Under the pieces are notes generated by a model that did no database searches, was not told the DNA's origin, and saw only the letters and a program-made list of their open reading frames with translations. DNA of 64,000 nt from assembly GCA_902607625.1 (NCBI GenBank), contig CACLKR010000005.1:1-64000 (forward strand), given 5' to 3'. The position numbers and the translations under genes were made by a program. How positions within the stretch are numbered: the stretch's first letter is position 1; every line of letters starts with the position of its first letter. Below, in pieces: positions 1-64,000 of the stretch. The stretch comes from an uncultured Pelagibacteraceae bacterium. Its GTDB lineage: Bacteria > Pseudomonadota > Alphaproteobacteria > Pelagibacterales > Pelagibacteraceae.

Positions 1-2
1 GC

Positions 3-809
3 TTAAACGAAGAAAAATTTATGATTTTTGGATCAGGTGCTGCACAAGAAATGCACCGAAGATGGTTTGAAAAATTTTTACCAAAAAATGAAGTAACTTA
101 CAAAAATAGATCAGATGATTTTCATGGTATTGCGATTTCTGGTCCAAATTCAAGAAAATTGTTATCTAAAATTTGCAGAGATGATGTATCCGATAAAATG
201 CTTAAATTTAGAGATACTAGAGAAACCTTTGTTGCCGGAGTTCCTGCAATGTTAAACCGTATTTCTTTTTCGGGTGAGTTAGGTTATGAAATTTACGTAG
301 CTCCACAATTTCAACTAAAACTATTTGAAGAAATTGAAACACACGGAAAAGATCTATCTTTAAAACTTTATGGAGTGAGAGCCTTGATGTCATTAAGACT
401 GGAAAAAAATTGGGGAGCATGGACACTTGATTTTAGACCAGATTTTACAGCTGCTGAATCAGGACTAGATGTATTTATTAACTGGCAGAAGGATTTTATT
501 GGTAAAAAAGCAAGTTTAGACGAAAAAAAACAAGGAACTAAAAAGAAACTCGTCACTATGGCCATAGATACAAAAGATATTGATGTAACTAATGATGAAG
601 CAATTTTAAAAGATAATAAATGTATAGGTTATATTACCTCAGGAGGTTATGCCCATCATATCAAAAAAAGTATGGCGCTCGGTTATGTTCCTGTGGAATT
701 ATCTAAGCACGACACAACTTTAGATGTGGAAATAAATGGAAAATTTTATGCTGCACATGTAACAGATAAACCCTTATATGACGCTAACGGCGGAAAAATG
801 AAAAGCTAA
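3..809 (+). CDS. GcvT-domain protein, C-terminal part of a dimethylglycine/sarcosine dehydrogenase-like enzyme (partial)
   Basis: The reading frame is open to the left edge, so the N-terminus lies outside the window; the ATG at 21 is probably internal. About 268 residues are visible. They carry the folate-binding aminomethyltransferase (GcvT) fold plus its C-terminal barrel: 'SGPNSRKLL', 'FSGELGYEIYV', 'SLRLEKNWGAW' and 'GYITSGGYAHHIKKSMALGYV'. In this family the domain moves a methyl-derived C1 unit onto tetrahydrofolate. The C-terminal signatures resemble those of the flavoprotein at 21542-23974, so the missing part may be an FAD oxidoreductase domain. It lies 34 bp before a TauD-type dioxygenase on the same strand. 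The exact substrate cannot be read from this part. Confidence 0.8.
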   Translation, partial: LNEEKFMIFGSGAAQEMHRRWFEKFLPKNEVTYKNRSDDFHGIAISGPNSRKLLSKICRDDVSDKMLKFRDTRETFVAGVPAMLNRISFSGELGYEIYVAPQFQLKLFEEIETHGKDLSLKLYGVRALMSLRLEKNWGAWTLDFRPDFTAAESGLDVFINWQKDFIGKKASLDEKKQGTKKKLVTMAIDTKDIDVTNDEAILKDNKCIGYITSGGYAHHIKKSMALGYVPVELSKHDTTLDVEINGKFYAAHVTDKPLYDANGGKMKS

Positions 810-843
810 TGACAAAAAAGAATATTTTTTATAGAATTGACCC

Positions 844-1670
844 ATGGATGTAAAATTACTTTCTGGAGCTTTAGGAGCTGAAATAAGTGGTATAGATTTA
901 AAGGATACTTCTATAAAAAATTTTAAAAAAGTTAATAAGTTGCTTTTAGAACATAAGGTTATTTTTTTTAGGAACCAAAATATTACTGCAGAAGAACAGT
1001 TGGCGCTCGGGAAACATTTTGGACCACTTGAAAAACACGTTTATGTAAAAGGTCGAGACGAGTATCCAGAAATTGTTAGAATTATTAAAAAATCAAATGA
1101 AAAAAATCAATGGGGTGAAAATTGGCACAGTGATGTTAGTTATAATGTTAAACCCACAAAAGCAGTAATCCTAAGATCTATTAAATACCTCCTGTAGGTG
1201 GGGACACAATGTTTGCAAATATGGAACTTGCTTGGGAAACACTAGACGAAAATCTCAAGGAGAAAATTAAAAATAAGAAAGCTATTCATAGTTCTTTGGG
1301 TGGAGCATTTTTTACAGATAACTATGAAGCAATGGAAAGTAATGGAAATCATGCTGAGTACACAAACGAACATCCAATTGTTCGAACTCATCCAGAAACA
1401 GAAAAAAAAATATTATTTGTGAACTGGACTTATACCAAAAAAATAATTGGTTTGGAAAAAAAGGAGAGTGATGAAATTTTAGAAAAAATCTTTGAACATC
1501 AAGCAAGATTAGATTTGACTTGCCGTTTTAGATGGACCGAAAATGCAGTTGCAATATGGGACAACAGAAGTGTGCAGCATTATGCTATATCAGATTTCTT
1601 TCCAGGAAGAGGTTTGGGCTACGAAAGAATAATGGATAGAATAGCAATTGAAGGCGATCGACCTAATTAA
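844..1670 (+). pseudogene. TauD/TfdA-family Fe(II)/2-oxoglutarate dioxygenase, split by a -1 frameshift
   Basis: Two abutting frames (844-1197 and 1209-1670) together encode one TauD-type dioxygenase of about 275 residues, the usual family length. The first half holds the start 'LLSGALGAEISGIDL' and the facial-triad 'WHSDVSY' (His-x-Asp). The second holds 'NRSVQHYA' with the distal His and a C-terminal Arg region. Between them the frame hits TAG at 1195. Dropping back one base at the A-run 1183-1185 restores 'IPPVGGDTMFANM', the expected TauD continuation. No good slippery heptamer is visible, so a one-base deletion or a homopolymer sequencing error is likelier than programmed frameshifting. 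All catalytic residues survive. An ATG at 809 begins another frame that stops at 853, so the N-terminal end is also slightly uncertain. It precedes a PhnZ-like gene. Confidence 0.8.
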
Positions 1671-1679
1671 TTTTTAAAG

Positions 1680-2216
1680 ATGAATATAATTGATCAAATT
1701 ATATCTTCTTATTCGAATAATAAATCTCTTTACATTGGTGAAAAAGTTACAATCACTGAACATATGATACAAACTGCTATGCTTGCCGAAAAAAATAATT
1801 GCTCAAGTAGTCTTATTTGTTCAAGTTTATTGCATGACTATGGACATTTTATTTTAGAAAATCCTGATGATTTAGTTAACAAGGGAAAGGATGGGAAGCA
1901 CGAAGATGTGGGTTATGAATTTTTAAAAAAATATTTTGTAAAAAATATCGTAGAACCAATCAAGTATCATGTTAAAGCAAAAAGGTATTTAGCAAGAGAT
2001 GTGAAATTTTATCGAATACTTTCCGAAGCATCAAAAGTAAGTTTGAAATTACAAGGTGGAATTATGGATGATAAAGAGGCAAAAGAATTTGAAGGTAATG
2101 AATTTTTTGAAGATTCTCTCAAATTAAGAAAATTTGATGAGGGAGCCAAAAAAACTGACTTAAAAATTAAATCAATAAACGAATATAAAAATCTTTTATT
2201 TTCCAAACTGATATGA
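1680..2216 (+). CDS. HD-domain mixed-valent diiron oxygenase, PhnZ/TmpB-like
   Basis: This 178-residue HD-domain protein matches the PhnZ/TmpB family, which oxidatively cleaves the C-P bond of alpha-hydroxy phosphonates to release phosphate. Candidate metal ligands are H28, H52-D53, H74, H97 and the Asp in 'RKFDEGAK'. Y18 and E21 keep the spacing of the Tyr/Glu pair known from PhnZ (Tyr24, Glu27, His34, His58, Asp59, His80), with a constant offset of six. 'HVKAKRYL' corresponds to the substrate-binding Lys region. A 2-oxoglutarate dioxygenase lies directly upstream, as in PhnY-PhnZ or TmpA-TmpB pairs. The stop overlaps the next start (ATGA), implying translational coupling. The substrate is not known; a related hydroxylated phosphonate or quaternary-amine compound is plausible. 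Confidence 0.75.
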   Translation: MNIIDQIISSYSNNKSLYIGEKVTITEHMIQTAMLAEKNNCSSSLICSSLLHDYGHFILENPDDLVNKGKDGKHEDVGYEFLKKYFVKNIVEPIKYHVKAKRYLARDVKFYRILSEASKVSLKLQGGIMDDKEAKEFEGNEFFEDSLKLRKFDEGAKKTDLKIKSINEYKNLLFSKLI

Positions 2217-3799
2217 GATTTGACTATATAATTATTGGAGCTGGTTCAGCTGGATGTGTTCTTGCAAATAGACTATCCAAAGACAAAAACAATAAAGTTG
2301 CAGTTTTTGAAGCTGGTGGGTCAAGCGATATTTGGAAAGTCAAAATGCCTCTTGCTTTGTTATACACAATGCATGATCCAAAATATAATTGGAAATATTA
2401 TTCTGAACCAGAGCCTTATTTAAATAATAGAAGATTATTTTGCCCTAGAGGAAAAATGATCGGAGGAAGCTCTGCTCATAATGGAATGGTTTTTGTTAGA
2501 GGAAATAAAAATGATTATGAAAGATGGGAAAGCTTTGGACTAAAATCTTGGTCCTATGACAAAGTTCTTCCTTATTTTAAAAAAATTGAGAATTGGTCAG
2601 AAGGGAAAAATCAATACAGAGGTTCCTTAGGACTACTTCCAGTTAATCAATCTAAGAATAGCAATCCTTTATTTAAAGCCTTTTTAGGTGCTGCTTCTGA
2701 AGCTGGACATAAAATTAACCCGGATATGAATGGAGAATTTCAAGAAGGATTTGGAATGTTTGATACCACAATTCATAATGGTGAAAGAGCCAGCGCATCA
2801 AAGTATTATTTAAATCCTGCAAAAAACAGAAAAAATCTAAACATTTTTTCCAACTCATTTGTTGAAAAAATTATTTTTGAAGGAAAAAAAGCTATTGGTA
2901 TTGAGGTCAAAATTAAAAATAGAGTAGAAAAAATTTACGCTGAAAAAGAATTAATTTTAAGCGGCGGCTCAATTAATTCACCTCATTTATTAATGCTTTC
3001 GGGTATTGGAGATGCAGATCATTTAATAGAAAAAGGAATAAATGTTGTTCATGATTTAAAGGGGGTTGGAAAAAATCTTCAAGATCATTTGGAAACATAT
3101 ATTCAACAAGAATGCAAAACTCCAGATACTCTTTATACCTACACTAGACTGATTCCAAAAGTAATCGCAGGCATTCAATGGTTTTTGTCTAAATCTGGTC
3201 CTTGTTCTCAATCATATTTAGAAGCTGGAGGCTTTGCTAAATCCTCTCCTGAGAGAGAAATATCGAATATTCAATTTCATTTTTTTCCTTCATTTGTTAT
3301 TGATCATGGCTTGGTTAATCCAAGTTCACATGGTTATCAGTTACACGCAAGTCCAAATCAACCAAAAAGCAGAGGTTCAATTACACTTAATTCATCTGAT
3401 CCATATGATTATCCTAAAATACTATTTAATTATTTGGAGCATGAGGATGATTTAAAACAAACCAGAGAGTGCATTCATGTAGCGAGAAAAATATTATCTC
3501 AAAAATCTTTAAAACAATATTCTGGAAAGGAAGTAGGTCCTGGTACCAAAGCTCAATCCGATGAGCAATTAGATGAATATATTAAGTCTAAAGCAGAAAC
3601 AGCTTATCATCCATGTGGTACATTAAAAATGGGAACAGATAAAATGTCTGTAGTTGATGAAAATCTAAAAATTCATGGATTGCAAAATATTCGAGTAATT
3701 GACGCTTCTGTGATTCCAGAAATTCCAAGTGCTAATTTAAACGCACCAACACTTATGATTGCTGAAAAAGCTTCTGACATAATCATAAACACAGGTTAA
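2213..3799 (+). CDS. GMC-family FAD-dependent oxidoreductase (choline-dehydrogenase-like)
   Basis: The 528-residue protein has the GMC architecture. It starts with the FAD dinucleotide fold 'IIGAGSAGCVLANRLS' (residues 5-20), has GMC signature 1 'RGKMIGGSSAHNGMVFVRG' and signature 2 'GGSINSPHLLMLSGIG', and ends with the catalytic region 'YHPCGTLKMG' and 'SANLNAPTLMIAEKA'. Members oxidise primary or secondary alcohols to aldehydes or ketones; choline dehydrogenase BetA is the best-known bacterial relative. It overlaps the upstream HD-oxygenase gene by 4 bp and probably shares its transcript, so its substrate may be an alcohol made or used by that pathway. I do not assign betA, because GMC paralogues are common in marine Alphaproteobacteria. 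Confidence 0.85.
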   Translation: MRFDYIIIGAGSAGCVLANRLSKDKNNKVAVFEAGGSSDIWKVKMPLALLYTMHDPKYNWKYYSEPEPYLNNRRLFCPRGKMIGGSSAHNGMVFVRGNKNDYERWESFGLKSWSYDKVLPYFKKIENWSEGKNQYRGSLGLLPVNQSKNSNPLFKAFLGAASEAGHKINPDMNGEFQEGFGMFDTTIHNGERASASKYYLNPAKNRKNLNIFSNSFVEKIIFEGKKAIGIEVKIKNRVEKIYAEKELILSGGSINSPHLLMLSGIGDADHLIEKGINVVHDLKGVGKNLQDHLETYIQQECKTPDTLYTYTRLIPKVIAGIQWFLSKSGPCSQSYLEAGGFAKSSPEREISNIQFHFFPSFVIDHGLVNPSSHGYQLHASPNQPKSRGSITLNSSDPYDYPKILFNYLEHEDDLKQTRECIHVARKILSQKSLKQYSGKEVGPGTKAQSDEQLDEYIKSKAETAYHPCGTLKMGTDKMSVVDENLKIHGLQNIRVIDASVIPEIPSANLNAPTLMIAEKASDIIINTG

Positions 3800-3803
3800 T
3801 CAG

Positions 3804-4484
3804 ATGCATTTTTTTAGGAAAAAAAATAGCACAAAAGAAAGAATTTTTTTTAACAAAAATAATGATGATCTCGTTGAAGAACTGAGAGAAAAAGGAATAA
3901 CCAACAAAAATATTTTAAACGCTATAAAAAAAGTTCCACGAGAATTATTTGTTAACAAGCTGTCTAATCAATTAGCTTATGAAAATATGCCTCTGCCAGT
4001 AGAATGTGGACAAACCATTAGTCAACCTTATGTTGTTGCTTACATGATTGACTGTTTAAAATTAAAAAAAACAGATAAAGTTTTAGAAATTGGAACTGGG
4101 ACAGGATATCAGACTGCAATCATTTCTCATTTATGTCAAAAAATTTATACAATTGAAATATTTGATAAATTATTTCATCAGGCAAAAATAAATATTAATA
4201 AGCTAAAAATAAGAAATGTTATTCACAAACACGATAATGGAATAAACGGTTGGGGAGAGGAAATTTTATTTGACGCTATCATTATTAGTGCGGCTTCAGA
4301 AGAAATACCTTCAAAAGTACTTAAAAACTTAAAAAACTATGGAAATTTAATTATTCCAAAAAAATACCTATTTGATAATCAAAAATTAATATTAATAAAA
4401 AAAACTGGCAAAAATAGTTTTGATCAAAAAGAATTATTCGATGTTAAATTTGTTCCTCTTTTAAACAAAAATATCGAACATTAA
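3804..4484 (+). CDS. pcm: protein-L-isoaspartate O-methyltransferase
   Basis: A 226-residue SAM-dependent methyltransferase of the PCMT family, which repairs isoaspartyl residues in aged proteins. Diagnostic features are 'VPRELFV' near the N-terminus, the substrate-side segment 'LPVECGQTISQPYVVAYM', motif I 'KVLEIGTGTGYQTAI' and the C-terminal 'LKNYGNLIIP'. The length is close to the usual 210-220 residues. It starts 4 bp after the GMC gene and ends 2 bp before the acylphosphatase gene, so the three are likely cotranscribed. Confidence 0.9.
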   Translation: MHFFRKKNSTKERIFFNKNNDDLVEELREKGITNKNILNAIKKVPRELFVNKLSNQLAYENMPLPVECGQTISQPYVVAYMIDCLKLKKTDKVLEIGTGTGYQTAIISHLCQKIYTIEIFDKLFHQAKININKLKIRNVIHKHDNGINGWGEEILFDAIIISAASEEIPSKVLKNLKNYGNLIIPKKYLFDNQKLILIKKTGKNSFDQKELFDVKFVPLLNKNIEH

Positions 4485-4486
4485 AC

Positions 4487-4765
4487 ATGAAAAAACATAT
4501 AGTCATCTCCGGCAAGGTACAGGGTGTTGGTTTTAGGTATTGGTTATACCAAGCTGCAAAACAAAGAAATATTGATGGTTGGGTTAGGAATAAAATTTCT
4601 GGTGAGGTAGAAGCGCTACTAGTTGGTAACGATGCGGAAATAAATAAGTTAATCAAATTATGTGAAAAGGGCCCCGCTACATCAGAAGTTACAAAAGTTA
4701 AAGTTCAAAGTTATCAAAAGGAATACTTAAGAAAATCCTTCGACATAATTAATAATGATATCTGA
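4487..4765 (+). CDS. acyP: acylphosphatase
   Basis: A small 92-residue protein with the complete acylphosphatase fold. 'GKVQGVGFRYWLY' supplies the phosphate-binding loop and catalytic Arg, and 'GWVRNKISGEVEALLVG' supplies the catalytic Asn. It hydrolyses acyl phosphates such as carbamoyl or 1,3-bisphosphoglycerate. It sits 2 bp downstream of pcm and its stop is convergent with, and 3 bp from, the ureohydrolase gene on the other strand. Confidence 0.92.
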   Translation: MKKHIVISGKVQGVGFRYWLYQAAKQRNIDGWVRNKISGEVEALLVGNDAEINKLIKLCEKGPATSEVTKVKVQSYQKEYLRKSFDIINNDI

Positions 4766-4768
4766 AAT

Positions 4769-5755
4769 CTATTTTTTTAAATTGATGCTGATAAGGCAAA
4801 TTATCTCAAACATTACAGCTGCTGCAACCATGGAGGTTATATTATTCGGGCTATCTTTTGTTGGCATTAAGCAAGCTACATCTCCGCCAATTACATTTCT
4901 GCCTTTTAAACTTTGAAGCAATTTTCTAGCTTCATCCATATTAAATCCTCTAAAGGCTGATTCTATATTCGCTACTCCAGGAGCTACGGTTGGATCCAAA
5001 CAATCTAAATCAAAAGTAACGTAAATTGGATTATCTCCTAATCTATCTAAAATCATTTTAGAACATTTTTCATGTCCTAGTTCATTATATTCATCCATAG
5101 TTATAACTTGATATCCAATATCATAGCTTGCTTGCAACCAATCTAAAGTTCTTGGATTTCCTCTTATTCCAATTTGTGTACTAGTTTTTGGATCAACATT
5201 TCCTTGTTTAACAAGATATGAAGCCCAGTGTGCAGCAGATTTTTTTGCACCTAAAAAATGATCTAGTTTTTCATAACAATCTGTATGAGCATCAAAATGA
5301 ACCATGCTAATTTTTTTACCTTTCGTTAATTTAGAATTTTTTTTTGCTAAACTTTGTAATATTCCACCAGTAATCGAATGATCACCACCGATTGATACTA
5401 CTGGTTTTTCAGCTTTTTCGATATGATCGTAAAAACTTGAAATTCTCTCAATACATTTTTCATTATCATTTGCTTCTGGAAAAGGAACATCTCCTAAATC
5501 ATGAATTTTATTTCGTTTCCATGGATCTATCCCATATTGGAGGTGAGATCTTCTTAACATGGCTGAAATATTTCTTACTGCTCTTGGGCCTAGATGTTGG
5601 TCTCTTTCTGTTGTTCCATTACCTGTGCTGTGTGGCACTCCTACCAGGGCTATATCGCAGTTCATTGGATCAGGATCATTTTTACATCTAAATAGAGTTG
5701 GTATACCCCACCAATAAAGAGTCTCCATCATTATCTGATCTTCTTTTGAAATCAT
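4769..5755 (-). CDS. arginase/agmatinase-family ureohydrolase, divergent active site
   Basis: A 328-residue ureohydrolase. The binuclear metal motifs are present: 'SIGGDHSIT', 'HFDAHTDCYE' and 'VTFDLDCLDP'. Two otherwise typical features differ. The loop after 'APG' reads 'VANIESAFRGF' rather than the usual 'TPEPGG'-like sequence. The C-terminal 'DVVEVNP'-type motif, whose Glu contacts the guanidinium group in arginases, is replaced by 'GGDVACLMP'. Agmatinase, guanidinobutyrase or another guanidino-compound hydrolase are possible, but the substrate cannot be assigned. It is divergent from the DMT transporter, with a 66 bp intergenic spacer. The ATG at 5755 is chosen because 'MISKEDQIMMETLYWWGIPTL' aligns with family N-termini. 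Confidence 0.75.
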   Translation of the reverse strand: MISKEDQIMMETLYWWGIPTLFRCKNDPDPMNCDIALVGVPHSTGNGTTERDQHLGPRAVRNISAMLRRSHLQYGIDPWKRNKIHDLGDVPFPEANDNEKCIERISSFYDHIEKAEKPVVSIGGDHSITGGILQSLAKKNSKLTKGKKISMVHFDAHTDCYEKLDHFLGAKKSAAHWASYLVKQGNVDPKTSTQIGIRGNPRTLDWLQASYDIGYQVITMDEYNELGHEKCSKMILDRLGDNPIYVTFDLDCLDPTVAPGVANIESAFRGFNMDEARKLLQSLKGRNVIGGDVACLMPTKDSPNNITSMVAAAVMFEIICLISINLKK

Positions 5756-5821
5756 AGATTATAATTTACATTAATATATAGTTTTAAGAAGAAAAATAAT
5801 CAATTATATACCCTAATAAAT

Positions 5822-6766
5822 ATGAAAAATAATAACGCACAAGGTATTCTTTTTATTCTATTGGGAATGTTCATATTTGCAATACAAGACACATTGATGA
5901 AATATATCATTGCTAGTGTAGCCCTGTATGAAGTCTACTTAATAAGAACTTTAGTAAGTTTATTGGTAATTGTTTTTTATTTAAAAATTACAGATAAACC
6001 TATTATTTTTAAAACACATTATCCTATTCTAACTTTTTGTCGTATAATTTTATTCTTTGCTGGGTTTAGTTTTTTTTATATTTCGTTAACTATAATGCCT
6101 CTAGCTACTGCTAATGCATTATTTTTTTGTAGTCCTTTTTTAATTACAATTTTTGCAAAATTTATTTTGAAAGAACAAGTAGGAATCAGAAGATGGACAG
6201 CGGTAATAATTGGTTTCGTCGGTGTGATGATTATTTTAAATCCTGACTTTAGTAATTTTGATTATCTTAGTACATTGCCCATCCTATGTGCATTTTGTTA
6301 TGCACTTTCAATGATAATTATTAAGAAGACCTCGGATAAAGATAATGTTTATTCACAATCACTTCAATTTAATGCTGCAGCGGTTATTATCAGTTTAACT
6401 TTTTATTTCTTTATAGGTGATGGGCAATATGACAATATTAACCATCCCGCTTCGCAATACATTTTGCGTGAATGGTTTGGTGATTTAGAATTTACTCTGC
6501 CCTTCATGGTAATAATGGGATTTTCAGCGGCTTTGGCGTTTCTTTCATTATTTACAGCATATCGAATTTCGTCGGCAGCAGTTATATCTCCTTTTGAATA
6601 TTCCATCTTGGTATGGACCTCTTTAAGTGGTTGGTTTTTCTTTGATGAAATACCGAGTATAAGAGTTTTTATTGGAATGTTTTTTATCGTATCTGCTGGA
6701 ATTTATATTTTTATGCGTGAAAAAGCCCAAGATCAATCCATCGCTACTGAAAAACCACTAAGATAA
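5822..6766 (+). CDS. DMT-superfamily (EamA) transporter
   Basis: A 314-residue integral membrane protein with about ten hydrophobic segments in two EamA repeats. Each repeat includes the typical 'LATANALFFCSPFLITIFA' or 'SSAAVISPFEYSILVW' re-entrant segment followed by a short charged turn ('KEQVGIRRW', 'DEIPSIRVF'). Such proteins move metabolites across the inner membrane, often as exporters. The substrate is unknown. It abuts the convergent thioesterase gene with no spacer. It is one of five DMT genes in this window. Confidence 0.85.
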   Translation: MKNNNAQGILFILLGMFIFAIQDTLMKYIIASVALYEVYLIRTLVSLLVIVFYLKITDKPIIFKTHYPILTFCRIILFFAGFSFFYISLTIMPLATANALFFCSPFLITIFAKFILKEQVGIRRWTAVIIGFVGVMIILNPDFSNFDYLSTLPILCAFCYALSMIIIKKTSDKDNVYSQSLQFNAAAVIISLTFYFFIGDGQYDNINHPASQYILREWFGDLEFTLPFMVIMGFSAALAFLSLFTAYRISSAAVISPFEYSILVWTSLSGWFFFDEIPSIRVFIGMFFIVSAGIYIFMREKAQDQSIATEKPLR

Positions 6767-7228
6767 TTATTTTTTTAATTTACTCGAAAAAACTAATTTA
6801 TCAGAGTTAAATTTTGATGAATTTTTTTTTATAAAATCGTCCATAATTTTTACTCTATCTGAATCAAACTCCGTAACTCTTCGTTGGCTAAGATCCACAT
6901 ATAATGACAGTACTTCATTTGTAGCGGCAAGATATTTTTTTTCTTTATGAAACATAGAAAGTTTATACTGAATTCTTTTTTTATCATGATCAATATAGGT
7001 TAGATGTGTTTCAACTTCTTCGCCCAGTTTAACTTCTTGATTATAGTTGGTATGCATTTCAACAACAAAAGTGCTTTTTTTATCTTTTTTAGCAGACTCT
7101 CCACCCATTTTAAAATTATCTAACATAACGTCTGCGGCTATATCAAAAACATGTATATAGTAAGCCACATTCATATGCATGTTGTAATCAGTCCACTCTT
7201 TTATTATTTTTTCTGTTTTTAAAATCAT
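6767..7228 (-). CDS. hotdog-fold acyl-CoA thioesterase, probable betainyl-CoA thioesterase
   Basis: A 153-residue 4-hydroxybenzoyl-CoA-thioesterase-like protein. The N-terminal motif 'IKEWTDYNMHMNVAYYIHVFD' carries the Asp/His region typical of this hotdog class. It is divergent by 34 bp from the BKACE and carnitine-dehydrogenase genes. In the known carnitine pathway of proteobacteria, a thioesterase of this kind hydrolyses betainyl-CoA to glycine betaine after dehydrocarnitine cleavage. That role is inferred from the neighbourhood; the fold itself only shows thioesterase character. Confidence 0.75.
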   Translation of the reverse strand: MILKTEKIIKEWTDYNMHMNVAYYIHVFDIAADVMLDNFKMGGESAKKDKKSTFVVEMHTNYNQEVKLGEEVETHLTYIDHDKKRIQYKLSMFHKEKKYLAATNEVLSLYVDLSQRRVTEFDSDRVKIMDDFIKKNSSKFNSDKLVFSSKLKK

Positions 7229-7262
7229 GTTCTTTTAATATAGTATATTCTCCATAAAAAAA

Positions 7263-8150
7263 ATGAACAATAAAGTATTCGTCTCTTGTGCAGTAACTGG
7301 ATCGGGTGATACCGCAAAAAAACATCCTAACCTACCTAAAACTCCAGAACAAATAGCAAAAGCAGCAGTTGAGGCTGCAAAGGCTGGGGCTGCCATTGCT
7401 CATATTCATGTAAGAGAACCTGATGGAAAACCTAGTAGAAAAATTGAATTATATAAAGAAGTAGTCGATCGAGTCCGTTCAAGCGGAACGGATGTTATTT
7501 TAAATTTAACCACAGGCATGGGTGGAGATTTAGAATTGGGATCAGGAAAGAATCCGCTTGATGTTGGCCCTAACACCGATATGGCAAACATTATGGAAAG
7601 AATAGCTAATGCTGAACAATGTCTACCTGAAATTTGTTCTTTAGATTGTGGATCTTTAAATTTTGGAGACAACACAATGCTGGCAGTAAATACTCCAAAC
7701 GATATTCGAAAAGCCGCTAAACGATTAAAAGAAATTGACGTTAAGCCTGAAATAGAAGCGTTTGACTTGGGAAATATGTGGTTCGGAACTCAGTTGGTTA
7801 AAGAAGGATTAATAAAAGATCCCCCCTTGTTTCAAATTTGCTTAGGAATCCCATGGGGTGCTCCCGCGACTCCATCTGCTATGAAAGCTTTTGTTGATAT
7901 TATGCCTGAAGGAAGTCATTGGTCAGGATTTGCAATTTCAAAAATGGAAATGCCCTATGTTGCTCAAACTATACTTCTGGGTGGTAATGTTAGAGTTGGA
8001 TTAGAAGACAATTTATATCTTAAAAAAGGAGTATTAGCTTCTAATGCTCAATTGGTTGAAAAAGCAATAAGAATCATTACGGATATGGGAGCAACAACTT
8101 TGACTCCTGAAGAAACGAGACAAAAACTAAAATTAAAAAAACATAAATAA
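7263..8150 (+). CDS. BKACE (DUF849) beta-keto acid cleavage enzyme, probable 3-dehydrocarnitine:acetyl-CoA trimethylamine transferase
   Basis: A 295-residue TIM-barrel protein of the beta-keto acid cleavage enzyme family. The Zn-binding 'AAIAHIHVREPDGKPS' (His-x-His) and the late 'VRVGLEDNLYL' Glu are present. The family condenses a beta-keto acid with acetyl-CoA to give acetoacetate and a CoA ester. Flanked by carnitine dehydrogenase (next base downstream) and a hotdog thioesterase (divergent), it most likely converts 3-dehydrocarnitine to betainyl-CoA and acetoacetate. The ATG lies 34 bp from the divergent start and has no clear Shine-Dalgarno, so it may be near-leaderless. Confidence 0.85.
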   Translation: MNNKVFVSCAVTGSGDTAKKHPNLPKTPEQIAKAAVEAAKAGAAIAHIHVREPDGKPSRKIELYKEVVDRVRSSGTDVILNLTTGMGGDLELGSGKNPLDVGPNTDMANIMERIANAEQCLPEICSLDCGSLNFGDNTMLAVNTPNDIRKAAKRLKEIDVKPEIEAFDLGNMWFGTQLVKEGLIKDPPLFQICLGIPWGAPATPSAMKAFVDIMPEGSHWSGFAISKMEMPYVAQTILLGGNVRVGLEDNLYLKKGVLASNAQLVEKAIRIITDMGATTLTPEETRQKLKLKKHK

Positions 8151-9095
8151 ATGCCCAGCAATATTACAAAAATTGCTGTCATAGGCACAGGAGTTATTGG
8201 TGCCGGCTGGATTATTAGAGCGCTTGTACACAACAAAAAAGTCACCGCTTTTGACAAAGATGTAAAATTAGAAAAAAAACTAATAAAAGAAATTAAACGA
8301 ACTTGGCCTCACGTAAAAAAATTATTTAATAAAAAAAAACTTAATTTAAATAAACTTGAATTCGTAGATTCAATAAAAGAAGCAGTTCAAGATGTAGATT
8401 TTATTCAAGAATGTGCAACAGAAAACTATAGTTTAAAAATAAAGCTAATGCATAATATTGGAAAATATGCAAAACCAAATGCAATAATTTCATCAAGCTC
8501 TTCAGGGCTTTTGCCATCAAGAATTTATTCAAAATGCAAAAATGCAAAAAGAACTATGATTGGTCATCCTTTTAACCCTGTCTATATGCTTCCAGGAGTA
8601 GAGATTGTGCCAGGAAAAAAAACCCAAAAAAAATATATTAATAAGGCAAAAAATTTTTATAAGTCAATTTCTATGAATCCTTTATTGGTAAAAAAAGAAT
8701 TGCCTGGATATTTAGCAGATAGATTACAAGAAGCTTTGTGGAGAGAAGCACTACACATAGTGAATGAAGGATATGCAAGTACCGAAGATTTGGATAGATC
8801 AATTGAAGATGGTCCTGGTCTTCGTTGGTCTCTGATGGGAATCTTTTTAACTTATCACCTCGCCGGCGGAAAAGCAGGCATGAAGCACATGCTCGAACAA
8901 TTTGGACCAGCGTTAAAATTACCTTGGACAAAATTAAAAGCTCCAACTCTTTCAAAAAGATTATCTTCGAGAGTAATAAAAGGAACTAAAAGACAAGCAC
9001 GAGGTAAATCTGTTGATAAAATTTCAAATATTCGTGACGAATATTTAGTTAGTTTATTACAAATGAGAAAAAAATTCGAAACTAAATTAAGATAA
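8151..9095 (+). CDS. lcdH: L-carnitine 3-dehydrogenase
   Basis: A 314-residue NAD-dependent dehydrogenase of the 3-hydroxyacyl-CoA-dehydrogenase superfamily. Seen: Rossmann motif 'IAVIGTGVIGAGWIIRAL' at residues 8-25, 'IISSSSSGLLPS', 'MIGHPFNPVYMLPGVEIVPG', and the segment 'GPGLRWSLMGIFLTYHLAGG' that distinguishes carnitine dehydrogenases. It oxidises L-carnitine to 3-dehydrocarnitine. It starts at the base after the BKACE stop, which places both in one operon and supports the carnitine-to-betaine assignment. Confidence 0.88.
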   Translation: MPSNITKIAVIGTGVIGAGWIIRALVHNKKVTAFDKDVKLEKKLIKEIKRTWPHVKKLFNKKKLNLNKLEFVDSIKEAVQDVDFIQECATENYSLKIKLMHNIGKYAKPNAIISSSSSGLLPSRIYSKCKNAKRTMIGHPFNPVYMLPGVEIVPGKKTQKKYINKAKNFYKSISMNPLLVKKELPGYLADRLQEALWREALHIVNEGYASTEDLDRSIEDGPGLRWSLMGIFLTYHLAGGKAGMKHMLEQFGPALKLPWTKLKAPTLSKRLSSRVIKGTKRQARGKSVDKISNIRDEYLVSLLQMRKKFETKLR

Positions 9096-9096
9096 G

Positions 9097-9885
9097 TTAA
9101 TCCATTCTTTCTGCATTACCATCTACGGCAATAACTTGCCCCGAAACTTTATTAGCCTCATCTGAAACTAAATAAGCACTCATATTTCCAATATCTTCTT
9201 CATTAATCCAACTTTTCATTGAAGCCATTGAAACAAAATCACTTTCTATTTTTTTTGCTGAAGACTTTGTAAATTTGGCTTTATCTCTTATAACTCTTTT
9301 CATTCGATCGCCTTTAATAGTGCCTGGACATATTGCATTTACTCTAATTTTATATTTCCCAAGCTCCATGGCTAGGGTTTTGGTCATACCAACTATGGCC
9401 CATTTGCTTGCTGCATACGGCGAACGAAGTGGAAAACCCATAATTCCTGCCCCTGACGAAATATTAATTATTGAACTTGTTTTTGATTTTTTTAAAAGTG
9501 GAATAGCCTGCTTAGTGAAATAAAAATGACTATTCACATTAACATGTAAAGTATTTTCCCATTCACTAGAATCTAATTTTTCAATTGTGCCTGTCGGGCC
9601 AGCAATTCCAACATTATTAATTAAGGCGTCTAGATTTCTAAATTTCTTTTTAACTTTATGAAAAAAATCTATTACTTCCGTTTCATCAGATGCATCAACT
9701 TCTGAAACAAAAATTCGCTTGTTGTATAAAGAATGTTTTTTGACTTTATTTATTGCCTTCAAATCAATATCGCATAAATAGATTGAAGCACCTTTTGCAA
9801 CACAAACTTTTGCTATTGCCCATCCTATTCCAGAAGCTCCAGCAGAAATTATGATTTTTTTATTTTTTAAAGCGCCACCCAACAT
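9097..9885 (-). CDS. short-chain dehydrogenase/reductase (SDR)
   Basis: A 262-residue classical SDR. It has the cofactor loop 'SAGASGIGWAIAK', the 'NNVG' motif, the catalytic Ser in 'INISSGAGIMG' and 'YAASK'. The start ATG overlaps the stop of proV by one base (TAATG), so it is the last gene of the betaine transporter operon and is convergent with lcdH. The substrate is unknown; the context suggests a quaternary-ammonium or hydroxyacid compound. Confidence 0.85.
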   Translation of the reverse strand: MLGGALKNKKIIISAGASGIGWAIAKVCVAKGASIYLCDIDLKAINKVKKHSLYNKRIFVSEVDASDETEVIDFFHKVKKKFRNLDALINNVGIAGPTGTIEKLDSSEWENTLHVNVNSHFYFTKQAIPLLKKSKTSSIINISSGAGIMGFPLRSPYAASKWAIVGMTKTLAMELGKYKIRVNAICPGTIKGDRMKRVIRDKAKFTKSSAKKIESDFVSMASMKSWINEEDIGNMSAYLVSDEANKVSGQVIAVDGNAERMD

Positions 9886-10946
9886 TAAGTTTTGGACTTT
9901 GTCAAAATATCAGATTTGGACTTTGTCAAAGCCACGGACAATTCTTTTTCAGTAATATATCCTTTTATATTTCCGCTTTTATCAACCACTTCAACTATTG
10001 CTGGGGTAAGGCAAACCTGAGGTAAAAACTCATCCAGAAAAGAATCTTCGTTAACTTTAATAGTATTCGAATTCTTTTCTTTCCGGCTTTTAAATTTTTC
10101 TGGAGTTAGCATAATTATTTTAGCTTTAATTACTTTTGCACGATTTACGTCTTTTACAAACGCTGCAACATAATCATCCGCCGGGTTCATAATGATATCT
10201 ATTGGAGATCCAACTTGAACTAAACGACCGTGATTTAAAATTCCTATATGATCACCTAATCTTAAAGACTCGTCCAAATCATGGGAAATAAATAGGATTG
10301 TTTTTTTTAATTCTGCTTGTAAATCTATAAGTTGCTTTTGCATATCACTACGAATAATTGGATCTAGCGCACTAAAAGCTTCATCCATCAACATGATGTC
10401 TGTATTAGTTGCTAATGCCCGAGCAAGACCTACTCGTTGTTGCATACCTCCAGATAATTGATTTGGATATTGGTGTTCGAAACCAGCTAATCCTACAGCT
10501 TCAATTTTTTCCATTGCAATTTTATTCCTTTCGTTAAGATCTTTTCCTTGAACCTCAAGACCATAACCGACATTTTGAATTACAGTTTTATGTGGAAACA
10601 ATCCAAAACGCTGAAAAACCATGCTCATTTTATGCCTTCTAAATTCAATTAAATTTTTCTGATTTAATTCCATAACATTCGTTCCTTCCACCAAAACCTC
10701 TCCCGCGGTTGGATCAATTAATCGGTTAATATGGCGAATAAGCGTAGATTTTCCTGATCCAGATAAGCCCATACATACAAAAGTCTCGCCCTCTTCTATT
10801 TTAATGGATACGTTATCAAGTCCAACTGTATGACCCGTTTTCTCTAGAATATCTTCTTTTGTGGCTCCGTCTTGCACCATAGGTAGAACCTTGGAAGGAT
10901 TATCTCCAAAAATTTTATAAACATTTTTTACTTCAATCTTTGACAT
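9885..10946 (-). CDS. proV: glycine betaine/proline-type ABC transporter, ATP-binding protein
   Basis: The open frame extends to 11039, but the family-like start 'MSKIEVKNVYKIFG' is the ATG at 10946, giving 353 residues and a 14 bp overlap with proW. Walker A is 'MGLSGSGKST', the signature is 'NQLSGGMQQRVGLARAL', Walker B is 'DIMLMDEAFSALDP', and the H-loop is 'LFISHD'. The 'DGATKEDILEKTGHTVGLDN' insert before Walker A is typical of OpuAA/ProV. A weak CBS-like region ends the protein. The last residues contain an 8-residue near-repeat encoded by a 24 bp tandem duplication. It energises uptake of betaine-type osmolytes. Confidence 0.92.
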   Translation of the reverse strand: MSKIEVKNVYKIFGDNPSKVLPMVQDGATKEDILEKTGHTVGLDNVSIKIEEGETFVCMGLSGSGKSTLIRHINRLIDPTAGEVLVEGTNVMELNQKNLIEFRRHKMSMVFQRFGLFPHKTVIQNVGYGLEVQGKDLNERNKIAMEKIEAVGLAGFEHQYPNQLSGGMQQRVGLARALATNTDIMLMDEAFSALDPIIRSDMQKQLIDLQAELKKTILFISHDLDESLRLGDHIGILNHGRLVQVGSPIDIIMNPADDYVAAFVKDVNRAKVIKAKIIMLTPEKFKSRKEKNSNTIKVNEDSFLDEFLPQVCLTPAIVEVVDKSGNIKGYITEKELSVALTKSKSDILTKSKT

Positions 10947-11964
10947 TAAATACCTTTTTTTTCTGTGTTTTTTCTTGAATTCTTTCACCGTAAGACTGTG
11001 TAATTCGATCAAAAATAATTGCAAGAAGTACAATTGCAATTCCTGCTTCTGTAGCCATTCCTACATTAAGCTGTTGTAGTCCAAGCAATACTTCATCACC
11101 AATTCCTCTGGTTCCAATCATCGATGCAATAACAACCATCGCCAACGACATCATGGTACATTGGTTAATTCCTTGCATAATGTTAGGTAAGGCTAAAGGA
11201 ATTTGAACACCCCAAAGTGTTTGTTTTTTACTAGCCCCAAAAGCCTCTGACGCCTCAATAACTTCTTTATCAACTAATCTGATACCAAGATCTGTTAATC
11301 TAATAAGAGGAGGAACAGCATAAACAAAAATTGCAATGATGGCTGGAACTGCTCCTAATCCAAATAATAAAATACCTGGAATTAAATAACAGAAACTTGG
11401 AATGGTTTGCATTAAATCAAGTATAGGTAATAATGCATTTCTTACTTTCTTTTTTCTGGCCATAGCAATTCCAACTGGAATTCCAACAATTATACAAAGC
11501 CCCATACCAATAAGCACAATACACGTTGTCATAATGCATTTGTCCCAATATCTTGGACTTAGAAATCCAAGAAAAAAAGTACAAAAGGCCACCATGACAG
11601 TAGTGTTTGTTTTTCTTCCACTTGCAAAATAAGTAATAAAAATAACTATTGCAATAACTAGTGGCCAGGGCAGGCCCACTAAAAAATTTTTCATTGAACT
11701 ATACAAGCCAAGCAAAAAATTATTTATTGCTTCGAAAAAAAGTCCATAATTTACAATTAGCCAATCAAAACCCGCATTCAGTGGTTGCATCAAAGGAAAA
11801 TCAAGCCACTTCGGCCAATCTCCTAACCAGGAAAAATCTTTAAATATATCTGTAAAATTTTCAGGCTTGTATCTAGGTCTAGCTGAACGATAACCAATAA
11901 TAATGAAATATATAAATAATACTGAATAGACTGTTGGTTTAATAAATTGTTTATATTTTTGCAT
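10933..11964 (-). CDS. proW: glycine betaine/proline-type ABC transporter, permease
   Basis: A 343-residue inner-membrane permease with a long N-terminal extension containing one hydrophobic segment and then the BPD_transp_1 domain. The EAA-like loop 'EASEAFGASKKQTLWGVQIP' contacts the ATPase. 'IPVGIAMARKKKVRNALLPI' and 'GIGDEVLLGLQQLNVG' are typical of ProW/OpuAB. It lies between proX and proV on the minus strand. A strong terminator hairpin sits between it and proX, so it should be expressed at a lower level than the binding protein. Confidence 0.92.
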   Translation of the reverse strand: MQKYKQFIKPTVYSVLFIYFIIIGYRSARPRYKPENFTDIFKDFSWLGDWPKWLDFPLMQPLNAGFDWLIVNYGLFFEAINNFLLGLYSSMKNFLVGLPWPLVIAIVIFITYFASGRKTNTTVMVAFCTFFLGFLSPRYWDKCIMTTCIVLIGMGLCIIVGIPVGIAMARKKKVRNALLPILDLMQTIPSFCYLIPGILLFGLGAVPAIIAIFVYAVPPLIRLTDLGIRLVDKEVIEASEAFGASKKQTLWGVQIPLALPNIMQGINQCTMMSLAMVVIASMIGTRGIGDEVLLGLQQLNVGMATEAGIAIVLLAIIFDRITQSYGERIQEKTQKKKVFNVKD

Positions 11965-11974
11965 TGTTCTTCTT

Positions 11975-12006
11975 AAAAAACTAAGAGCCCTTTACAGGGC
12001 TCTTAG
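11975..12006 (-). terminator. intrinsic terminator between proX and proW
   Basis: A perfect 10-bp inverted repeat (11981-11990 and 11997-12006) with a six-base loop. On the minus strand it is followed at once by six T residues (11980-11975). It starts 23 bp after the proX stop and ends about 10 bp before the proW start. It fits a partial terminator that lets proX be made in excess of the membrane components. Confidence 0.85.
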
Positions 12007-12029
12007 TAAATAAATTTATCAACTAAAAA

Positions 12030-13055
12030 TTAAAGCGCAGCTTTAACTTTTTTAGCAACATCTCCTGGTACCCACTTCTCCCACATATTATTATTAGATA
12101 GGAAGTTTTTTGCAGTAGCTACCATATCACCATCTGATTCATCCATGTAGAATGCAAGCGATTTGTTTACCGTTGCAGTTGGTAATGTGTAATTCTTAAT
12201 GAAATCAAGAATTGGTTTATTTGCTGCGTCATTTGCAAATTTAGTAGATGCAGCTTTGGTTAAAGACATATTAACGTATTCACATGCGCAAGTTGGTTTA
12301 TACACATCAGGACCATTTGCCTTAATGTCTTCAACAACTTTCGTCATTTTATCCCAGCAAGCTTGATCATATTTGGGTTCTTCTAATTTAACTAAATCAA
12401 CCTTACCCATCAAACCCGTTGGCGTCCAATAGTATGAAAATACAGGTTTTTTCTTTTTAAATGCACCAGCTATTGCAGCATCTAAAGCTCCTCCAGAACC
12501 TGGGTCAAAGTTAGTATAGAATTCATCTAGACCATAAACTTTGTGCTTCACTAAGTTAATAGTGTAGCAAGTCCATCCTGAAATACAGCTTGTCATTCTG
12601 CCTTTTCCAGGTGCTTCAGGATCAGCAAATAGTTTTGCTATCTCAGCGCTCTTCATATCGTCAACATGTTTCAAATTGTATTTATCAGAAGTTGGTTTAT
12701 CTACGTAGAATCCTTGAGTAGATGAAGGAGTGTTAACTCCAAGTTCAATAATAGTTCCTTTTGAAAGGTTGTCTTCTATTAGCTGAACCAAATTATCTCT
12801 CCAAACCTCAGTGATGATATCAATTTGTTGATCGAAAAGAGCAGCCATAATTGGAGTAGTACTACCTTTTGTAACTTGCACTTCGCAGCCATATCCTTTT
12901 TCAATAATGAACGAAGCTATGGCAGTGTGCACGTTAGCACTATCCCAGTCAAAATCTCCCAAATGCACTTTGCAAGCAGCATTGGCACTAGTTGTGCCCA
13001 GTGTCATTATTCCTGCAAATACAAATGAAAGTAATAGGTTTTTTAGAAATTTCAT
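12030..13055 (-). CDS. proX: glycine betaine/proline-type ABC transporter, periplasmic binding protein
   Basis: A 341-residue OpuAC/ProX-family protein. A clear Sec signal peptide ends near 'TTSANA' (residues 21-26). The mature start 'CKVHLGDFDWDSANVHTAIA' and the Trp/Tyr-rich stretches 'EVWRDN' and 'PVFSYYWTPTG' are consistent with an aromatic cage for quaternary ammonium groups. The start is supported by a strong Shine-Dalgarno (GGGAGG, complement of 13063-13070) 8 bases upstream. First gene of the proX-proW-proV-SDR unit. The ligand could be betaine, carnitine, DMSP or a related compound. Confidence 0.93.
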   Translation of the reverse strand: MKFLKNLLLSFVFAGIMTLGTTSANAACKVHLGDFDWDSANVHTAIASFIIEKGYGCEVQVTKGSTTPIMAALFDQQIDIITEVWRDNLVQLIEDNLSKGTIIELGVNTPSSTQGFYVDKPTSDKYNLKHVDDMKSAEIAKLFADPEAPGKGRMTSCISGWTCYTINLVKHKVYGLDEFYTNFDPGSGGALDAAIAGAFKKKKPVFSYYWTPTGLMGKVDLVKLEEPKYDQACWDKMTKVVEDIKANGPDVYKPTCACEYVNMSLTKAASTKFANDAANKPILDFIKNYTLPTATVNKSLAFYMDESDGDMVATAKNFLSNNNMWEKWVPGDVAKKVKAAL

Positions 13056-13091
13056 GTAATTTCCCTCCCTTTTATTAGTTTAAACTGGCGT

Positions 13092-13120
13092 ATTACAACG
13101 TGAAATGACCTAAAAAACAA
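13092..13120 (-). promoter_or_regulatory. candidate sigma-70 promoter of proX
   Basis: Reading the minus strand, TTGTTT (13120-13115) and TGTAAT (13097-13092) are separated by exactly 17 bases. This would start the transcript around 13085, giving a leader of about 30 bases with a strong ribosome site. Assigned by eye, so moderate confidence. Confidence 0.4.
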
Positions 13121-13180
13121 CCCTTTAGTGTTCAGAAATGGGCCATACGTAAGAATGTTTTTTTAACCTTTAAAATATTG

Positions 13181-13199
13181 ATTCAATTATTAATTGAAT
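13181..13199. repeat. 19-bp AT-rich inverted repeat in the proX/13234 intergenic region
   Basis: A 9-bp perfect inverted repeat (attcaatta / taattgaat) around one central base. It lies 34 bp before the dioxygenase start at 13234 and within the divergent spacer shared with proX. It could be an operator for a dimeric regulator, but AT-rich palindromes also arise by chance at this base composition. Confidence 0.3.
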
Positions 13200-13233
13200 T
13201 GAAAATTTAATAAAATAAAATAATCATATTTTT

Positions 13234-14361
13234 ATGACAATAAATATTTTAAAAATTTCTCAGAATGGTTCTGGGTTGGATGTTGAATGGAACGATGGGG
13301 AAAAAAGTAATTTTAATTTCATGTGGCTAAGAGACAATTGTCCGACGTCTCGGGACAAAGATTCAAGACACAGAATGTTTAATCTATTAGAAGTTTCGAC
13401 AAATATTAGTCCTAAACAATTTAAAATTAACGCAGAAGGTAAATTAGAAATAGAATGGAATGAAGGAAATCATACTAGTTATTATGATCAAAAATGGCTT
13501 AGAGAAAATTGCTACACAATTAATAACAAAAAAAAATATATTTCTCCTTACGTTTTATGGGACAATTCACTCAATTCAAAACTTTCAACCATACAAATAG
13601 AACACGACGAAATAATGGATAGCGATAAAGGCTTGATAAAATGGCTTGAACTTCTTCATTATTACGGAATTGCAATTGTTAAAAAAGCTCCAATAGAAAA
13701 AACGTCTGCTTTACCAGTCTTAAATAGAATAGGCAGTATAAGGGAGACTTTTTTTAAAACACCTTTTGAAGTTATTAATATTCCAAAACCAAATAACTCT
13801 GCTTATACAGCCCACGCATTAAGAAATCACATGGATTTGCCTTGGTTTGAAAACCCTCCAGGCTATCAATTTCTTCATTGTTTAATTAATAAAGCAGAAG
13901 GAGGAAATTCTTCAGCGGTAGATGCGTTTGCAGTTGCTGATTATTTAAGAAAGAATGAAAAAGGAATTTTTGAATCTTTAGTGAGTGTTCCCCTTAAATT
14001 TAAAGACAACGATTACACACAAGAATCAATTAGAATTTTTCATGCCCCAGCAATTACTTTAACTAAAGATGATGATTACAACGATATAAGATTTAGTGTC
14101 GCTACTATGGATACATTAGATTGTCACCCCGATATTATGGATAAAGTTTATAAAGCTCATCATAAACTAGGAAACTTATTGCATGATGATAAATTCCAAA
14201 TTAAATTCAGGTTAAATCCTGGAGATATTTTTTCATTCAATAACAGAAGAGTTTTGCACGGCAGAACTGCTTTTGATCCCAATTCAGGGCATAGACATTT
14301 GCAAGGTTACTATATCGATAGAGATGAGATTATTGGTAGATTAAATTTTTTAAAAAAATAA
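13234..14361 (+). CDS. gamma-butyrobetaine-hydroxylase-like 2-oxoglutarate dioxygenase (DUF971 + TauD)
   Basis: A 375-residue protein with the two-domain layout of gamma-butyrobetaine and trimethyllysine hydroxylases and of TmpA. The N-terminal DUF971-like domain has 'WLRDNCPTSRDKDSRH' (C36 and H46 as possible Zn ligands). The TauD domain has H199-x-D201 in 'RNHMDLPW' and H342 in 'RVLHGRTAF', followed by 'HLQGYYIDRD'. It would hydroxylate a trimethylammonium substrate, for example gamma-butyrobetaine to carnitine. It is divergent from proX, whose product probably binds such compounds. The exact substrate is not readable from sequence. Confidence 0.82.
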   Translation: MTINILKISQNGSGLDVEWNDGEKSNFNFMWLRDNCPTSRDKDSRHRMFNLLEVSTNISPKQFKINAEGKLEIEWNEGNHTSYYDQKWLRENCYTINNKKKYISPYVLWDNSLNSKLSTIQIEHDEIMDSDKGLIKWLELLHYYGIAIVKKAPIEKTSALPVLNRIGSIRETFFKTPFEVINIPKPNNSAYTAHALRNHMDLPWFENPPGYQFLHCLINKAEGGNSSAVDAFAVADYLRKNEKGIFESLVSVPLKFKDNDYTQESIRIFHAPAITLTKDDDYNDIRFSVATMDTLDCHPDIMDKVYKAHHKLGNLLHDDKFQIKFRLNPGDIFSFNNRRVLHGRTAFDPNSGHRHLQGYYIDRDEIIGRLNFLKK

Positions 14362-14363
14362 TT

Positions 14364-15011
14364 TTACAAGTTCTCAAAAATTAAATTTTTACTATTTTTA
14401 TATTTTTCAAAAAGATCTTTTGTTTTAACTGTATAATAGAAAACAGGTTTTTTAATTTTAATTAAATTTTTATTTGATAAGAAACTTTTCTCAAGACCAA
14501 AAAATTTGATGTAGGGTTTTTTAGATTTTGATTTAATTACTCTTAAATTACTATTAGAAAGAAATAATAAACCTAAAGACAATCTTTTGTTTAATTTATA
14601 TAAATTAACTAAATTTTTTTCTTTAAAAGAGAATAATCTCATCTTTTTTGTTTTTTTTATCAAATTAGCTAAACTCTTTAAGTTTTGATTATTTAGAAGC
14701 GGTTTAATTTCTAAAATCATATGGTGTTTATTATTAGATATTTTTAGCAAGTCTTTAAGTAATGGGACTGGAGTTTTACTTTTGTTACTTATTTTTTTTA
14801 ATTTTGAATAGTTGATATCTTTAACATTTACATTTAACTTAAATTTTCTTTTTAAATTAAAATCGTGAAAACAAATCAATTTATTATCTTTAGTAACTTG
14901 TAGATCTGTTTCTATGCCAAATTTTTTTTTAAAACAGTACTTAAAACTCTGAATTGTATTTTCTTTAAATTTTTTTTTTGCCAGGCCGCGATGAATATAG
15001 TGCGTAGTCAT
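14364..15011 (-). CDS. glycerophosphodiester phosphodiesterase (GDPD)
   Basis: A 215-residue GDPD-family enzyme. It contains the family residues in order: 'HRG' at 7-9, 'ENTIQSF', 'GIETDLQVTKDN' with the metal Glu and Asp, and 'CFHDFNLKRKF' with the second catalytic His. It hydrolyses glycerophosphodiesters, such as glycerophosphocholine, to glycerol-3-phosphate and the alcohol. No signal peptide is seen, so it is probably cytoplasmic. It is 6 bp downstream of the inositol-phosphatase-like gene and is the last gene of a long minus-strand run beginning near 23974. Liberated choline would feed the betaine pathways around it. Confidence 0.82.
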   Translation of the reverse strand: MTTHYIHRGLAKKKFKENTIQSFKYCFKKKFGIETDLQVTKDNKLICFHDFNLKRKFKLNVNVKDINYSKLKKISNKSKTPVPLLKDLLKISNNKHHMILEIKPLLNNQNLKSLANLIKKTKKMRLFSFKEKNLVNLYKLNKRLSLGLLFLSNSNLRVIKSKSKKPYIKFFGLEKSFLSNKNLIKIKKPVFYYTVKTKDLFEKYKNSKNLIFENL

Positions 15012-15017
15012 ACAAAA

Positions 15018-15824
15018 TTATGAAACTGGTTTAAGAATTTTCAGGATTTTTTTGTGCAATATAGAACTCGAACTTACTAATATGCTTCCACCTGCTTTCG
15101 GATCCTTGCCTTTCCAGTTTGTTATATGTCCCCCGGAATTTTTTACCAAAGTTATTATTGGGTGAATATCCCATATTTTATTACGACATTGTAAAACCAC
15201 ATTAAGTTTTCCCTCACATAATTGACAATAACTTAAAGCGTCCGAACATGGATATCTCATGAGTCTTGTCAATTTTGAAATTTTCTTTTGTTCTTCTAAG
15301 GATAGATAACCGAAAAAATTCCCTGATATTTTTGAATTATTTAACGATTTTGATTTTACTACTTTAAGTTTTTTAAATTTATTATTTTCTACTAAATAAG
15401 AGTTATTATTTGTGCCTGTAATATAATATTTTTTTAACATGGGAAAATTAACTAAGCCAAAAGTTGGTTCGTTTTTATAGTTAACGCTTATTAAATTGCT
15501 CCAAGTGGGACTTCCAATAACAAATGATCGTGTTCCGTCGATTGGGTCAATCACCCATGTAAAACCGTTTTTTGTTTTTTTAGTTTTAAATTCTTCACCA
15601 ATAACTCCGTCTTTTGGAAATTTTTTGGTAATTTCCTTTCTTAAAAATATTTCTATAGATTGATCAATATTTGTAACTGGGTCAAAACCATTGCTTTTTT
15701 TAGATTTATTGTGCAGTTTAAATTTGCCTGCCAATTTTTTAAAATATAGTTTGTTAATTTTTTTGGGAAGTGAATTTAAAAATTTATAATATTTTAATTG
15801 ATTTTTTTTATTAATTTTGTCCAT
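15018..15824 (-). CDS. inositol-monophosphatase-family phosphatase, histidinol-phosphatase-like
   Basis: A 268-residue Mg-dependent phosphatase of the IMPase superfamily. 'GEEF' provides the first metal Glu, 'WVIDPIDGTRSFVIGSPTWS' the core metal site, and 'IWDIHPIITLVKNSGG' the last metal Asp. The 'RSF.IG.P.W' stretch is most like HisN-type histidinol phosphatases. No other his genes are nearby, so another sugar or inositol phosphate remains possible. It sits between the ALDH gene (7 bp gap) and the GDPD gene (6 bp gap). Confidence 0.78.
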   Translation of the reverse strand: MDKINKKNQLKYYKFLNSLPKKINKLYFKKLAGKFKLHNKSKKSNGFDPVTNIDQSIEIFLRKEITKKFPKDGVIGEEFKTKKTKNGFTWVIDPIDGTRSFVIGSPTWSNLISVNYKNEPTFGLVNFPMLKKYYITGTNNNSYLVENNKFKKLKVVKSKSLNNSKISGNFFGYLSLEEQKKISKLTRLMRYPCSDALSYCQLCEGKLNVVLQCRNKIWDIHPIITLVKNSGGHITNWKGKDPKAGGSILVSSSSILHKKILKILKPVS

Positions 15825-15831
15825 TAATAAA

Positions 15832-17262
15832 TTACTTCCAACCTGTTATAGCTTTTACTTCTAAAAATTCATTTAGACCCCAGATTCCACCTTCACGACC
15901 ATTTCCAGATTGTTTGTATCCTCCAAAAGGTGCGCCAACATCAGCTCCTTGACCATTAATAAAAATTGTTCCTGCTCTCAATTTTCTGGCAACTCTTTTA
16001 GCTTTTTCTTTATCTTCAGTTTGTAGGTAATTTCCAAGTCCATATGAAGTGTCATTTGCTATTGCAATAGCTTCTTCCTCAGTTTCAAATGGAATAATAG
16101 AAAGTACAGGTCCAAATATTTCTTCTCTTGCAATTCTCATATCATTATTTACATCAGTGAAGATTGTTGGTTTTACAAAATAACCTTTATTAAGACCATT
16201 AGGTAAATCAGGTCCACCTGTAGCTAGTGTTGCGCCTTCTTTTATTCCAACATTTATAAGATTTATTACTTTGTCATACTGAACTTTTGAAACTAGTGGT
16301 CCAATGTGATCACCTTTTTTTGATGCTACATCTACTTTAATTTTATTTGCTTCATCTACAGCTTCTTTAACAGCTCTTTCATAAATTGGTTTTTGAACTA
16401 TCATTCTTGTTGGCGCATCACAAGATTGTCCTGAATTGCTCATTACATGTCTTACACCGTCTCTTACTGCATTTGGATAGGAGTCTGCAAAAACTATGTT
16501 TCCGCCTTTTCCACCTAATTCAAGAGTAACTTTTTTTATTGTGTCAGCTGCATTTTTTTGAATTAATTTTCCAGCTCTTGTTGAGCCTGTGAACGAAACC
16601 ATATCTATATCAGAATGACCAGAGATATGATTTCCAACAACTTCTCCATTGCCATTGACTAAGTTAAAAACACCACGAGGAAAACCAGCTTCATCAATCA
16701 TTTCTGCAAACAAAATGCCAGATATTGGAGAAATCTCAGAGGGCTTTAATATCATCGTGCAGCCAGCAGCTAATGCAGGAATAACTTTTAATACAATTTG
16801 GTTCATTGGGAAATTCCAAGGTGTTATTAAACCACATACTCCAATAGGCTCATATCTAATGTGATTATTAGACTTAGGATCAAATTGATGTTCAAAATTA
16901 AAATCTTTTAAAATTTTTATTGTGTTTTTCGAAATATCAGCACCCATTTTTGTGTGAGTTTCTGAAGCATAATCCAACGGAGCTCCCATTTCAGTTGATT
17001 GTGCTTTGACCATCTCATCCCATCTTCTATTATAAATTTGATCAAATTTTTCCAACAAGCTTAATCTTTTTTCTTTATTAGATTCTCTCCAAGTTTCGAA
17101 TGCATTTTTAGCAGCACTGATAGCTTTGTCAGCGTCCTCTATTGATCCAAGAGATATAATTGCAAAAGGTTCCTCTGTTGATGGATCAATAACTTCAAAG
17201 TTATTTGGTTTAGATGGGGATACCCATTTACCATTTATATAAAAATTTCTTTTGTCTAACAT
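15832..17262 (-). CDS. NAD(P)-dependent aldehyde dehydrogenase
   Basis: A 476-residue ALDH-superfamily enzyme with all catalytic landmarks: N150 in 'TPWNFPMNQ', E248 in 'TLELGGKGGNIV', C281 in 'SGQSCDAPTRM', 'EEIFGPVLS' and the C-terminal 'PFGGYKQSGNGREGG'. It oxidises an aldehyde to its acid. It lies 24 bp downstream of the hydroxyacid-dehydrogenase-like gene, which follows a gamma-butyrobetaine-hydroxylase-like gene. Betaine aldehyde or 4-trimethylaminobutanal are reasonable substrates, but not proven. Confidence 0.9.
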   Translation of the reverse strand: MLDKRNFYINGKWVSPSKPNNFEVIDPSTEEPFAIISLGSIEDADKAISAAKNAFETWRESNKEKRLSLLEKFDQIYNRRWDEMVKAQSTEMGAPLDYASETHTKMGADISKNTIKILKDFNFEHQFDPKSNNHIRYEPIGVCGLITPWNFPMNQIVLKVIPALAAGCTMILKPSEISPISGILFAEMIDEAGFPRGVFNLVNGNGEVVGNHISGHSDIDMVSFTGSTRAGKLIQKNAADTIKKVTLELGGKGGNIVFADSYPNAVRDGVRHVMSNSGQSCDAPTRMIVQKPIYERAVKEAVDEANKIKVDVASKKGDHIGPLVSKVQYDKVINLINVGIKEGATLATGGPDLPNGLNKGYFVKPTIFTDVNNDMRIAREEIFGPVLSIIPFETEEEAIAIANDTSYGLGNYLQTEDKEKAKRVARKLRAGTIFINGQGADVGAPFGGYKQSGNGREGGIWGLNEFLEVKAITGWK

Positions 17263-17286
17263 TTTAAACTATCATTATCATATAAA

Positions 17287-18228
17287 TCATATTACATAAC
17301 CTTTTTCTTCTGATTCATTATCAGTTAATTCTGATGGAAAACCTTCTGCTCTTAAATTAATATTGCATGCATCTTCTAATCTTTTTACAATCATTGATGA
17401 CCATGCTCGTGATCCATATTTTTTTTGACCTTCCTTAAATATGTTAAAAATGATTGGAGACACCTCAAGCGGAACATGATGCTTTTTGGAAAGAGCATTA
17501 AAAAGTCCTGCATCTTTAACAACCAAATCCATAGTGAAACTAATATTGTAAGAACCGTTCAAAATGACCTGACTTTCTGTTTCGTGAACAAAAGAATTTC
17601 CCGATGAAATTTTTATTGCCTCATAAGTCGTTTTAAGATCCATCCCTGATTTTTTTGCAACCGTTAATGCCTCCCCTATTGAAACTAAGTTAACAGAAGC
17701 TAGATAGTTGGTAATAACTTTTAAAACTGAAGCTGAACCTAATTTTCCAGTATGGAGAATTTTTTTTCCCATAACGGTTAATACTGGTAGTATTTTTTCA
17801 AAAACTTCATGTTCACCTCCAACAAAAATTGAAATATTTCCTGTAGCTGCACGATGACATCCTCCGCTAACTGGTCCATCAAGTGGCATTGCTTGTTTGT
17901 TTGCAACTAATTTACCCAATCTTTTTACTTCGGACTCATCAGTTGTGCTCATCTCTAACCAAATTTTATTTTTTGAAAGTCCATTAATAACTCCATCTTT
18001 TTTTTCCATAACCCCAGCACAAACTTTCGGCGAAGGAAGACAAGTTATTATTAAATCAACTTTTTGAGCTAGTTCTTTAGGGGAATTGGTGGTGGATGCT
18101 CCTTTTGCAACAAAATCTTTTGTTAGAGAAGAATCCAAATCTATAACGGTTAAATCAAACTTGTTACGGAGCAAGCTACCCGCTAATTTGCCCCCGACAT
18201 TCCCTAAACCTATAAAACCAACCTTCAT
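17287..18228 (-). CDS. 3-hydroxyisobutyrate-dehydrogenase-family NAD(P) oxidoreductase
   Basis: About 313 residues. The frame reaches a TTG at 18240, but the ATG at 18228 is preferred because a GGAGG ribosome site lies 7 bases upstream and the protein then begins 'MKVGFIGLGNVGGKLAGSLL', the family start. Other motifs are 'DGPVSGGCHRAATGNISIFVGG' (substrate region, 'PVSGG') and 'GSASVLKVITNYLASVNL' with the catalytic Lys. The family reduces or oxidises short hydroxyacids. The substrate is unknown. It is in tight tandem with the upstream dioxygenase and downstream ALDH genes. Confidence 0.85.
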   Translation of the reverse strand: MKVGFIGLGNVGGKLAGSLLRNKFDLTVIDLDSSLTKDFVAKGASTTNSPKELAQKVDLIITCLPSPKVCAGVMEKKDGVINGLSKNKIWLEMSTTDESEVKRLGKLVANKQAMPLDGPVSGGCHRAATGNISIFVGGEHEVFEKILPVLTVMGKKILHTGKLGSASVLKVITNYLASVNLVSIGEALTVAKKSGMDLKTTYEAIKISSGNSFVHETESQVILNGSYNISFTMDLVVKDAGLFNALSKKHHVPLEVSPIIFNIFKEGQKKYGSRAWSSMIVKRLEDACNINLRAEGFPSELTDNESEEKGYVI

Positions 18229-18240
18229 TTTAACCTCCAA

Positions 18241-19386
18241 TCATTTTTTCTCTGACATTGTAGAAATTGTCGATAAGAGTCCATCTTTATCAACATAACA
18301 TCCTTGTAACCAACGTGTTCCCACCCCCGAATAAGCTGTTCGTGCATGAAGAACTCGAGTGTTATCTGTTATAAAACATTCTCCTGGATTCAATTTAAAA
18401 TTAACTGCCAATGTAGGATCATTGATAATATTAGAAAATGCACGATAAGCTTTATAGTAATTCGCCATATCATCATAAGGAACATCAGTGATGGGTGCTG
18501 CAGAACGATTATTAAAACGAATTGCTATTAATTCACCATCGGGCGACAACTCAATCATTGGTCGACGCGATTGTAAATGAGCTCCTTTATCTCCATTATA
18601 TTCGAAACGAGCGCAGTATTTAGATAGCAAGTTAAAATAATCAGGATTTTCATCTTTAAGACGTATAGCTGCATTAAAACCATCTACGAGGGTAGAATCT
18701 CCTCCTGAAGCAGAATTTTCCAAGCAATAAAGAATTTGTATGGTTGGAACTGGATCTCGGTAAGGATTATCTGTATGTGCCTGCAAACCAAGATTTGTGT
18801 AGGCTAAATTAATCGCATTTATTTCTGATCGAACTTCAAACCATTTACCGTAATTGGTTTCACGAACGTAACCGAATAAATCAGCTATTTGAATAAGTGC
18901 TCCAGATTCTGTTTTTCCTCCAGTCATTTTCGCAAAGCCATAACAATAAAGTGACTTTAGCCATTGAAAAAGTAAAGTTTTATCTGATCTGGCGGATTTA
19001 TAATCAAGACTTGGAATACTTTTTGACATATCATTTCCCCATGTCTTCAAATCAGAATTGATCCAACCTTTTTTATTACTTTTTTCCGTATCATAGGTAT
19101 GAGCTATCAGCCAGTTTGCAGAAAATGAAATATTTTTTTTTTCAGGTAAAAAAGTTAAGAATATGTTTTTTCCCGCCTTATCAAGTGTTGCGGTTTCAAT
19201 ATAAGTATTAATTGGTATATCCGAAAGAGTAATTAAACGTTGTTTATTATTAACGTCTCGCGTTTTTGAATCTAGAGCATTATCACGTAACCACGTAGAA
19301 TGATAACGTACACTATTGCCGTCACTACGCTGGAGAATTATAGATCTTCCGGAATCAATTACTTTAATTGATTTAAACGAATACAT
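18241..19386 (-). CDS. second gamma-butyrobetaine-hydroxylase/TmpA-like 2-oxoglutarate dioxygenase
   Basis: A 381-residue paralogue of the 13234 enzyme with the same DUF971-TauD order. The catalytic triad is H204-x-D206 in 'LQAHTDNPYRDP' and the distal His in 'TRVLHARTAY', followed by 'RWLQGCYVDKD'. 'ILYCLENSASGGDSTLVDGF' is typical of enzymes acting on trimethylammonium substrates, including 2-trimethylaminoethylphosphonate dioxygenase. Unlike its paralogue, the N-terminal domain reads 'WLRDNALDSKTRD' and lacks the Cys expected at a Zn site. It is 10 bp downstream of a DMT transporter gene and 12 bp upstream of the dehydrogenase-like gene. Confidence 0.85.
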   Translation of the reverse strand: MYSFKSIKVIDSGRSIILQRSDGNSVRYHSTWLRDNALDSKTRDVNNKQRLITLSDIPINTYIETATLDKAGKNIFLTFLPEKKNISFSANWLIAHTYDTEKSNKKGWINSDLKTWGNDMSKSIPSLDYKSARSDKTLLFQWLKSLYCYGFAKMTGGKTESGALIQIADLFGYVRETNYGKWFEVRSEINAINLAYTNLGLQAHTDNPYRDPVPTIQILYCLENSASGGDSTLVDGFNAAIRLKDENPDYFNLLSKYCARFEYNGDKGAHLQSRRPMIELSPDGELIAIRFNNRSAAPITDVPYDDMANYYKAYRAFSNIINDPTLAVNFKLNPGECFITDNTRVLHARTAYSGVGTRWLQGCYVDKDGLLSTISTMSEKK

Positions 19387-19396
19387 TTGTTCTTCA

Positions 19397-20254
19397 TTAT
19401 TTTTTTTTTGGTTTACTAAATAATATCATACCAATTCCAAATAATATAATCGCTCCTCCAACAAACACTTGTTTTGTCGGTTCTTCTCCAAGCAAAAAGA
19501 TGGCAGTTGATAGTCCTGTAAGGGGCAATAAAAGCATCACTGGCATAACTTTATGAACAGGGTTACGTCCCATTACCTGATACCAAGTACCGTATGCTAT
19601 AGGTTGCATGACTAAACCAAGAAAGGCTACTATTGACCATCCTTTTAAATCTGCAGATAAAAAATAATTCATTGTATTTCCATCAAAAATAAATGATCCC
19701 AATAACAACATTGGACCAGCAAATACACAAATCCATGCGGTAACAGCAAACCCTCCTATTTTTTTACTAATTGGTTTTGCCATTACCATTCCAAGAGACC
19801 AGGTAAATGCTCCAATCAGCAATAATAAAACGCCAATAAATTTACCCTCGAGATTAGGTGCTCCTAACAAAACAAAGAGCCCTACAAAAGCAACAATCAT
19901 ACCAAGTATACTTTTTAAGCTCGGTCTTTCTTTAAATAAGAAGTATGCAATAATTACGCCAAATGGCACTTCAGTATGAACAAGAAGTATTGATGATGAT
20001 GCATCGACCCTATTCAAACCCATATATACTAAACTATATGTTAAAGTTCCTCCAATAAGTGAAACTATAAATAAATCTTTAAGAAATTTTTTTGGTATAG
20101 GAAACCACCAAATTAAAATGAGAGCTGCAATAGTAAATCTTAAGCCCATTAATAAAAAAGGAGGGAATTGTTGCATTGCAGGTTTAGCAATTGCAAAACC
20201 GAAACCTAAAAGCAATGGAGCGCATAGTGCAAGTAAAATGTCACGAAATTTCAT
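19397..20254 (-). CDS. DMT-superfamily (EamA) transporter
   Basis: A membrane protein of about 285 residues with ten hydrophobic segments and two EamA repeats ('LLVHTEVPFGVIIAYFLFKE', 'VMPVMLLLPLTGLSTAIFLL'). A GTG at 20263 adds three residues; the ATG at 20254 ('MKFRDILLALCAPLL') is the likelier start. It sits between the DmdA-like gene and a trimethylammonium dioxygenase gene on the same strand, so it may move an osmolyte or a product of that pathway. Substrate not determinable. Confidence 0.83.
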   Translation of the reverse strand: MKFRDILLALCAPLLLGFGFAIAKPAMQQFPPFLLMGLRFTIAALILIWWFPIPKKFLKDLFIVSLIGGTLTYSLVYMGLNRVDASSSILLVHTEVPFGVIIAYFLFKERPSLKSILGMIVAFVGLFVLLGAPNLEGKFIGVLLLLIGAFTWSLGMVMAKPISKKIGGFAVTAWICVFAGPMLLLGSFIFDGNTMNYFLSADLKGWSIVAFLGLVMQPIAYGTWYQVMGRNPVHKVMPVMLLLPLTGLSTAIFLLGEEPTKQVFVGGAIILFGIGMILFSKPKKK

Positions 20255-20289
20255 CCGTGGCACTCACAGATTTGGGTTAAATACATAAA

Positions 20290-21480
20290 TTATTTTATTG
20301 GAATTTTTTTCTTAGGGTCAAAGAAAGGCAACGGTACAACTTTTGCCTTTAAATTTGCATAAGGTGATCTAATTTCTATTTCAGTGTCATTTTTTGCATA
20401 ATCAATAGGTATAAAAGCATATCCGATATTTTTCTTTAATCTTGGGGAAAAACACTTTGATGTAACATAACCAATTTCTTTTTTATCATCAAATGCAGGC
20501 CAATGATCAGGAACAAAGTATCCGGGTGTATACTGCGGTGGAACAACTTTGCTTATAGGGTCTCCAAGAATTTCTATACCAACTAATTTTCTTTTAATTC
20601 CTTCTTTTTTAATTTTCTTAAGTGCTTCTTTACCAACAAAATCTGCTTCCATCTCAAGATCAACTAATCTGTCCATTCCAATTTCAAAAGGATTATCTGT
20701 AACTCTCATATCTTGAAAATACGAAAAGATTCCAGCTTCTACTCTTCTAATTTGTGATGGACCGGTTGGAGCAATCTTGTGTTGCTTACCAGCAGTCATG
20801 ATTTTTTCATATAAATCCGCACCTCGTTTTCCATCTCTAAGATAAACTTCATAACCAATCTCACCGCTCCATCCTGTTCTTGAAACAACGACTGGTATTC
20901 CATTTAAATCTGTCTGTTTGCACCAGTAATATCTTAAATCATTAATCCATGATCCAAATAAATCATTCATCAAAGCTCTTGATTTTGGTCCTTGGATTTG
21001 TAGAGGTGAAACATCTGGTTCTCTTAATTCAATATCGTATTTGTCCTTACCTGCCACACCCATTGCCCAAAGCAAAAGATCGCTGTCTGAGATTGAATAC
21101 CACCAATGATCTTCTGCTAATCTTAATAGTATTGGATCGCTAAGAATCCCTCCTTGATAATTTGTATTTAAAACATATTTACATTGGTTAACTTCACAAT
21201 TTGCTAAATTTCTTGGAGTTAATAATTGTGTAAATTTTGATGCATCTGGTCCTTTAATCTCTACTTGACGCTCAACGGAAACATCCCAAAGCGTAACATC
21301 ATTGACTAAACTCCAAAAATCTTCTTCGGGAGTGTTGTAATAAACTGGAAAATACATGTGATTGTATGTTGTGTATTCTTTACAACCCCACGCCAAAGTG
21401 GATTCAAAAAAAGGTGACTTTCTAATTCTAGTACCAAAACCTAAATGCGGTTTTGGAGGTGAATTTGATCTTGTTGCCAT
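20290..21480 (-). CDS. GcvT-family methyltransferase, DMSP-demethylase (DmdA)-like
   Basis: A 396-residue stand-alone GcvT-fold enzyme. It includes 'YNHMYFPVYYNTPEEDFWSL', 'LWDVSVERQVEIKGPDASKF', 'LLTPRNL', 'SRTGWSGEIGYEVYLRDG' and the C-terminal barrel 'KEIGYVTSKCFSPRLKKNIG'. These resemble DmdA, which moves a methyl group from dimethylsulfoniopropionate to tetrahydrofolate, more than the glycine-cleavage T protein. Many marine bacteria carry DmdA-like paralogues with other roles, so demethylation of DMSP is only a candidate. A good Shine-Dalgarno (AAAGGGAG) precedes the ATG. The upstream gene is an FAD/GcvT dehydrogenase, 61 bp away. Confidence 0.72.
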   Translation of the reverse strand: MATRSNSPPKPHLGFGTRIRKSPFFESTLAWGCKEYTTYNHMYFPVYYNTPEEDFWSLVNDVTLWDVSVERQVEIKGPDASKFTQLLTPRNLANCEVNQCKYVLNTNYQGGILSDPILLRLAEDHWWYSISDSDLLLWAMGVAGKDKYDIELREPDVSPLQIQGPKSRALMNDLFGSWINDLRYYWCKQTDLNGIPVVVSRTGWSGEIGYEVYLRDGKRGADLYEKIMTAGKQHKIAPTGPSQIRRVEAGIFSYFQDMRVTDNPFEIGMDRLVDLEMEADFVGKEALKKIKKEGIKRKLVGIEILGDPISKVVPPQYTPGYFVPDHWPAFDDKKEIGYVTSKCFSPRLKKNIGYAFIPIDYAKNDTEIEIRSPYANLKAKVVPLPFFDPKKKIPIK

Positions 21481-21541
21481 GTATCTCCCTTTGAAATTTG
21501 GAATATGCTTTATTTCATTTGGGTTGTCTAGATAAAATTGT

Positions 21542-23974
21542 TTAGGCTCTTAATTTCTGATTATCAGGGTCGTAGACAACTTTATCGAGTATTTTTGTTT
21601 TTCTCCTTTGACCTTGAATTTCAATTTCTAGGTTTCCACCATTTGCCAAATCTGATTTTACGTAAGCAAATGCTAGACTCTTTTTAGTTCTAAAACCGTA
21701 TCCTCCTGAAGTTACTACTCCTACTATTTGATTGTTGTGATAAACGGGTTCGTTCCCTCTTGCATCAGCATTATCAACATCTACCTCTAGATAAACTATT
21801 TTTATATCAACTCCTGATTGAACTTTATCTTGCAAGGCTTTGGCTCCAAAAAAATTGTTTTTTTTCTTTAAATTAAAAAACCGCTCCATGCCAGCCTCTA
21901 CTAAACTAATCTCTCCGGTCAATTCAGCTCCCCATCCCCTATATGCTTTTTCCATTCTCAAGGAATTTACTGCATAAGTTCCAAAATTAACTATATTTTC
22001 TTTTTTTCCAACTTCGTAGATTGAATCATATAATAACTCCATTTGACTCATGGGATGATGAAGTTCCCAGCCTAATTCTCCAACATAATTTACTCTAAGT
22101 GCTCTTACAGGAATTTTATTAATTAAAATTTCTTTGCCTTTAAGCCAAGGAAAATCATTATTATTTAAATTTTTAGAAGTTAATTGAGACAACACTTTTC
22201 TTGACTTTGGTCCAGCTAAAACGAGAACGCCATAATCCTTAGTAACATTTCTTATATTAACCGTTTCTTCTTTATTAAGGTGTCTGTTAAACCAATCAAA
22301 ATCCCTAATTTCAGAAGCGGTGGATGAAAGTACGTAAAAAATATTGTTTGGAAAACGAGTTATAGTCAATTCGCTCTGAATACGACCCTTTGAATTAAGC
22401 ATGTGTGTCAAAATAATACTACCATCTTTCTGCGGTATCCGATTTGCACACAATCTTTCTAAAAATGTTTCGCTGTCTTTCCCAGAAATTTCATATTTTG
22501 CAAAAGTGCTTAGATCCAAAACACCAACGTTATTTTGAACACTTTCACATTCTTTTTGAACATAAGCAAAAGCATTTGTTCTTTTAAAACCATATTCTTC
22601 TTTCATTCCTTTTTTTGCAAACCAGCATGGTTTTTCCCAACCATAAGAATCTAAATACATGGCTCCTGCTTCTTTTAATTTATTATAAATAGGTGTTTTT
22701 TTCATAGGTCTGCCAGTTTCTATGCTTTCATTTGGCAAGGGAGTAAAATACATCCTTCTATATTGATCTGACGATTTTTTAATTGTGTAATCTTTGTTCG
22801 TCCAACTCATATATCTTCTAGGTTCAAATTCCAGCATATTGATATCTGCGTCGCCATGAATCATCCATTGGGCCATATATTTTCCTGCCCCTCCTCCTTG
22901 GGCAATACCGATGCTTGCACCACAAAACATCCAAAAATTTTTTAACCCTGGTGCGGGACCAGCAAGAAAATTATCATCTGGTGTATGGGTGATAGGTCCA
23001 CAAATAATTTTCTTAATTCCAACATCTTTAAATTCGGGTATTCTATCCATTCCAATATTTAAGTGTTCTTCAATTCTATCGAGTTCAGGCTCCAATAATT
23101 CCATATCGAACTTCCAATCCATTCCATTTAAAGCCCAGCATTTTGTATTTTTTTCATAAGGACCAATTAACAAACCTTTTCCTTCCTGTCTTAAATAAGC
23201 TGAAGCCATTGGATCTCTTACGACCGGTAACTCTTTTTCTAATTTTTTAATTGCTGGGTGTTCGTCTGTAACTAAATAATGATGAATCATATTAATAGAC
23301 GGTATATTCTTTAATCCGACCATTTCTCCAACTTCAGGACCATAACTTCCTGCTGCATTAACTACATGCTCACAAATAATATCTCCTTTTTCGGTTATTA
23401 CTTTCCATTCTCCTGAAGAAAGCAATTTAATATCTGTTACTCTATTTTTTCTATATATTTTAGCTCCACGATTTCTAGCACCTTTAGCCATGGCATTCGT
23501 GGTGCTTGTTGGATCAGTATGTCCATCTTCTGGTGTATGAAATGCTCCAATAATTCCATCTAATTTTATAAAGGGGTGTACATTTTTAATTTCATTGGTA
23601 GATATAATCTCTGCTGGCGCCCCAACATTATCTAAAATTCCTTTTACATATTTAAACCAATCTAAATCTTCTTTTTTGTAAGCCAGCCTTAAACTTCCAC
23701 AATCATGAAATCCAGTAGGTTGTTCTGTTTCTTTTTCGAGCTTTTTATAAAGATTTGTAGATTCTAAATGAATTTTAGCTAAATTATAACTACCCATCAT
23801 TTGTGGACATTGACCAGCTGCATGCCAAGTTGATCCTGACGTCAGTTCACCTTTTTCTAACAAAACCAAATCTTTCCATCCCTCTTTGGCTAAATGATAA
23901 AGCAAACTTACTCCCATAATTCCACCGCCAATAATACCTACTTTTGCATGTGAAATTATTTTATCTTCTGGCAT
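21542..23974 (-). CDS. FAD-dependent dimethylglycine/sarcosine dehydrogenase-like enzyme with GcvT domain
   Basis: The frame extends to 24076, but the ATG at 23974 is preferred: it has a GAGGG ribosome site and gives the normal start 'MPEDKIISHAKVGIIGGGIMG' (about 810 residues). The N-terminal half is a DAO-type FAD domain with 'VGIIGGGIMGVSLLYHLA' and 'SGSTWHAAGQCP', where the His is the usual covalent FAD attachment site. The C-terminal half is a GcvT folate domain ('VGELGWELHHP', 'SLRMEKAYRGWG', 'TSGGYGFRTKKSLAFAYV'). Family members oxidatively demethylate dimethylglycine or sarcosine and give 5,10-methylene-THF. It is divergent from the HD protein gene by 64 bp. Confidence 0.9.
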   Translation of the reverse strand: MPEDKIISHAKVGIIGGGIMGVSLLYHLAKEGWKDLVLLEKGELTSGSTWHAAGQCPQMMGSYNLAKIHLESTNLYKKLEKETEQPTGFHDCGSLRLAYKKEDLDWFKYVKGILDNVGAPAEIISTNEIKNVHPFIKLDGIIGAFHTPEDGHTDPTSTTNAMAKGARNRGAKIYRKNRVTDIKLLSSGEWKVITEKGDIICEHVVNAAGSYGPEVGEMVGLKNIPSINMIHHYLVTDEHPAIKKLEKELPVVRDPMASAYLRQEGKGLLIGPYEKNTKCWALNGMDWKFDMELLEPELDRIEEHLNIGMDRIPEFKDVGIKKIICGPITHTPDDNFLAGPAPGLKNFWMFCGASIGIAQGGGAGKYMAQWMIHGDADINMLEFEPRRYMSWTNKDYTIKKSSDQYRRMYFTPLPNESIETGRPMKKTPIYNKLKEAGAMYLDSYGWEKPCWFAKKGMKEEYGFKRTNAFAYVQKECESVQNNVGVLDLSTFAKYEISGKDSETFLERLCANRIPQKDGSIILTHMLNSKGRIQSELTITRFPNNIFYVLSSTASEIRDFDWFNRHLNKEETVNIRNVTKDYGVLVLAGPKSRKVLSQLTSKNLNNNDFPWLKGKEILINKIPVRALRVNYVGELGWELHHPMSQMELLYDSIYEVGKKENIVNFGTYAVNSLRMEKAYRGWGAELTGEISLVEAGMERFFNLKKKNNFFGAKALQDKVQSGVDIKIVYLEVDVDNADARGNEPVYHNNQIVGVVTSGGYGFRTKKSLAFAYVKSDLANGGNLEIEIQGQRRKTKILDKVVYDPDNQKLRA

Positions 23975-24038
23975 TTTTTCTCCCTCATTATTTATTATAT
24001 AATATGATCCATAACCTACAAGATGATAAGCTGTAGAT

Positions 24039-24593
24039 ATGAAAAAAGTTAAATTTACACAAATGAAAGACGGCACAAAAGATGATTATCTTCTTTTAGA
24101 GAAACATGAAAAAAAATTTATAGAAGAAACTCCGTCACGAATATTAAAATATATGAGTAGTTTAACTTCTACTCTTGAAGGTTATCAGGTATCAAGATTA
24201 GAGCATTCTCTTCAATCAGCCACTAGAGCTTTACAAGATAAAGCTGAAGACGAAATGATTGTTGCAGCTTTATTACACGATATTGGAGATGAACTAGCTT
24301 TTCATAATCATTCTGAATTTGCTGCTGCAGTATTAAAACCTTACGTAAGTGAAAAGACACGCTGGATAGTAGAAAAACATGGAATTTTTCAATTATATTA
24401 TTACGCTCATCACCTAGGATACAGCAAAGACGAGAGAGCAAAGTATAAGGGACACAAATACTATAAAGACACAATTGGTTTTTGCGAAAATTGGGACCAA
24501 AAATCATTTGATCCTAATTTTAAATCAATAACGCTTAATGATTTCGAGCCTTATGTTAAAAAAATATTTAGCAGAACGCCATATACGCAATAA
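24039..24593 (+). CDS. HD-domain protein, putative diiron oxygenase-like enzyme
   Basis: A 184-residue HD-superfamily protein. Candidate metal ligands are H56 ('RLEHSLQ'), H80-D81 ('ALLHDIGDELA'), H89/H91 ('FHNHSEF'), H114 ('VEKHG') and a C-terminal Asp near 'WDQKSFDP'. This set is reminiscent of HD-type mixed-valent diiron oxygenases such as PhnZ and myo-inositol oxygenase, rather than simple HD phosphohydrolases. The PhnZ Tyr/Glu lid pair is not conserved; Y49 sits at the Glu position. It is divergent from the dimethylglycine-dehydrogenase-like gene and lies beside osmolyte genes. The substrate is unknown. Confidence 0.65.
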   Translation: MKKVKFTQMKDGTKDDYLLLEKHEKKFIEETPSRILKYMSSLTSTLEGYQVSRLEHSLQSATRALQDKAEDEMIVAALLHDIGDELAFHNHSEFAAAVLKPYVSEKTRWIVEKHGIFQLYYYAHHLGYSKDERAKYKGHKYYKDTIGFCENWDQKSFDPNFKSITLNDFEPYVKKIFSRTPYTQ

Positions 24594-24602
24594 AATTTGC
24601 AT

Positions 24603-24929
24603 TTAATGACTGTGCTCTTCAATGCCATGTTTTTCTAATAATAGATGCATTCTCTTATGTTCTTTATGGGTTAAACTATAGAAAATAATTACTGTCACTA
24701 TTGAACCAACTACAGCACCTTGAACAAATCTGAATATTATTCTCTTATTTCTTTTTTTTGTTTCATTAGTCATTCTTTCCCCGCGCTTTTTTGCTTCATA
24801 AAATTTATAAAATGAATATGCAATTAACCCAAAACCTAAAATCCAAGAAATAGGATGATTAACAGTTGCAATAAAAGATCCTCCAAATAGAACGGCTATG
24901 AAGCCACTTATCCAGCAGATAGGGCACAT
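24603..24929 (-). CDS. small membrane protein with N-terminal CPICW motif
   Basis: A 108-residue protein of unknown function. It begins 'MCPICWISGF', then has hydrophobic spans at about residues 7-21 and 27-42, a basic stretch ('KKRGERMTNETKKRNKR') and a further hydrophobic segment at about 68-84, ending in a His-rich tail ('HKEHKRMH', 'EEHSH'). The CxxC pair at the membrane edge and the His-rich tail could bind a metal or take part in thiol chemistry. It starts 3 bp after the thioredoxin-like gene, so the two probably work together. Confidence 0.65.
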   Translation of the reverse strand: MCPICWISGFIAVLFGGSFIATVNHPISWILGFGLIAYSFYKFYEAKKRGERMTNETKKRNKRIIFRFVQGAVVGSIVTVIIFYSLTHKEHKRMHLLLEKHGIEEHSH

Positions 24930-24932
24930 TAT

Positions 24933-25304
24933 TTAAATACCTTTCTGAATTGCAGAATAAATGGTTTCTTTATCTGTTTGCCCAACTATACGAGCTACCT
25001 CGTCATTCCCTTTGTAAACAACAATAGTTGTCCAAAATTTAATGCCTAGTTTTTGAGCTATATCTTTATTTTTGCTTTGTTCGTAGCTTAAAAAAACAAT
25101 ATCTTTAAATTCTTTTTCAGCTTGATCTAAAATTTTAGTTTGTTTGCTACATGTACCGCACCAAATCTCATAAGAATTGACAACTACTGTTTTTCCAGAA
25201 GTTTTTGCGTTTTTAAAAATTTCCTCTGAAAAATTAGTTTTCTTTTCAACCGCATTTGCTGAAAAGCAAGCAATTAGAAATAAAGTGGTAAATAATTTCC
25301 TCAT
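24933..25304 (-). CDS. exported thioredoxin-like protein
   Basis: A 123-residue protein with a Sec signal peptide ('LFTTLFLIACFSANA', cleavage near residue 18) and a thioredoxin fold. The redox site is 'EIWCGTCSKQ' (CxxC with Gly-Thr), and the cis-Pro position appears to be Thr in 'KFWTTIVVY'. It probably acts in the periplasm on disulfides. It is cotranscribed with the small CPICW membrane protein gene and divergent from cysE by 78 bp. Confidence 0.82.
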   Translation of the reverse strand: MRKLFTTLFLIACFSANAVEKKTNFSEEIFKNAKTSGKTVVVNSYEIWCGTCSKQTKILDQAEKEFKDIVFLSYEQSKNKDIAQKLGIKFWTTIVVYKGNDEVARIVGQTDKETIYSAIQKGI

Positions 25305-25382
25305 AACTTTTTATAACATATTTCGCTTATTTTTGATTGTCTTATTGCCTTAAAAAAGTGTTAATCTTCTGCTAAATTACAA

Positions 25383-25976
25383 ATGATGAACGAATATATA
25401 AAATCTATTATGGACCGAGATCCTGCAGCTAAATCAAAGCTGGGTATTATCCTAACTTATCCCGGGGTTAAGGCAATTTTTTTTCATCGGATAGCAAATT
25501 TTTTTTCTAAAGCCAGATTTACTTTAATTGCAAGAATCATTTCTCAGTCTTCAAGATTTTTAACTGGAATAGAAATACATCCGGCAGCAAAGATTGGGAA
25601 AAACTTTTTTATTGATCATGGAATGGGTGTAGTAATTGGAGAAACTGCTGAGATTGAAGATAATGTAACACTTTACCATTCTGTCACTCTTGGAGGAATA
25701 TCACCCAGTACTAATTCAGGCGAGCAAAGGGGAATTAAACGTCATCCAACTTTAAAAAATAATGTTGTGGTAGGATCTGGAGCGCAAGTTTTAGGACCAA
25801 TCATAGTTGGTGAATTTGCTAAAATTGGTGCAAATGCTGTGGTCACACGTGATGTGCCAGAACATGCTATCATGGTTGGGGTTCCAGCAAAAAATATTAA
25901 GATTAAGTCTGAGATTAAAGATACTTCATTCAAACCTTATGGGATTATTGATGAAGATGATATTCCTGCTTGTTAA
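25383..25976 (+). CDS. cysE: serine O-acetyltransferase
   Basis: A 197-residue left-handed beta-helix acetyltransferase. The N-terminal '[20 protein letters not shown]' is typical of CysE. The hexapeptide repeats carry '[15 protein letters not shown]' (catalytic His and Asp) and '[19 protein letters not shown]'. It makes O-acetylserine from serine and acetyl-CoA for cysteine synthesis. The length fits the short bacterial form. Two ATGs are adjacent at 25383 and 25386, and either could be used. cysK follows 28 bp downstream. Confidence 0.93.
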
Positions 25977-26004
25977 GGATATAAAATTTATAGATCATGG
26001 TTAA

Positions 26005-27006
26005 ATGAAAAATACATTTAATAATTTCGTTAATGGTATAGGAAATACTCCCCTCATAAGGTTAAATGGGCCTTCAGAATTAACCGGTTGTAATATTTAT
26101 GGAAAAGCTGAATTTTTAAATCCGGGTGGCTCAGTCAAAGATAGAGCTGCCTGGGCCTTAATCAAAGATGCGGAAGAGAAAAAATTAATTTCTAAAGGGG
26201 GAACTATTGTTGAAGGAACTGCAGGAAATACTGGTATTGGTTTATGTTTAATTGGAAATTCCAGGGGTTACAAAAGTATTATTGTAATGCCCGAAACTCA
26301 AACTCAAGAAAAAAAAGATATTCTCAAATCTATTGGTGCTGACTTGCGTTTAGTTCCAGCAAAACCTTATAAGGATCCAAATAATTATGTAAAATATTCA
26401 GGCAAACTTGCGGAGGATTTAAAAAAGAATAATTCTCAAGGTGTGTTTTGGGCAAATCAATTTGACAATATTGCTAATCACAAAGGCCATTACGAAACAA
26501 CTGGCCCAGAAATTTGGGATCAAACAGAAGGTAAAGTTGATGCTTTTATTTGTGCCTCGGGAACGGGAGGAACTATCGCTGGAGTAGGTAAAGCTCTTAA
26601 GGAAAAAAATAAGAATATTAAAATTGTCTTATCTGATCCAAAAGGATCTGCTCTTTATAATCACATCAAACATGATGAATTAAAAATAGAGGGAAAATCA
26701 ATTACTGAAGGTATAGGCTCTAGCCGTGTGACTAAAAATTTTGAACAAGCTCCAATTGATGACGCTTATTCCATTAATGATCATGAAGCCTTAACAGTTT
26801 TGTTTGAATTATTGGAAAAAGAAGGTTTAAGTTTAGGCACAAGTACGGGTATCAATGTTGCTGGTGCTATAAAATTAGCCAAAGATTTGGGTCCCAATCA
26901 TACCATTGTAACAATTTTGTGCGATAAATCTGATATCTATCGCAGTAAGCTGTTTAATAAAAAATTTTTAACTGAAAAGGGACTTCCTTGTCCAAAGTGG
27001 CTATAA
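26005..27006 (+). CDS. cysK: cysteine synthase A (O-acetylserine sulfhydrylase)
   Basis: A 333-residue PLP enzyme. The PLP Lys is in 'LNPGGSVKDRAAWALI', the substrate loop is 'EGTAGNTGIGL', and the phosphate loop is 'ASGTGGTIAGVG'. It makes cysteine from O-acetylserine and sulfide. It is 28 bp downstream of cysE. No assimilatory sulfate reduction genes are seen in the window, so sulfide would come from organosulfur compounds or imported reduced sulfur. Its end overlaps the convergent rhodanese gene by 6 bp. Confidence 0.92.
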   Translation: MKNTFNNFVNGIGNTPLIRLNGPSELTGCNIYGKAEFLNPGGSVKDRAAWALIKDAEEKKLISKGGTIVEGTAGNTGIGLCLIGNSRGYKSIIVMPETQTQEKKDILKSIGADLRLVPAKPYKDPNNYVKYSGKLAEDLKKNNSQGVFWANQFDNIANHKGHYETTGPEIWDQTEGKVDAFICASGTGGTIAGVGKALKEKNKNIKIVLSDPKGSALYNHIKHDELKIEGKSITEGIGSSRVTKNFEQAPIDDAYSINDHEALTVLFELLEKEGLSLGTSTGINVAGAIKLAKDLGPNHTIVTILCDKSDIYRSKLFNKKFLTEKGLPCPKWL

Positions 27007-27369
27007 GCATGGTAAACCGTTATTTTTCCAACCTATACCTTCTTGACTACCCATAAAACCATCAGAAATATTTATAGATTTATAATTTTCTCTAGATAAC
27101 AGCTCTGCAGTAATTTGAGATCTTTCGCCTGATGCACAAATAACCAAAACATCATTGTCTTGATTAATATTTAAATTTTTAAATTCTTTTACAAAGTTGA
27201 AGAAAGCATCTCTTTGTATTTCTAAAAAATAGGTTTTTAATCCTATTTTATCTCCATCTGGTTTACCAATATTATCCCATTCTTCTTGTGTTCTAACATC
27301 TAGTAATACACTCTTGGGATTATTTTTTACGTGATCCTTTAGATCTTTACAGATTATTTGTTTAATCAT
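27001..27369 (-). CDS. single-domain rhodanese-like sulfurtransferase
   Basis: A 122-residue rhodanese domain. 'VLLDVRTQEEWDNIGKPDGD' is the N-terminal signature, and 'VLVICASGERSQITAELL' holds the active-site Cys in the loop 'CASGERS'. It would carry a persulfide. It lies 10 bp downstream of two YeeE/YedE genes and is the last gene in the bhmT operon, which points to reduced-sulfur handling. Confidence 0.88.
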   Translation of the reverse strand: MIKQIICKDLKDHVKNNPKSVLLDVRTQEEWDNIGKPDGDKIGLKTYFLEIQRDAFFNFVKEFKNLNINQDNDVLVICASGERSQITAELLSRENYKSINISDGFMGSQEGIGWKNNGLPCL

Positions 27370-27379
27370 AATTTGTCTT

Positions 27380-27817
27380 TCATCTTCTAATAATTATTCT
27401 ATTCACTAATTCTGTTAATAAAAATCCTCCTAGCAAGGATAATACAAAAAACAATGAATAAGTATTTAATAATGCAAGAGATGATATTGCTGGGCCCGGA
27501 CAAAATCCAACCATCCCCCATCCAATGCCAAACGTAGCTGAACCTATAATTAAATTTTTGTCAACAGATTTTAAAGTTGGCTTAGCGAAATTGTCTGCAA
27601 ATAAGGGTCTGTTTTTGTTTCTAAATAAAAAAAATATTGGAGCACTTATAATAATTGCACCCATCATCACAAAAATTAAGGAAGGGTCCCATTGACCAAA
27701 TAAATCCAGAAATCCTAAAACCTTTTCTGGATTGATCATGTTTGAAACGGACAAACCAACGCCAAAAATTATTCCACTGATACAAGAGACAATTTTAGAC
27801 ACCATCTGTTTATCCAT
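27380..27817 (-). CDS. YeeE/YedE-type sulfur transport membrane protein, second half-subunit (DUF6691-like)
   Basis: A 145-residue membrane protein with four to five hydrophobic segments. The conserved 'FGIGWGMVGFCPGPAISSLA' contains the Cys found in YeeE/YedE channels, which in YeeE/TsuA pass thiosulfate by way of conserved cysteines. It overlaps the partner gene by 8 bp, so the two half-proteins probably form one transporter. The cargo (thiosulfate, sulfide or polysulfide) cannot be read from sequence. Confidence 0.82.
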   Translation of the reverse strand: MDKQMVSKIVSCISGIIFGVGLSVSNMINPEKVLGFLDLFGQWDPSLIFVMMGAIIISAPIFFLFRNKNRPLFADNFAKPTLKSVDKNLIIGSATFGIGWGMVGFCPGPAISSLALLNTYSLFFVLSLLGGFLLTELVNRIIIRR

Positions 27818-28223
27818 TCAACTTAACTGTAATTATTGCTGTGATCATAAAAATGATTGTTGCTATAATAGATCTTACTGACAAAAGACTAATGCCACAA
27901 ATCCCATGACCACTTGTACAACCCCTTCCAATTTTTGTACCTATGCCAACTAAAAAACCAGCAATAATAATGATTGGTAGCGAGGAAGTTATTAAAAAAG
28001 GAATATCAATTTTTGTAAAAAATACATAAAAAATGGGCCCTAAAACTAATCCGATTATAAATAAAAAATTATCAGTTCTGTTTTGTTTTGAAACAAGAGC
28101 AGCATTCACAATGCCACTAACACCCGCTAGTCGGCCGTTCCCAATAAAAAATATTATTACAGCGAAACCAATTATTATTCCTCCTAAAAAAGCAGATTGT
28201 GGTGTAAAATTTACAATATTCAT
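27810..28223 (-). CDS. YeeE/YedE-type sulfur transport membrane protein, first half-subunit
   Basis: A 137-residue membrane protein with four hydrophobic segments. The signature 'KIGRGCTSGHGICGIS' carries two cysteines typical of the sulfur-transport (Sulf_transp) domain. It is 12 bp downstream of bhmT and overlaps the second YeeE half by 8 bp. Its transcript should start at the bhmT promoter and pass through the SAM-riboswitch leader. Confidence 0.85.
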   Translation of the reverse strand: MNIVNFTPQSAFLGGIIIGFAVIIFFIGNGRLAGVSGIVNAALVSKQNRTDNFLFIIGLVLGPIFYVFFTKIDIPFLITSSLPIIIIAGFLVGIGTKIGRGCTSGHGICGISLLSVRSIIATIIFMITAIITVKLNG

Positions 28224-28235
28224 ATTGTGTAATCG

Positions 28236-29300
28236 TCAAGCTTTATCTTGATAGTCTTTCTGATGTTTTGGAATTCTTTTATCCGTTCCAAATAGCATAT
28301 GAGTCGACATATCTTCATGATATTTACTTGCTGGAACTTTTATCCCAACAGCTTCCGCAGTTTCTCTAATCAGCATTGGGTTTGCTCCGCAACAAACACC
28401 TAGGTAATTTATACCAAGACTATAAGCTTCTTTTGCAAATTTACCAATTTCATACCTATTACATTGCATTGGATCCAATGCGGTAGGAAATGGTGTTTTG
28501 TGAGGTGTATGACATGAGCATCCATTATTATCCGGTAAATTAAAAAAAGTTGGATGTTCTTTCGTCGTTCGATAATTTATAGGTAAAGCCGCTACATGAC
28601 ATTTCAAAGCTTTCCTAATTTCTTTAAGATAAGGCATCATCGTATTTGGTCCTCTAAAACAATTCATTCCTACCACATCGCCTCCGCGCTGTTCTAATTC
28701 TTTACAAGTATCTACAATGGACACTCCATCTCTCATTATATTTTCACCCATGGGCGCAATGGTAATGACACATGGAAGATTGGTTTTTTTCATCACTTTT
28801 AAGGCTGTATAAGCTTCTTCAGCATAGTAAAAAGTTTCTCCGATCAACATGTCTGCACCCTCTTCAACAGCCCATTCAATCATTTCAGAAAACATTTTCT
28901 CAACTTCCAAATGCGTTTTAGGATCTTTTTCATTCCAAATATTTGAATTTGAAATATTTCCGGCCATTAAATTGGGCTCTTTTCCAATTGGATTTGTTGC
29001 AACTTTTTTCGCAATTTTCAGTGCTGCTCTATTCAAGGGCTCTAACAATTTTTCTTTATTAATCACACGCATTTTTTCACGATGACCATTATAGGTAAAT
29101 GCCTGAACAATATCAGAACCCGCATGTTGAAAATCCCTATGCAGATTTTCTAAAGCTTCTGGATGCTCCAGAGAAACCATCGGAACAAATTCGCCAGATG
29201 CCATATAACCTCTTCTTTCAATTTCAAATAGAAAGCCCTCTGCACAAATTACAGGTCCAGAATTTAACCTTTCAATTAAATTTCTTTTTTTATTACTCAT
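28236..29300 (-). CDS. bhmT: betaine-homocysteine S-methyltransferase
   Basis: About 354 residues from the ATG at 29300, which has a GGAGG site 6 bases upstream; the longer frame to 29396 runs through the riboswitch. It is a homocysteine S-methyltransferase barrel. 'GPVICAEGFLFEIERRGY' is the N-terminus, 'VVGMNCFRGP' carries the first Zn Cys and 'YLGVCCGANPMLIR' the other two. It moves a methyl group from glycine betaine to homocysteine, giving dimethylglycine and methionine. Expression is very likely controlled by the SAM-II/SAM-V leader at 29303-29474. It joins the betaine-producing and dimethylglycine-oxidising genes of this window. Confidence 0.92.
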   Translation of the reverse strand: MSNKKRNLIERLNSGPVICAEGFLFEIERRGYMASGEFVPMVSLEHPEALENLHRDFQHAGSDIVQAFTYNGHREKMRVINKEKLLEPLNRAALKIAKKVATNPIGKEPNLMAGNISNSNIWNEKDPKTHLEVEKMFSEMIEWAVEEGADMLIGETFYYAEEAYTALKVMKKTNLPCVITIAPMGENIMRDGVSIVDTCKELEQRGGDVVGMNCFRGPNTMMPYLKEIRKALKCHVAALPINYRTTKEHPTFFNLPDNNGCSCHTPHKTPFPTALDPMQCNRYEIGKFAKEAYSLGINYLGVCCGANPMLIRETAEAVGIKVPASKYHEDMSTHMLFGTDKRIPKHQKDYQDKA

Positions 29301-29302
29301 TT

Positions 29303-29363
29303 TTAACCTCCATTGCAGTGCTTTGACATGCGTCGGGTGCACAATATGGTTAAATGCCCGGTC
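29303..29363 (-). promoter_or_regulatory. SAM-V riboswitch-like aptamer controlling bhmT translation
   Basis: On the minus strand, P1 is CGGG (29360-29357) with CCCG (29337-29334). The loop contains CAUUUAAC and UUGUGC. GUGC (29342-29339) can pair with GCAC (29321-29318) to close an H-type pseudoknot. The 3' pairing strand lies 6 bases before the GGAGG ribosome site (29311-29307), so SAM binding would hide the start region. SAM-V aptamers next to bhmT in SAR11 are established; the identification here is by motif and position, without a covariance-model search. Confidence 0.8.
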
Positions 29364-29383
29364 TTTTATTGAAATAAATTTCC

Positions 29384-29412
29384 AAAAAAAAACCACCGGC
29401 TAAAGCGGTGGT
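29384..29412 (-). terminator. intrinsic terminator after the SAM-II aptamer
   Basis: On the minus strand, ACCACCG pairs with CGGTGGT around a short loop, followed by about nine T residues. It sits 11 bases after the conserved GCUAAA of the SAM-II aptamer. The loop sequence (complement of 29399-29407) is a perfect 9-base match to the aptamer segment at 29431-29423, so an antiterminator is possible. Confidence 0.88.
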
Positions 29413-29418
29413 CTAGTA

Positions 29419-29474
29419 GGGTCGCTTTAGCAGGATTTTTAAAGCGCCCGCAATCTGATTCAACTCGGCGCTAT
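29419..29474 (-). promoter_or_regulatory. SAM-II riboswitch aptamer
   Basis: Minus-strand features match the SAM-II consensus closely. P1 is AGCGCC (29472-29467) with GGCGCU. The loop ends in GAUUGC, and the 3' part is an A-rich joining segment followed by the conserved GCUAAA. There are 11 bases between P1 and GCUAAA, as in the well-known SAM-II structure. It begins close to the predicted transcription start and is followed by a terminator, as expected for control of transcription by S-adenosylmethionine. Confidence 0.85.
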
Positions 29475-29480
29475 ATATTA

Positions 29481-29509
29481 ATTAGACCATTCTAATGTAT
29501 TATTGTCAA
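29481..29509 (-). promoter_or_regulatory. sigma-70 promoter of the bhmT operon
   Basis: Minus strand: a consensus -35 TTGACA (29509-29504), a 17-base spacer, and -10 TCTAAT (29486-29481). Transcription would start around 29474, just at the 5' edge of the SAM-II aptamer. It is the best promoter match noticed in the window. Confidence 0.75.
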
Positions 29510-29540
29510 ATAAAATCTAAATTAATTTAAAGGTTATAAC

Positions 29541-31487
29541 TTGAGTAATTTACTTAAAAACGAAAAGAGTCCTTATCTTAAACAACATGAGAATAATCCA
29601 GTCCACTGGCATCCATGGAATAAAAAAACTTTAAATAAGGCTAAAGAATTAAAAAAACCTATTTTCTTAAGCGTAGGCTATGCAAGTTGCCACTGGTGTC
29701 ATGTCATGGCACATGAAAGTTTTGAAGACAAAAATACTGCAGCTGTAATGAATGAAAAATTCATTAATATAAAAGTGGATCGTGAAGAAAGGCCAGATCT
29801 AGATAATGTATTTCAAAAAAGCTTAGCTATTTTAACAGGTACGCCGGGTGGTTGGCCTCTATCAATGTTTTTAGATGAGAATGGAGTACCCTTTTCGGGT
29901 GGAACATATTTTCCTCCAAAAGAAATGTATGGTAGGCCTTCTTTTGTAAATATTCTTAAACAAATTTCTGATTTCTATGTAAAAGATAAAGATAAAGTTA
30001 TTCAACAAGCTTCGCAAATAAAAGAGGTTTTTCAAAAAGATCAAAAAAAATCTTCTGTCATTGGCCAAAATTTAAATCCTCATCTTGAAGCTATGCTTAA
30101 TTATATTGATTTTAAATGGGGCGGTTTTCAAGGAAGTCCAAAATTTCCACAGTTTTATGTATTTGAAAGTTTTTTACACTTTTATAAAAAAAATAAAAAT
30201 AAAAAATTTTATGATGCTGTTAAAATTTTACTTAATAATGTCTGTTCAAGAGGTTTATATGACCACTTGCTTGGAGGAATAGCTCGATATTCAACAGACG
30301 ATAGATGGATCGCTCCACATTTTGAAAAAATGCTTTATGACAACGTCTTATTTATAAACTTGATGGGACAATTTTATCTTCAAGAACCAAATGAATATTA
30401 TAAAGAAAAACTGATACAAACTGTGGAATTCGTTAATAATTCATTTAAAAATAAAGAAAACCTTTTAGGATCTGCTTATGATGCCGACAGTGAAGGTATA
30501 GAAGGCAAATACTATGTTTGGGATGATAAAGAGTTAAGAAGTGTACTTGAAAAAGATTATAATCTTTTTGCTAAATATTATGACATTTCTGAAAATGGAA
30601 ATTGGGAGGGAAAAAATATCCTAATAGAAAAAAGTATCAAGCCAACGAAAGAAGAAAATGAAAAACTGAAAAAAATAAAAAATAAACTCTTAAGTATTAG
30701 GGAAAAAAGGCCAAAGCCCTTCTTTGATGACAAAACCCAAATTGATTTAAATGCCTACTGGACAAGCACTTTAATTTTTGTTGCAGAAGTTTTTAATAAA
30801 GAAGATTGGAAAAAATTATCCTTATCAAATTATAATTTAATAAAAAATCTTACTAAAGATGAAATATATCATTGTTATAAAGATAAAGATGGAGTGAAAG
30901 TTTTTCTTGATGATTATGCATATCTTGCTCAACTAATGATTAATTTTTATGAAACCACTGGGGAAATTAATTATTTAGATGATGCAAAAAAAATAGTTCA
31001 GCAAACTTGGGATCTATTTTATGATAAAGAAAATAAAATTCTTCAAAAAAATCCTATTAAACAGAATGACCTTTTTGTTCCACCTTTAGATATAAATGAC
31101 GGCAATGTACCTAATGGAAATAGTATATTTTTATTAAATTGCAAAAAACTTGAAGCAATAACTAACGATACTAAATGGCAAGATATGGCTAAAGAATTGA
31201 TACAAAGTTTTCATTCATTTCTCAATTTAAAATCGACACAAATGGTAAGCTATATTAAAAATTTAGACATATGCGAAGAATTAACAACTTTTACTTTCTT
31301 CGGAGATGTTAAAAAAATTAAAGAATTACAACAATTTGTTAAAAAAAATTACTTAAAATCTTCAACTTTAATTTACAAAGAAGATCCTAAAGAAAACTAT
31401 TTAGTTGTTTGTAAAAACCAAACCTGCTCAAATAAAATTAAAAGTATAGGGGAACTAAAATCTGTTGTAAAAAATTATGCCATATAG
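29541..31487 (+). CDS. thioredoxin-domain protein of the DUF255/YyaL (SPATA20-like) family
   Basis: A 648-residue protein. The N-terminal DUF255 thioredoxin-like domain has 'KSPYLKQHENNPVHWHPW' and the CxxC motif in 'GYASCHWCHVMAHESFED'. It also has 'GTPGGWPLSMFL' and 'WGGFQGSPKFPQ', then a long alpha/alpha barrel with 'HFEKMLYDNVLF'. The family is widespread but its biochemical role is not settled; a redox-linked or sugar-epimerase-like function has been proposed. It starts with TTG at 29541, which matches the family N-terminus. It overlaps the downstream transporter gene by 11 bp. Confidence 0.88.
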   Translation: MSNLLKNEKSPYLKQHENNPVHWHPWNKKTLNKAKELKKPIFLSVGYASCHWCHVMAHESFEDKNTAAVMNEKFINIKVDREERPDLDNVFQKSLAILTGTPGGWPLSMFLDENGVPFSGGTYFPPKEMYGRPSFVNILKQISDFYVKDKDKVIQQASQIKEVFQKDQKKSSVIGQNLNPHLEAMLNYIDFKWGGFQGSPKFPQFYVFESFLHFYKKNKNKKFYDAVKILLNNVCSRGLYDHLLGGIARYSTDDRWIAPHFEKMLYDNVLFINLMGQFYLQEPNEYYKEKLIQTVEFVNNSFKNKENLLGSAYDADSEGIEGKYYVWDDKELRSVLEKDYNLFAKYYDISENGNWEGKNILIEKSIKPTKEENEKLKKIKNKLLSIREKRPKPFFDDKTQIDLNAYWTSTLIFVAEVFNKEDWKKLSLSNYNLIKNLTKDEIYHCYKDKDGVKVFLDDYAYLAQLMINFYETTGEINYLDDAKKIVQQTWDLFYDKENKILQKNPIKQNDLFVPPLDINDGNVPNGNSIFLLNCKKLEAITNDTKWQDMAKELIQSFHSFLNLKSTQMVSYIKNLDICEELTTFTFFGDVKKIKELQQFVKKNYLKSSTLIYKEDPKENYLVVCKNQTCSNKIKSIGELKSVVKNYAI

Positions 31488-32346
31488 TGATCAAAAAAAA
31501 GGAACGCTTCTTGCATTTGCTGCGATCATGTTTATTACTCCAGATTCGCTTTTTATTAGATTAGCAAATCTTACATCGTGGAATCTGATTTTTTATAGGG
31601 GCTTTATCCCTTTTCTTGTTGTTTTTTCTGGTCTATTAATTGTTTATAAAACTAAATTTATTTCACAACTAATAGAAAATGGTTGGCATGGAATTGCTTA
31701 CGCAAGCATCTTTACAGTAACAAATATTTTTTTTGTAATATCAATAGAAAATACTAATGTTGCTAATACACTAATTATGATTGCTTTAGCGCCTATGCTT
31801 TCTGCAGTAATTAGTTTTATTTTTTTAAAAGAAAACACAGATCAAAAAACATGGGTCGCTATAATTGTTACTACACTATCGGTAGTCTATATTTTTAACG
31901 ACTCCTTCGAGAGAGGGGATGTTTTGGGAAATTTTTTTGGATTAATTTGTGCTACAGGCTTAGCAATAGGAGCCGTAATAATAAGATCGGCAAAAAAAAT
32001 TAACCTGGTTCCCTCAGCTATGATGGGCAAATTAATGGTAACATTAATTGCTTTTTTATTTGCAGATAATTTGGTCTTAAAAGGAAACGATTCAATCATT
32101 ATCCCGCTTATGTGTATCATGTGTGTTGCTATACCTTTCGTTCTAATAACTTTAGCTCCTAGATATATCAGTGCAGCAGAGGTCAACCTTTTCTTTTTAC
32201 TTGAAACTATATTGGGACCTCTTTGGGTGTGGTTGATTATAAAGGAACAACCAAGCACAGAAACAATTATTGGAGGATTTGTAATTGTTGTTACAATTAC
32301 CATACACTCAGTTTTGAGCCTAAAAAAAACTAGTTTACTAAAATAA
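31477..32346 (+). CDS. DMT-superfamily (EamA) transporter
   Basis: A 289-residue protein with ten hydrophobic segments and two EamA repeats ('NTNVANTLIMIALAPMLSAV', 'YISAAEVNLFFLLETILGPL'). It overlaps the DUF255 gene by 11 bp and is followed 43 bp later by an MFS transporter gene. The substrate is not predictable. Confidence 0.85.
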   Translation: MPYSDQKKGTLLAFAAIMFITPDSLFIRLANLTSWNLIFYRGFIPFLVVFSGLLIVYKTKFISQLIENGWHGIAYASIFTVTNIFFVISIENTNVANTLIMIALAPMLSAVISFIFLKENTDQKTWVAIIVTTLSVVYIFNDSFERGDVLGNFFGLICATGLAIGAVIIRSAKKINLVPSAMMGKLMVTLIAFLFADNLVLKGNDSIIIPLMCIMCVAIPFVLITLAPRYISAAEVNLFFLLETILGPLWVWLIIKEQPSTETIIGGFVIVVTITIHSVLSLKKTSLLK

Positions 32347-32389
32347 CCCATTGCAATTGGTATCATGAACGCATAATTACTCTTCAGTT

Positions 32390-33679
32390 ATGGGAAAATT
32401 ATTTAAAAATTCATGGGCTCTTTTTGTAGGCTACGGAACACTTATGATTGCTCATGGACTTCAAGGAAATTTGTTGGGCGTTAGATCTGTAATAGAAGAA
32501 TTTAATTTCTTAGCTACAGGCGCAATGATGTCAGGATATTTTGTAGGATATTTTATGGGAGCCATTATAATTCCTGATCTTGTACGCAAAGTAGGACATA
32601 TAAGAGTTTTTGCAGCTTTTGCATCAATGGCATCATTGGCTATCTTAGTTCATGCCATCTTTGTTGATCCTATTGTGTGGATTTTTGGAAGATTTCTAAC
32701 AGGCTTCAGTATTATAGGTATTTTTATTGTTGTAGAAAGCTGGCTAAATGATCGAGCCAACAATAGAACACGCGGTCAAGTTTTGTCTGCTTATATGTTT
32801 GTTAGTTTAATGGGATTAGCAATTGGTACTCTTTTATTAAATTTTAGTAGTCCAGAAAAATACGAACCTTTTATATTAATTTCCTTATTATTATCCATGG
32901 CGTTAATACCTATCCTGCTTACAAAACGTAAGCCTCCAAAATTTAAAAAAATAACTGGTATCAAAGTAAAAGAGCTTTATAAAATTTCTCCACTTGGCAC
33001 AGTCAGTATGTTTTGCACAGGTTTTATCCACTCAACTATATTTACATTGGGTGCTGTTTATGCTGCCACAATGAATTTTACTATTTTTGAAATTTCTCTT
33101 TTTTTATTTTTAATTACAGTTTCGGGAGCTATATTTCAATGGCCGATAGGTTATTTTTCTGATCATACAGATAGAAGAATTATTATCATTGGTTGTACTT
33201 TTGTTGGTGCTTTTTTTTGTTTTCTATCAATTACTGCATCGGGAACATCTTTGCAAAATATGTATTTAGCAACAAGCGTTGGTATGGATAAAATAATGTT
33301 CTTCGTATTTGTTACCCTGTATGCCGGTTTTGCACTTCCAATATTTACTCTTAACCTAGCTTATGTAAATGACTTTATTCCAAAAGAAAAATTCGTAGCT
33401 GCCGGTGGTGGTATGCAAATTATATTTGGATTGGGAGCTATGGGTGGACCAATTCTTTGTTCTATTTTTATGAATATCTATGGATCTAATGGCTTCTTTG
33501 TATTCTTAAGTATTTTTCATCTTATTATTGGATTGTTTGGAATGTATAGAATAACTAAAAGAGATTATGAGGATAATCCGGAATCTACTTTTACACCTCT
33601 CCCAAGAAATATTACTCCTTTAGGAATCGAACTTGATCCAACTGCTGGAGCAGATTTGTCCACCAATGATAAAAAATGA
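32390..33679 (+). CDS. MFS transporter
   Basis: A 429-residue protein with about twelve membrane segments. MFS loop features include 'GYFMGAIIIPDLVRKVGHIR' (motif A-like), 'GRFLTGFSIIGIFIVVESWL' and 'GYFSDHTDRRIIIIG' (second motif A). The 'VESWLNDRANNRTRGQVLS' segment is typical of the YcaD/UMF2-type subgroup of MFS proteins, whose substrates are poorly known. The C-terminal tail after about residue 400 is soluble and acidic. Confidence 0.85.
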   Translation: MGKLFKNSWALFVGYGTLMIAHGLQGNLLGVRSVIEEFNFLATGAMMSGYFVGYFMGAIIIPDLVRKVGHIRVFAAFASMASLAILVHAIFVDPIVWIFGRFLTGFSIIGIFIVVESWLNDRANNRTRGQVLSAYMFVSLMGLAIGTLLLNFSSPEKYEPFILISLLLSMALIPILLTKRKPPKFKKITGIKVKELYKISPLGTVSMFCTGFIHSTIFTLGAVYAATMNFTIFEISLFLFLITVSGAIFQWPIGYFSDHTDRRIIIIGCTFVGAFFCFLSITASGTSLQNMYLATSVGMDKIMFFVFVTLYAGFALPIFTLNLAYVNDFIPKEKFVAAGGGMQIIFGLGAMGGPILCSIFMNIYGSNGFFVFLSIFHLIIGLFGMYRITKRDYEDNPESTFTPLPRNITPLGIELDPTAGADLSTNDKK

Positions 33680-33743
33680 ATAATGAAAATGTTCGGTATT
33701 GCTAATACTCAAATATCCTCACATTAATTATTTTAAGAAAAAT

Positions 33744-35027
33744 ATGGAAACCTTTACAGAGCTAAATCTAAATCCGTCTTTAATGCAATCAATAACAAGA
33801 ATGCATTTTAAAGTTCCCACACCAATTCAAGCTCAGGCTATACCTCCAGCTCTTCTTGGAAAAGATATTTTGGGTACCGCACAAACTGGTACGGGAAAAA
33901 CACTTTGTTATGGAATTGCTTGTATTAATAAACTTCTAAATGACAGAGGTAGTAACGCACTTATTATATGTCCAACGCGTGAGCTAGCGGTTCAAGTTGG
34001 AGATGTTCTTAATGGATTAATAGAAAATACTATGAATATTAAATCTGCTGTACTTATTGGTGGAGAATCTATGCAAAAACAATTAAGGCAATTACAAAAG
34101 CGCCCAAGATTAATTATTGGAACTCCTGGACGTCTAAACGATCACTTAAAAAGAAAAAGTCTAAAATTATATCAATCATATTTTTTAGTCCTTGATGAAA
34201 CAGATAGAATGTTAGATATGGGTTTTATTCCACAAGTAGAACAAATATTAAAGTTTGTACCAAAAAAACATCAAACATTATTATTTTCAGCAACTTTGCC
34301 TCAAAATATTCTTAAAATTACTGAAAGATATTTAAATGACCCAATAAGAATAAGAGTTGGATCAACAACGACACCTATTTCAAAAATTAAACAAGAGGTT
34401 ATTCAAGTAAGTGAAGGTGACAAATATAACAAATTACTGGAAGAACTTTACAAAAGGAAAGGATCTATTTTAGTTTTTGTAAAAACAAAGCGCAATGCAG
34501 ATAAAATGGCAGATCGTTTACATGATGATGGGCATCGGTGTGACTGCATGCATGGAAATTTAAGACAATCAAAAAGACAAAAAACTTTAATCGCATTCCG
34601 TTCTGGGAAAATACGTATTCTAATCAGCACTGAACTTGCTGCCAGAGGTTTAGACGTGCCATCTATTCAACATGTAATTAATTACCATCTTCCCCAGGTT
34701 CCAGAAGATTTTATTCATAGAATTGGAAGAACAGCAAGAGCTGGGGCAGAGGGTTGCGCTCTTACTTTTATCACTCCTAATGATAGACAAATGTGGAATG
34801 GAATTCAAAGATTGATCAATCCCAATATAAAACAAGAGTTTAACACTTTTAAAAAATTTAACTATAGAGGGAAAAAAAGATTTTCAAGATTTAAACAACG
34901 CGGGAATAATGAAAGCAAACCTTTTAAAAAAAATTACTTTGAACACTATAATAATAATGAACATAGACGAAAAAAGAAATTTAAGTTTAAAAAGTATAGT
35001 CGGAGGGGTAGAAATAGAGCCGTTTAA
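33744..35027 (+). CDS. DEAD-box ATP-dependent RNA helicase (RhlE-like)
   Basis: A protein of 427 residues from the ATG at 33744; an upstream TTG frame from 33699 is unlikely to be coding. All core motifs are present: Q-motif region 'PTPIQAQAIPPAL', I 'AQTGTGKT', Ia 'PTRELAVQ', 'TPGRLNDHL', II 'LDETDRMLDMGFI' (DETD, a DExD variant), III 'SATLPQN', and VI 'HRIGRTARAG'. The C-terminal tail is Arg/Lys/Asn-rich and would bind RNA. It probably remodels structured RNA in ribosome assembly or mRNA decay. Confidence 0.92.
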   Translation: METFTELNLNPSLMQSITRMHFKVPTPIQAQAIPPALLGKDILGTAQTGTGKTLCYGIACINKLLNDRGSNALIICPTRELAVQVGDVLNGLIENTMNIKSAVLIGGESMQKQLRQLQKRPRLIIGTPGRLNDHLKRKSLKLYQSYFLVLDETDRMLDMGFIPQVEQILKFVPKKHQTLLFSATLPQNILKITERYLNDPIRIRVGSTTTPISKIKQEVIQVSEGDKYNKLLEELYKRKGSILVFVKTKRNADKMADRLHDDGHRCDCMHGNLRQSKRQKTLIAFRSGKIRILISTELAARGLDVPSIQHVINYHLPQVPEDFIHRIGRTARAGAEGCALTFITPNDRQMWNGIQRLINPNIKQEFNTFKKFNYRGKKRFSRFKQRGNNESKPFKKNYFEHYNNNEHRRKKKFKFKKYSRRGRNRAV

Positions 35028-35113
35028 ATAGTGAAAAAACTTTTATAGGATTTTGTAGGATAAACTAGTCTCCAAACTAGATCGTTTTGAGATAAAACAA
35101 AAATTGTACCAGT

Positions 35114-35341
35114 ATGAACGAAGAAAAGTCGCGCCAACTCTGGAAAATCATACAGGAAGCTGGCGATTATTTAAAAGGACAATTACCCGACCACCCAAAT
35201 CACCCTAAAGGCAGAAATCCTTATGCACACGTTGCAATATGCGTGAAATCTAAATTTAAAAAAAGTTATAAGGATATTGAAGATGAAAAATTTCAAGAAG
35301 TTATTGATTATATTGAATTTCTAAAAACAAATCCTAGTTAA
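35114..35341 (+). CDS. small conserved-looking protein of unknown function
   Basis: A 75-residue soluble protein. It has the central motif 'LPDHPNHPKGRNPYAHVAIC' followed by 'KSKFKKSYKDI' and an acidic helix 'DEKFQEVIDYIEFLK'. The Pro/His/Asn-rich centre is unusual for random coding. It lies between the helicase gene and typA on the same strand, 42 bp before typA. I do not recognise the function. Confidence 0.65.
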   Translation: MNEEKSRQLWKIIQEAGDYLKGQLPDHPNHPKGRNPYAHVAICVKSKFKKSYKDIEDEKFQEVIDYIEFLKTNPS

Positions 35342-35383
35342 CTATTTCTTATTTTTAAAATTAGACTATAAGAACTGTAAATA

Positions 35384-37213
35384 ATGAAAAATAATATTAG
35401 AAACATAGCTATAGTTGCTCACGTAGACCATGGAAAAACTACATTGATAGATTCTATTATGAAACAAAGTGGATTATGGCGTGATAATCAAAAAATTGAA
35501 GAAAGAGTTATGGATAGTGGTGACCTTGAAAAGGAGCGAGGAATAACTATCCTTGCAAAACCTGCCTCCATAAAATGGAAAGAAACTAGAATTAATATTA
35601 TTGATACTCCTGGACACTCAGATTTTTCTAGTGAAGTAGAAAGAGTTCTTGATATGGCCGATGGAGTAATACTTCTGACAGATGCAGCTGAAGGATGCCT
35701 TCCAGGTACAACCTTTGTAATGAAAAAAGCTTTAGCTCAAGGACTTAAACCAATAGTTATAATTAATAAAATTGATAGAAAAGATGCTAGACCAAAAGAA
35801 GTCATTGATGAAGTTTTTGATTTATTTGTTGCTTTAGGTGCAACAGACGAGCAACTGGATTTTCCAATTCTTTATGCATCAGGACGTGATGGCTGGTCAG
35901 TAAAAGAATTAACCCAACCAAAAGAAAATTTACATTCTTTGTTAGACTTAATGTTACAGCATGTTCCTGCTCCAAAAGTAGAAATAGATAAACCTTTTGC
36001 TATGCTTTCTACGCTTTTATATGCTGATAGTTTTTTGGGTAGATGTTTAGTAGGTCGTGTTGGTCAAGGAACCGCACGTATAAATCAAAATGTTAAAGCA
36101 ATTAATTTAGATGGAAAAAAAGTTGACGCCGGAAGGTTAACAAAACTTTTAAGATTTGAAGGAACTAAAAAAATTCCAGTTGAAGAAGTTGTGGCTGGAG
36201 ATATTGTAATTATTGCTGGACTAACCAAAGCAACGGTCGCTGATACCATTTGTGATCTTTCGGTTAAAAAACCTTTACCAAGTACACCAATCGACCCTCC
36301 TACTATGTCAATTAGCATAAGTGTAAATTCCTCTCCACTTGCGGGAATAGATGGAACAAAATTAACTTCTACAAAAATTCGAGAGCGCTTATTGGCTGAA
36401 GATGAAAATAATGTTGGAATAACTTTTTCAGAAAATGAAAATAAAGATTATTTTGAAATTAGTGGACGTGGTGAACTGCAATTAGGAGTATTAGTAGAAA
36501 CTATGAGGAGAGAAGGTTTTGAACTTACAGTTTCTCGCCCTCGTGTTATTTTTAAAACAGATGCTAATGGAAATAAAACTGAACCAATGGAAGAAGTAAC
36601 AATAGATTTGGATGCAGAGTTTTCTTCAAAAATTATAGACAGCATGAACAAGCGTAAAGCTGAGATGATTAATATGATTAATACGGGTGCTGGAAAAAAT
36701 CGCTTAATTTTTCATGCCCCATCTCGTGGTTTGATTGGGTACCAGTCAAGATTTATGACTCAAACGCGTGGTACTGGAGTAATAAATAGAACCTTTCATT
36801 CTTACGGATCTTTTAAATCTGGAATTAGAGGAAGAATAAATGGTGCGTTGATTTCTATGGAAACTGGACCAGCTGTTGCTTTTGCAATATTTAATTTGCA
36901 GGAACGTGGTGAAATTTTTATTGAACATAATACAGAAGTTTATCAAGGAATGATTTGTGGAGAACATAGCAGAGAAAATGATTTAGAAGTGAACTTTTTA
37001 AAGGGAAAAAAATTAACTAATATGAGAGCGTCAGGCTCTGATGAAAATGTAGTTTTAACACCTCCACGACAAATGAGTTTAGAAGAAAAAATGGCTTACA
37101 TTAATGATGATGAGGTTTTAGAAGTTACACCTAAACATTTAAGACTTCGTAAAAAATACTTGGATCATCACGAAAGAAAAAGAATGTCTAAAAGCAACTC
37201 TCAAAATGTTTAA
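35384..37213 (+). CDS. typA: translational GTPase TypA/BipA
   Basis: A 609-residue GTPase with EF-G-like domains. G1 is 'AHVDHGKTTLIDSIM', G2 includes 'ERGITILAK', G3 is 'IDTPGHSDF' and G4 is 'INKIDR'. The C-terminal BipA-specific part includes 'PSRGLIGYQSRFMTQTRGTG'. TypA binds ribosomes and helps 50S assembly and growth under stress or cold. The length matches the family. The DEAD-box helicase gene upstream fits a ribosome-assembly theme. Confidence 0.95.
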   Translation: MKNNIRNIAIVAHVDHGKTTLIDSIMKQSGLWRDNQKIEERVMDSGDLEKERGITILAKPASIKWKETRINIIDTPGHSDFSSEVERVLDMADGVILLTDAAEGCLPGTTFVMKKALAQGLKPIVIINKIDRKDARPKEVIDEVFDLFVALGATDEQLDFPILYASGRDGWSVKELTQPKENLHSLLDLMLQHVPAPKVEIDKPFAMLSTLLYADSFLGRCLVGRVGQGTARINQNVKAINLDGKKVDAGRLTKLLRFEGTKKIPVEEVVAGDIVIIAGLTKATVADTICDLSVKKPLPSTPIDPPTMSISISVNSSPLAGIDGTKLTSTKIRERLLAEDENNVGITFSENENKDYFEISGRGELQLGVLVETMRREGFELTVSRPRVIFKTDANGNKTEPMEEVTIDLDAEFSSKIIDSMNKRKAEMINMINTGAGKNRLIFHAPSRGLIGYQSRFMTQTRGTGVINRTFHSYGSFKSGIRGRINGALISMETGPAVAFAIFNLQERGEIFIEHNTEVYQGMICGEHSRENDLEVNFLKGKKLTNMRASGSDENVVLTPPRQMSLEEKMAYINDDEVLEVTPKHLRLRKKYLDHHERKRMSKSNSQNV

Positions 37214-37237
37214 TATAAAAAAAATTTCTATTAATTT

Positions 37238-38140
37238 TTAATTTAATCCAATAAAGCGTCTATTTCTTCTGGTGTTCAAGCTGTAATATAAAAGTGCAAA
37301 AGTAATAATACTTCCTCCAATTATTGTATTAGCTGTTGGTATTTCGTTTATTCCAAAAATAGGCAACCATACCCAAAAAATACCACCTAGAACCTCTGTC
37401 AAAGATAACAAAGTAAGATCAGCCGCAGGTAAATGTTTTGACCCTAGAGAATAAAGTATCATTCCTGAGCAAACTAAAGTTCCGTGTAAAGCTGATAAAG
37501 ATGAATTTCTAAATGTAGTAAAAAAATTAGCATCGCTAAAAATTAAAACAAAAAAAGAAAACGTCCCACAAAATAGTCCTGCAACTGCAACAGTTGTAAA
37601 TGTTGGTGTATTTTTCCTCCACCTTAATGAAACAGAAAAAAATGAAAACCCTAATGCCGATAAAAGTCCAATCACTAAACCAAATAAAGTTCCAATTTCT
37701 ACACTATTAAAGGCCATAAAAATAATTCCTATGGCTGCAACAATTATTGCTGTTAAAGTTGTATTTGAAACTTTTTCTTTAAGGAAAATGTAACCCAAAA
37801 TTGCTGTCATAAAAGGCATTGCTGCTAACATTAAAAGTGTAACGGCCACTGTTGTATGAGTTATTGACCATATAAAACACATCATAGCGATTCCTAAACT
37901 TATTCCTCCAAGAATTCCTGAGGCTCCAATTTTTTTATAATTTTTTATAAATGACTTTCCTTCTTTTAAAAATAAATAAAAATTTATTAGTAAAAAAATA
38001 GTAAAGCCTCTAAAAAAAAGATACTGCCAAGGAACTGACTGCGCATCTTCAATAAAGCGAACTACTAAAGCGCCAAAAGACCAGAATATCCCTGCTATTA
38101 AAACAATTAAAATTGCTGAATCGATTTTATCTTTTTTCAT
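37238..38140 (-). CDS. DMT-superfamily (EamA) transporter
   Basis: A 300-residue ten-segment membrane protein with two EamA repeats ('HTTVAVTLLMLAAMPFMTAI' and 'LPAADLTLLSLTEVLGGIFW'). It lies 30 bp downstream of moaE on the same strand, as the last gene of the molybdopterin run, and is convergent with typA. The position could mean a role with cofactor intermediates, but that is only context. Confidence 0.85.
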   Translation of the reverse strand: MKKDKIDSAILIVLIAGIFWSFGALVVRFIEDAQSVPWQYLFFRGFTIFLLINFYLFLKEGKSFIKNYKKIGASGILGGISLGIAMMCFIWSITHTTVAVTLLMLAAMPFMTAILGYIFLKEKVSNTTLTAIIVAAIGIIFMAFNSVEIGTLFGLVIGLLSALGFSFFSVSLRWRKNTPTFTTVAVAGLFCGTFSFFVLIFSDANFFTTFRNSSLSALHGTLVCSGMILYSLGSKHLPAADLTLLSLTEVLGGIFWVWLPIFGINEIPTANTIIGGSIITFALLYYSLNTRRNRRFIGLN

Positions 38141-38170
38141 TTTAATATCGCTAGAAACTTTTTCATATTA

Positions 38171-38626
38171 TTATATTTCTTTTTTGGGTCTTAATGAATG
38201 TCCCGGAAGCCATTCTTCTTTTCCATCAGCATAGTGTTCTTTTTTCCATATAGGAGATTGATGTTTTACCTCCTCAAGAATATATCTACAGATCTTAAAT
38301 GCTTCATCTCTATGTCCTGATCCAACTGCTATTAGAATGCTTATTTCGCCTACTGGCGCATACCCTTTTGCGTGTTCTAAGAAAATCTTAGCATGTTTAT
38401 CAAATTTATTTTTTGCATCATTACAGATTGATTGAAAAGATTTTATAACAGCTTGATCATGAGCATCATAGGTAACGGCTGTTACTTTTTTTCCACTATT
38501 TTCATTTCTAACTCTTCCAATAAAAATAGATTCAGCTCCATTTTTTTCAGAAACAATAAATTTTTTTGCCTTTTCTGAGGAAATTTTTTCTTCCTCTATT
38601 TTAACAAGCGCAGTATGTATGCTCAC
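38171..38626 (-). CDS. moaE: molybdopterin synthase catalytic subunit
   Basis: A 151-residue MoaE protein. It contains 'GAESIFIGRVRNENSGKKV' and 'LEYDAH'-equivalent 'VTYDAHDQAV'. 'ILIAVGSGHRDEAFKICRYI' is followed by the catalytic Lys region 'EEVKHQSPIWKKEHYADG'. It transfers sulfur from MoaD thiocarboxylate to cyclic pyranopterin monophosphate. Its start overlaps the moaD stop by one base. Confidence 0.93.
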   Translation of the reverse strand: MSIHTALVKIEEEKISSEKAKKFIVSEKNGAESIFIGRVRNENSGKKVTAVTYDAHDQAVIKSFQSICNDAKNKFDKHAKIFLEHAKGYAPVGEISILIAVGSGHRDEAFKICRYILEEVKHQSPIWKKEHYADGKEEWLPGHSLRPKKEI

Positions 38627-38892
38627 TAACCACCGCCAATGGGAGGAATAATTGAAATGAATTCTTTATCTTTTAATTTATAATTATCATTTACAACTTC
38701 ATCCTTTTCGCTAAAAAAGGCTGCTGTTTTAGGTAAGTTTTTTAAATTGCTTTTTGAATATTTTTCAGAAATAATTTTAGTTAGAATGTCTCTAACCTTT
38801 TCTATATTTGAATTATTTGGTAATTGAATATTTAAAGTATCTTTATCACTTAATACTTTTGATGATCCATAAAGTTTTAATTGAATTTCCAT
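38626..38892 (-). CDS. moaD: molybdopterin synthase sulfur-carrier subunit
   Basis: An 88-residue ubiquitin-like protein. It ends in 'ISIIPPIGGG', giving the terminal Gly-Gly that becomes the thiocarboxylate. It is encoded between moaA (1 bp gap) and moaE (1 base overlap), the expected partners. Confidence 0.92.
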   Translation of the reverse strand: MEIQLKLYGSSKVLSDKDTLNIQLPNNSNIEKVRDILTKIISEKYSKSNLKNLPKTAAFFSEKDEVVNDNYKLKDKEFISIIPPIGGG

Positions 38893-38893
38893 C

Positions 38894-39883
38894 TTAACCG
38901 CCTGTTACATTCATGTGTCTAGGAACAAATTGTTCATTTTCTTTTCTTTTAATAACAAAATCATGCCCTTTGGGTTTTCTTAAAATAGCTTCATATATTA
39001 CGTCTTTTAGCAGTTGATCGTTTTCACTTTTTCTTAAAGGTGATTTCAAATCTGCTTTATCTTGTTGGCCTAAACACATGTACATCTCGCCAGTGCAAGT
39101 AATTCTTACTCTATTACAAAGTTCACAAAAATTATGAGTATGTGGAGTAATGAAACCAATTTTTTGATCTGTTTCATGGCAATGTACATATCTTGCTGGA
39201 CCCCCGGTTCTTAACGAATCTTCGGTTATGCTATATTTTGTTTGTATCAAACTCTTAACATCGGTTAGAGGCATGTACTGATCTGATCTTTTTTCACCAA
39301 TTTCACCCATCGGCATTACTTCAATAAATGTAAGAGCAAATTTATTTTCCCCACACCAATTCACCAAATTTAAAATTTCATTTTCATTAATTCCTTTTAA
39401 GGCCACCGTATTAATTTTTATTTTTAATCCTGTTGCTTTTGCTACCATAATTCCGTTAATGATTTTATCAAAGTCACCAATTCGAGTAATTTTTTTAAAT
39501 TTATCTTTATCTAATGAATCTAATGAAACATTAATTCTTCTAACTCCGTTATCAAATAAATCTTTTGCATAACGGGCAAGTTGAGAACCATTTGTAGTAA
39601 GTGTTAATTCTTCCAACCCATGACCTATTTTTCTTCCTAGATTGTGAAATAGTTGCATTATATTTTTTCGAACTAGAGGTTCCCCCCCAGTAATTCTAAG
39701 TTTTTTTACACCAAGATCGATAAAAGTGTTACAAAGCCTGTCTAATTCTTCTAATGATAAAACATCTTTTTTAGGTAAAAATTCCATATCTTCTGACATA
39801 CAATAAGTACATCTAAAGTCACAACGATCTGTAACTGAAACTCTTACGTATGATATTTTTCTTTGAAATGGATCTATTAACAT
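38894..39883 (-). CDS. moaA: GTP 3',8-cyclase (radical SAM)
   Basis: A 329-residue MoaA. The radical-SAM cluster motif is '[20 protein letters not shown]' (CxxxCxxC). The second [4Fe-4S] site is '[21 protein letters not shown]'. The protein ends with 'RHMNVTGG', the C-terminal Gly-Gly needed for activity. It performs the first step of molybdenum-cofactor synthesis from GTP together with MoaC. The gene is part of the mobA-moaC-moeA-moaA-moaD-moaE run. Confidence 0.95.
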
Positions 39884-39911
39884 AAATAAATTAAACCATA
39901 AAAATTATCTA

Positions 39912-41159
39912 TTAGCTACTAGGAATTAAAGGTACCCATTCAATAATATCCCCTGAATTAAATTGCTTTTTACCGCTAGGAAAAATACCCCAACAGTTTG
40001 CCTTTACAAACGATTCGATTCTGTGAGACTGTTGTCCTTGCAGCACCTTTAATTCTCCCAACCCCTTAGCATTAATATTTATTAAACACCTTGCAAAATG
40101 GGTAAAATTTTTTCGTTTTGAATATTTGTTAATTAGTTTGGCTTTAAATTTTTTTTCTTTTAACATTCCTAAACTATTTCGCAACAACGGATAGACAAAA
40201 AAACGAAACCCTGCTGCACATGAAATGGGATTTCCAGGTAAACCGAAAAATAATTTTTCTTTTCTGTTAAATTTAGCCAACATTATAGGTCGTCCAGGTT
40301 TTATAGAAACCCCTTTAAAATACGTTTTAAAACTGAGTTCATTTAGTAGCTTTGGTATAAAGTCAAATTTGCCTGCAGATATTGCTCCTGAAGTTACAAA
40401 TATATCAATATCTGATTTAAGTGATTTTTTAAGTTTTTCTTTGAGTTTTCTTTGTTCGCTGTCTTTTATAACTCCACCATCTATTATTTGGTAATGCAAA
40501 CTTTTGCTGAATGATGTGATATAATGATTATTTGAATTACGAACCTGCCAATTCGATATATTTTTCTTTTTATAATCTACAATTTCATCGCCGGTTCCAA
40601 AAAAAATTATTTTAGGCTTTTTTTTTACATATAAGTTCTTAATACCAAGAGTAGTAAGAGCCATAATGTGTTTTGGTTGAATTAACTCACTTCTTTTTAT
40701 GACTACATCTTTTAAATTATAATCTTCGCCAGCAAATCGAATAAATGAAAATTTTTTTACTTCATGATCCACAACAATATGTGTTGGTTTTCTTTCAGAT
40801 GGATAATATTTTATCTTTTCAACTGGTATAATAGAATCAAAGGGTTTGGGAACTATGCCTCCTGTCATAATTTCTACGGAAGAATTTTTAAGATAATTAT
40901 TTATTTTTGGATTGTCGCCAGCGCCAATAGTTTTTAAAATCTTAAATTTTTTAACTTTTTTTTTAGATAGCCCTTTGGTTTCTTTAGCTAAAACTGCAAA
41001 ACCATCAAAAGCAGTGTTATTGGCTAACGGATTCGCTGATGGTGATAAGATGTTTTTTGCACAAACTCTATTTAAAGAATCTGATATAGAAATTTTTTCG
41101 TGAGGTAAATTTAAGTAAACTTTATTTATTATTTTTATAGCTTTTTGGTAGTTGATCAT
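39912..41159 (-). CDS. moeA: molybdopterin molybdenumtransferase
   Basis: A 415-residue MoeA. Domain order is typical: 'NNTAFDGFAVLA' near the N-terminus, 'VEIMTGGIVPKPFDSIIPVE', the MogA-like domain 'FFGTGDEIVDYKKK' and 'FVTSGAISAGKFDFIP', 'KPGRPIMLAKF', and 'FFGLPGNPISCAAGFRFFV'. It inserts molybdate into adenylylated molybdopterin. It is 1 bp downstream of moaC. Only one MoeA/MogA-type gene is seen in the window. Confidence 0.93.
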   Translation of the reverse strand: MINYQKAIKIINKVYLNLPHEKISISDSLNRVCAKNILSPSANPLANNTAFDGFAVLAKETKGLSKKKVKKFKILKTIGAGDNPKINNYLKNSSVEIMTGGIVPKPFDSIIPVEKIKYYPSERKPTHIVVDHEVKKFSFIRFAGEDYNLKDVVIKRSELIQPKHIMALTTLGIKNLYVKKKPKIIFFGTGDEIVDYKKKNISNWQVRNSNNHYITSFSKSLHYQIIDGGVIKDSEQRKLKEKLKKSLKSDIDIFVTSGAISAGKFDFIPKLLNELSFKTYFKGVSIKPGRPIMLAKFNRKEKLFFGLPGNPISCAAGFRFFVYPLLRNSLGMLKEKKFKAKLINKYSKRKNFTHFARCLININAKGLGELKVLQGQQSHRIESFVKANCWGIFPSGKKQFNSGDIIEWVPLIPSS

Positions 41160-41160
41160 T

Positions 41161-41697
41161 TTAAATATTTAAAACATTTTTTATTTTTTTTGGTATCCCT
41201 TCAGGGTTAATCCATAATCCTTTTTTACCTCCTGATTTGACAAGCAATCTTGTGTTAGTGATTTTTAAATTTGGTTCGACTATTTTTGAAAGATCATAAA
41301 TTGCAAGAAGCGCTGAGTTCACTCCAGATAATGCCTCCATTTCAACACCTGTCTTTGAATTTGCGGAAACTAAACAATAAACAATAATCGAATTCTTTGG
41401 TTCATCAATTTCTGTATGAATAGAAATGTGATCTAAGGGTAAAGGATGGCAAAGTGGTATTAGCTCACTTGTCTTTTTAACTCCATTGATTCCAGAAACT
41501 TCCGCAATAGAAAGTGGATCGCCCTTGGGCATTTTCTTATTCTTAATCATTTTAATCACCTCAGAGCTTAAAATTATTTCTCCAACGGCAAGAGCCTTCC
41601 GGTGAGTGATTTCTTTGCTGCTGACATCCACCATTTTATAACCTGAGGATGAAAATATTTTATTTAAAGAATCTTCTAATTTACTATTTTTATTCAT
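41161..41697 (-). CDS. moaC: cyclic pyranopterin monophosphate synthase
   Basis: A 178-residue MoaC, slightly longer than average. 'RKALAVGEIILSSEVIKMIK', 'GINGVKKTSELIPLCHPLPL' and 'TGVEMEALSGVNSALLAIYD' with the catalytic Lys region 'KSGGKKG' are all present. It completes cyclic pyranopterin monophosphate formation after MoaA. It overlaps mobA by 8 bp. Confidence 0.93.
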   Translation of the reverse strand: MNKNSKLEDSLNKIFSSSGYKMVDVSSKEITHRKALAVGEIILSSEVIKMIKNKKMPKGDPLSIAEVSGINGVKKTSELIPLCHPLPLDHISIHTEIDEPKNSIIVYCLVSANSKTGVEMEALSGVNSALLAIYDLSKIVEPNLKITNTRLLVKSGGKKGLWINPEGIPKKIKNVLNI

Positions 41698-42313
41698 TTT
41701 TTATCTTCTTGCTTAATTTTTTTGCAAATTCTAAATCTTCTTCAGTATTAATATTAAAAAACGGATCATAATCTTTAAATGTAAATTCTAAATTTTTTAT
41801 TTTATTTTTTTCTGTCCAATCCTGAACTTTTCTCACTTTTTTGTTTATTAAATCGTCTTTAAGTTTGTCATAAAGATCTAAGGACCACAAACCAAAAATG
41901 TTGTGTTTACGTCCGTGAGAGCTTGCACAAAGTATTAAAGATTCTTTTTTTTCTGACTCTTTAATAAAACTTTCAATAATCTTTTCAGGAAAAAAAGGTG
42001 TGTCACATGGAAACGTGGCAATCCAAGAGCATTTGTTTAAGTTCTCTTTTGCCCATTTCATTGCGGTAAGTATACCAACCAATGGACCTAGTTGTCCTTC
42101 AATGCAATCTTTAACCGTTATTAAATTATTTTTGGAGAAAAATTCATTATCTTGATTAGTAATTATAATTACTTTTTTTAAATATTTTTTTACTTTATCT
42201 ATTGTATGTTCGATAAGTTTCTTATTATTAAGCTCAAGAAAGAGTTTGTCTTTACCCATTCTTTTTGATTGTCCGCCAGCGAGTATGGCTCCAAGTATAT
42301 TGTCTTCACTCAT
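41690..42313 (-). CDS. mobA: molybdenum cofactor guanylyltransferase
   Basis: About 207 residues from the ATG at 42313 ('MSEDNILGAILAGGQSKRMG'); the longer frame to 42343 is less likely. The nucleotidyltransferase signature 'LAGGQSKRMGKDKLFLEL' and 'TFPCDTPFFP' (metal Asp) are present. It attaches GMP to molybdopterin to form the bis-MGD needed by formate dehydrogenases. It is divergent from the formate-dehydrogenase cluster through a 42 bp spacer. Confidence 0.9.
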   Translation of the reverse strand: MSEDNILGAILAGGQSKRMGKDKLFLELNNKKLIEHTIDKVKKYLKKVIIITNQDNEFFSKNNLITVKDCIEGQLGPLVGILTAMKWAKENLNKCSWIATFPCDTPFFPEKIIESFIKESEKKESLILCASSHGRKHNIFGLWSLDLYDKLKDDLINKKVRKVQDWTEKNKIKNLEFTFKDYDPFFNINTEEDLEFAKKLSKKIKNE

Positions 42314-42355
42314 AAAACAAATTATAAATGCTAAAGAAAACACAATAAAGTTTAA

Positions 42356-42766
42356 ATGATAGATAAAGAAATCATTAGAATAGCCTCAAATACCGAAAAT
42401 CACGGTGCTCTTGATAGTCATACTCATTCTTCGAAGTTAAAAAATTCAATATGTGGCGATGACATGAAAATTTACCTAGTTGTTGAAAACGATAAAATTA
42501 CAAATTTTAAATATGAATGTGAATCCTGCATATACTGCCAAGCCTCGGTAAGTTTATTATCCAGAAAAGCTAAAAATAAATCGATTGAAAAAATTAAAAA
42601 TTTTGCTCAACAAGCAAATAGTCACTTTGATAAAAATACAAATTCTTTTGACAAAGAATGGAAGGAATTTGATAAGATTATTACAAAAAATAATATCCCA
42701 AGAAAGGAATGTTTGTTATTGCCCATTAACACAATGCTTGATGCTCTAAGTAAAAAATCTTTATGA
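42356..42766 (+). CDS. IscU/NifU-type iron-sulfur scaffold-like protein
   Basis: A 136-residue protein resembling IscU/SufU scaffolds. The three expected cysteine sites are visible: 'KNSICGDDMKIYLVVENDKI', 'ECESCIYCQASVSLLSRKAK' and 'PRKECLLLPIN'. It probably binds or delivers an Fe-S cluster. As first gene of the formate-dehydrogenase run, it may load the many clusters of FdsGB and FdsA rather than serve the whole cell. It overlaps the next gene by 4 bp (ATGA). Confidence 0.82.
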   Translation: MIDKEIIRIASNTENHGALDSHTHSSKLKNSICGDDMKIYLVVENDKITNFKYECESCIYCQASVSLLSRKAKNKSIEKIKNFAQQANSHFDKNTNSFDKEWKEFDKIITKNNIPRKECLLLPINTMLDALSKKSL

Positions 42767-43272
42767 AATTTAAAAAAATAATTTGTTGGCCTCCATTATT
42801 GGGTGGCGTCGGTGCAGGAGTCACAATTGCTATTCTTGCATATATAACCTTTCAATCTACTTTATCTGGTACTAATTATGGTCTTTGGTTAGCCGCATCC
42901 TTTGGCTCGTCGGTCGTTGTTGTTTTTGGATATCCCAATAATGAATTCGCCCAACCAAAAAATGTATTATTTGGACACCTTTTGTGTGCGTTGATTGGAA
43001 TTATATTTGTAACTTTATTCAAAATCTCTCAAGATAGATCGATTTTCTTTCTAGCAATAGGTATAGCTGTAGGCATTTCTGTAACGCTTATGATGGCGCT
43101 TAAAATTACACATCCACCTGCCGGAGGAAATACAATTGTTGTAATGTTAATTCAAGATTCTTTTCAATTTTTAATATTTCCAATAATGGTCGGGGCAGTT
43201 ACTATTATAATTGGGGGGGTGATTTATAATCGCTTTATTTTAAAAAAGAAATATCCTCTAAAATGGTTTTAG
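42763..43272 (+). CDS. HPP-family integral membrane protein
   Basis: A 169-residue protein with four hydrophobic segments and the family motif 'KITHPPAGGNTIVVML'. An 'FGSSVVVVFGYPNNEFAQPKN' segment is also typical. Some HPP proteins have been linked to nitrite or anion transport. Placed between the scaffold gene (4 bp overlap) and fdhD (1 bp gap), it could move formate or another small anion for the dehydrogenase; that is inferred from context. Confidence 0.82.
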   Translation: MKFKKIICWPPLLGGVGAGVTIAILAYITFQSTLSGTNYGLWLAASFGSSVVVVFGYPNNEFAQPKNVLFGHLLCALIGIIFVTLFKISQDRSIFFLAIGIAVGISVTLMMALKITHPPAGGNTIVVMLIQDSFQFLIFPIMVGAVTIIIGGVIYNRFILKKKYPLKWF

Positions 43273-43273
43273 T

Positions 43274-44110
43274 ATGAATTCAAAATATCAGACTATTAAA
43301 TATAAAAAAAACAAACCAGCAAATATAGAAGACCTGGTATCAATTGAAGAACCACTTGAAATGGTTGTACGCTATAAAAAAGAAAATGAATGGATAGATA
43401 ATTCTATTTCAATAACAATGCGAACACCAAAAAATGACGAAGATTTAATTGTTGGTTTATTATTCTGCGAAGGAATAGTCCAAAAAAATTCAGAAATAGA
43501 AAAGGTTGAATTTTTAGGGGATAAAGTTGGAAAATTTGATTTACAAAATAAAATTCGAGTTACTTTAAATAGTGGCGAAAATCTTGACCTTAAACATCTG
43601 AGAAGAAATTTTTTAACAAACTCCAGTTGTGGTGTGTGTGGAAAAACATCAATGGACTCTTTAGAAATCATTTGCAAGACAAAGATAAATAAAGATGTTC
43701 CGAAGATTAAAAATTCATTAATAACAGAAATTCCTGATCTTTTAAGACAAAGTCAATCTGAATTTTCAAAAACTGGAGGAATACATGCCAGCGCATTATT
43801 TAACAAAGAGGGTAAACCATTAGTAATCAAAGAAGATGTTGGCCGCCATAATGCTTTGGATAAAGTTATTGGTCACAGTTTTAAAAACTCTCTATTTGAT
43901 ACAAAAAATCAATTCATAGCTTGTTCAGGACGATTAAGTTTTGAATTAGTTCAAAAAACTCTTATGGCTAACATTGGGCTTTTAATGGGAGTGGGTGCGC
44001 CAACAAGTCTCGCGATAGATCTGGCAAAACGTTTTGACATGACGTTAATTGGTTTTGTAAAATCTGATAGCTTTAATATATATTGTGGTGAAAATCGTAT
44101 TTTAAAATAA
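43274..44110 (+). CDS. fdhD: formate dehydrogenase accessory sulfurtransferase FdhD
   Basis: A 278-residue FdhD. The conserved Cys loop is 'NSSCGVCGKTSMDSLEI', followed by 'TGGIHASALFN' and 'KEDVGRHNALDKVIG'. It transfers sulfur from IscS to the molybdenum of formate dehydrogenase before insertion of the cofactor. It is 7 bp upstream of the formate dehydrogenase subunit genes. Confidence 0.95.
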   Translation: MNSKYQTIKYKKNKPANIEDLVSIEEPLEMVVRYKKENEWIDNSISITMRTPKNDEDLIVGLLFCEGIVQKNSEIEKVEFLGDKVGKFDLQNKIRVTLNSGENLDLKHLRRNFLTNSSCGVCGKTSMDSLEIICKTKINKDVPKIKNSLITEIPDLLRQSQSEFSKTGGIHASALFNKEGKPLVIKEDVGRHNALDKVIGHSFKNSLFDTKNQFIACSGRLSFELVQKTLMANIGLLMGVGAPTSLAIDLAKRFDMTLIGFVKSDSFNIYCGENRILK

Positions 44111-44117
44111 ATTTATT

Positions 44118-45776
44118 ATGTCAAAAAATATAAGCAAACTTTCAGGAAGAAAAGGTCTTAAAGATAATCTCTTTAAGAGGATGATTGATGCGACCAAAAA
44201 AAACAAAAATGGTAAAGAAATTAAGCAACTTGCTGACGAATACCACGTTGGAATGTCAACGATTCATGGAGCTGAAAGTTTTTACGAATTTTTAAGACCA
44301 GAACATAAAGAAAAAAAAGCATGGATATGTAATGGTAGTGCGTGCATGTGCGCAGGAACACAAGGTAAAGTTAGAAAAAAATTATCAGAAAAATTAGGTG
44401 CGGATAAAATTGGTACGATGTTTTGCTTAGGTCATTGTTATGAAACTAGTTCTTTTCACTACAATGGTCATAATTATTCAGGAAATGATATTGACCAAAT
44501 TGATGAAATTATTAAAGGTAAAAAAATTAATACAAAAAGTATTAATTCAGTAAGTCATGCTACAAAAAGTATATTAATGGGCGAAGACTTATCTACTATT
44601 GAAAAATTTAAAGATTTACTATCACAAATATTAAAAAAAGATAAAAAAGAAACACTTAAAACTATAACCGAATCAAATCTTTGTGGAAGAGGTGGCGCGG
44701 GATTTCCAACTGGTATGAAATGGAATTTTTGCAGTCAAGAAAAAGTAGAAAAAAAATATGTCGTTTGCAATGCTGACGAAGGTGATTCCGGTGCTTTCTC
44801 TGACAGATATCTTTTAGAAGACCAGCCATTAAAAGTATTATTTGGGATGGTAGTTTGTGCTTATATTATTGGAAGTGATGAGGGTGTTCTTTACATTAGA
44901 GGTGAGTATCCTAAATCTATAGAAATTATTAACGGTACAATTAACGAACTAAAAAAATTAAATCTTTTAGGTAAAAATATTCTAGGTACTGATTTTTCTT
45001 ACGACTTATATATTTGCATTGGTCAAGGAGCTTATATATGTGGGGAGGAAACTGCACTAATAGCATCTATTGAAGGAAGACGGGCTGAAGTTGATGTTAG
45101 ACCCCCTTTTCCAACTGTAGAAGGGCTTTATAAAAAACCGACTGTAGTAAATAATGTAGAAACTTTAGCAGCTATACCTGGCATATTAAAACATGGCGCA
45201 AAATCTTTTTCATCTATTGGAAATGTTAAGTCCGCTGGTACAAAACTTGTTTGCTTAGATAGTTTATTTAAAAATCCTGGTGTTTATGAAATGGATATGG
45301 GAACTCCTATGAAAAAAATCATTTATGATATTGGGGGTGGATTTATTAAACCCGTAAAAGCTTTGCAAGTTGGCGGACCACTTGGTGGCGTTATTCCAAT
45401 TAAAGAAGTAGAAAAGTTAAATTTAGACTTTCAAGAATTTGCGAAAGCGGGGTTTATGTTGGGACACGGTAGTATTGTAAGCATCCCGGAAGACTTTAAT
45501 ATGATTGAATATATTCATCATTTATTCAAATTTTCCGCAGAAGAATCTTGTGGAAAATGTTTCCCTGGAAGACTAGGTTCTTATCGAGGTAAAGAAATGT
45601 TTGACCAAGCAATTAATAAAACAAACAAAATTCCAATAAAACTTTTAAACGAATTACTTATTACTATGCAAAAAGGCAGTTTATGCGCTCTTTGTGGAGC
45701 TATTCCACTGCCCATCCAGAACATACTTAAACATTTTACCGATGAATTTATAACTGATATAAATCAAGAAGCTTAG
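44118..45776 (+). CDS. fdsB: NAD-dependent formate dehydrogenase diaphorase subunit, FdsG-FdsB fusion
   Basis: A 552-residue fusion. Residues 1-150 are NuoE/FdsG-like, with [2Fe-2S] cysteines in 'WICNGSACMCAG' and 'MFCLGHCYE'. The rest is NuoF/FdsB-like: FMN/NAD motifs 'GRGGAGFPTGMKWNF', 'NADEGDSGAFSDRYLL' and 'GAYICGEETALIASIEG'. The final [4Fe-4S] site reads 'ESCGKCFPGRLG' and 'GSLCALCG': the third Cys of the usual C-x2-C-x2-C is Gly484, and an extra Cys is at 526. It should carry electrons from FdsA to NAD+. It is 7 bp upstream of fdsA. Confidence 0.92.
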   Translation: MSKNISKLSGRKGLKDNLFKRMIDATKKNKNGKEIKQLADEYHVGMSTIHGAESFYEFLRPEHKEKKAWICNGSACMCAGTQGKVRKKLSEKLGADKIGTMFCLGHCYETSSFHYNGHNYSGNDIDQIDEIIKGKKINTKSINSVSHATKSILMGEDLSTIEKFKDLLSQILKKDKKETLKTITESNLCGRGGAGFPTGMKWNFCSQEKVEKKYVVCNADEGDSGAFSDRYLLEDQPLKVLFGMVVCAYIIGSDEGVLYIRGEYPKSIEIINGTINELKKLNLLGKNILGTDFSYDLYICIGQGAYICGEETALIASIEGRRAEVDVRPPFPTVEGLYKKPTVVNNVETLAAIPGILKHGAKSFSSIGNVKSAGTKLVCLDSLFKNPGVYEMDMGTPMKKIIYDIGGGFIKPVKALQVGGPLGGVIPIKEVEKLNLDFQEFAKAGFMLGHGSIVSIPEDFNMIEYIHHLFKFSAEESCGKCFPGRLGSYRGKEMFDQAINKTNKIPIKLLNELLITMQKGSLCALCGAIPLPIQNILKHFTDEFITDINQEA

Positions 45777-45783
45777 GGGAATA

Positions 45784-48588
45784 ATGAAAAACGGAAAAAA
45801 CGGAAAAAACGGATCAAACGGCAAAGACCATAAAATTGCTTATATTGATGGTGTTGCCCATCAAATTAAATCTGGCCATACCTCTGTTTTAAAATTCGTT
45901 AGAGAACACGTTGGAAAAGATAAAATTCCAAGCTTATGTGACGATCCAAATTTAGTCCCATATGGAGCTTGTAGAGTCTGTTCAGTAGATGTTGCTCTTA
46001 AGAAAGATGGACCAACAAAAACAGTAGCGTCTTGCCATACCCCGGTAACTGAAGGTTCGTATATTTTAACTAATAATGAAGATTTAACAAAACTGAGAAA
46101 AAATATTGTTGAACTTGTTCTTACTGACCATCCAATGACATGTTCAACTTGTGAGGTAAATAATAATTGTGAATTACAAACTGTAGCTAACGATCTAGGT
46201 ATAAACGAACACCGTTATAATAAACCAAAACAAAATAAAGGAATTCCAAAAGATACTTCGCATGCATATATGCGAATGAATTTAGATAACTGTATTAATT
46301 GTGGACGTTGTGTAAGAGCTTGTGATGAAATTCAAGGTTCGTTTGTTTTAACGATGAGCGGAAGAGGTTTCGATTCAAAAATTACAACAGATAATGATTT
46401 GATGTTTGGCGACTCTTCTTGTGTTGCTTGTGGAGCTTGTGCTCACACTTGTCCAACAGATGCGATATCAGATGTTTTTGCTTCTAAATCGGCTGACTAT
46501 GATGAAAAAGTTAGAACGACCTGTTCTTATTGTGGAGTGGGATGTAATTTAGAAGCATCAGTAAAAGATGGCAAAGTAGTTTCTATTGATACACCAAAAG
46601 AAACAGAAGTAAATGCAGGACATACTTGTATAAAAGGTAGATATGCATTTGGTTTCTATGATCATCCAGACAGATTAAGAAGTCCCCTAATAAAAAGAAA
46701 TGGTAAGTTTGAGAAAGCGTCTTGGGATGAAGCTTATGATTATATTAAAAACAAATTAGAAAAAATAATAAAAGAGAATGGCCCTGATGCTGTTGCGGGT
46801 ATTTCATCTGCGAGATGTACAAACGAGGAAAATTATGTTTTTCAAAAAATGATTAGAGCTACAATAGGCACAAATAATATTGATTGTTGTGCAAGAATTT
46901 GTCATTCACCAACCGCATGGGGTATGCAACAAACATTTGGAACGGGAGCTGCCACAAATTCTACGGAAGACATTTATCATGCAGATCTATTTTTAGTAAT
47001 TGGTGCAAATCCAACAAATGCACATCCAGTTACCGGTGCAAAAATTAAACAACAGGTGATGAAAGGTAAAAAACTAATAGTTTTAGATCCTATAACAACT
47101 GATGTAGCAAAATTAGCAGATTATCATATTAGGTTAAGACCTGGAACAAATGTAGCGGTTTTAAATATGATGTTGTATTTCATCGTAGAATCTAAATTAC
47201 ATAAAGAAGATTTTATTTTAAGCAGAACAGAAGGTTTTGAAAACTTCCTTAAAGAAATTAAAAAATTAGATATTGATCATTTGGCTAAGGTTGCGGGCGT
47301 TGATAAACAGCAAGTAAAAGAAGCCGCAATAGCATACGCTACTGCAAAAAATTCAATGGAGTTTCATGGTCTTGGAGTTACAGAGCAGGAACAAGGTTCA
47401 AAAACAGTAATGCTAATTGCCGATCTTGCAATGATAACAGGAAATATTGGAAGGCCAGGTGTTGGTGTAAATCCACTAAGAGGCCAAAATAATGTTCAAG
47501 GTGCGGCGGACATGGGCTGTCAACCACATCAAGGTGCAGGATATTTTCCAGTTGCTGATAAAAAAATTCAAGATTTCTATTCTGAAAAATACGGTGTCGT
47601 TCATCCAACAAAAGCTGGTTTAAAAATTCCACAAATTTTTGATGCAGCGATAAATAAAGAGGTAAGAGCAGTATGGATTATTGGTGAAGATGTTGTTCAA
47701 ACAGATCCTAATAGTGCTCACGTTGCTAAGGCAATGAATGCATTGGACTTATTAGTGGTTCAAGAAATATTTATGAGTGAAACTGCTAAACATGCAGATG
47801 TAGTTTTGCCTGGAACAACTTTCTTAGAAAAAGATGGAACTTTCACAAACACTGAAAGAAGAGTCCAAAGAGTTAATAAAGCTGCAGAACCTCTTCCAGG
47901 AACAAAAACGGATGGTCTCATTGTTACAGAAATGATGCAAAAACTTGGCTATGATCAAAAATTATATGATGCTGACGAAGTATTAGCTGAAATTGCTAAT
48001 GTGGTCCCTTTCTTCAAAGGTATAACTCGAGAAAGATTAGGAAAATTAGGATTACAATGGCCAGTGAAAGAAGATGGAACAGATACAAAAATTCTGCATG
48101 AAAAAGAATTTAAATTAGGAAAAGGTAGAATTAAATATTTTGACTGGAAAGAAAGTGCTGAATTAGAGAAAAATAAAAAAGATTTTCCATTAATACTAAC
48201 TACAAGTAGAGTATTACAACACTACAATGCAGCAACGATGACGAAAAGAACTAAAAATATTAAAATTGTAGATGAAGACGTTTTGTTAATTCATCCAAAA
48301 GATGCAAAATATAGAGAGTTAAACACAGGAGATATCGCGAGACTTTATTCAGGAAGAGGGGAAGTTTCTTTAAAAGTTGAAGTTACTGAAAAAGTTAAAG
48401 AAGGTATAGTCTTTACCACTTTCCATTTCCCAGAACACATGGTCAATATGGTAACTGGTCATGGAAAAGATGAAGAAACAATGTGTGCTGAATATAAAGT
48501 ATCAGCTGTCGAGGTTCAAAAAATATCAAATCAATTTAAAACAAAAGTTTCAACTGAAAAAAATCAAGCAGAAGTATTGAAAGCTTAA
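45784..48588 (+). CDS. fdsA: NAD-dependent formate dehydrogenase catalytic subunit
   Basis: A 934-residue FdsA-type enzyme. The N-terminus has KNG repeats, then a NuoG-like [2Fe-2S] domain ('SLCDDPNLVPYGACRVCSVD'), the His/Cys cluster 'HPMTCSTCEVNNNCEL', two [4Fe-4S] ferredoxin motifs ('NCINCGRCVRACDEI', 'SCVACGACAHTCPTDAI') and the bis-MGD cluster 'TCSYCGVGCNLEA'. The Mo-ligand Cys is in 'CARICHSPTAWG'; no selenocysteine TGA is used. It oxidises formate to CO2 in the cytoplasm. A good ribosome site (GGGGA) lies before the ATG. Confidence 0.95.
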   Translation: MKNGKNGKNGSNGKDHKIAYIDGVAHQIKSGHTSVLKFVREHVGKDKIPSLCDDPNLVPYGACRVCSVDVALKKDGPTKTVASCHTPVTEGSYILTNNEDLTKLRKNIVELVLTDHPMTCSTCEVNNNCELQTVANDLGINEHRYNKPKQNKGIPKDTSHAYMRMNLDNCINCGRCVRACDEIQGSFVLTMSGRGFDSKITTDNDLMFGDSSCVACGACAHTCPTDAISDVFASKSADYDEKVRTTCSYCGVGCNLEASVKDGKVVSIDTPKETEVNAGHTCIKGRYAFGFYDHPDRLRSPLIKRNGKFEKASWDEAYDYIKNKLEKIIKENGPDAVAGISSARCTNEENYVFQKMIRATIGTNNIDCCARICHSPTAWGMQQTFGTGAATNSTEDIYHADLFLVIGANPTNAHPVTGAKIKQQVMKGKKLIVLDPITTDVAKLADYHIRLRPGTNVAVLNMMLYFIVESKLHKEDFILSRTEGFENFLKEIKKLDIDHLAKVAGVDKQQVKEAAIAYATAKNSMEFHGLGVTEQEQGSKTVMLIADLAMITGNIGRPGVGVNPLRGQNNVQGAADMGCQPHQGAGYFPVADKKIQDFYSEKYGVVHPTKAGLKIPQIFDAAINKEVRAVWIIGEDVVQTDPNSAHVAKAMNALDLLVVQEIFMSETAKHADVVLPGTTFLEKDGTFTNTERRVQRVNKAAEPLPGTKTDGLIVTEMMQKLGYDQKLYDADEVLAEIANVVPFFKGITRERLGKLGLQWPVKEDGTDTKILHEKEFKLGKGRIKYFDWKESAELEKNKKDFPLILTTSRVLQHYNAATMTKRTKNIKIVDEDVLLIHPKDAKYRELNTGDIARLYSGRGEVSLKVEVTEKVKEGIVFTTFHFPEHMVNMVTGHGKDEETMCAEYKVSAVEVQKISNQFKTKVSTEKNQAEVLKA

Positions 48589-48595
48589 AATTTTA

Positions 48596-48892
48596 ATGCA
48601 ATTAAATGGAACTGATTTCCAGATCAAAGTTTGGAAAGCGTTAAAAAAAATTAAAAAAGGGAAAGTTAAAACTTATAAAGAGATTGCTATAGCTATAAAT
48701 AGGCCTAAAGCGGCTAGGGCTGTGGCCAATGCTTGTGCAAAAAACCCATATGCGCCTAAAGTACCTTGTCATCGTGTTATTAAGTCTGATGGAACTCTAG
48801 GAGGCTTCTCTTCTCCCGGCGGTACAAAAACCAAGAAAAAAATGCTTAGAAGAGAAGGCTTTTCACTCAAAAAATATAAAAAAAATAGTTAA
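48596..48892 (+). CDS. ogt: methylated-DNA--protein-cysteine methyltransferase, catalytic-domain-only
   Basis: A 98-residue protein corresponding to the DNA-binding/catalytic domain of O6-alkylguanine transferases. It contains 'TYKEIAIAINRPKAARAVAN' (helix-turn-helix and Arg finger), 'NPYAPKVPCHRVIKSDGTLG' with the acceptor Cys, and 'KKMLRREG'. The N-terminal ribonuclease-like domain of full-length Ogt is missing, as in short bacterial MGMT forms. It follows fdsA by 7 bp. Formate or formaldehyde metabolism next to alkylation repair may be chance. Confidence 0.88.
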   Translation: MQLNGTDFQIKVWKALKKIKKGKVKTYKEIAIAINRPKAARAVANACAKNPYAPKVPCHRVIKSDGTLGGFSSPGGTKTKKKMLRREGFSLKKYKKNS

Positions 48893-48906
48893 GAAATAAA
48901 CTATTC

Positions 48907-50010
48907 TTATAAAACGTAAGGTTCTGTTCTTTTTTGTTTAGCAGAGATTCTATCCAACCCAAAACAAGACAAATCTATAGTCTGATATTTTCCAGTAGTG
49001 ATTAGTTCGGTTAAACCTCTACCAATTCCTGGTGATTGCATCAAACCTCTGCCTGTAAACCCGGTAGCTAAAAATACATTTTCATATTTTGGATGTTTTC
49101 CTACAATTGCATTATTATCTAAAGTGTTACAATCATAGTATCCGGCCCAACCTCCTGTTAATTTTAATTGCTCAAATTCAGGAACTCTATTCGCCAAAGC
49201 AGGCCAAACAAGACTCTCGAAATCATCCCATTCAGGTTCTAAATCTGGGGAATCAAATTTAGAATTTGGTGAACCTGCAAGATACTCCTTACCTTCTGGT
49301 CTCCAGTACACACCCGATGGCAAGTCTCCTGTTAAAGGCATGTCTGCATAATGTTTAGGGCATTTTACTCGAAACACAGTATGCTTTTGTGGTACAACCG
49401 GTATGTCATCTAATAATTCTTTGGTCCAACATCCAGCTGCAGATACAATTGTTTTGGCTTTAATATCACTTAGTTTTTCAACGTTTCCTTTTTCAAATTT
49501 AGCACCTAATTCAATAGCTTTATTTTTTAAAGCATTATGAAACATATGGGGATCAATCCAACCTTCAATTTTACTATCAGTATAAGTTGCTGTTTCCAAA
49601 CCTTCCGGATTTATCCAACTAAAAATTTCTTTCAAATTGCTTGCAGGAATATTTTTTGTACCTGCATCACACGCTTTATGATTTTTTAATGCTTCATACT
49701 GCTCCTCTGCGTGCTCTGGTCCAAACAATAATAGATAACCATTCGGTACCATACTAGCTGTTGGATTGGGATTGTTTTTTGTCTTTAGTGTATTGGAAAT
49801 GTCAGAAATAAACTCTAAAGCAAATTTACCTAAGTTGATGTTTTCTTTTTGAAAAAATTGTCTTCTAAAACCACCTAAAGATAAAGGAAATGATGCTTTT
49901 TTATAACTTGGATCTCTTTCTATTACTCTAACTTTTCTACCCTCTTTTGATAAAAAATATGCCGTGGATGCTCCAATAATTCCACCGCCAACTATGACTA
50001 CATCATCCAT
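48907..50010 (-). CDS. DadA/SoxB-like FAD-dependent amine oxidoreductase
   Basis: A 367-residue DAO-family flavoprotein. FAD motif 'DVVIVGGGIIGASTAYFLS' is at residues 3-21; 'GGFRRQFFQKENI' and the C-terminal 'VFLATGFTGRGLMQSPGIGR' are also present. The family oxidises D-amino acids, sarcosine or related N-methyl amines. The 'CNTLDNNAIVG' region is typical of SoxB/DadA relatives. The substrate is not assigned. It is convergent with ogt and 31 bp upstream of nothing else on its strand. Confidence 0.85.
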   Translation of the reverse strand: MDDVVIVGGGIIGASTAYFLSKEGRKVRVIERDPSYKKASFPLSLGGFRRQFFQKENINLGKFALEFISDISNTLKTKNNPNPTASMVPNGYLLLFGPEHAEEQYEALKNHKACDAGTKNIPASNLKEIFSWINPEGLETATYTDSKIEGWIDPHMFHNALKNKAIELGAKFEKGNVEKLSDIKAKTIVSAAGCWTKELLDDIPVVPQKHTVFRVKCPKHYADMPLTGDLPSGVYWRPEGKEYLAGSPNSKFDSPDLEPEWDDFESLVWPALANRVPEFEQLKLTGGWAGYYDCNTLDNNAIVGKHPKYENVFLATGFTGRGLMQSPGIGRGLTELITTGKYQTIDLSCFGLDRISAKQKRTEPYVL

Positions 50011-50041
50011 GAATCCCCATTTTTGGGAAGCATATCACAAT

Positions 50042-50512
50042 TTAATTTAGGGTAAAAATATAGAAATTTAAAACGAATGCGTAACTTAACCACATAAGGT
50101 AAGGGATCATTAAAAATGAGCTAAGTTTATTGATTGGATAGTATAATTTGATTAACCAAGAAACCAAAAAAATAATTACTGCAATTATTATTAAGGATAC
50201 AAGTATTAGGTGAAGTCCGAAAAAAAACAAACTCCAACTTCCGTTAATAAATAAATGAATAAAATAAATATATATAACTTTTTCAGATCTATTTGGATTA
50301 ATCCAAATTAACCAAATTGCAACGGACATTGCTAAATACAAGATTATCCATACTGGGGCAAAAATCCAATCAGGCGGGTTAAAAGTAGGTTTTATAATTG
50401 TAGAATACCATGGTTCCTTAGAAAGGCTTGTAACTAGGCCACCCCACGCTGATGCACCAAAAGCAAGAGTTACAAATACTAATAAAGAAATAATTTTTTT
50501 AGGTAAGGTCAT
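50042..50512 (-). CDS. tspO: TspO/MBR family tryptophan-rich sensory protein
   Basis: A 156-residue membrane protein with five hydrophobic segments and the TspO pattern of conserved Trp and Pro residues: 'GLVTSLSKEPWYSTIIKPTF', 'NPPDWIFAPVWIILYLAMS' and 'GSWSLFFFGLHLI'. TspO proteins bind porphyrins and related compounds and affect oxidative-stress responses. The start overlaps a short upstream reading frame (TAATG), so translation could be coupled. Confidence 0.9.
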   Translation of the reverse strand: MTLPKKIISLLVFVTLAFGASAWGGLVTSLSKEPWYSTIIKPTFNPPDWIFAPVWIILYLAMSVAIWLIWINPNRSEKVIYIYFIHLFINGSWSLFFFGLHLILVSLIIIAVIIFLVSWLIKLYYPINKLSSFLMIPYLMWLSYAFVLNFYIFTLN

Positions 50513-50574
50513 TAATAATTTTTGGGTCCTATTTTGCTAATCCAGACATTTTCTTCATCATTATAAGGAAACAT
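50512..50574 (-). CDS. possible 20-residue upstream ORF coupled to tspO
   Basis: A short frame from an ATG at 50574 encodes 20 residues, ending in TAA that shares one base with the tspO ATG. The composition (Pro, Tyr, Asn, Asp, Glu, Trp) is not the Lys/Ile/Phe-rich pattern of random AT-rich frames. No strong ribosome site precedes it. It could be a leader peptide, a remnant, or chance. Confidence 0.3.
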   Translation of the reverse strand: MFPYNDEENVWISKIGPKNY

Positions 50575-50668
50575 GCTGTGATATATAATCTTTAAATCTT
50601 TTTGTTCTACACACATCATGTCGCACATTTACTGTTACATTTTTATTAAAAGACGTTAAGGTTAACGA

Positions 50669-51424
50669 ATGTCGAAAAAAGTATGGATTACAGGTGCAAG
50701 CAGTGGAATTGGAAAAGCGCTTGCCATAAAATTTTCTAATGAAGGTTGGCAAGTTGCCGCATCTGCTAGAAGAGAAAATTTACTTAAAGATTTAAACAAT
50801 CAAAACCCAAATATTCACCCTTTTCCTTTAGATGTAAAGAACGAAGATGAAGCTAAAAATATTTTTCAAAATATAATAAAAAAATTTGAAACGGTAGATA
50901 TTTCTGTTTTTTGTACAGGTATCCATGACCCTGATGCAGAAAAAAAGCTAAGTTCAGAAAAAATAAGGGAAATTATGGAAACAAATTTTTTTGGAACTTT
51001 AAACTGTATTATGGCGGTAAATACTTATTTTAGAGAAAAAAAAAGTGGTCACATTTCAATAGTTTCTTCTGTTGCAGGTTACAGAGGTTTGCCAGCAGCT
51101 TCGGGTTACTGTGCATCTAAGTCAGCTCTGACGAGCCTAGCTGAAAGTCTTTATTTTGACTTTAAAAGACACAACGTAAGAGTTTCATTGGTAAGCCCTG
51201 GATTTATCCAAACTCCTATGACGGATAAAAATAAATTTCCAATGCCAATGATAAAATCTCCTGAATTTGCTGCGGAAAAAATGTTTATTGGTTTAACAAA
51301 AAAAAATGCATTTGAAATTCATTTTCCACTAGCTTTCACAATGATAATGAAATTATTAAAAATTATGCCCAATTGGTTATATTTTTTGTTGATAAAAAAA
51401 GGAATGAAAACTGTTAAATATTAA
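50669..51424 (+). CDS. short-chain dehydrogenase/reductase (SDR)
   Basis: A 251-residue SDR. It has 'KVWITGASSGIGKALAIKFS', the catalytic Ser in 'HISIVSSVAGYRG', 'YCASK' and 'LVSPGFIQTPM'. A C-terminal hydrophobic helix may associate with the membrane. In other proteobacteria, an SDR, a DUF3833 protein, a Cfa-like enzyme, DUF1365 and an amine-oxidase-like flavoprotein often cluster, as here. It is convergent with and overlaps the DUF3833 gene by 4 bp. The 156 bp before it hold tspO's upstream frame and no other gene. Confidence 0.87.
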   Translation: MSKKVWITGASSGIGKALAIKFSNEGWQVAASARRENLLKDLNNQNPNIHPFPLDVKNEDEAKNIFQNIIKKFETVDISVFCTGIHDPDAEKKLSSEKIREIMETNFFGTLNCIMAVNTYFREKKSGHISIVSSVAGYRGLPAASGYCASKSALTSLAESLYFDFKRHNVRVSLVSPGFIQTPMTDKNKFPMPMIKSPEFAAEKMFIGLTKKNAFEIHFPLAFTMIMKLLKIMPNWLYFLLIKKGMKTVKY

Positions 51425-51948
51425 TCTTTTTGAAAAAATACAGTTAATTCCGCAACTTTTATTCCAAACTTAGTCATTGTGGCTCTATTAATAGCAACTT
51501 TCTCATCTTGCTTAAATATCCAATCATCAAAAGTAATTTTCATTTCCTTGCCCTTAACAGGAACTAATAAAACATATTCAAATTTAAAAGCTGGTCCATA
51601 AGAATAACCTTTGGCCTTACCTACAACATCACCTGCTATTCCTTCGTAGTTGTGTTCATCAATTTTGTCTATTTTCCACTGTCTTTTTTGAACTTCACCA
51701 TCTGACCAGTAAAATTTCTCATTTAAAATTAATTGCTTTCCATCCCATTTTCCATTTAGATCAGCTGAAAATTGTCTTGTTACTTTACCAGATCTATTCT
51801 GTAAAATTCCCCAAGCCTTAACGTTGCCTGATAAATAATCTTCTATAATTAGTCTTGGTTTTTGATCTTTAAAATCTATTGGTTTCATACCATTTCCTGA
51901 ACAATTAGTTAATAAAAACGCAACTAATAAAGTAAATATAATTTTCAT
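51421..51948 (-). CDS. DUF3833 family lipoprotein
   Basis: A 175-residue predicted lipoprotein. The signal peptide ends in the lipobox 'FLLTNCSGN', followed by the beta-rich DUF3833 domain ('YLSGNVKAWGILQNRSGKVT', 'DLNGKWDGKQLILNE', 'DDWIFKQDEKVAINRATMTK'). Function is not established; it often accompanies Cfa-like genes. It is 6 bp downstream of the cfa-like gene. Confidence 0.85.
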   Translation of the reverse strand: MKIIFTLLVAFLLTNCSGNGMKPIDFKDQKPRLIIEDYLSGNVKAWGILQNRSGKVTRQFSADLNGKWDGKQLILNEKFYWSDGEVQKRQWKIDKIDEHNYEGIAGDVVGKAKGYSYGPAFKFEYVLLVPVKGKEMKITFDDWIFKQDEKVAINRATMTKFGIKVAELTVFFQKD

Positions 51949-51954
51949 ATTTAA

Positions 51955-53142
51955 TTATTTATTACATAAAGAAAACTGAATTAAATCTATATTTTTTGAC
52001 TTAAAACCAGCTTCACAATAAGAAAAATAAAAATTCCACATTTTTTTAAAATTTAGGTTAAAACCTTGTTTAGAAATAAGATCCCATGAATTTAAAAAGC
52101 GTTCTCTCCATTTTTGTAAAGTATTAGAATAATGTGTGCCATATAAATCGTATTGATTAATTTTTAAACCTGACTTGTCAGATAATTTATTTAAGGATTC
52201 AACTGAAGGCAAAAAACCACCTGGAAAAATATATTTTTGTATAAAATCTTCTTTTGTCCTATATCTATTATATAATTCATTCTTAATAACAATAGACTGA
52301 ATGGCTGCCCTTCCACCTTGGAATAAATTATTTTTAATAACATTAAAATATTTATCTAAATATTTTTCACCTACAGCTTCAATCATCTCAATGGATATTA
52401 TTATGTCATATTTTTTATTAACATCTCTGTAATCCATCATTTTGACATTTACTTTATGGTTCAATCCTTTTCGCCTAATTCTTTCTTTGGTAAAGAAAAA
52501 TTGTTCTTTTGAAATTGTAATACAATCTAATTTAATATCATAATTTTCTGCAAGATGTTCTGCAAAACCGCCCCAGCCACATCCTATTTCTAAAATCTTG
52601 TCTCCCTTTGTTGGGTTAACCATATTTATTAATTTGTTATATTTATTAATTTGAGCTTGTTCCAAAGTTTCATTTGAAGAATTAAATATGCCACAAGAAT
52701 AAGTTAGTGTTTTATCGAGCCAAGTAGAAAAAAAACTATTTCCTAAATCATAATGCTTAGATATATTTTTTTTACTTCTATCTTTTGTATTTCTTAATAT
52801 ATTATTTTTTAAGAAATTTTTAATTAACGAAAACTCAAAAAATCCAACAAACCTATGGGTCGTATTAATATTCTTTGCACTCAATTCTATTAAAGAGGTC
52901 AAATCTTCAGTTTCAAACTCACCTTTCATATAGCTTTCTGCTAGTCCTGAACTCCCTTTTCTAAGGATTTTGTAACAGAAACTTGGATCATTTATTTTTA
53001 TTCTTGCTTTGAGTAAACTTTTATTATTACCAAAAAAATGCTCTTTTCCTTTTGAATCAGTCAAATGTAAATATCCAAAAGAAATTTTTTTTAAATTCAT
53101 AAAAACAAACTGATCAAAAAAATGGTGCAAAATTTTATTCAT
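51955..53142 (-). CDS. cfa: cyclopropane-fatty-acyl-phospholipid synthase-family methyltransferase
   Basis: A 395-residue SAM-dependent lipid methyltransferase. It has 'KNISKHYDLGNSFFSTWLD', the CFA signature 'MTYSCGIF'-like 'LTYSCGIFNSS', SAM motif 'KILEIGCGWGGFAEHLAENY', and 'GGRAAIQSIVI' with 'FPGGFLPS'. It could make cyclopropane lipids or add a methyl branch to unsaturated chains. The association with DUF1365 and an amine-oxidase-like flavoprotein resembles clusters tied to methyl-branched or furan fatty acid synthesis in other Alphaproteobacteria. It overlaps DUF1365 by one base. Confidence 0.88.
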   Translation of the reverse strand: MNKILHHFFDQFVFMNLKKISFGYLHLTDSKGKEHFFGNNKSLLKARIKINDPSFCYKILRKGSSGLAESYMKGEFETEDLTSLIELSAKNINTTHRFVGFFEFSLIKNFLKNNILRNTKDRSKKNISKHYDLGNSFFSTWLDKTLTYSCGIFNSSNETLEQAQINKYNKLINMVNPTKGDKILEIGCGWGGFAEHLAENYDIKLDCITISKEQFFFTKERIRRKGLNHKVNVKMMDYRDVNKKYDIIISIEMIEAVGEKYLDKYFNVIKNNLFQGGRAAIQSIVIKNELYNRYRTKEDFIQKYIFPGGFLPSVESLNKLSDKSGLKINQYDLYGTHYSNTLQKWRERFLNSWDLISKQGFNLNFKKMWNFYFSYCEAGFKSKNIDLIQFSLCNK

Positions 53143-53912
53143 TAATTCTCTATAGATAAATTGTTTTTTATTTTTACTTTTCTTTTGACGTGTTTAACTC
53201 CTTTAATCCACAATCTAAATGCTTCAAAATGTATCGCTAAAATAACCTTAGCTGACATTAATGGATGCTTTAAAAATTGAAAAAATAAATTTTTACTAGT
53301 AAAATCAAGTCTTTTCCCTACCTGACGGGCAATGAGTAATAATCCATTAGTATCATTTTGTTTGATTAAAACATTTAGTTTCTTACCAGGTTTTAACAAT
53401 CTAAAGTTGTAAAATGTTTTCATTTCAATAAATGGCGAAACGTAAAATTTTTTATTACATTTATGTAAAATTAAATTAGAAGAAGATTTGCATCGAAAAA
53501 CATAAGTGTGCTGCTCATTAAATGTATTTTTCACCTCATAAAGAATTGCTTTAAGTTTTGATTGTTTATCATAACAATAAAAAATACTAAGAGGATTAAA
53601 AACGTATCCAAAAAATCTTGGGTAACAAAGTAGTTTAATTGTACCTAAATTAAGATTTAGTTTTGATTTTTTTAATGTTTTTCTAACCCATGAAATTAGT
53701 GTGTCTCCACCACGAGAACCGTGATCAATATCATAAAAACTCAAAATATTGAATTTATTGTAAGAAAAAAATTTTATATTTTTTTCTAAATTTTTAATTT
53801 CATTTAAATCAATTAATAATGAAAACGTTTTGTAAGAAAAAAAATGCCTTTTTGGTTTAAATCGTTCATGAGTTACAAAACCAGAATATATACAAGAATT
53901 AAAGTGCCTCAT
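53142..53912 (-). CDS. DUF1365 family protein
   Basis: A 256-residue DUF1365 protein, with 'CIYSGFVTHERFKPKRHFFS', 'FSYNKFNILSFYDIDHGSRG', 'CYPRFFGYVFNPLSIFYCYD' and 'FNEQHTYVF'. This family almost always sits next to a Cfa-like enzyme and an amine-oxidase-like flavoprotein, as it does here with 1 bp and 4 bp overlaps. Its enzymatic role is not firmly known; lipid modification is inferred. Confidence 0.9.
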   Translation of the reverse strand: MRHFNSCIYSGFVTHERFKPKRHFFSYKTFSLLIDLNEIKNLEKNIKFFSYNKFNILSFYDIDHGSRGGDTLISWVRKTLKKSKLNLNLGTIKLLCYPRFFGYVFNPLSIFYCYDKQSKLKAILYEVKNTFNEQHTYVFRCKSSSNLILHKCNKKFYVSPFIEMKTFYNFRLLKPGKKLNVLIKQNDTNGLLLIARQVGKRLDFTSKNLFFQFLKHPLMSAKVILAIHFEAFRLWIKGVKHVKRKVKIKNNLSIEN

Positions 53913-55150
53913 ATTTTTTTTGCTACTGTTATTGCCGAATTCAAACCATCCTCATGAAATCCATATCCAAAATAACTTCCACAAAACCAACTATTATTCA
54001 CTCCCTGTAATTCTGTAAGATATTTTTGTGCATTGATGGCTTGCATGTCGTAAAAGGGATGGGTAAATTCAATTTTTTTTATAATTTTTTTATTATCTAT
54101 ATCTACTATTGGATTAAGCGTAAGAAAATAATTTTTTTTAGTTTTTAAATTTTGTAACTTATTCAACCAATACGTAACGCAACACTTGCTTGCGTCACCC
54201 TTATCTAAAATTGAATTCCAGCTTGACCAGGCTTTTTTATTTCTGGGCATAAGGAAATCATCATTATGCAGATAAGCTATGTTTTTTTTGTATTTAAAAT
54301 TTTTTAATATTTTTTTTTCATTTTCTGTAGGATTTTTAATTAACCTCAAAGTATCATTAGCATGTGTTGCAAATACAACATGGTCATAATCAAAATATTC
54401 GTTTGGTGAACCGTAGTATAATCTAACATTATTTTTGTTTCTAAATACATTTTTTATTTCATAATTTTTAAAATATTCACCACTAATTGTATGTAAAATT
54501 TTATCAACATAAATTTTGCTTCTTCCTTTTACCGTATACCACTGAGGTCTGCTTTTAATTTTAAACAAACCATGGTTTTTAAAAAAATTTAAAAATAAAG
54601 ACAAAGGCATTCTTTGTGCTAAATCAGGTGGAATAGACCATATAGCAGTAACCATTGGAACAATGTGAAAATCTATAAAATAATTTGACATTTTTTTATA
54701 TTCTAAAAAATCACCTAATATCTGATCTCGGTGTTCTTTTTCATTTATTTTTTCTGCCTCTCTATAGAAAAAGATTATTTCCTTTATCATTTTTAAAAAA
54801 TTAAAATTAAAAATATTATATTTATTAGAAAATAATCCTCCTATCCCACTGCCAGAATATTCTATATTTGAATTTTTTACAGAAACAGAAAAAGACATAT
54901 TGCTTTTTTCATAAGGAACTTGAAGAGAGTTAAAAAGTTTTAGTAAGTTGGGATAATTAATTTTATTAAATACAATAAAACCTAGATCAACCGAGATTAA
55001 ATCATGTGAGCTATTTATAGGTATCTCAACAGTATAAGAATGTCCTCCAAAGCGATCATCTTTTTCAAATAAATCTACTTGATGTTTTTTTGACAAAAAA
55101 TGAGCTGCACTTAACCCCGATATACCTGAACCAATTACAGCAATTTTCAT
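53909..55150 (-). CDS. FAD-dependent amine-oxidase-like protein (COG2907-type)
   Basis: A 413-residue flavoprotein. The FAD motif is 'KIAVIGSGISGLSAAHFLSK' at residues 2-21, followed by 'FEKDDRFGGHSYTV'. The C-terminal motif is 'WFCGSYFGYGFHEDGLNSAI', typical of the amine oxidase/desaturase-like group. In lipid-modifying clusters with Cfa and DUF1365 it may desaturate a methylated chain. It overlaps DUF1365 by 4 bp (ATGA) and is 26 bp downstream of a DMT transporter gene. Confidence 0.87.
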   Translation of the reverse strand: MKIAVIGSGISGLSAAHFLSKKHQVDLFEKDDRFGGHSYTVEIPINSSHDLISVDLGFIVFNKINYPNLLKLFNSLQVPYEKSNMSFSVSVKNSNIEYSGSGIGGLFSNKYNIFNFNFLKMIKEIIFFYREAEKINEKEHRDQILGDFLEYKKMSNYFIDFHIVPMVTAIWSIPPDLAQRMPLSLFLNFFKNHGLFKIKSRPQWYTVKGRSKIYVDKILHTISGEYFKNYEIKNVFRNKNNVRLYYGSPNEYFDYDHVVFATHANDTLRLIKNPTENEKKILKNFKYKKNIAYLHNDDFLMPRNKKAWSSWNSILDKGDASKCCVTYWLNKLQNLKTKKNYFLTLNPIVDIDNKKIIKKIEFTHPFYDMQAINAQKYLTELQGVNNSWFCGSYFGYGFHEDGLNSAITVAKKI

Positions 55151-55176
55151 ATATGATTAAATGCCAGATGATAAAA

Positions 55177-56046
55177 CTATTTTTTTTTTTGGCTGAAAAA
55201 AAACTCAAATAAAATTGCTGAAATAATAATGCTTCCTCCAATAAGCACACTTGCGGGTGGTATCTCATTTATAAAAAGCCAGGCCCACACTGGTCCAAAA
55301 ACAGCTTCGGTCAACATCAAAATACCAACTACGGCTGCAGGAGTGGTTTGAGACCCAATGGTGATCATAATAAATCCAAAACCAATTTGAAATGTTCCTG
55401 CCAAAAATCCTAAAAATAAATCGTGAGGTGAAATAGATAATTTGCCAGCAACTAAATATCCAATTAAAGCAGCAAAAACTCCTGCGATAAATTGGGATGG
55501 AACCATATCCACTTTTGGATATTTTCTGACTATTACAATTAATACTGCAAATGAAATAGGCATTATAAACGCAACAATATTGCCAAAAAATTGACTACTG
55601 GTTTGAATAGATAAGGAGCTTCCAATTATAAGAAGTACTCCTGACAAACCCATTATAATTGAAATTAAAGTTACTAAATTAATTTTTTCCTTTAAAAAAA
55701 TATACCCAAATAATGCTAAAAAAATTACCTCTGTTGAAATAATAAAAAGTGTATTAGCAACAGTAGTGTGATACATAGCAAATACATAAGCAGAAAAACC
55801 AATACCCAAAAATATTCCAGCTATAAGCCCAGGTAATCCAGAAGCATGAAAAGACTTAAAGAAATTTTTTTTAAACGTAATTAATAAATATAAAGCTACG
55901 GTAATTGAAAAAAAAGCTTGTCTCCAAAAGAGAATTTGCCATAAATTAGCACCTTCAAAAGATTTTACAATTATGCCGCCAAAACTTAAGCATAACGCAC
56001 CAAGTAGAACTAGAACTGTGCCAGGGATTTTATTTAATAGTGTCAA
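55177..56046 (-). CDS. DMT-superfamily (EamA) transporter linked to pxpBC
   Basis: A 289-residue ten-segment membrane protein with two EamA repeats ('HTTVANTLFIISTEVIFLAL' and 'TPAAVVGILMLTEAVFGPVW'). Translation would start at a TTG that overlaps the pxpC stop (TTGA). The tight coupling to pxpC suggests a role in uptake or release of 5-oxoproline or a related compound, but this is inferred. Confidence 0.83.
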   Translation of the reverse strand: MTLLNKIPGTVLVLLGALCLSFGGIIVKSFEGANLWQILFWRQAFFSITVALYLLITFKKNFFKSFHASGLPGLIAGIFLGIGFSAYVFAMYHTTVANTLFIISTEVIFLALFGYIFLKEKINLVTLISIIMGLSGVLLIIGSSLSIQTSSQFFGNIVAFIMPISFAVLIVIVRKYPKVDMVPSQFIAGVFAALIGYLVAGKLSISPHDLFLGFLAGTFQIGFGFIMITIGSQTTPAAVVGILMLTEAVFGPVWAWLFINEIPPASVLIGGSIIISAILFEFFFSQKKK

Positions 56047-57002
56047 TTTATCTCTTTAATATTTTTTATAATTTCTGAAATGCTATTGAGAAGTCCTTTA
56101 TACAATTGTTCAGCCTCACGCAACTTAATAAGTTCAAAAAATATTTTTTCCCCAGGAGTTTTTTGGATCAATAAGTTATAATCCACTGATGTTACATTCG
56201 CTATTTTAGGATATCCTCCTATTGTTGGATAATCAGTTAATAGTATAATTGGCTGCCCATCAGCTGGAATTTGGATAGCGCCTTTGGTAATGCCTTCTGA
56301 TCGAATATTCGTATTAACAATATTTTTCATAACTGTACCTTCCAATCTCATGCCCATTCTATCTGTTAGATTAGAAATTTTGTATTCTTTTGAAAAAAAA
56401 TCTTTTTGACTTTCTTTTGAAAAATAATCAAATTGAGGGCCTTTTAAAACTCTAATTGTACTTTTATTCTTTTTTGTAAATTTAGTTAAAAAATCTTTTT
56501 TATTTTTGCTATTTATTTTAATATTTATTTTGTCATTTATTTTTATTTTTTGTCCTTCGTTAGAACCAATTTGGGCTCTGGATAAAATAGAAACACTTTT
56601 ACAAAAAGGTTTTATATCAAATCCCCCTTCTAAAGCCATATAACCATAAGCTGATTGTTTAGTTGCTAAAATATCAATTTGGTCTCCCTCATCCAAAGCA
56701 TAAGTTCTATTACATTCTCCGTTTATTGTTTCTTGATTTGATTTAATTATTTGAAAAAGAACATTGCCTGTAATTGCAATTTTTGTTCTACCTTTAATTA
56801 ATTTCAGCAAAGGTCCTTGATAGGCAAATTCCAAAACTCCTTCGTTAGAAGTATTGCCAACTAAAGCATTTGCTATTGAAAATGACTTTAAATCCATGCA
56901 CCCTCCTGGGGTAACTCCGAGATGCTGCATATGAAAACGACCCTTGTCTTGAAAGGTAGTATTAATACCAGGACGTAGAACTTTAAAAAAATAATTACTC
57001 AT
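56043..57002 (-). CDS. pxpC: 5-oxoprolinase subunit C (KipA-like biotin-dependent carboxyltransferase)
   Basis: A 319-residue PxpC/KipA family protein. It has 'VLRPGINTTFQDKGRFHMQH', 'GVTPGGCMDLKSFSIANALV', 'EFAYQGPLLKL' and 'SEGITKGAIQIPADGQPIIL' with 'TIGGYPKIANVTSVD'. It works with PxpA and PxpB to open 5-oxoproline to glutamate using ATP. It overlaps pxpB by 8 bp. Confidence 0.92.
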   Translation of the reverse strand: MSNYFFKVLRPGINTTFQDKGRFHMQHLGVTPGGCMDLKSFSIANALVGNTSNEGVLEFAYQGPLLKLIKGRTKIAITGNVLFQIIKSNQETINGECNRTYALDEGDQIDILATKQSAYGYMALEGGFDIKPFCKSVSILSRAQIGSNEGQKIKINDKINIKINSKNKKDFLTKFTKKNKSTIRVLKGPQFDYFSKESQKDFFSKEYKISNLTDRMGMRLEGTVMKNIVNTNIRSEGITKGAIQIPADGQPIILLTDYPTIGGYPKIANVTSVDYNLLIQKTPGEKIFFELIKLREAEQLYKGLLNSISEIIKNIKEIN

Positions 57003-57681
57003 TTACTAATTTTTCAAACTCCTTTTTTGAAATTGATTTAAATTTTACTGAATCTCCTGGTGATAAAAGGCACGGGCTAGATTCATTTTGTGTATTAAAA
57101 AGTTTAGTGGGAGTTCTTCCTATAATATTCCATCCTCCAGGACTTTCATAAGGGTAGATATTACAAAATTTTTCTACAATTCCAACTGATCCTGCTGGTA
57201 TTTTAACTCTGGGTGTCTTTAAACGATTCAAGAAAAGTTTTGAGTTTAAATCTCCCATAAAAGGATGACCAGGTATAAAACCAACCATGTAAACAAAAAA
57301 AACAGTATTTAAATGAGTATTTATTATTTCATCTTTGTTTATTTTTAATGTTTTGCTCATATTTTCTAAATCCATCTCAAAATCGTAACAAACAGGAATT
57401 GTCCATTTTTTACTATTTTGAGAAAGATTTAATTTGGAAAAATCTACTGATTTTAAAAAATCGAAAATTTTAGATGAATTTATTTTTTCAAGATCAAAAT
57501 TGATAATTAATTTATTATATGAAGGTGTGTAGTTTAATATTCCATTTAAATTGCCCTTTAAAACCTCTTTTTTCAAATGGTGAAATAATTTAATAACACT
57601 AGTATTTATTTCCCGATTAACTTCATCGCCAAAATCGCAAACAATGCCACAGTCGCCAATATTGTTTAGTTTCTTGAACAT
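56995..57681 (-). CDS. pxpB: 5-oxoprolinase subunit B (KipI-like)
   Basis: A 228-residue PxpB/KipI family protein. Motifs seen are 'IPVCYDFEMDLENMSK', 'YMVGFIPGHPFMGDL', 'RLKTPRVKIPAGSVGIVEKF' and 'YPYESPGGWNIIGRTP'. First gene of a seven-gene minus-strand run, divergent from pxpA by 52 bp. Confidence 0.92.
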   Translation of the reverse strand: MFKKLNNIGDCGIVCDFGDEVNREINTSVIKLFHHLKKEVLKGNLNGILNYTPSYNKLIINFDLEKINSSKIFDFLKSVDFSKLNLSQNSKKWTIPVCYDFEMDLENMSKTLKINKDEIINTHLNTVFFVYMVGFIPGHPFMGDLNSKLFLNRLKTPRVKIPAGSVGIVEKFCNIYPYESPGGWNIIGRTPTKLFNTQNESSPCLLSPGDSVKFKSISKKEFEKLVNE

Positions 57682-57733
57682 AAATTGATATAATAATTGG
57701 TATTCCTTATTAAATAAACTAAGGACTTAACAT

Positions 57734-58507
57734 ATGGAAATTAATATTAATTGCGATTTAGGGGAAAGTTCAAAGCTACATTCAACAGAAAATGACCCTT
57801 TGTTGCTAGAAATTGTTAACTCAGCAAATATTGCTTGTGGGTATCATGCGGGAGATAAACCAACAATGGAAAAAACAATTGAAATTTCTAAAAAAAATAA
57901 CGTAAGCATAGGTGCCCATCCATCCTTCAATGATCCAGAAAATTTTGGAAGAAAAAGGCTTAATTTGCCTTTAAGTGAAATAACAAAGCTAGTTATAGAT
58001 CAAATAAACATTCTTTCAGAAGTTGCGATTAAAGCAGGTGTGAAAGTTACTCATGTAAAGCCACATGGTGCCTTGAACAATATGGCCTGCGAAAATTATG
58101 AATTAGCAAAAGTAATTTCTGAATCAATAGTGAAAGTTGATAAAGACTTAATTTTTTTGGTTCCAACAGGTTCTCAAATGGAAAAGGCCGGAAGAAGAAA
58201 CGGAATGAAAATTGCATCAGAAATATTTGCTGATAGAAATTATGAAGATGATGGAAATTTAGTTTCAAGATCAAAAGACAATGCTATGATTACTGATCCA
58301 GAAATTGCAAAAAAACATGTTATAAAAATGGTAGAAAGCCAAGCATTGAACTGTTACTCAGGAAAACAAATTCCTTGTAAAATAGACTCAATTTGCGTTC
58401 ATGGAGATGGTAAAAGCGCTGTAAATACTGCTAAAGAAATAAAGGACGGTCTTATAAAATCTGGTGTGACTTTAAAACCATTAGATAAAATGAAAAAATT
58501 TATATAG
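57734..58507 (+). CDS. pxpA: 5-oxoprolinase subunit A (LamB/YcsF family)
   Basis: A 257-residue PxpA. Motifs are 'INCDLGESSKLHSTENDPLL', 'ANIACGYHAGDKPTMEKTIE', 'IGAHPSFNDPENFGRKRLNL', 'VTHVKPHGALNNMA' and 'ICVHGDGKSAV'. It completes the PxpABC complex that recycles 5-oxoproline (pyroglutamate), a damage product of glutamine and glutathione. It is divergent from pxpBC, an arrangement that shares one promoter region. Confidence 0.94.
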   Translation: MEININCDLGESSKLHSTENDPLLLEIVNSANIACGYHAGDKPTMEKTIEISKKNNVSIGAHPSFNDPENFGRKRLNLPLSEITKLVIDQINILSEVAIKAGVKVTHVKPHGALNNMACENYELAKVISESIVKVDKDLIFLVPTGSQMEKAGRRNGMKIASEIFADRNYEDDGNLVSRSKDNAMITDPEIAKKHVIKMVESQALNCYSGKQIPCKIDSICVHGDGKSAVNTAKEIKDGLIKSGVTLKPLDKMKKFI

Positions 58508-58524
58508 ATCTTTAAAAAAATTAA

Positions 58525-59022
58525 ATGATTAATTTAAAAAAAAATATTAAACTTTTAATAACACTTTTTATTTTGTTAGGGATATCTTTTAATTTTAATT
58601 TAGTGTATTCGGCTGGCAATGTTGATGCTGATAGCGATAAAGCAACTTTATATAATAGTGGTAAAAAATTAATCCTTAGAGCAAAAAAACTAGAAAAAAA
58701 AGATAAAATTGAAAAAGCAAAAAAACTGTATCTTAAAGCTTATAAAAAATTAGAGAAAGCTTATGCTAAAGATAAAAAAAATGCCGATATATTAAATTAC
58801 TTGGGTTACACTTTAAGAAAAACTGGCGATCTGGAACAAGCAGAAGTTTATTATCTAAAAGGTTTAGAAATCGATTCTGGACATTTGGGTATAAATGAAT
58901 ATTTAGGTGAACTTTATGTTCAAACAGGAAGAATTGAACTTGCTAAGGAGAGGCTTCAGGTTCTTGATGGTTGCAAGTGTGAAGAGTACGACGAATTAAA
59001 AGAACTTATAGAAGAAAATTAA
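58525..59022 (+). CDS. exported TPR-repeat protein
   Basis: A 165-residue protein with an N-terminal signal peptide (hydrophobic residues 10-27, cleavage near 'VYSAG'). It has a Lys-rich helical middle and two to three TPR-like repeats ('ADILNYLGYTLRKTGDLEQA', 'LGINEYLGELYVQTGRIELA'). It probably acts as a periplasmic scaffold. It is followed at 1 bp by a DoxX gene. No specific partner can be named. Confidence 0.8.
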   Translation: MINLKKNIKLLITLFILLGISFNFNLVYSAGNVDADSDKATLYNSGKKLILRAKKLEKKDKIEKAKKLYLKAYKKLEKAYAKDKKNADILNYLGYTLRKTGDLEQAEVYYLKGLEIDSGHLGINEYLGELYVQTGRIELAKERLQVLDGCKCEEYDELKELIEEN

Positions 59023-59023
59023 A

Positions 59024-59407
59024 ATGCATATTATAGAATTTCTTGGTCGCGCACTTCTTTCAACATTGTTTTTAGTTGAAGGTATTGGAAAAATTTCGAT
59101 GCAAGAAGAAGTAATAATGTTCATGGACGATTATGGTGTCCCGGAAATATTATTTGTTCCCGCAATAATTATCGAAATTTTATTTCCTCTATTGCTCATA
59201 ATTGGTTATAGAACAAAGTGGGCCGCTTCAATTATGGCTACATTTACCTTTACGGTGGCAATAATTTTCCACACGGACTTTAGTGAAGGAATGCAAATGA
59301 TATTCTTTTTAAAAGACATCGCAATTGCCGGTGGATTTATGATCATTGTTACTTATGGCCCTGGCAAAATTAGTTTAGACCATTACTTTAATTCAAAGAA
59401 GGAATGA
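59024..59407 (+). CDS. DoxX family membrane protein
   Basis: A 127-residue four-helix membrane protein. It has the DoxX pattern 'FLGRALLSTLFLVEGIGKI', 'VPAIIIEILFPLLLIIGYRT' and 'FFLKDIAIAGGFMIIV'. Bacterial DoxX-type proteins are linked to quinone or thiol redox chemistry in the membrane. It overlaps the next gene by 4 bp. Confidence 0.83.
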   Translation: MHIIEFLGRALLSTLFLVEGIGKISMQEEVIMFMDDYGVPEILFVPAIIIEILFPLLLIIGYRTKWAASIMATFTFTVAIIFHTDFSEGMQMIFFLKDIAIAGGFMIIVTYGPGKISLDHYFNSKKE

Positions 59408-59859
59408 AACCGGCTGATAAAAAAAAATCAGAAGATTTTTACAAAATTTTTAAACCTCAACTATCTCCACAGAAAATGTTGAAGATGGGTGTATTTGGTG
59501 GTTCTTATTTTGGTGGAAAAATAAAAGAATATCCAAAGTCTTGGTTTAAAAATGTAAAACTAAGTAAAACTTTTGATGTAGAAAAAAATCGTTTTAAAGT
59601 AAAGGCTGGCTTAACCAGAAAAGAATGGTTGGATAAAGGATGGATTTTTAAAGAAGATCCACTCGGTTGGTTCCAGTGGTATTGCAGATTTGCTAATGGA
59701 AGACGAATTTCCCACATTGATGACATTCAGATTAAAAGATGGAAAGCTTTTAAAAGACATGTAAGTGCCATTAAAAAAAATTGTGAAAATGGTGATATTC
59801 ATTGCAGAAGAAAGCAAAGACAAGCAATTTTACAGTGGGCTTATAATCCTTATATTTAA
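59404..59859 (+). CDS. conserved Trp-rich protein of unknown function
   Basis: A 151-residue basic soluble protein. It has 'GVFGGSYFGGKIKEYPKSW', 'GLTRKEWLDKGWIFKEDPLG', 'WFQWYCRFANGRRI' and 'QIKRWKAFKRHVSAI', ending in a Cys/Arg-rich 'CRRKQRQAILQWAYNP'. The many aligned Trp, Tyr and Arg residues look like a conserved binding surface, perhaps for nucleic acid. I recall similar sequences in bacteria and eukaryotes but no assigned function. It overlaps the DoxX gene by 4 bp. Confidence 0.72.
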   Translation: MKPADKKKSEDFYKIFKPQLSPQKMLKMGVFGGSYFGGKIKEYPKSWFKNVKLSKTFDVEKNRFKVKAGLTRKEWLDKGWIFKEDPLGWFQWYCRFANGRRISHIDDIQIKRWKAFKRHVSAIKKNCENGDIHCRRKQRQAILQWAYNPYI

Positions 59860-59884
59860 GTGATAGACTTAAACATTATATAAA

Positions 59885-60499
59885 GTGCTAGAAGAAACAT
59901 TAATATTTATCCAAATTATTTTCATAGACATAGTAATGGCTGCAGATAATGCAATCATAATTGGCTTAGTTGCTGCCAACTTTGCTCCAGCAAATAGAAA
60001 AAAAATAATAATGTATGGTGTGCTTGCTGCTTTCGTTTTTAGGGTAGTCTTTGCAGCTTCAATTACTTTTCTGTTTCAATTTACTTTTATAAAATTAATA
60101 GGAGGAGCGCTTCTACTTTGGATTGTTAAGGACTTGTGGCAAGATTTATTTAGTACAAAAAAAGTTAAATCTCCTACAAAAAAATCCAAAGAACCATCGT
60201 TTATGCGAGGTGTCTATCAAGTATTAATAGCCGATATTACTTTAAGTTTTGATAATGTTATTGCTGTTGCTGGCGCTGCTCAACAACACTACTATTTATT
60301 AATTTTTGGTTTATTATTGTCCGTTGTACTCATAGGAGCAGCCGCTTCATATTTTGCAAACATTATTAAAAATAATCTCTGGATAGGTTACATTGGTCTT
60401 GCAGTAATTTTAGTGGTTGCCGTCCAACTAATCATTGGTGGTCTTATGGGTGTAGGATGGATTACTATTAACGAACCTTTTGCCTCTTGGTTTTACTGA
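59885..60499 (+). CDS. TerC/YjbE family membrane protein
   Basis: A 204-residue protein with about six to seven hydrophobic segments and the TerC motif pair: 'DIVMAADNAIIIGLVAAN' and 'DITLSFDNVIAVAGAAQQ'. The acidic residues in the membrane segments are thought to bind metal ions such as Mn2+. The start is a GTG at 59885. No tellurite genes are nearby; a metal-export role is more likely. Confidence 0.87.
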   Translation: MLEETLIFIQIIFIDIVMAADNAIIIGLVAANFAPANRKKIIMYGVLAAFVFRVVFAASITFLFQFTFIKLIGGALLLWIVKDLWQDLFSTKKVKSPTKKSKEPSFMRGVYQVLIADITLSFDNVIAVAGAAQQHYYLLIFGLLLSVVLIGAAASYFANIIKNNLWIGYIGLAVILVVAVQLIIGGLMGVGWITINEPFASWFY

Positions 60500-60501
60500 A
60501 A

Positions 60502-60852
60502 TTAAGCTTCACCCTCTCCGCGTTGACCACAAAAAAAACCTAAGCCAAAATCTGAAGTAGTAAATGTCACGGCAGTTCCTTTTGGAAAATAAAAAAGATC
60601 TCCAGATTTTGCTTCAACCTTTTGTCCTGTTTCATCTTCAATTGTGAAACTGCCATCAACTATGAACTTCATTTCATGGTAAGTGTAAGTGTATTTAAGT
60701 GACTGGCCGGCTTTTAATTTAAATAAACCGCTTGTTATTGGTTTTTCTTTATCATCAGATATAGAAAAATCTCTAAGATAAGCTTCAACATTCTCTACTT
60801 TCATTGAAGGAATGTCTTGCTTGCTTATTTGTTTATAGTGCTTAAAAGCCAT
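60502..60852 (-). CDS. cupin-domain protein (EutQ-like)
   Basis: A 116-residue single cupin. 'YTYTYHEMKFIVDGSFTIED' and 'AKSGDLFYFPKGTAVTFTTS' are the two cupin motifs, with His and Glu in the first as potential metal ligands. EutQ-like cupins bind small molecules or metal. It lies 7 bp downstream of the 137-residue membrane protein gene. Confidence 0.8.
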   Translation of the reverse strand: MAFKHYKQISKQDIPSMKVENVEAYLRDFSISDDKEKPITSGLFKLKAGQSLKYTYTYHEMKFIVDGSFTIEDETGQKVEAKSGDLFYFPKGTAVTFTTSDFGLGFFCGQRGEGEA

Positions 60853-60859
60853 ACATCAA

Positions 60860-61273
60860 TTACATGTATATTTTGTCAGCAAGTCCGTAACAAAGAATAG
60901 CACTTAAAATTGTAAAAACTAGTGGTGCAATAACCCCTTCATTTGAATCGTTTTTTATTCCTGTCTTATCAATTTTAATTGAGTAAGTATTTACAACGAA
61001 GATACAAAGATTTTGTACAAAAATTAAATTAAAAAATCCCCAAGTACCCTCTGCTCCTCCAGGTCTAATGAACATAATGTAAAGAGCCATTAATAATGCT
61101 CCAAGAAACGAAGCTCCTATCATTCGCATTATAGGTGTTGCTGTTTCGTCCATTATAAATTTTTCTCTAAATTTTTTGTTATTAATTATCATTTGATAAG
61201 CATAGACCCCATAACCTATAAAATGAATTATGAAAACTGCTAAATAAATTATTCCGTTAAATTGTTCTATCAT
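60860..61273 (-). CDS. four-helix membrane protein of unknown function
   Basis: A 137-residue protein with four hydrophobic segments, at about residues 7-28, 50-70, 80-97 and 114-132. The loop 'DETATPIMRMIGASFLGALL' is the most distinctive stretch. No family is recognised. It is cotranscribed with a 97-residue protein upstream and a cupin downstream. Confidence 0.7.
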   Translation of the reverse strand: MIEQFNGIIYLAVFIIHFIGYGVYAYQMIINNKKFREKFIMDETATPIMRMIGASFLGALLMALYIMFIRPGGAEGTWGFFNLIFVQNLCIFVVNTYSIKIDKTGIKNDSNEGVIAPLVFTILSAILCYGLADKIYM

Positions 61274-61305
61274 TTTTATTATCCTTTCTTATTATTAACT
61301 TATTA

Positions 61306-61599
61306 TTAACTTACTTTACTCAATTCATACATTTGAACACCTTCGATACATTCATCGAAAATAGGTTTTGCTATCGGGTTATTGCCTGAAGCAAACTTCT
61401 TCATTTCTTCTTCATTATGAACTGAGACTTTAAACATAACATAGCTTTTATCTGGTGCTATTGCTGGAACTGTTTTTTCAACATGAGCAATAGTTTTTCT
61501 TACTGCCATTCCTTCATCTGATTGCATAAATCCCATGAACTTTTCAAATTTTCCTTCACCAGATTTAAGTTTTGCTATTGCAAGCATTTCTTTTGCCAT
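61306..61599 (-). CDS. small soluble alpha/beta protein, ABM-like, of unknown function
   Basis: A 97-residue protein. Its pattern of beta-alpha-beta-beta-alpha-beta ('MLAIAKLKSG', 'KSYVMFKVSVHNEEEMKKFA', 'CIEGVQMYELSKV') resembles dimeric alpha-beta-barrel monooxygenase or DUF-type small proteins. It has one of the strongest ribosome sites in the window (GGGAGGAG) and a reasonable promoter, so it is probably well expressed. First gene of a three-gene unit with the membrane protein and the cupin. Confidence 0.7.
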   Translation of the reverse strand: MAKEMLAIAKLKSGEGKFEKFMGFMQSDEGMAVRKTIAHVEKTVPAIAPDKSYVMFKVSVHNEEEMKKFASGNNPIAKPIFDECIEGVQMYELSKVS

Positions 61600-61629
61600 A
61601 TTTTCTCCTCCCTTTTTTTTATAATTTTA

Positions 61630-61658
61630 ATGCTAGGTTAATGTTTATTGAATAGCAA
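61630..61658 (-). promoter_or_regulatory. candidate sigma-70 promoter for the 61306-61599 gene
   Basis: Minus strand: TTGCTA (61658-61653), a 17-base spacer, and TAGCAT (61635-61630). A short leader then holds the GGGAGGAG ribosome site. Assigned by eye only. Confidence 0.35.
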
Positions 61659-61666
61659 ATAAAAAT

Positions 61667-63172
61667 TTAAAATATGCTGTTTTTTGAAGATCGTTGTTTT
61701 TGAAGATCAGAAACAACCTCAACGTTTAATTTATGAAGCTCTGATTTATTTATTTCTTTTAGATTTTGGACATCTTCTAAAAATCTTTCAGATTCTTTTT
61801 GATCAATAATATTAGCTGTAAGTGTTTTAAACTTATTAATATAATCTTCTCTCTTAAATGGCCTTTTTCCATTAGGATGCGCATCAGCAATACCAAGTTG
61901 ATCTTCAATTTTTGAACCATCTTTCATTTTTATGATTACACGTCCCCCAAAGCATTTTTTCCTCGGATTTGGATCGTGATATTTCTTTGTCCATTTTTTA
62001 TCCTCAAAAGTTTTAATTTTTTTCCATAGATCAACTGTGCTTTTTTTACTTGCTCTTTGAGGAGTATAAGAGTTCAGATGATGCCAATTCCCATCCTCCA
62101 AAGCAACTGCGAAAATATACATGATGGAGTGGTCTAGTGTTTCTCTACTTGCATTTGGGTCCATTTTTTGTGGATCGTTTGCACCTGTACCAATTACATT
62201 ATGTGTATGATGACTTGTGTGAATTCCAATTTTTTTGATATTGGAAATATTATTAATTTTTTTATTTAAGCTTCTTGCTAAATCTATCCACGCCTGTGCT
62301 TGATATTCTGCTGAATGCTCTTTGGTATATGTTTCTAAAATGGCTTTTTTTTCCTCATTAATTTTTGGCAAAGGAACAGTATATTTTGCTTTAGAGCCAG
62401 AAAGCACATAAGCAATTACACTATCTTCTCCTTCGTATATCGGACTTGGAGAACCCTCTCCTCTCATTGCTCTATCTACTGCTTCAATTGCTAGCTTGCC
62501 GGCATGTGATGGGGCAAACGCTTTCCAACTTGAAATTTGTCCCTTTCTTGATTGCCTTGTGGAAATTGTTGTATGTAAAGCTTGTTGGATTGATTGATAA
62601 ATTGTTTCAGTATTAAGTTTTAATAATGAACCAAGTCCCGCTGCAACACTGGGGCCCAAGTGAGCAATATGATCAATTTTATGTTTGTGTAAGCAAATGC
62701 CTTTAACTAGATTTACCTGAATTTCATATCCTGTAATAATTCCTCTAATTAAATCTATGCCTGATAAATTTTTTTGTTGAGCAACTGCTAAGATGGGAGA
62801 AATATTGTCTCCAGGATGACTATAGTCAGCTGCTAAAAAAGTATCATGAAAATCTAACTCTCTTACTGCAGTTCCGTTTGCCCAAGCTGCCCACTCACAA
62901 TGAAATCTCTGATCTGAATTAATGCCAAAAATAGTTGCGCCATGCTCTCTTGGATGAGCCAAAGCCATATCTCTTGCTGAACTCACGGGTTTTCTTTGAA
63001 GAGAAGCTATTGCTACTGCAGCATTATCAATAATTCTATTAATAACCATATCAACGGCATCTGTATTTAAAGGCGCATTATCTGAAGCTATCTCGGCTAT
63101 TTTCCATGCCAACTGATCTTCTTTTTTTAATTTTGCCTTTGAGGGATAAACTTTTACTTTAATGTTTCTCAA
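61667..63172 (-). CDS. prpD: MmgE/PrpD family protein, probable 2-methylcitrate dehydratase
   Basis: A 501-residue MmgE/PrpD protein. It contains '[20 protein letters not shown]' with '[20 protein letters not shown]', '[17 protein letters not shown]' and '[20 protein letters not shown]'. In the methylcitrate cycle PrpD dehydrates 2-methylcitrate during propionate catabolism. The start is a TTG at 63172 with an AGGA ribosome site. An aconitase gene lies 13 bp upstream, which could supply the following isomerisation step; prpB and prpC are not visible in this window. Confidence 0.88.
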
Positions 63173-63185
63173 TTTTTTTCCTATT

Positions 63186-64000
63186 TTATAATATATTTCT
63201 TAAAACATATTGGAGAATTCCGCCATGCTTATAATATTCAATTTCATTTGCGGTATCAATTCTACACAACAGTTTTATCTTTTTGCTAACTCCATCTGCA
63301 TATTTAATTTCACAATCAACTTCTTGCCTAGGTTTTACGCCTTTTTCAATATCAATGATGGTAAATAGTTCAGAGCCTTTTATGTTTAATTTTTTTCTGT
63401 CAAATCCTTCTTTAAATTGAAGTGGAAGCACTCCCATGCCGACTAAATTTGAACGATGTATTCTTTCAAAACTCTCAGCTATAACTGCCTTTATCCCCAA
63501 TAATTTTGTACCCTTTGCTGCCCAGTCTCTAGATGATCCGGTTCCATATTCTTTTCCAGCAACTACCACCAAATCATTTCCTCTTTTTTTATATTCCATA
63601 GCAGCTTCGTGCACACTGACAACTTTTCCTTCTGGATATATTTTAGTAAATCCTCCTTCGGTTCCAGGAGCCATTTCATTTCGTAATCTAATGTTTCCAA
63701 ATGCGCCGCGCTTCATTACTTCATGATTTCCTCTTCTAGCCCCATATGAATTAAAATCTTTTTGTTGAACTTGATGCTCCATAAAATAATCGCCTGTTGG
63801 ACTATCCTTTTTTATTGAACCCGCGGGTGAAATATGATCTGTGGTTACTGTATCACCTAGAATTAACAAAGGTCTAGCACCATCGATTTTTTTAAATCCC
63901 TCTGGCTGGTCAGGCATGTTTTCAAAGAACGGCGGTTTTTTAACATAAGTCGATGTGTCATCCCAATTATAAATATTACTATCATTAGTTTTAATTGTGC
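63186..64000 (-). CDS. acnA: aconitate hydratase, C-terminal part (gene continues beyond window)
   Basis: The minus-strand frame is open to the right edge, so only about 271 C-terminal residues are seen. They form the end of the catalytic region and the swivelling domain of an AcnA-type aconitase: '[19 protein letters not shown]', '[18 protein letters not shown]', '[20 protein letters not shown]' with the substrate Arg, and '[15 protein letters not shown]'. Its 3' neighbour prpD is 13 bp away, so this copy could serve the TCA or methylcitrate cycle. Confidence 0.92.

Follow-up and report, generated by a model that had tools for sequence, protein, structure and literature searches.

The leader of bhmT in the window (the whole 64,000-nt stretch of DNA analysed here) very probably combines a SAM-II riboswitch of the OFF type, acting by transcription termination, with a SAM-V-like element behind it. 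One strand of the SAM-II pseudoknot is an exact complement of the loop and upper stem of the terminator behind it, and would act as an antiterminator when SAM is absent. Computation gave the elements of the leader, the exact complement and the finding that it is conserved with compensating changes, as well as a predicted bistability of the RNA. The leader is a real feature of a known kind; a tandem of SAM-II and SAM-V before bhmT has already been published.

Organization of the bhmT leader

The leader lies on the minus strand, and all letters and coordinates of its elements were rechecked and confirmed. In minus-strand order, a putative promoter, the SAM-II aptamer, a terminator, the SAM-V-like element and a GGAGG motif precede the bhmT start codon (29300-29298). 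The succession SAM-II, terminator, SAM-V and methionine gene of a tandem leader is present, with the SAM-V half taken as a positional homologue. The tandem arrangement proposed by a sequence-only reading of this DNA was borne out in that the Rfam matches stand in the expected order with the terminator between them.

The putative promoter (29481..29509, minus strand) consists of the -35 hexamer TTGACA (29509-29504), a 17-base spacer and TCTAAT (29486-29481). It had been described as a consensus promoter, and the hexamers and spacer are as read, but the promoter scan, which demands an A as the second base of the -10 hexamer, did not call this site, where that A is missing. A leader promoter here is plausible, although weaker than was stated. 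Near-consensus promoters a few nucleotides ahead of SAM-II P1 are reported in the accessible text of PMC1273637.

The gene behind the leader (28236..29300, minus strand) encodes a protein of the homocysteine S-methyltransferase family (Pfam PF02574, E 2.7e-36), and no NCBIfam model matched the product above its cut-off. It is named bhmT because the bhmT of HTCC1062, with a similar protein start, stands behind the same kind of leader. Genes for a Sulf_transp protein, a DUF6691 protein and a rhodanese follow downstream. According to the part of PMC5069961 available to us, bhmT is among the four most induced HTCC1062 transcripts under sulfur limitation.

The SAM-II aptamer and the terminator

At gathering scores, Rfam matched neither SAM-II nor SAM-V in the whole window. 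Absence of the aptamers was rejected as an explanation, since a permissive scan of 29200-29700 recovered both elements. The SAM-II model RF00521 matched 29481-29406 with 35.3 bits (E 2.3e-6) and narrowly missed the gathering cut-off of 36; a trypanosome mitochondrial rRNA match of 14.8 bits in the same scan was set aside as chance. The covariance search suggested for the two models thus matched both, in each case under the gathering cut-off. Such a near miss of SAM-II is usual for Pelagibacterales, because the Rfam cut-off misses most copies there: matches at E<=0.001 occur in 290 of 397 genomes, and only 37 of the 397 pass the cut-off.

The aptamer (29422..29472, minus strand) was placed by RF00521 and by its kept P2 pairs. 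P1 is formed by AGCGCC (29472-29467) and GGCGCU (29448-29443), and P2 joins UUGC (29453-29450) with GC(U)AA (29431-29427) and UC (29458-29457) with GA (29423-29422). Among 63 distinct leaders, P1 is paired in 98.1% of cells and both P2 helices in 100%, so that both the stem and the pseudoknot of a SAM-II aptamer are present. The contact residues of the UUGC/GC-U-AA helix are intact in the window, and the first U of L1 (U10 in our mapping) is replaced by G in the window and in 13 more of the 64 leaders.

The 3' strand of P2, hereafter strand A, is GCUAAAGCG (29423..29431, minus strand; DNA letters GCTAAAGCG, 29431-29423). Its positions 1, 2, 4 and 5 pair with the UUGC of L1, and UC is the partner of position 9 and the following A; all of these pairs are 100% kept, and we take them to map onto the SAM-II crystal structure. 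Positions 7 and 8 are partnerless in the aptamer model. The earlier proposal that GCUAAA is held in the aptamer can be retained and widened: it is held in P2, and since C29457-G29423 and U29458-A29422 also pair, the P2 pseudoknot takes up almost all of the antiterminator strand.

The intrinsic terminator (29384..29412, minus strand) consists of the helix ACCACCG-CUUUAGC-CGGUGGU and a U tract. The terminator scan called 29414-29390, with two overlapping terminator-like sites versus 0.4 +- 0.6 in shuffles, and the nine T residues previously noted are found at 29392-29384. In the 63 distinct leaders, 96.1% of the cells of the terminator helix are paired. The loop and the top two bases of the 5' stem make up strand B, CGCUUUAGC (29399..29407, minus strand; DNA letters CGCTTTAGC, 29407-29399), which is the exact 9-base complement of strand A, just as the sequence-only reading had it. 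In addition, a CC upstream of strand A can pair with a GG of the terminator 3' strand (the CC/GG extension). Position 8 has as its partner the uppermost base of the terminator 5' stem, which the terminator needs as well. A terminator and an exclusive antiterminator overlapping the aptamer, as in an OFF switch, are therefore seen at the level of sequence and predicted folding.

Proposed mechanism

Without SAM, the P2 3' strand GCUAAAGCG would pair with the terminator loop and the upper 5' stem CGCUUUAGC once these are transcribed, and the upstream CC could join the GG of the terminator 3' strand. RNA polymerase would then continue into bhmT and the genes behind it. Once SAM is bound, P2 would keep strand A, the terminator would form and transcription would end at the U tract. 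SAM binding in this genome, the order of folding and actual termination, like any translational role of the degenerate SAM-V element, are what we infer. A SAM-dependent switch between antiterminator and terminator had been suggested before, and the alignment, the predicted folding and a loop-shuffle control, given below, agree with it.

Conservation of the antiterminator in bhmT leaders

Relatives were drawn from the best 80 of 307 bhmT loci. With a pattern of GC[TA]AAA and a CC/GG-type terminator, 63 of them were kept, which together with the window gave 64 rows (63 distinct leaders, one kept row, L049, being titled OCS116), aligned with MAFFT. The remaining 17 loci did not fit and were dropped; by title, ten are SAR86, two are gamma- or unspecified Proteobacteria, and the last five (L027, L030, L034, L035 and L081, of which L035 has only 43 bases upstream) are Pelagibacteraceae, Pelagibacter or Alphaproteobacteria.

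Over the nine pairs and the CC/GG helix, 93.4% of 693 cells are paired in the 63 distinct leaders, versus 86.4 +- 0.7% when the 3' letters were shuffled (none of 500 shuffles as high) and 12.8-56.8% when the partner was slid by 1-3 columns. Cells changed on both sides number 39 versus 13.0 in shuffles. The two pairs with changes on both sides (positions 7 and 8; shuffles, 2.1) and the seven further pair types (shuffles, 6.8) are not above the shuffled level. Position 8 is paired in 63 of 63 leaders (C-G 40, A-U 22, G-U 1), and position 7 is GC in 37, UA in 14, AU in 2 and unpaired in 10; pairing is also lost at position 2 in 14 leaders, at position 6 in 10 and at position 3 in 7. Positions 7 and 8 change along with the terminator although they are free in the aptamer model.

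These data also bear on a different contact, in which the intact terminator loop would touch GCUAAAG as a kissing or pseudoknot interaction, with the terminator still forming and no antiterminator. With seven of the nine complementary bases inside the 7-nt loop, a loop contact is sterically conceivable. However, positions 8 and 9 pair with bases of the terminator stem, the CC/GG extension engages the 3' stem strand, and position 8 is paired in every distinct leader while the terminator pair at the same base is formed in 48 and broken in 15 of the 63. We consider this contact improbable and prefer the antiterminator.

A looser pattern, with positions 7-9 and the loop left free, matches 77 of 397 genomes. 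Among 30 loci from this pattern, one of them the window itself and others possibly from species already in the 64, C-G stands at position 8 in 27 and A-U in three.

On a tree of the bhmT coding sequences, position 8 changes nine times, its partner eight times and the pair state jointly nine times. On the starred branches of this tree, six of six independent pairs are concordant for position 8 (sign test p 0.031), and for position 7 an average of 6.3 of 8 agree with none opposite. A second tree was built from 119 columns of the leader, with A, B, the spacer and the terminator left out; it is poorly resolved (10 of 58 inner branches starred) and differs from the gene tree. Here position 8 changes seven times, its partner six times and both jointly seven times, and the independent pairs number one (position 8) and two (position 7) on starred branches, or six and six on all branches. 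Genomes seem to swap whole leaders, moving A and B together, so the count of independent compensations is uncertain: we claim at least two or three, not nine, and there may be only two or three. The sequence-only reading had named loss of the complementarity in homologous leaders as the result that would speak against it; the pairing is instead kept in homologous SAR11 leaders with compensating changes, and the alignment supports a 9-base antiterminator in bhmT leaders.

Predicted folding

Folding was predicted from secondary-structure energies, with masking as a proxy for a SAM-held P2. The two folds of the window are near balance, with -12.4 kcal/mol for the terminator and -11.9 kcal/mol for the antiterminator. 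In transcripts cut ahead of the terminator 3' strand, the A:B helix is in the minimum free energy structure in 64 of 64 leaders versus 1084 of 1920 shuffles of the part behind the core, by a lenient criterion; the mean energy is -9.1 versus -3.8 +- 2.1 kcal/mol in the shuffles. At the end of the U tract, the antiterminator (mean of its five central pairs) exceeds the terminator in 56 of 64 leaders, and in the other eight, one of them a tie, it is not predicted to be favoured without ligand. When the terminator loop was shuffled, core pairing exceeded the terminator in only 21 of 637 cases, which places the pairing between core and terminator beyond chance. With strand A and the next base masked, the terminator rises above 0.5 in 64 of 64, a result that is partly built in, as masking removes the competitor. 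When the leaders were extended by 110 bases, the antiterminator still exceeded the terminator in 46 of 64. For the full-length leader of the window, the antiterminator reaches 0.93-0.95, and the U tract pairs with a stretch that overlaps the SAM-V P1 strand.

A complement arising by chance or low complexity in an AT-rich leader could not be excluded from a single genome, and more than half of the shuffles above satisfy the lenient criterion. However, the pairing is kept across the 63 distinct leaders, the loop shuffles seldom reproduce it, and the same kind of complement is found in metX leaders with other terminator stems. Chance is accordingly the explanation to which we give least credence, and we regard it as very improbable.

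Other SAM-II leaders

In the metX leader of the same genome (MetX by NF001209), the corresponding pairing is CAGCUAA:UUAGCUG, and the full-length RNA is predicted to end in the terminator fold, which speaks against a general use of the switch. Among 30 loci of a sister family (L083-L112; MetX identity tested for L083 only), 22 metX leaders were readable for CAGCUAA:UUAGUUG, with 7/7 pairs in 20 and 6/7 in two. By eye, the g6 leaders L187-L189, L191 and L196 show UAGCUAA:UUAGCU(G), also given as AGCUAAA:UUUAGCU, and L190 shows GCUAAA:UUUAGC. The terminator stems differ among the bhmT, metX and g6 groups.

Use of this antiterminator by every SAR11 SAM-II was considered and rejected. By reading, seven SAM-II leaders of genera g3 and g4 that do not precede bhmT (L177-L183) show no GC-rich terminator, and the metY leader of the window genome does not fit either. 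That leader (L175 1400-1575) is a second tandem, with a SAM-II-like element that the Rfam search of the genome did not list, a terminator ACCGCC-UUAUUG-GGCGGU and a SAM-V of 66 bits. The terminator loop (UUAUUG) mismatches the SAM-II-like core, and both ligand-core adenines are present in its SAM-V.

As a separate observation, 12 loci with SAR86, gamma or unspecified Proteobacteria titles (L067, L069-L078 and L082) carry a SAM-II/SAM-V-like stretch upstream of bhmT relatives. It reads GTGATTTGATC...TTGC or variants, followed by GCTAAAA, and no terminator was found in it by script.

The SAM-V-like element

The SAM-V-like element (29305..29369, minus strand) matches RF01826 with 31 bits (E 0.004), under the cut-off of 41. 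By reading, P1 was assigned to CGGG (29360-29357) and CCCG (29337-29334), and P2 to GUGC (29342-29339) and GCAC (29321-29318). The Shine-Dalgarno sequence of bhmT, GGAGG (29307..29311, minus strand), lies at its 3' end with the ATG at 29300, and the earlier description of a pseudoknot ending at the ribosome site is accurate in this respect.

With the residue numbering of PMC6061858 (accessible part) carried over by position after GCAC, the ligand core U47-A50 of the window is UGCA (29317-29314): U47 and A50 are kept, A48 is G and A49 is C, and the SAM-V core is thus incomplete. A48/A49 are AA in 63 of 63 relatives and GC (29316-29315) in the window. The accessible text of PMC6061858 places U47, A48 and A50 at the SAM site of the SAM-V crystal. 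With A48G and A49C, a weaker U20:A48 triple and neighbouring pair would be expected. The GC at 29316-29315 may also stem from a sequencing error. The predicted accessibility of the Shine-Dalgarno sequence is 0.41 in the window versus a median of 0.59 in 37 direct-type relatives, six of which are as low or lower.

The second aptamer had been expected to stop translation of transcripts that escape termination. This part of the sequence-only reading is not supported for the window genome, as the two core adenines of all relatives are G and C here, and translational control by SAM through the window SAM-V appears doubtful. A damaged SAM-V in one member would offer a natural test of what each half contributes.

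The spacer between SAM-V and bhmT in relatives

HTCC1062 and 23 of the 64 leaders have the GGAG of SAM-V about 66-79 nt upstream of the bhmT start; direct and spaced leaders were told apart by reading the sequences (scripted start codons are wrong for some direct-type leaders). These leaders (L018-L021, L025, L029, L031, L043, L045, L046, L048, L050, L051, L056-L058, L061, L062, L064, L066, L068, L079 and L080; HTCC1062, L144 178-91, minus strand) share a possible extra module of three strands: strand 1 (GGAGAA..., the SAM-V end), strand 2 (...TTCTCC) and strand 3 (the Shine-Dalgarno sequence before the ATG), with either 1:2 or 2:3 pairing. The 1:2 helix has 9/9 pairs in 23 of 24 rows, the register having been chosen for it, and the 2:3 helix at least 8/9 in 22 of 24. 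When 12 of the leaders were folded, 2:3 formed in all 12 with the first 16 nt barred, and 1:2 formed in nine otherwise. This predicted exchange suggests that SAM-V in such leaders may act through an anti-Shine-Dalgarno relay and not directly on the bhmT Shine-Dalgarno sequence. Among the papers listed by literature searches for a three-strand module of this type, none dealt with it.

HTCC1062 also has a short frame of 23 codons (MNITSYYF...; L144, minus strand 151-80). Its ATG begins 15 nt downstream of the first G in the SAM-V GGAG, and it runs across the bhmT start in a different frame. In our numbering, this ATG is where the published 177-nt construct stops, so that strands 2 and 3 are absent from it. 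In L015, L063 and L065, 131-141 nt separate the SAM-V GGAG from the called bhmT start; in L063, a short frame right behind the GGAG (MSKMKYQVNNCSVSIK...) overlaps the bhmT start.

SAM-II in the full-length RNA

According to the accessible part of PMC11508383, the linker of the HTCC1062 tandem is responsible for the lack of a SAM-II response and linker oligonucleotides restore it, the cause being left open there. A pattern from the oligonucleotides in that part matches one of 11 genomes. The leader found was taken as that of HTCC1062 because the intergenic region 1127293-1127553, as given in the accessible text of PMC2704228, ends at its start codon. It contains an 8-bp antiterminator, CUAAAGCG:CGCUUUAG; with the U tract as U82-U90, strand A is 44-52 and CGCUUUAG is 66-73. 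In its predicted fold, the antiterminator reaches 0.99-1.0 and the terminator 0, and the U tract is paired with the SAM-V end.

The published result could mean that SAM-II is vestigial in the full-length RNA and that SAM-V alone regulates; the 177-nt HTCC1062 RNA, in which the SAM-II domain is unresponsive to SAM (PMC11508383, accessible part), points this way. However, a refolded full-length RNA is already beyond the decision point, and the fold predicted for it would hide SAM-II. Moreover, SAM-II P2 is kept without exception, and the window SAM-V is altered at two positions invariant in 63 relatives, whereas the one L1 departure of SAM-II (U10G) is shared with other leaders. A vestigial SAM-II seems to us unlikely, marginally more so than the loop contact considered above.

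It is conceivable, although we lean against it, that SAM-II is a one-time sensor that binds SAM only during synthesis of the terminator region; after the polymerase has passed, the antiterminator would be locked, helped by pairing of the linker with the terminator 3' strand and U tract, and SAM-V would be the sole sensor in the finished mRNA. The predicted full-length folds of HTCC1062 and the window are consistent with such a lock after the decision. If true, this would explain why SAM-II falls silent in full-length RNA and why linker oligonucleotides rescue its response; in the window genome, with the SAM-V core lost, bhmT would then be controlled only by the SAM-II decision.

Comparison with known systems

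The antiterminator is the less known part of the tandem; its principle is known, and priority is not claimed. In the accessible text of PMC9481103, 149 tandems are counted, and SAM-II is always ahead of a terminator in the original 120 examples. The literature on the SAM-II half of the tandem, in its accessible parts, describes it only as preceding the terminator. In S. meliloti metZ, SAM binding has been predicted to give a terminator (PMC9373788, accessible part), so the antitermination principle was already known.

The closest relative is the HTCC1062 bhmT leader, which has the same gene, the same order of elements, a nine-U terminator and SAM-V behind it (PMC2704228, PMC9481103 and PMC11508383, as far as accessible). 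In comparison with it, the window has a 9-bp helix, is without the extra module between SAM-V and bhmT, and carries A48G/A49C in SAM-V. The SAM-V-like element resembles the metY SAM-V (PDB 6FZ0; PMC6061858, accessible part) in its pseudoknot and in the Shine-Dalgarno sequence at its 3' end, but two ligand-core adenines are replaced in the window.

The SAM-II half is similar to the canonical alphaproteobacterial SAM-II (RF00521, metA/metZ), which has P1, the P2 pseudoknot and often a terminator behind it (PMC1273637, accessible text). In the 30 best-scoring alphaproteobacterial loci, looked through without a count, the canonical form has a long P2b (e.g. CCGACC/GGTCGG) where this is shown, and the terminator 5' strand, where read, faces P2b. 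The SAR11 SAM-II, by contrast, has a P2b of two pairs, and its antiterminator would be the very strand of the ligand core. A conserved antiterminator made from the ligand-binding strand would give a concrete and testable answer to the puzzling silence of SAM-II in HTCC1062.
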